Shown here one piece after another: positions 1 to 6,743 of a DNA stretch of 6,743 nt (the first letter of the stretch is position 1; each line of letters opens with the position of its first letter). The translations under genes were made by a program, and so were the position numbers. Below the pieces are notes generated by a model that was not told the DNA's origin, did not search any database, and saw only the letters and a program-made list of their open reading frames with translations. This stretch comes from JAGLHV01 sp023132075 [NCBI: bacterium] (lineage in GTDB: Bacteria; CBDUZB01; JAGLHV01). The DNA is taken from positions 1 to 6,743 of the forward strand of contig JAGLYT010000088.1 of assembly GCA_023132075.1 (NCBI GenBank), given 5' to 3'.

Positions 1-485
1 CCGCAATTACGGCATTTCCATTTAACTACGGTATCTCTTTTAAATACCTTGTCTTCTTTTATATTTTTAATTAATCTTCGGTAGCGTTTTTCATGCTCTT
101 CTTCTACTTCGGCTATTTCTTTAAATAAATCAGCTATTTCTTCAAATCCTTCCTCTCGGGCAGTTTCTTCCGCTTCTTTATAAAGTTTGGTCCATTCCAT
201 ATTTTCCCCTGCTTCGGCAGATTCCAGATTAGCTAGTGTATCATTAATAACTCCGGCAGGATAGCTTGCTACAATTTTTATTTCTCCGCCTTCCAGAAAT
301 TTAAAAAATCTTTTAGCATGTTCTTTTTCAGTGTCTGCGGTTTCTAAAAATATCGCTGCTATTTGTTCATATCCTGCTTTTTTGGCTACGGAAGAAAAAT
401 AAGTATACCTGTTTCTTGCTTGTGACTCTCCGGCAAAAGATGCCAGGAGATTTTTTTCTGTTTTTGTTCCTTTTACTTTTCCCAT
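1..485 (-). CDS. rbr: Rubrerythrin, classical architecture (3' end cut by window edge)
   Basis: Cytoplasmic non-haem di-iron peroxidase that reduces H2O2 to water with electrons delivered through a rubredoxin centre. I translated this gene directly from the minus strand: ATG at 485-483 and 161 complete codons to the window edge. The N-terminal ferritin-like four-helix domain (about residues 8-140) keeps the di-iron ligands in the family spacing: E20 in FAGESQARNRY, E53 and H56 in ETADTEKEH, E94 and E97 in EAGENMEW, and E128 and H131 in EVEEEH. The C-terminal rubredoxin domain begins at W156 and shows its first cysteine pair, C158 and C161; the second pair lies outside the window. AAGGAGG at 494-500 sits 8-9 bases upstream of the start. 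It is the last visible gene of the Rrf2-led oxidative-defence operon, 53 bp after its neighbour, the widest gap in the operon; I see no terminator or clear promoter in that gap. Identification is secure. Confidence 0.95.
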   Translation of the reverse strand, partial: MGKVKGTKTEKNLLASFAGESQARNRYTYFSSVAKKAGYEQIAAIFLETADTEKEHAKRFFKFLEGGEIKIVASYPAGVINDTLANLESAEAGENMEWTKLYKEAEETAREEGFEEIADLFKEIAEVEEEHEKRYRRLIKNIKEDKVFKRDTVVKWKCRNC

Positions 486-538
486 TTTAAATTCCTCCTT
501 TAATGAATTATGTTTTTTTAGACTTACTCATTTTTTTT

Positions 539-838
539 CTATTTTATCCCATAATCACCTTTATTCCGGTCCTTTAATTCCCCGTGTTTACTCTTGTTCC
601 AATTTTCAATACGTGAAAAATAACCTACCACCCGGGAAACATGATGAACTTTTTTTCCCTGGGTTATCTGATTTTCCAAAATCGGCCATTCATTTTGTTG
701 GATAGCTTCAACAAGGAAATGAGCAACAGTGTTTAGTTCTTTACTCCCGACAAAATAACCGTCTTTACCTTCATGTTCTCCCTGATACCAGTGATAACCA
801 TTTTCAACACAAGCATTGATAAATCCTTCTACTTTCAT
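539..838 (-). CDS. Small protein with a stand-alone NrdD-like C-terminal glycyl-radical domain
   Basis: A 99-residue protein in two parts. Residues 1-65 match nothing I recognise and are rich in aromatic and acidic residues. Residues 68-98 look strongly like the extreme C-terminus of class III anaerobic ribonucleoside-triphosphate reductase (NrdD): SRVVGYF (68-74) followed by WNKSKHGELKDR (80-91), the order and spacing of the NrdD motif RVxGY...WNxxKxxExKDR. G72 lies where NrdD carries its glycyl radical. The rest of NrdD is absent, including the catalytic barrel and the cysteine pairs of the zinc site that precedes the radical loop; the only cysteine is C10. The start is ATG with a GAGGGGG ribosome site (847-854) that nearly touches the desulfoferrodoxin stop, 17 bp upstream, so co-translation is likely. 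Lying among superoxide and peroxide detoxification genes, it may be a repair or spare domain for oxygen-damaged NrdD. It could instead be a structural homologue with no radical. The motif is seen; the function is inferred. Confidence 0.75.
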   Translation of the reverse strand: MKVEGFINACVENGYHWYQGEHEGKDGYFVGSKELNTVAHFLVEAIQQNEWPILENQITQGKKVHHVSRVVGYFSRIENWNKSKHGELKDRNKGDYGIK

Positions 839-855
839 TTTTCTATCCCCCTCTT

Positions 856-1236
856 TTATTTATTTTTCCATAGACCATGTATTGTACAAAATTCCCGTAC
901 TTCTAATATATCCATTTTTGACACCCAAGATTGAACCTCGGGATTTTGTCCGGGTTTTAATTCTACCCTCAAAACTTTATCCTTGGTCAGGACTTCAATA
1001 AATTTAATATAGTGTTTTTCTTCCATAGGATGGGCAATACTTCCTACTTTTATGGTAGTTCCCCCATCGATTTCTTCTATTACCGGAACATGTTTTTCGC
1101 TTCCGGTATCCTCTGTCTTGGCTTCTAATTTTATCATGGGCTGATTACAACACACCAGTGCCGGTGCTCCTTCATGGATTATTTCCACAACATTTCCACA
1201 AATATCACAACGGTAAAGCTCTCTTAATTTAGTCAT
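856..1236 (-). CDS. dfx: Desulfoferrodoxin, 2Fe superoxide reductase
   Basis: Reduces superoxide to H2O2 without releasing O2, the usual superoxide defence of anaerobes; cytoplasmic. The 126-residue length is typical of the two-iron class. The N-terminal desulforedoxin domain has all four centre I ligands: C10 and C13 (CDIC) and adjacent C29 and C30. The catalytic domain has the five centre II ligands H49, H69, H75, C117 and H120, plus the conserved E47-K48 (EKH) that guides superoxide to the iron and helps product release. HPMEEKHYI (69-77) and the CTIHGLW end (117-123) are family signatures. AAGGAGGA at 1244-1251 supports the ATG start. It follows reverse rubrerythrin by 26 bp and is followed by the NrdD-like gene after 17 bp, so its H2O2 product is removed by co-expressed rubrerythrins. 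No key residue is missing. Confidence 0.97.
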   Translation of the reverse strand: MTKLRELYRCDICGNVVEIIHEGAPALVCCNQPMIKLEAKTEDTGSEKHVPVIEEIDGGTTIKVGSIAHPMEEKHYIKFIEVLTKDKVLRVELKPGQNPEVQSWVSKMDILEVREFCTIHGLWKNK

Positions 1237-1262
1237 TTTCTTTTCCTCCTTATTAAAGGTTT

Positions 1263-1772
1263 TTAGTCGGTCAAAACTATGTGGTCTGATTCTATCTGCA
1301 TTAATGCTTTAAAGAACTCTTTAATGCCGTCTTCCGGTGCCTGATTAATTGCTTCCCCATAAAATTTAACCGCACTTCTTTCCCTTCGATTAGCTTCCTC
1401 AATATTTGCCCGGTCAGAATCAACAGCCTTATCCGCCCCTGCACTCAATTCCGGTTTGGCTATTCTAAGATGTTTACATATAGTTGAGGCATGCTCCCTT
1501 TCCACTTTGGATAGGCCTTTAAACATACTGGAAAAATGCAAATCTTTACTTTTTTCCGAAGCGGCCTTGTAAAAATTAGTGTTGTTTATCTCTAAATCTA
1601 ATGCCTTCTTTAAATTTTCTTTAGTTATATCAGACAAGGTTTCACTATGTATCAGTTTCCATTCTTTAGCTAAGACAAAATACTCTTCATGAGCACCGCA
1701 AAAAGGACAACTCGTTGGTTTTTCCTCTCCGACATACACTTCTCCGCATACACGACAACGATATACTTTCAT
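1263..1772 (-). CDS. Reverse rubrerythrin (N-terminal rubredoxin, C-terminal di-iron domain)
   Basis: Di-iron peroxidase of the reverse type, in which the rubredoxin domain precedes the ferritin-like domain; in clostridia such proteins act as NADH-dependent H2O2 and O2 reductases with a partner flavoenzyme. Residues 1-37 form a minimal rubredoxin with C6 and C9 (CRVC) and C22 and C25 (CPFC). Residues 45-168 form the four-helix domain, with probable ligands E61 (LEINNTNFY), E91 and H94 (EREH), E126 or E131 (EEANRRE) and E161 and H164 (ESDH). At 169 residues it is close to the size of the family. A purine-rich AAGGGAG site at 1779-1785 supports the ATG. It lies 26 bp after the lactate dehydrogenase gene and 26 bp before desulfoferrodoxin. 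No NADH:rubredoxin oxidoreductase gene is visible here, so its electron donor must be encoded elsewhere. Confidence 0.93.
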   Translation of the reverse strand: MKVYRCRVCGEVYVGEEKPTSCPFCGAHEEYFVLAKEWKLIHSETLSDITKENLKKALDLEINNTNFYKAASEKSKDLHFSSMFKGLSKVEREHASTICKHLRIAKPELSAGADKAVDSDRANIEEANRRERSAVKFYGEAINQAPEDGIKEFFKALMQIESDHIVLTD

Positions 1773-1798
1773 CTTTCTCTCCCTTCTTTATTATAATT

Positions 1799-2848
1799 TT
1801 AACTAAAACAACGTTTTTTTTCTTTTTTTATACAGGTTTCTCCGCAATGATAACAAATCTCATTTTTTAAATATCCACCGTTAAAAAATTCAATAATATT
1901 ATCCAAGGTTGTCCGGGCAATGTTAGTCAGCGCTTCTTTGGTAAAAAAACCCTGGTGGGAAGTAATAAGCACATTGGGAAAAGTCAGGAGTCGTGCTAAT
2001 ATATCATCATCAATCATCGAAGACGAAAAATCCTCAAAGAAATAATTACTTTCTTCCTCATATACATCAAGTCCTGCCCCTCCGATTTTCCTGCTTTTAA
2101 GTCCTTCTATCAATGCCTGTGTCTTAATTAATTTCCCCCTGCCCGTATTAATAATCATTACCCCGTCTTTCATGCTGGAAATACTCTCTTCGTTAATCAT
2201 ATATTGGGTTTGAGGCGTTAAAGGACAATGCAGGGAAATAATATCTGCTTTTTTATAAAGCTGAGCAAGAGAAACATAAGTAACCCCTGCACTTTTTGCA
2301 TATGATTTATCAGGATAAAGATCAAAACAAATGATATTCATCCCAAATCCTTTAAGAATAGAAATTAAACATTTTCCTATTTTACCGGTTCCGATAATAC
2401 CTGCTGTTTTACCGTGCATATCAAAACCGAGTAATCCATTTATACTAAAATTATTATCCCGGGTACGATAATAAGCCCGGTAGATTTTCCTGTTTAATCC
2501 AAGCATTAAAGCAACCGCATGTTCACTAACGGCATAAGGAGAATATTCCGGTACACGCATAATATGAATATTTTTAAATGCCGCTCTTAAATCAACATTG
2601 TTATATCCGGCACAACGCAAGGCAATTAACTCTATTCCATTTTGTTTTACTATACTTATAACCTCCTTGTTAACACTATCGTTAACAAATGCACATACTA
2701 CATTAAATCCCTGCACCATTTCAACAGTATCTTTGTTTAAATGATTTTTTAAATATTTTATATCAAAATTATATTGACTGTTTGCCTGCTCAAAAAATTC
2801 CCGGTCATAAGGTTTAGTATCGAAAAATGCTATCCTGACTTTATTCAT
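1799..2848 (-). CDS. ldhA: D-lactate dehydrogenase (LdhA-type D-2-hydroxyacid dehydrogenase) with cysteine-rich tail
   Basis: NAD-dependent reduction of pyruvate to D-lactate, the fermentative step that recycles NADH; cytoplasmic. The sequence follows E. coli LdhA closely along its length: FDTKPYD (9-15), the substrate-loop RCAGYNNVD (78-86), YSPYAVSEH (102-110), Rossmann GTGKIG (153-158) ending in D176, the acidic residue that favours NAD over NADP, then HCPLTP (207-212), active-site R237 in NTGRG, E264 in DVYEEE, and H298 in TSHQGF. It then runs about 18 residues past the usual NE end, with C332, C335, C339 and C347 in a C-x2-C-x3-C-x7-C pattern that could bind metal. AAGAGGA at 2854-2860 supports the ATG. 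It sits 26 bp after the Rrf2 gene and so is the first structural gene of the operon. A related 2-hydroxyacid substrate cannot be excluded. Confidence 0.9.
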   Translation of the reverse strand: MNKVRIAFFDTKPYDREFFEQANSQYNFDIKYLKNHLNKDTVEMVQGFNVVCAFVNDSVNKEVISIVKQNGIELIALRCAGYNNVDLRAAFKNIHIMRVPEYSPYAVSEHAVALMLGLNRKIYRAYYRTRDNNFSINGLLGFDMHGKTAGIIGTGKIGKCLISILKGFGMNIICFDLYPDKSYAKSAGVTYVSLAQLYKKADIISLHCPLTPQTQYMINEESISSMKDGVMIINTGRGKLIKTQALIEGLKSRKIGGAGLDVYEEESNYFFEDFSSSMIDDDILARLLTFPNVLITSHQGFFTKEALTNIARTTLDNIIEFFNGGYLKNEICYHCGETCIKKEKKRCFS

Positions 2849-2874
2849 TTATATCCTCTTTTGTCTCTTTATTT

Positions 2875-3270
2875 TTATAATAAATGTGCTAAGGTAATGC
2901 CTTTCAATTCGGAAATAACATATTTTTCTATTTTATCAATTTTCTTTTTAAGTTTACATGTTTTAATATTCGGACAAACTTGTTTTTTAAAAACACATTC
3001 ATTTAGTTTTAACGGCCCTTGAAAAATTTTCATCAAATCGGTTAGAAGTATTTTATCATGCGACTTAACTAAAGCAAAACCACCACCCTGTCCTTTATAT
3101 GACTTGAGTAGTTTTTTCTTGTTTAAAATTTGAAGAATCTTTCTTAAAAAAGGTCTGGGAATTTTTAAGACCCCCACCAGTTCACCAACCGATACCCTGT
3201 TTTTTTTGCTCCCGGAAATAAAACAAAGTGCCCTGACTGCATAGTCCGTATCCCTGGTAATCAACTTCAT
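2875..3270 (-). CDS. Rrf2-family transcriptional regulator with putative Fe-S cluster cysteines
   Basis: DNA-binding repressor or activator of the IscR/NsrR (Rrf2) family, 131 residues. The family opening is intact: TRDTDYAVRAL (5-15), then a winged helix-turn-helix with recognition segment IPRPFLRKILQIL (37-49) and the wing GQGGGFAL (60-67). C92, C99 and C105 match almost exactly the three cysteines that hold the cluster in IscR and NsrR, so redox, oxygen or NO sensing through an Fe-S cluster is likely. The IscR residue H107 is L107 here, so the fourth ligand is unknown. GGAGA at 3276-3280 places the ATG start. The gene heads the operon containing ldhA, two rubrerythrins and superoxide reductase, and a 23-bp inverted repeat overlaps its own promoter, so it probably autoregulates all six genes. 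Family assignment is secure; the signal sensed is inferred. Confidence 0.92.
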   Translation of the reverse strand: MKLITRDTDYAVRALCFISGSKKNRVSVGELVGVLKIPRPFLRKILQILNKKKLLKSYKGQGGGFALVKSHDKILLTDLMKIFQGPLKLNECVFKKQVCPNIKTCKLKKKIDKIEKYVISELKGITLAHLL

Positions 3271-3288
3271 GTTTATCTCCTTTATGTC

Positions 3289-3311
3289 AATGATACTAAA
3301 TTTATATCATT
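3289..3311. promoter_or_regulatory. Putative Rrf2 operator, 23-bp inverted repeat
   Basis: Perfect 7-bp arms AATGATA (3289-3295) and TATCATT (3305-3311) are separated by 9 bp. Read as an 11-1-11 dyad, 9 of 11 positions match. It covers the promoter spacer and the -10 box, so a bound protein would block RNA polymerase. The 23-bp size and single central base resemble the layout of NsrR-type sites, although the bases differ. Binding by the adjacent Rrf2 protein is inferred from position. Confidence 0.7.
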
Positions 3312-3317
3312 TGTCAA
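3290..3317 (-). promoter_or_regulatory. Sigma-70-type promoter of the Rrf2/oxidative-defence operon
   Basis: On the minus strand a consensus -35 box TTGACA (3317-3312) is followed after 16 bp by TATCAT (3295-3290), which differs from TATAAT at one position. The transcript would begin near 3283, leaving a very short leader of about 13 bases that just holds the ribosome site before the ATG at 3270. A second TTGACA at 3290-3285 has no matching -10 and is probably coincidental. Confidence 0.75.
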
Positions 3318-3322
3318 GAAAA

Positions 3323-3342
3323 AAATAAAAATATTTTTATTT
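3323..3342. repeat. Perfect 20-bp A/T palindrome upstream of the operon promoter
   Basis: Ten-base arms meet at 3332/3333 with no mismatch, all A and T, starting 5 bp upstream of the -35 box. On the minus strand it is followed by a run of T (3322-3319), so it may be a weak A/U hairpin terminator for the upstream genes. It could also be an UP-like element or a second regulator site for the promoter. Its centre lies about 32 bp, or three helical turns, from the operator centre. Confidence 0.5.
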
Positions 3343-3375
3343 AATCTTTTTCCCGGGGCATAAAATCCTTAAATC

Positions 3376-3424
3376 AGCTGCCTCATAACTTGCTGCGGGG
3401 AGGTTCATTTGTTTCGGGCCTTCG
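3376..3424. repeat. Degenerate GC-rich intergenic repeat-like segment
   Basis: A GC-rich island in an otherwise AT-rich gap. The plus-strand core TTGCTGCGGGGAGGTTCATT (3390-3409) resembles one half of a hairpin repeat I recall from intergenic regions of several anaerobic bacteria and archaea, where CCCCGCAG pairs with CTGCGGGG. Here the left arm is decayed to AGCTGCC (3376-3382), so the full hairpin no longer forms. The resemblance is from memory and the element's mobility is not shown. Confidence 0.35.
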
Positions 3425-3478
3425 TTTTTTTATATTTTTTAGGACTTCTGTTAATTGCCAATATATCCATTATTTATC

Positions 3479-4081
3479 TTAAATCTTAATTATTGATATT
3501 TCCTGGAATTTACTTCTATGTTTTTCTATCTTGAAATTTTTAGCTGTTAAATAATTATCTATATCGGTTAAACTTATTTTACTAACATTGTGTTTTTTGC
3601 CTTCAGTGAGATGAACTTTATCAACTATTTTCAATCCTTCCCTGGTAAAATCACTTAAAACAATTTTGCCTCCCGGGGAAATTATTCGAAACCACTCATC
3701 CATAATTTTAAATGAATTTGTAAGGTGGTGAACTACATTAACCGAAACAATTATATCAAAGCTATTATCATTAAAATTTAAATGTTCGGCATCTTCTATT
3801 TTAAAATCTACTTGTTTATCCAATCCTAAATATTGTGTGTTAAGCAAAGCAAACTCCTGTTCTTCCGAAGAAATATCAACACTAACAAAGCTATAGCCCT
3901 TTTTGGCTAAAGCAAGGGTTAAATGTCCCTTTCCTGTGCCAATCTCTAATATGCGGCCATAAATAGGTTGTGCTTTCCGGATAATAAAGTCCCGTTCTCT
4001 TTCATTGTCATAGCCGAAATTTTTATAAACGTCTATTCGCTCTAAATACCGCTGATGGTTCTCTATTGCCTCTTTTTTCAA
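3479..4081 (-). CDS. Class I SAM-dependent methyltransferase (Methyltransf_11/UbiE-like), TTG start
   Basis: A 200-residue cytoplasmic methyltransferase; the substrate cannot be told. The Rossmann-like fold shows motif I LEIGTGKGH (45-53), which binds S-adenosylmethionine, D69 at the end of strand 2 (SVDIS) for the ribose hydroxyls, acidic motif EDAEHL (96-101) near the adenine, strand 4 FDIIVSVNVVHHL (108-120) and post-motif PGGKIVLSDF (136-145). HH at 118-119 is usual in small-molecule methyltransferases of this group. The start codon is TTG (plus-strand CAA at 4079-4081), chosen because a perfect AGGAGG lies 5 bp upstream and no ATG lies near. It follows the rhomboid gene by 43 bp and is probably the last gene of that transcript. 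No GC-rich terminator follows it. The family is secure; role and link to the rhomboid are unknown. Confidence 0.88.
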   Translation of the reverse strand: MKKEAIENHQRYLERIDVYKNFGYDNERERDFIIRKAQPIYGRILEIGTGKGHLTLALAKKGYSFVSVDISSEEQEFALLNTQYLGLDKQVDFKIEDAEHLNFNDNSFDIIVSVNVVHHLTNSFKIMDEWFRIISPGGKIVLSDFTREGLKIVDKVHLTEGKKHNVSKISLTDIDNYLTAKNFKIEKHRSKFQEISIIKI

Positions 4082-4086
4082 GGTTT

Positions 4087-4092
4087 CCTCCT
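4087..4092 (-). promoter_or_regulatory. Shine-Dalgarno site that fixes the TTG start of the methyltransferase
   Basis: AGGAGG on the minus strand, followed by AAACC and then TTG. The ideal match and 5-base spacing make TTG the start although it is a weak initiation codon. Confidence 0.85.
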
Positions 4093-4124
4093 ATTATTTT
4101 ATGTTATATTTTAAAATTGTTTTT

Positions 4125-5618
4125 TTACTCTTCCAAATATTCCTTAGCCGCTGTTCCCCACTCAAGATCATAAGGAGGACAGGTAAGTTTTTCCAGGTAT
4201 TGTTTAGATTCCTGACTGCGATGTAACTTTTGTTTAAGAATTTTGCCTAAGGCAAGTAATACTTTAGGCATATAAGTACTTTTATTAAACTTTTCAATAA
4301 TGTGTTGATAGGTCTGCACTGCTTCTTTCCAGCGTTGGGCTTTTTCATAAAAAGAAGCAATTTGAAAAAAAAGAAAATCGGTTAATTCCGCATTTTTGAT
4401 AACAATTTTTGTCCGGTCCAAAATTTCATTTATTAAAACTGTATCATTTTTTCCATTCGCTATCTTCATTAATTCTATTGCTGTCTGACAAAAAGCCGAT
4501 TGATTATTTTCCCGCTCATAAACACGCAAGAGGCCTTCCCTCGCTTTTATGTGTTGCGGACAAACAGCAATAATTTCGTTAAAAATTCTCCGGGCTTTTT
4601 GAAAATCATTCAAAAAAAAAGCAGAAACACCTTTTTCCACCTTAATTTCAAGCCTATCCGGGGTCTGCTCAGCCGCATCTTCCCATGGTTTACCAATACG
4701 AAAAGTTCTAATTAAAATACCCCCTCCGACACCGAAAAGGAAACCCGCGACATGTGCCCAATATCCTACCCTGGGCGTATATTTAATAGTCATTAAACCC
4801 ATAAATAATTGTTGAAAAAACCATAATGGGGCTGCTATCCATGCCGGCACTTCAAATGTTCCAAAACGAGGATAAATAGATAAAAATAAAAAGTAGAAAA
4901 TACGAATTTTCATTGCCGCATAACGAATGAGAAATGCTCCCATAATTGATGCTACTGCCCCGGAAGCTCCGATTAAAGGTTCCTGGTGTTGCGGATAAAA
5001 AGCATTTTGCACTAAAGCCGCTGCTACTCCACCCAAAAGGTATAATGATAAAAAAATCGGCGGTCCCCATCGTTCCTCTATATTGCATCCGACTAACCAT
5101 AAAAAGAACATATTAAAAAAAATGTGCAATATTCCGGCATGTAAAAATTGATAAGTCAAAATATTAGGAAATATCGGCCCCTGCTTAGAAAAACCATACT
5201 TAGAAAATACGGAATGGCGATTTTCAGAAGATTTTTCTAAACTCTCTTTTAAGGCAACATAGTGGGGATAACATAATTTCCACTGGTATTGAGCTTGATG
5301 AGAAATTACTATTGTTTGATTTTGAACCGATAAAAAAATTTGATTAACTAAAGAAGTAGGAAAATCCGGCGATTTTTTTTCATTTTGCAGTAATATTCTT
5401 GTTTCTTGCGGTATTCCCGAATTGGAACTAATTAAAATATCTGCCACTCGCTGTCCCAGAGAAGAAAACTGCTCAAAACTCACCCGTTCATTTAAAAATT
5501 TTTTTTCTCCCGGCCAGGTTAAAACAAAAACCAAAGCATTAAGTAAAATCAATCCAGCCGTGAAATAAGGAAACTTACTTAGTGCAGCCTTACGGCCAAT
5601 GGGAAAAAAAATAAACAT
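4125..5618 (-). CDS. Rhomboid-family intramembrane serine protease with TPR-like C-terminal domain
   Basis: A 497-residue membrane protease that would cut transmembrane segments of other proteins. TM1 spans about 17-35. A loop of about 115 residues (36-150) follows, much longer than in GlpG, with no obvious domain. The core has HxxxN at H165-N169 in TM2, EERWG (181-185), catalytic serine S219 in GASGA (217-221), and catalytic histidine H289 in YWAHVAGFLFG (287-297) of the last helix, so the Ser-His dyad is complete and the enzyme should be active. Residues about 325-490 are soluble and helical, with TPR-like repeats (for example 333-365 and 416-448), probably cytoplasmic and protein-binding. 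The ATG lies 3 bp after the lipoprotein stop and its weak GGAATAAG ribosome site is inside that gene, so translational coupling is likely. The substrate is unknown; the adjacent lipoprotein is a candidate partner by position only. Confidence 0.9.
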   Translation of the reverse strand: MFIFFPIGRKAALSKFPYFTAGLILLNALVFVLTWPGEKKFLNERVSFEQFSSLGQRVADILISSNSGIPQETRILLQNEKKSPDFPTSLVNQIFLSVQNQTIVISHQAQYQWKLCYPHYVALKESLEKSSENRHSVFSKYGFSKQGPIFPNILTYQFLHAGILHIFFNMFFLWLVGCNIEERWGPPIFLSLYLLGGVAAALVQNAFYPQHQEPLIGASGAVASIMGAFLIRYAAMKIRIFYFLFLSIYPRFGTFEVPAWIAAPLWFFQQLFMGLMTIKYTPRVGYWAHVAGFLFGVGGGILIRTFRIGKPWEDAAEQTPDRLEIKVEKGVSAFFLNDFQKARRIFNEIIAVCPQHIKAREGLLRVYERENNQSAFCQTAIELMKIANGKNDTVLINEILDRTKIVIKNAELTDFLFFQIASFYEKAQRWKEAVQTYQHIIEKFNKSTYMPKVLLALGKILKQKLHRSQESKQYLEKLTCPPYDLEWGTAAKEYLEE

Positions 5619-5621
5619 ATC

Positions 5622-6206
5622 TTATTCCGGTTTAATAAAAAAGCCGTCATCAACATAACCATAGCTAATTTCCAGACATTCCTGGCTTTGTTGAGTAACC
5701 ATCTGGCTTACCTGGTGCGAATAAACGGTCTGAATTGATTTTAAAACTATTCCCGTTTTGGCATCTACCCAAACTTGAGAAGCAATCTCTCCGTCCGGAC
5801 GATTCATTTTGACTTGATAAAGCACTGTTTCCTGTCCGGCGATGTTTCCTCCGGGACCGGTTTTTCCTTGATGAATAATAAACCAGAATTTATACGATTT
5901 TACTTTGTCGGGAGAAATTTCATTTGTATTTACCGGAAAACTACTTTCATCCAAAGTGTTTTTTATCTTTGAATATAAATATTTCCCGTCATAAACCTGA
6001 ATACTGTTTTCGCTTTCCATGCGAAATTTTTCCCCATCCGTAAAAACATCTACAACATTTTCTTCTTTCACTCCCATTATGCAATTTTCAAAAACCTGCT
6101 TCCACTTTCCCTTAAAAGAAACATCTTTGGGTTTAGATGTACTACAAGAGACACATCCCCATAGAAGCACCAGTACAACATTGAAAATTACAGCTTTTTT
6201 TAACAT
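5622..6206 (-). CDS. Small LolA/DUF4412-like lipoprotein
   Basis: A 194-residue exported protein. Residues 1-17 form a lipoprotein signal peptide: K3-K4, a hydrophobic stretch AVIFNVVLVLLWG, then C18 (LWGC) as the likely lipidated cysteine; C21 (VSC) is the alternative, and tryptophan at -2 makes the first a non-standard lipobox. The mature part resembles the LolA/LppX-like half-barrel fold: a strand with DGEKFRMES (57-65), VYDGKYLYS (71-79), and the late motif VWVDAKTGIVLKS (145-157), as in DUF4412 or outer-membrane lipoprotein carrier-like proteins. Such folds bind lipids or sense envelope state, but no function can be assigned. AGGGGG at 6211-6216 supports the ATG. It lies 45 bp after the Mut7-C gene and 3 bp before the rhomboid gene. 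The signal peptide is seen; the fold is a pattern-based guess. Confidence 0.75.
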   Translation of the reverse strand: MLKKAVIFNVVLVLLWGCVSCSTSKPKDVSFKGKWKQVFENCIMGVKEENVVDVFTDGEKFRMESENSIQVYDGKYLYSKIKNTLDESSFPVNTNEISPDKVKSYKFWFIIHQGKTGPGGNIAGQETVLYQVKMNRPDGEIASQVWVDAKTGIVLKSIQTVYSHQVSQMVTQQSQECLEISYGYVDDGFFIKPE

Positions 6207-6251
6207 AATTCCCCCTTTTTTAAAATCTATTTTTTTATATCCGATTTTTAT

Positions 6252-6725
6252 TTATAAAGAAAGCATTTTTTTTATTTCTTCTTCAACCAATTTCCAATGG
6301 GTTCCTTTCCAATAAATCTTTCGGCAAAAAGGACATAGCGAAAATTCTTTTTGTGTTTGATAAACATATGCGGGAACTTTGCCTTCCACTTTTAACCTAT
6401 CTACTCGAATTAAAAGCGTATTACAAATTGTACAACGGGAAAAAATTTTATTCTTATCTAATTTTAAATCAAATGTTTTAAACACCTGAGCTAACTGTTC
6501 AGGCAAAAAATCACTTTTAATAAGTACCAGTTTTAAAGCTTTTTTCCTGCTTAAGGTTGTGTCCCTGCTTAAAATGATTCTACTTTCTTTAAGACTTTGA
6601 TAAATTAAATCTTTTTTTCCTTTAAATCCGGAAAAAGGTTCCCTCTTGAAATACAGGCAGTCATAACCCAAAATACATAACCAGCAATGAAGCCGGCCTA
6701 ACATAAAATCTACTAAAAATTTCAT
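6252..6725 (-). CDS. Mut7-C RNase domain protein with zinc ribbon
   Basis: A 157-residue protein of the Mut7-C family, a PIN-like nuclease fold named after the C-terminus of the C. elegans exonuclease MUT-7. Family features are the opening KFLVDFMLGRLHCWLCILGYD (acidic D6, then the LGRL segment), ILSRDTTL (51-58) with conserved D55, and a C-terminal zinc ribbon with C98 and C101 (CTIC) and C131 and C134 (CPFC), followed by KIYWKGTHW (136-144). The conserved N-terminus shows the start is right. No Shine-Dalgarno is visible in the 18 bases upstream, where a TAA codon directly abuts the ATG, which suggests coupling to a gene beyond the edge. Related bacterial proteins are predicted RNases linked to RNA decay or toxin-like roles; activity here is untested. 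The gene is complete. Confidence 0.88.
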   Translation of the reverse strand: MKFLVDFMLGRLHCWLCILGYDCLYFKREPFSGFKGKKDLIYQSLKESRIILSRDTTLSRKKALKLVLIKSDFLPEQLAQVFKTFDLKLDKNKIFSRCTICNTLLIRVDRLKVEGKVPAYVYQTQKEFSLCPFCRKIYWKGTHWKLVEEEIKKMLSL

Positions 6726-6743
6726 TTATTTGTTTTGTAACAT
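6726..6743 (-). CDS. Possible 3' end of an upstream gene
   Basis: Read on the minus strand, the last 18 bases of the window form five codons (MLQNK) and TAA at 6728-6726, which touches the Mut7-C ATG. That would explain the lack of a ribosome site for Mut7-C. Five codons are far too few to identify a product, and the frame could be chance. Confidence 0.25.
   Translation of the reverse strand: MLQNK

Follow-up and report, generated by a model that had tools for sequence, protein, structure and literature searches.

A stand-alone NrdD-type glycyl radical domain in an oxidative-defence gene run, and its candidate role as a trans-acting subunit of class III ribonucleotide reductase

Why should a run of oxidative-defence genes encode the radical-bearing end of NrdD, the class III ribonucleotide reductase (RNR), and none of the rest of the enzyme? 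The question is raised by the window analysed here, that is, the whole stretch of 6,743 nucleotides from JAGLHV01 sp023132075 (assembly GCA_023132075.1, contig JAGLYT010000088.1). A first reading of the letters alone (the sequence-only reading) had placed a 99-residue protein at 539-838, in one operon with superoxide reductase and two rubrerythrins, and had proposed that it is a spare part for class III RNR. The coordinates and the 99-aa ORF held, with the strand to be given as minus (the plus strand read from 539 contains three stops), and the neighbours were confirmed by matches to dfx_rbo (166.5 bits), to PF21349 and PF02915, and to a rubrerythrin of the sister species. The features are as follows.

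1..485, minus strand: second rubrerythrin, downstream, truncated at the contig end (match: 191-aa rubrerythrin, sister species)
539..838, minus strand: stand-alone NrdD glycyl-radical-domain protein, 99 aa plus stop (ORF, PF13597, TIGR02487, homologues)
542..655, minus strand: NrdD-type glycyl radical domain (GRD), residues 62-99 (PF13597 positions 531-560; family profile against 8p23)
623..625, minus strand: codon of G72, the proposed radical glycine (aligns with the G of R-I-T-G-Y in 8p23; G in 45/45 loci)
656..838, minus strand: N-domain, residues 1-61, proposed docking domain (AlphaFold2; predicted helix, three strands, two helices)
856..1236, minus strand: desulfoferrodoxin / superoxide reductase, dfx (dfx_rbo, 166.5 bits, cut-off 146.9)
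1263..1772, minus strand: rubredoxin-rubrerythrin protein (PF21349, PF02915)
1799..2848, minus strand: D-2-hydroxyacid dehydrogenase family protein (PF02826/PF00389)
2875..3270, minus strand: Rrf2-family regulator, first gene of the run (PF02082, E 6e-26)
3285..3317, minus strand: candidate promoter TTGACA-16-TATCAT over an imperfect palindrome, ATGATA-N9-TATCAT, a candidate Rrf2 operator

All genes of this run share the minus strand and are spaced 17-53 nt apart. The site at 3285-3317, 5' of the Rrf2 gene, matches the promoter consensus at 11 of 12 positions, in a scan that found 13 promoter-like sites versus 11.8 expected by chance, and the region recurs in the sister species with three mismatches; the palindrome was spotted by eye and was absent from the output of the repeat search at the settings used. 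The sister species (G002) has the gene run of the window minus the first rubrerythrin, and in G001, a third species of the genus, NrdD, the stand-alone protein and dfx are all absent, so that G001 is uninformative.

We found that the window protein, which carries RVVGYF and WNKSKHGELKDR, is homologous to the extreme C-terminus of NrdD. Specifically, its residues 62-92 correspond to positions 531-560 of the 562 of PF13597 (E 4.9e-6, a significant match, at 25.9 bits just below the Pfam cut-off of 26.2 bits), it matches positions 548-580 of the 581 of TIGR02487 (E 2.1e-6, far below that model's whole-protein cut-off), and four of five homologues scanned exceed the PF13597 cut-off. The sequence-only reading had described an NrdD C-terminal signature with G72 at the radical position and neither catalytic barrel nor zinc cysteines, and all of this was borne out: only PF13597 positions 531-560 are matched, leaving no ten-stranded barrel with its finger-loop cysteine, and there is a single cysteine, C10, so that the four-cysteine zinc site is absent. 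When solved sequences were searched with the family profile, one protein was matched at E 0.1 or better, the NrdD of Prevotella copri (8p23 and six more entries), over the radical loop. As described in the structural passages of PMC11226230, the C-terminal domain of that enzyme consists of a structural zinc site, then a buried loop with Gly711, then a tail. The glycine aligned to G72 is residue 715 of the 743-residue 8p23 chain, and we take it to be Gly711 because the numbering given in PMC11226230 stops at 739. Known spare parts serve pyruvate formate-lyase (PFL), as passages of PMC8683613 relate, and the window protein might likewise serve a glycyl radical enzyme other than NrdD; this is very improbable, however, as Pfam matches the NrdD model only, in the window protein and in five homologues (a scan of the window protein to E 1 gave NRDD alone and no other glycyl-radical model), and the GRD loss observed in carrier genomes, described below, is in NrdD.

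The sequence-only reading had regarded residues 1-65 as a docking segment. AlphaFold2 predicts a folded domain over residues 1-60 (helix, three strands and two helices; mean pLDDT 86-91 per block of ten), so this part would not be a bare segment, and in the distant homologue of G144 the predicted elements of the N-domain come in the same order. The GRD alone is poorly determined in the model of the window protein, with pLDDT under 50 at residues 66-83. No relation of the N-domain to NrdD cores was detected by hhalign (probability 0.2%), and Foldseek against the PDB gave no match at E 0.001 or better. The top VIA-align results (Z 5.7; Holliday junction resolvase, HicA, cyanophycin synthetase) fall in the range of common arrangements, and no functional link was drawn from them.

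The window protein is 92%, 59% and 62% identical to three homologues, the first being that of the sister species. Between these two species the stand-alone gene has a dN of 0.036 and a dS of 0.21 (dN/dS about 0.17), like dfx (dN 0.036, dS 0.215), and the gene is under purifying selection. A non-functional duplicate fragment of the 3' end of nrdD, for which the closeness of the GRD to the same genome's NrdD in several cases might speak, is hardly credible given this dN/dS, the invariant glycine, the predicted N-domain fold conserved across distant members and the nearly identical gene run in the sister species. The stand-alone GRD is closest to its own genome's NrdD GRD in only eight of 14 cases, with ties counted as first; this matching was set aside as evidence, as shared descent explains it equally despite a permutation result of 0/100,000.

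To describe the family, a four-row alignment was searched against 386 genomes, and the form with N-domain plus GRD was found in 13 of them (split over two contig ends in G208). Three weaker hits were left uncounted, that in G081 because it is the tail of a full-length NrdD interrupted by the edge of a contig, those in G305 and G019 because their GRDs come without the N-domain. In a named collection, 516 stretches matched the pattern, 346 were confirmed and 80 of these were kept, among which we counted 45 stand-alones; L143, a contig-cut NrdD end, was set aside. The records carrying stand-alones are titled Elusimicrobia, Auribacterota, Omnitrophota, Planctomycetota, Brocadiaceae, Eisenbacteria, Clostridia, Nitrospirota, Thermoplasmata, Nanohaloarchaea and others, and judged by their titles all 45 come from metagenomes or uncultured organisms. 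Conservation of G72 among homologues was complete, with glycine at the radical position in 45/45 loci (41 GY and four GF), and nine residues were invariant in an alignment of 50 rows (R69, G72, W80, N81, K82, K84, E87, L88 and R91), all of them in the GRD. The family may accordingly be described as a predicted folded N-domain joined to an NrdD GRD, present in several phyla and in archaea. An apparent in-frame TGA inside the copy of G446 (Saganbacteria) proved to be the normal stop ending a 97-aa ORF. Two stand-alone copies or matches each were seen in G399 (L103 and L113), G393 (L097 and L105) and G397 (L101 and a second match), whose records are titled Thermoplasmata, Thermoplasmatota and Thermoplasmatales. 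A single-protein scan of viral contigs matched five stretches, none of which was confirmed as a relative of the window protein, and the window protein had no match in PHROGs.

Genomes with the stand-alone protein also encode NrdD. In the 386-genome sample this holds for 13/13 carriers versus 148 of the 386 genomes overall (hypergeometric p 2.8e-6, kinship uncorrected), and among named carrier genomes an NrdD core was found in 35 of 37, the two without it being G396 and G404. We read the NrdD C-terminus in each carrier. Of the 12 readable in the sample, which leaves out the cut NrdD of the window genome (G000), six have an intact GRD (G002, G069, G071, G208, G240 and G368) and six have none (G144, G212, G268, G281, G341 and G357). 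In the named set, where five NrdDs are cut by contig ends (G393, G400, G405, G409 and G410), eight are intact and 22 lost or decayed, and G446 has two intact NrdDs. Altogether 15 of the 43 readable carriers, G446 included, retain the GRD, while in 28 it is lost or decayed. The expected co-occurrence with NrdD is there, but a full-length NrdD accompanies the stand-alone protein in only 15 of the 43 readable cases, and loss in the other 28 makes a stronger case for use in trans than full-length NrdD would.

The manner of loss varies. Fifteen of the 28 GRD-less NrdDs end at most 16 residues past the last zinc cysteine, near the start of the radical loop (counted by eye); the decayed GRDs of G411 and G416 have serine in place of the glycine, that of G415 retains the glycine, and the remnant in G357 is without it. 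In G413 (L205) a GRD remnant lies in frame behind the TAG of nrdD, the fossil of a recent loss. At E 0.001 the family profile matched 29 sequences in the 28 GRD-less genomes, each of them a stand-alone (two in G399), and revealed no further GRD; PF13597 is less sensitive to short domains and missed the stand-alones of G388, G389, G391 and G398. NrdG2-type activases scored above the cut-off in 35/35 genomes searched, including three without an NrdD core (G001, G396 and G404), and since the activase is present also where no NrdD core is visible, this co-occurrence supports our reading weakly.

These counts bear on a decoy or regulator that would bind NrdG or NrdD and halt radical formation, or on a sacrificial radical sink or oxygen sensor, in either case without catalysis. 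Such a competitor would suit the stress-operon setting and the presence of an intact GRD in the same genome. In 28 genomes, however, the family profile turns up no GRD other than the stand-alone protein. If the NrdDs of these genomes are working enzymes, which their conserved cysteines suggest, the stand-alones should therefore be supporting catalysis in them; we consider the decoy quite unlikely.

As a comparison, we examined non-carriers whose NrdD falls in the score class of the carriers (PF13597 E between 1e-153 and 1e-117). Among the matches listed, 26 of 26 non-carriers in this class end at profile positions 559-562, i.e. with the GRD, and after omission of the partial matches of G080 and G323 the GRD was missing in 6/12 carriers versus 0/24 non-carriers (p 4.7e-4, likewise among the matches listed). 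Two non-carriers with weaker matches, G100 (L241) and G238 (L242), encode NrdD-like proteins in which GRD, zinc site and CCR finger-loop motif are all missing, possibly inactive, altered or repurposed NrdD paralogues; if both are counted as losses, the p of 4.7e-4 weakens to about 0.007, and once every NrdD-like protein is included, loss of the GRD is seen outside the carriers too. What is informative is that, in genomes without a stand-alone, loss of the GRD accompanies loss of the catalytic-loop motif, whereas with a stand-alone the motif is kept. The non-carriers G012 and G160 have frames of 526-536 residues with the CCR motif and no GRD, which belong to another NrdD type. The family profile was also run on 31 more genomes, chosen through an intact GRD and so uninformative on loss; they comprised one known carrier (G390), one new carrier (G446), one with a 38-residue fragment (G447) and 28 in which only NrdD matched.

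The GRD-less NrdDs are otherwise well preserved. All 26 of the GRD-less cores examined (the partial cores of G281 and G389 being omitted) retain both the CCRL motif of the finger loop and the four cysteines of the zinc site, and 115 of the 151 columns that do not vary among 12 intact cores are invariant in these 26 as well. Finger loops with a double cysteine have been described as a motif of class III enzymes (PMC9669993). Judged by these residues, the GRD-less NrdDs look alive. In a tree of 72 NrdD cores, from which the zinc and radical parts had been removed, parsimony required a minimum of 10 switches between the intact and the lost state for the full 72 rows, and of eight when carriers alone were counted; a mixture-model tree gave the same counts, both trees being quick ones. 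The tree omits G281 and G389 (partial cores) and G446. In it G409 is labelled lost, but the contig of G409 stops short of the GRD; the sisters of G409 are decayed, and the change count is unaffected. G071, with an intact NrdD, nests among GRD-less relatives, two of them from its own family. The changes are probably mostly independent losses, because loss is easier than regain.

Gene context differs between the two groups of carriers. Using the same 15 query proteins for both, within four genes (some loci show fewer than four genes per side), we found stress genes (Rrf2, Fur, dfx, rubrerythrin, rubredoxin, Hcp or FprA-like) near the stand-alone in 9/14 carriers with intact NrdD versus 2/28 GRD-less carriers (p 1.8e-4), and nrdD itself in 0/14 versus 10/28 (p 0.017); G446 was omitted from this count, its Hcp being one of the queries. 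Pfam confirmed the Rrf2, Fur, dfx and rubrerythrin assignments where checked. After correction for kinship the link keeps its direction and is not significant: the tree offers six independent pairs, none of which opposes expectation, with median p of 0.125 and 0.25. Broadly, the stand-alone gene tends to have stress genes for neighbours in carriers with intact NrdD, and in the GRD-less ones it is often found next to nrdD. No stress neighbour was recognised in five of the 15 carriers with intact NrdD, two of which have no upstream gene in view. Further cases were noted: in G446 the start of the stand-alone gene (L232:1501-1794) overlaps the stop of an hcp (prismane, hybrid cluster protein) gene; in G404, which has no visible NrdD, the stand-alone lies beside a Fur-family gene, a rubredoxin gene and an FprA-like gene; and in the archaeal G399 one copy adjoins a GRD-less nrdD and an nrdG-like gene, while the second lies near dfx. 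In G144 the GRD-less NrdD, its NrdG and the stand-alone are encoded together in one gene run. A DUF1858 protein precedes the stand-alone in the Eisenbacteria-like L048, L050, L120 and L124 (by Pfam in L120, by eye in the rest), and a DUF6485 protein follows it in L107.

In the window organism, too, the protein might be the standing radical subunit of a two-part NrdD, handy under stress and not a repair part. The lost or decayed GRD in 28/43 carriers would agree with this, as would the fact that the C-terminus of the window genome's own NrdD is not in its assembly (87% complete, 389 contigs): the contig breaks off within nrdD ahead of the GRD, and the missing tail was not found elsewhere among the 389 contigs. 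Since the window nrdD is cut, the case for an intact NrdD, and hence for a spare, in this lineage rests on the sister species, where the stand-alone protein is 92% identical, the GRD of NrdD is intact and the gene run is almost the same. This counts against a standing subunit in the window organism, as does the setting of the GRD-less carriers, in which the stand-alone lies near nrdD in 10/28 and near a stress gene in 2/28, and we regard such a role as unlikely there.

We consider it likely that the stand-alone protein supplies NrdD with its glycyl radical in trans, as a spare subunit in the lineage of the window and as a standing one in many others. The spare-part idea of the sequence-only reading is supported in its core, by the profile match, the glycine and the co-occurrence with NrdD, but it does not cover the many lineages in which the protein looks like an obligate subunit (28/43 NrdDs GRD-less or decayed). 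The predicted folded N-domain would be the anchor that seats the protein next to the zinc site of NrdD. G72 would receive its radical from NrdG, and the loop that carries it would take the place of NrdD's own C-terminus in the barrel. Oxygen cuts class III reductases at the glycyl radical, as stated in passages of PMC3019208. In the lineage of the window, the oxidative-defence operon would make the stand-alone protein, and NrdD cut by oxygen at its glycine would be returned to work, a repair role that the stress operon fits; in other lineages NrdD would have lost its GRD and the stand-alone would have become the standing radical subunit. Oxygen-cut NrdD would resemble the natural GRD-less NrdDs, and a part serving the latter should serve the former. 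It also seems somewhat likely that many uncultured bacteria and archaea have a two-polypeptide class III RNR with the radical glycine on an exchangeable 11-kDa subunit, which would have begun as an oxidative-stress spare and repeatedly become the sole radical domain, so that the oxygen-cut state of NrdD would now be its normal one, with damage mended by a swap of the small subunit.

GrcA/YfiD and Y06I, the latter a phage T4 protein, resemble the window family in being short stand-alones with a C-terminal copy of an enzyme's radical domain and an extra N-terminal half, and in supplying the radical glycine in trans, as the window family would do. Kammel and Sawers (2022) reportedly found that GrcA restores inactive full-length PFL. 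The window family differs from GrcA/YfiD in that its radical domain is of the NrdD type and not of the PFL type (PF01228), in that Rrf2, dfx or Fur genes are often its neighbours in genomes with an intact NrdD, and in that its partner enzyme has lost its own radical domain in many lineages. In addition, passages of PMC8683613 describe the N-terminal half of YfiD as disordered and as important for binding and activation, whereas the N-domain of the window family is predicted to be folded. The window protein would work like GrcA but does not belong to the GrcA family, given its NrdD-type radical domain and predicted folded N-domain. With NrdD itself (PF13597, TIGR02487; P. copri 8p23) it shares the C-terminal R-x-x-G-Y ... 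W-N-x-x-K-x-x-E-L-x-x-R, but it is without the barrel, ATP-cone, finger-loop cysteines and zinc site. According to Andorfer et al. 2021 (PMC8683613), YfiD and Y06I, both serving PFL, were the only spare parts validated by then, and counterparts for other glycyl radical enzymes are possible. The sequence-only reading had pointed to no described equivalent for NrdD, and in agreement with it we found neither an NrdD spare part nor an NrdD radical domain on a separate chain in the open-licence literature searched. The family is a concrete and widespread spare-part candidate for NrdD, the maker of DNA precursors without oxygen; the repeated GRD loss in carriers amounts to a natural complementation experiment, and GRD-less NrdDs with their stand-alones are partner pairs open to direct expression and assay. 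If our reading is true, the stand-alone offers anaerobes a way to sustain DNA synthesis after oxygen exposure.

A second kind of split NrdD was also seen, in which a truncated nrdD is followed by a short GRD ORF without the N-domain, in L017 (G058), L018 (G023) and L059/L061 (G305); the GRD of G305 carries, judged by eye, a fused glutaredoxin-like domain. Short 'NrdD' proteins of this kind are common in public annotation. Like the window family, it has the NrdD radical domain on a separate polypeptide, but it differs in having no N-domain, in that the GRD ORF adjoins the truncated nrdD, and in belonging to another PF13597 score class. Among the PF13597 matches listed, 37 with E below 1e-158 end at profile positions 525-539, and at least two PF13597 matches are present in 35/37 genomes of this set (again among the matches listed); a reading of the second match as a GRD is confined to G058, G023 and G305. 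Finally, a Mu-like prophage (by eye) in G019 contains a 61-aa ORF for an NrdD radical domain (L014:1471-1656), which three phage records match over about half its length and which is possibly a phage-borne spare part.
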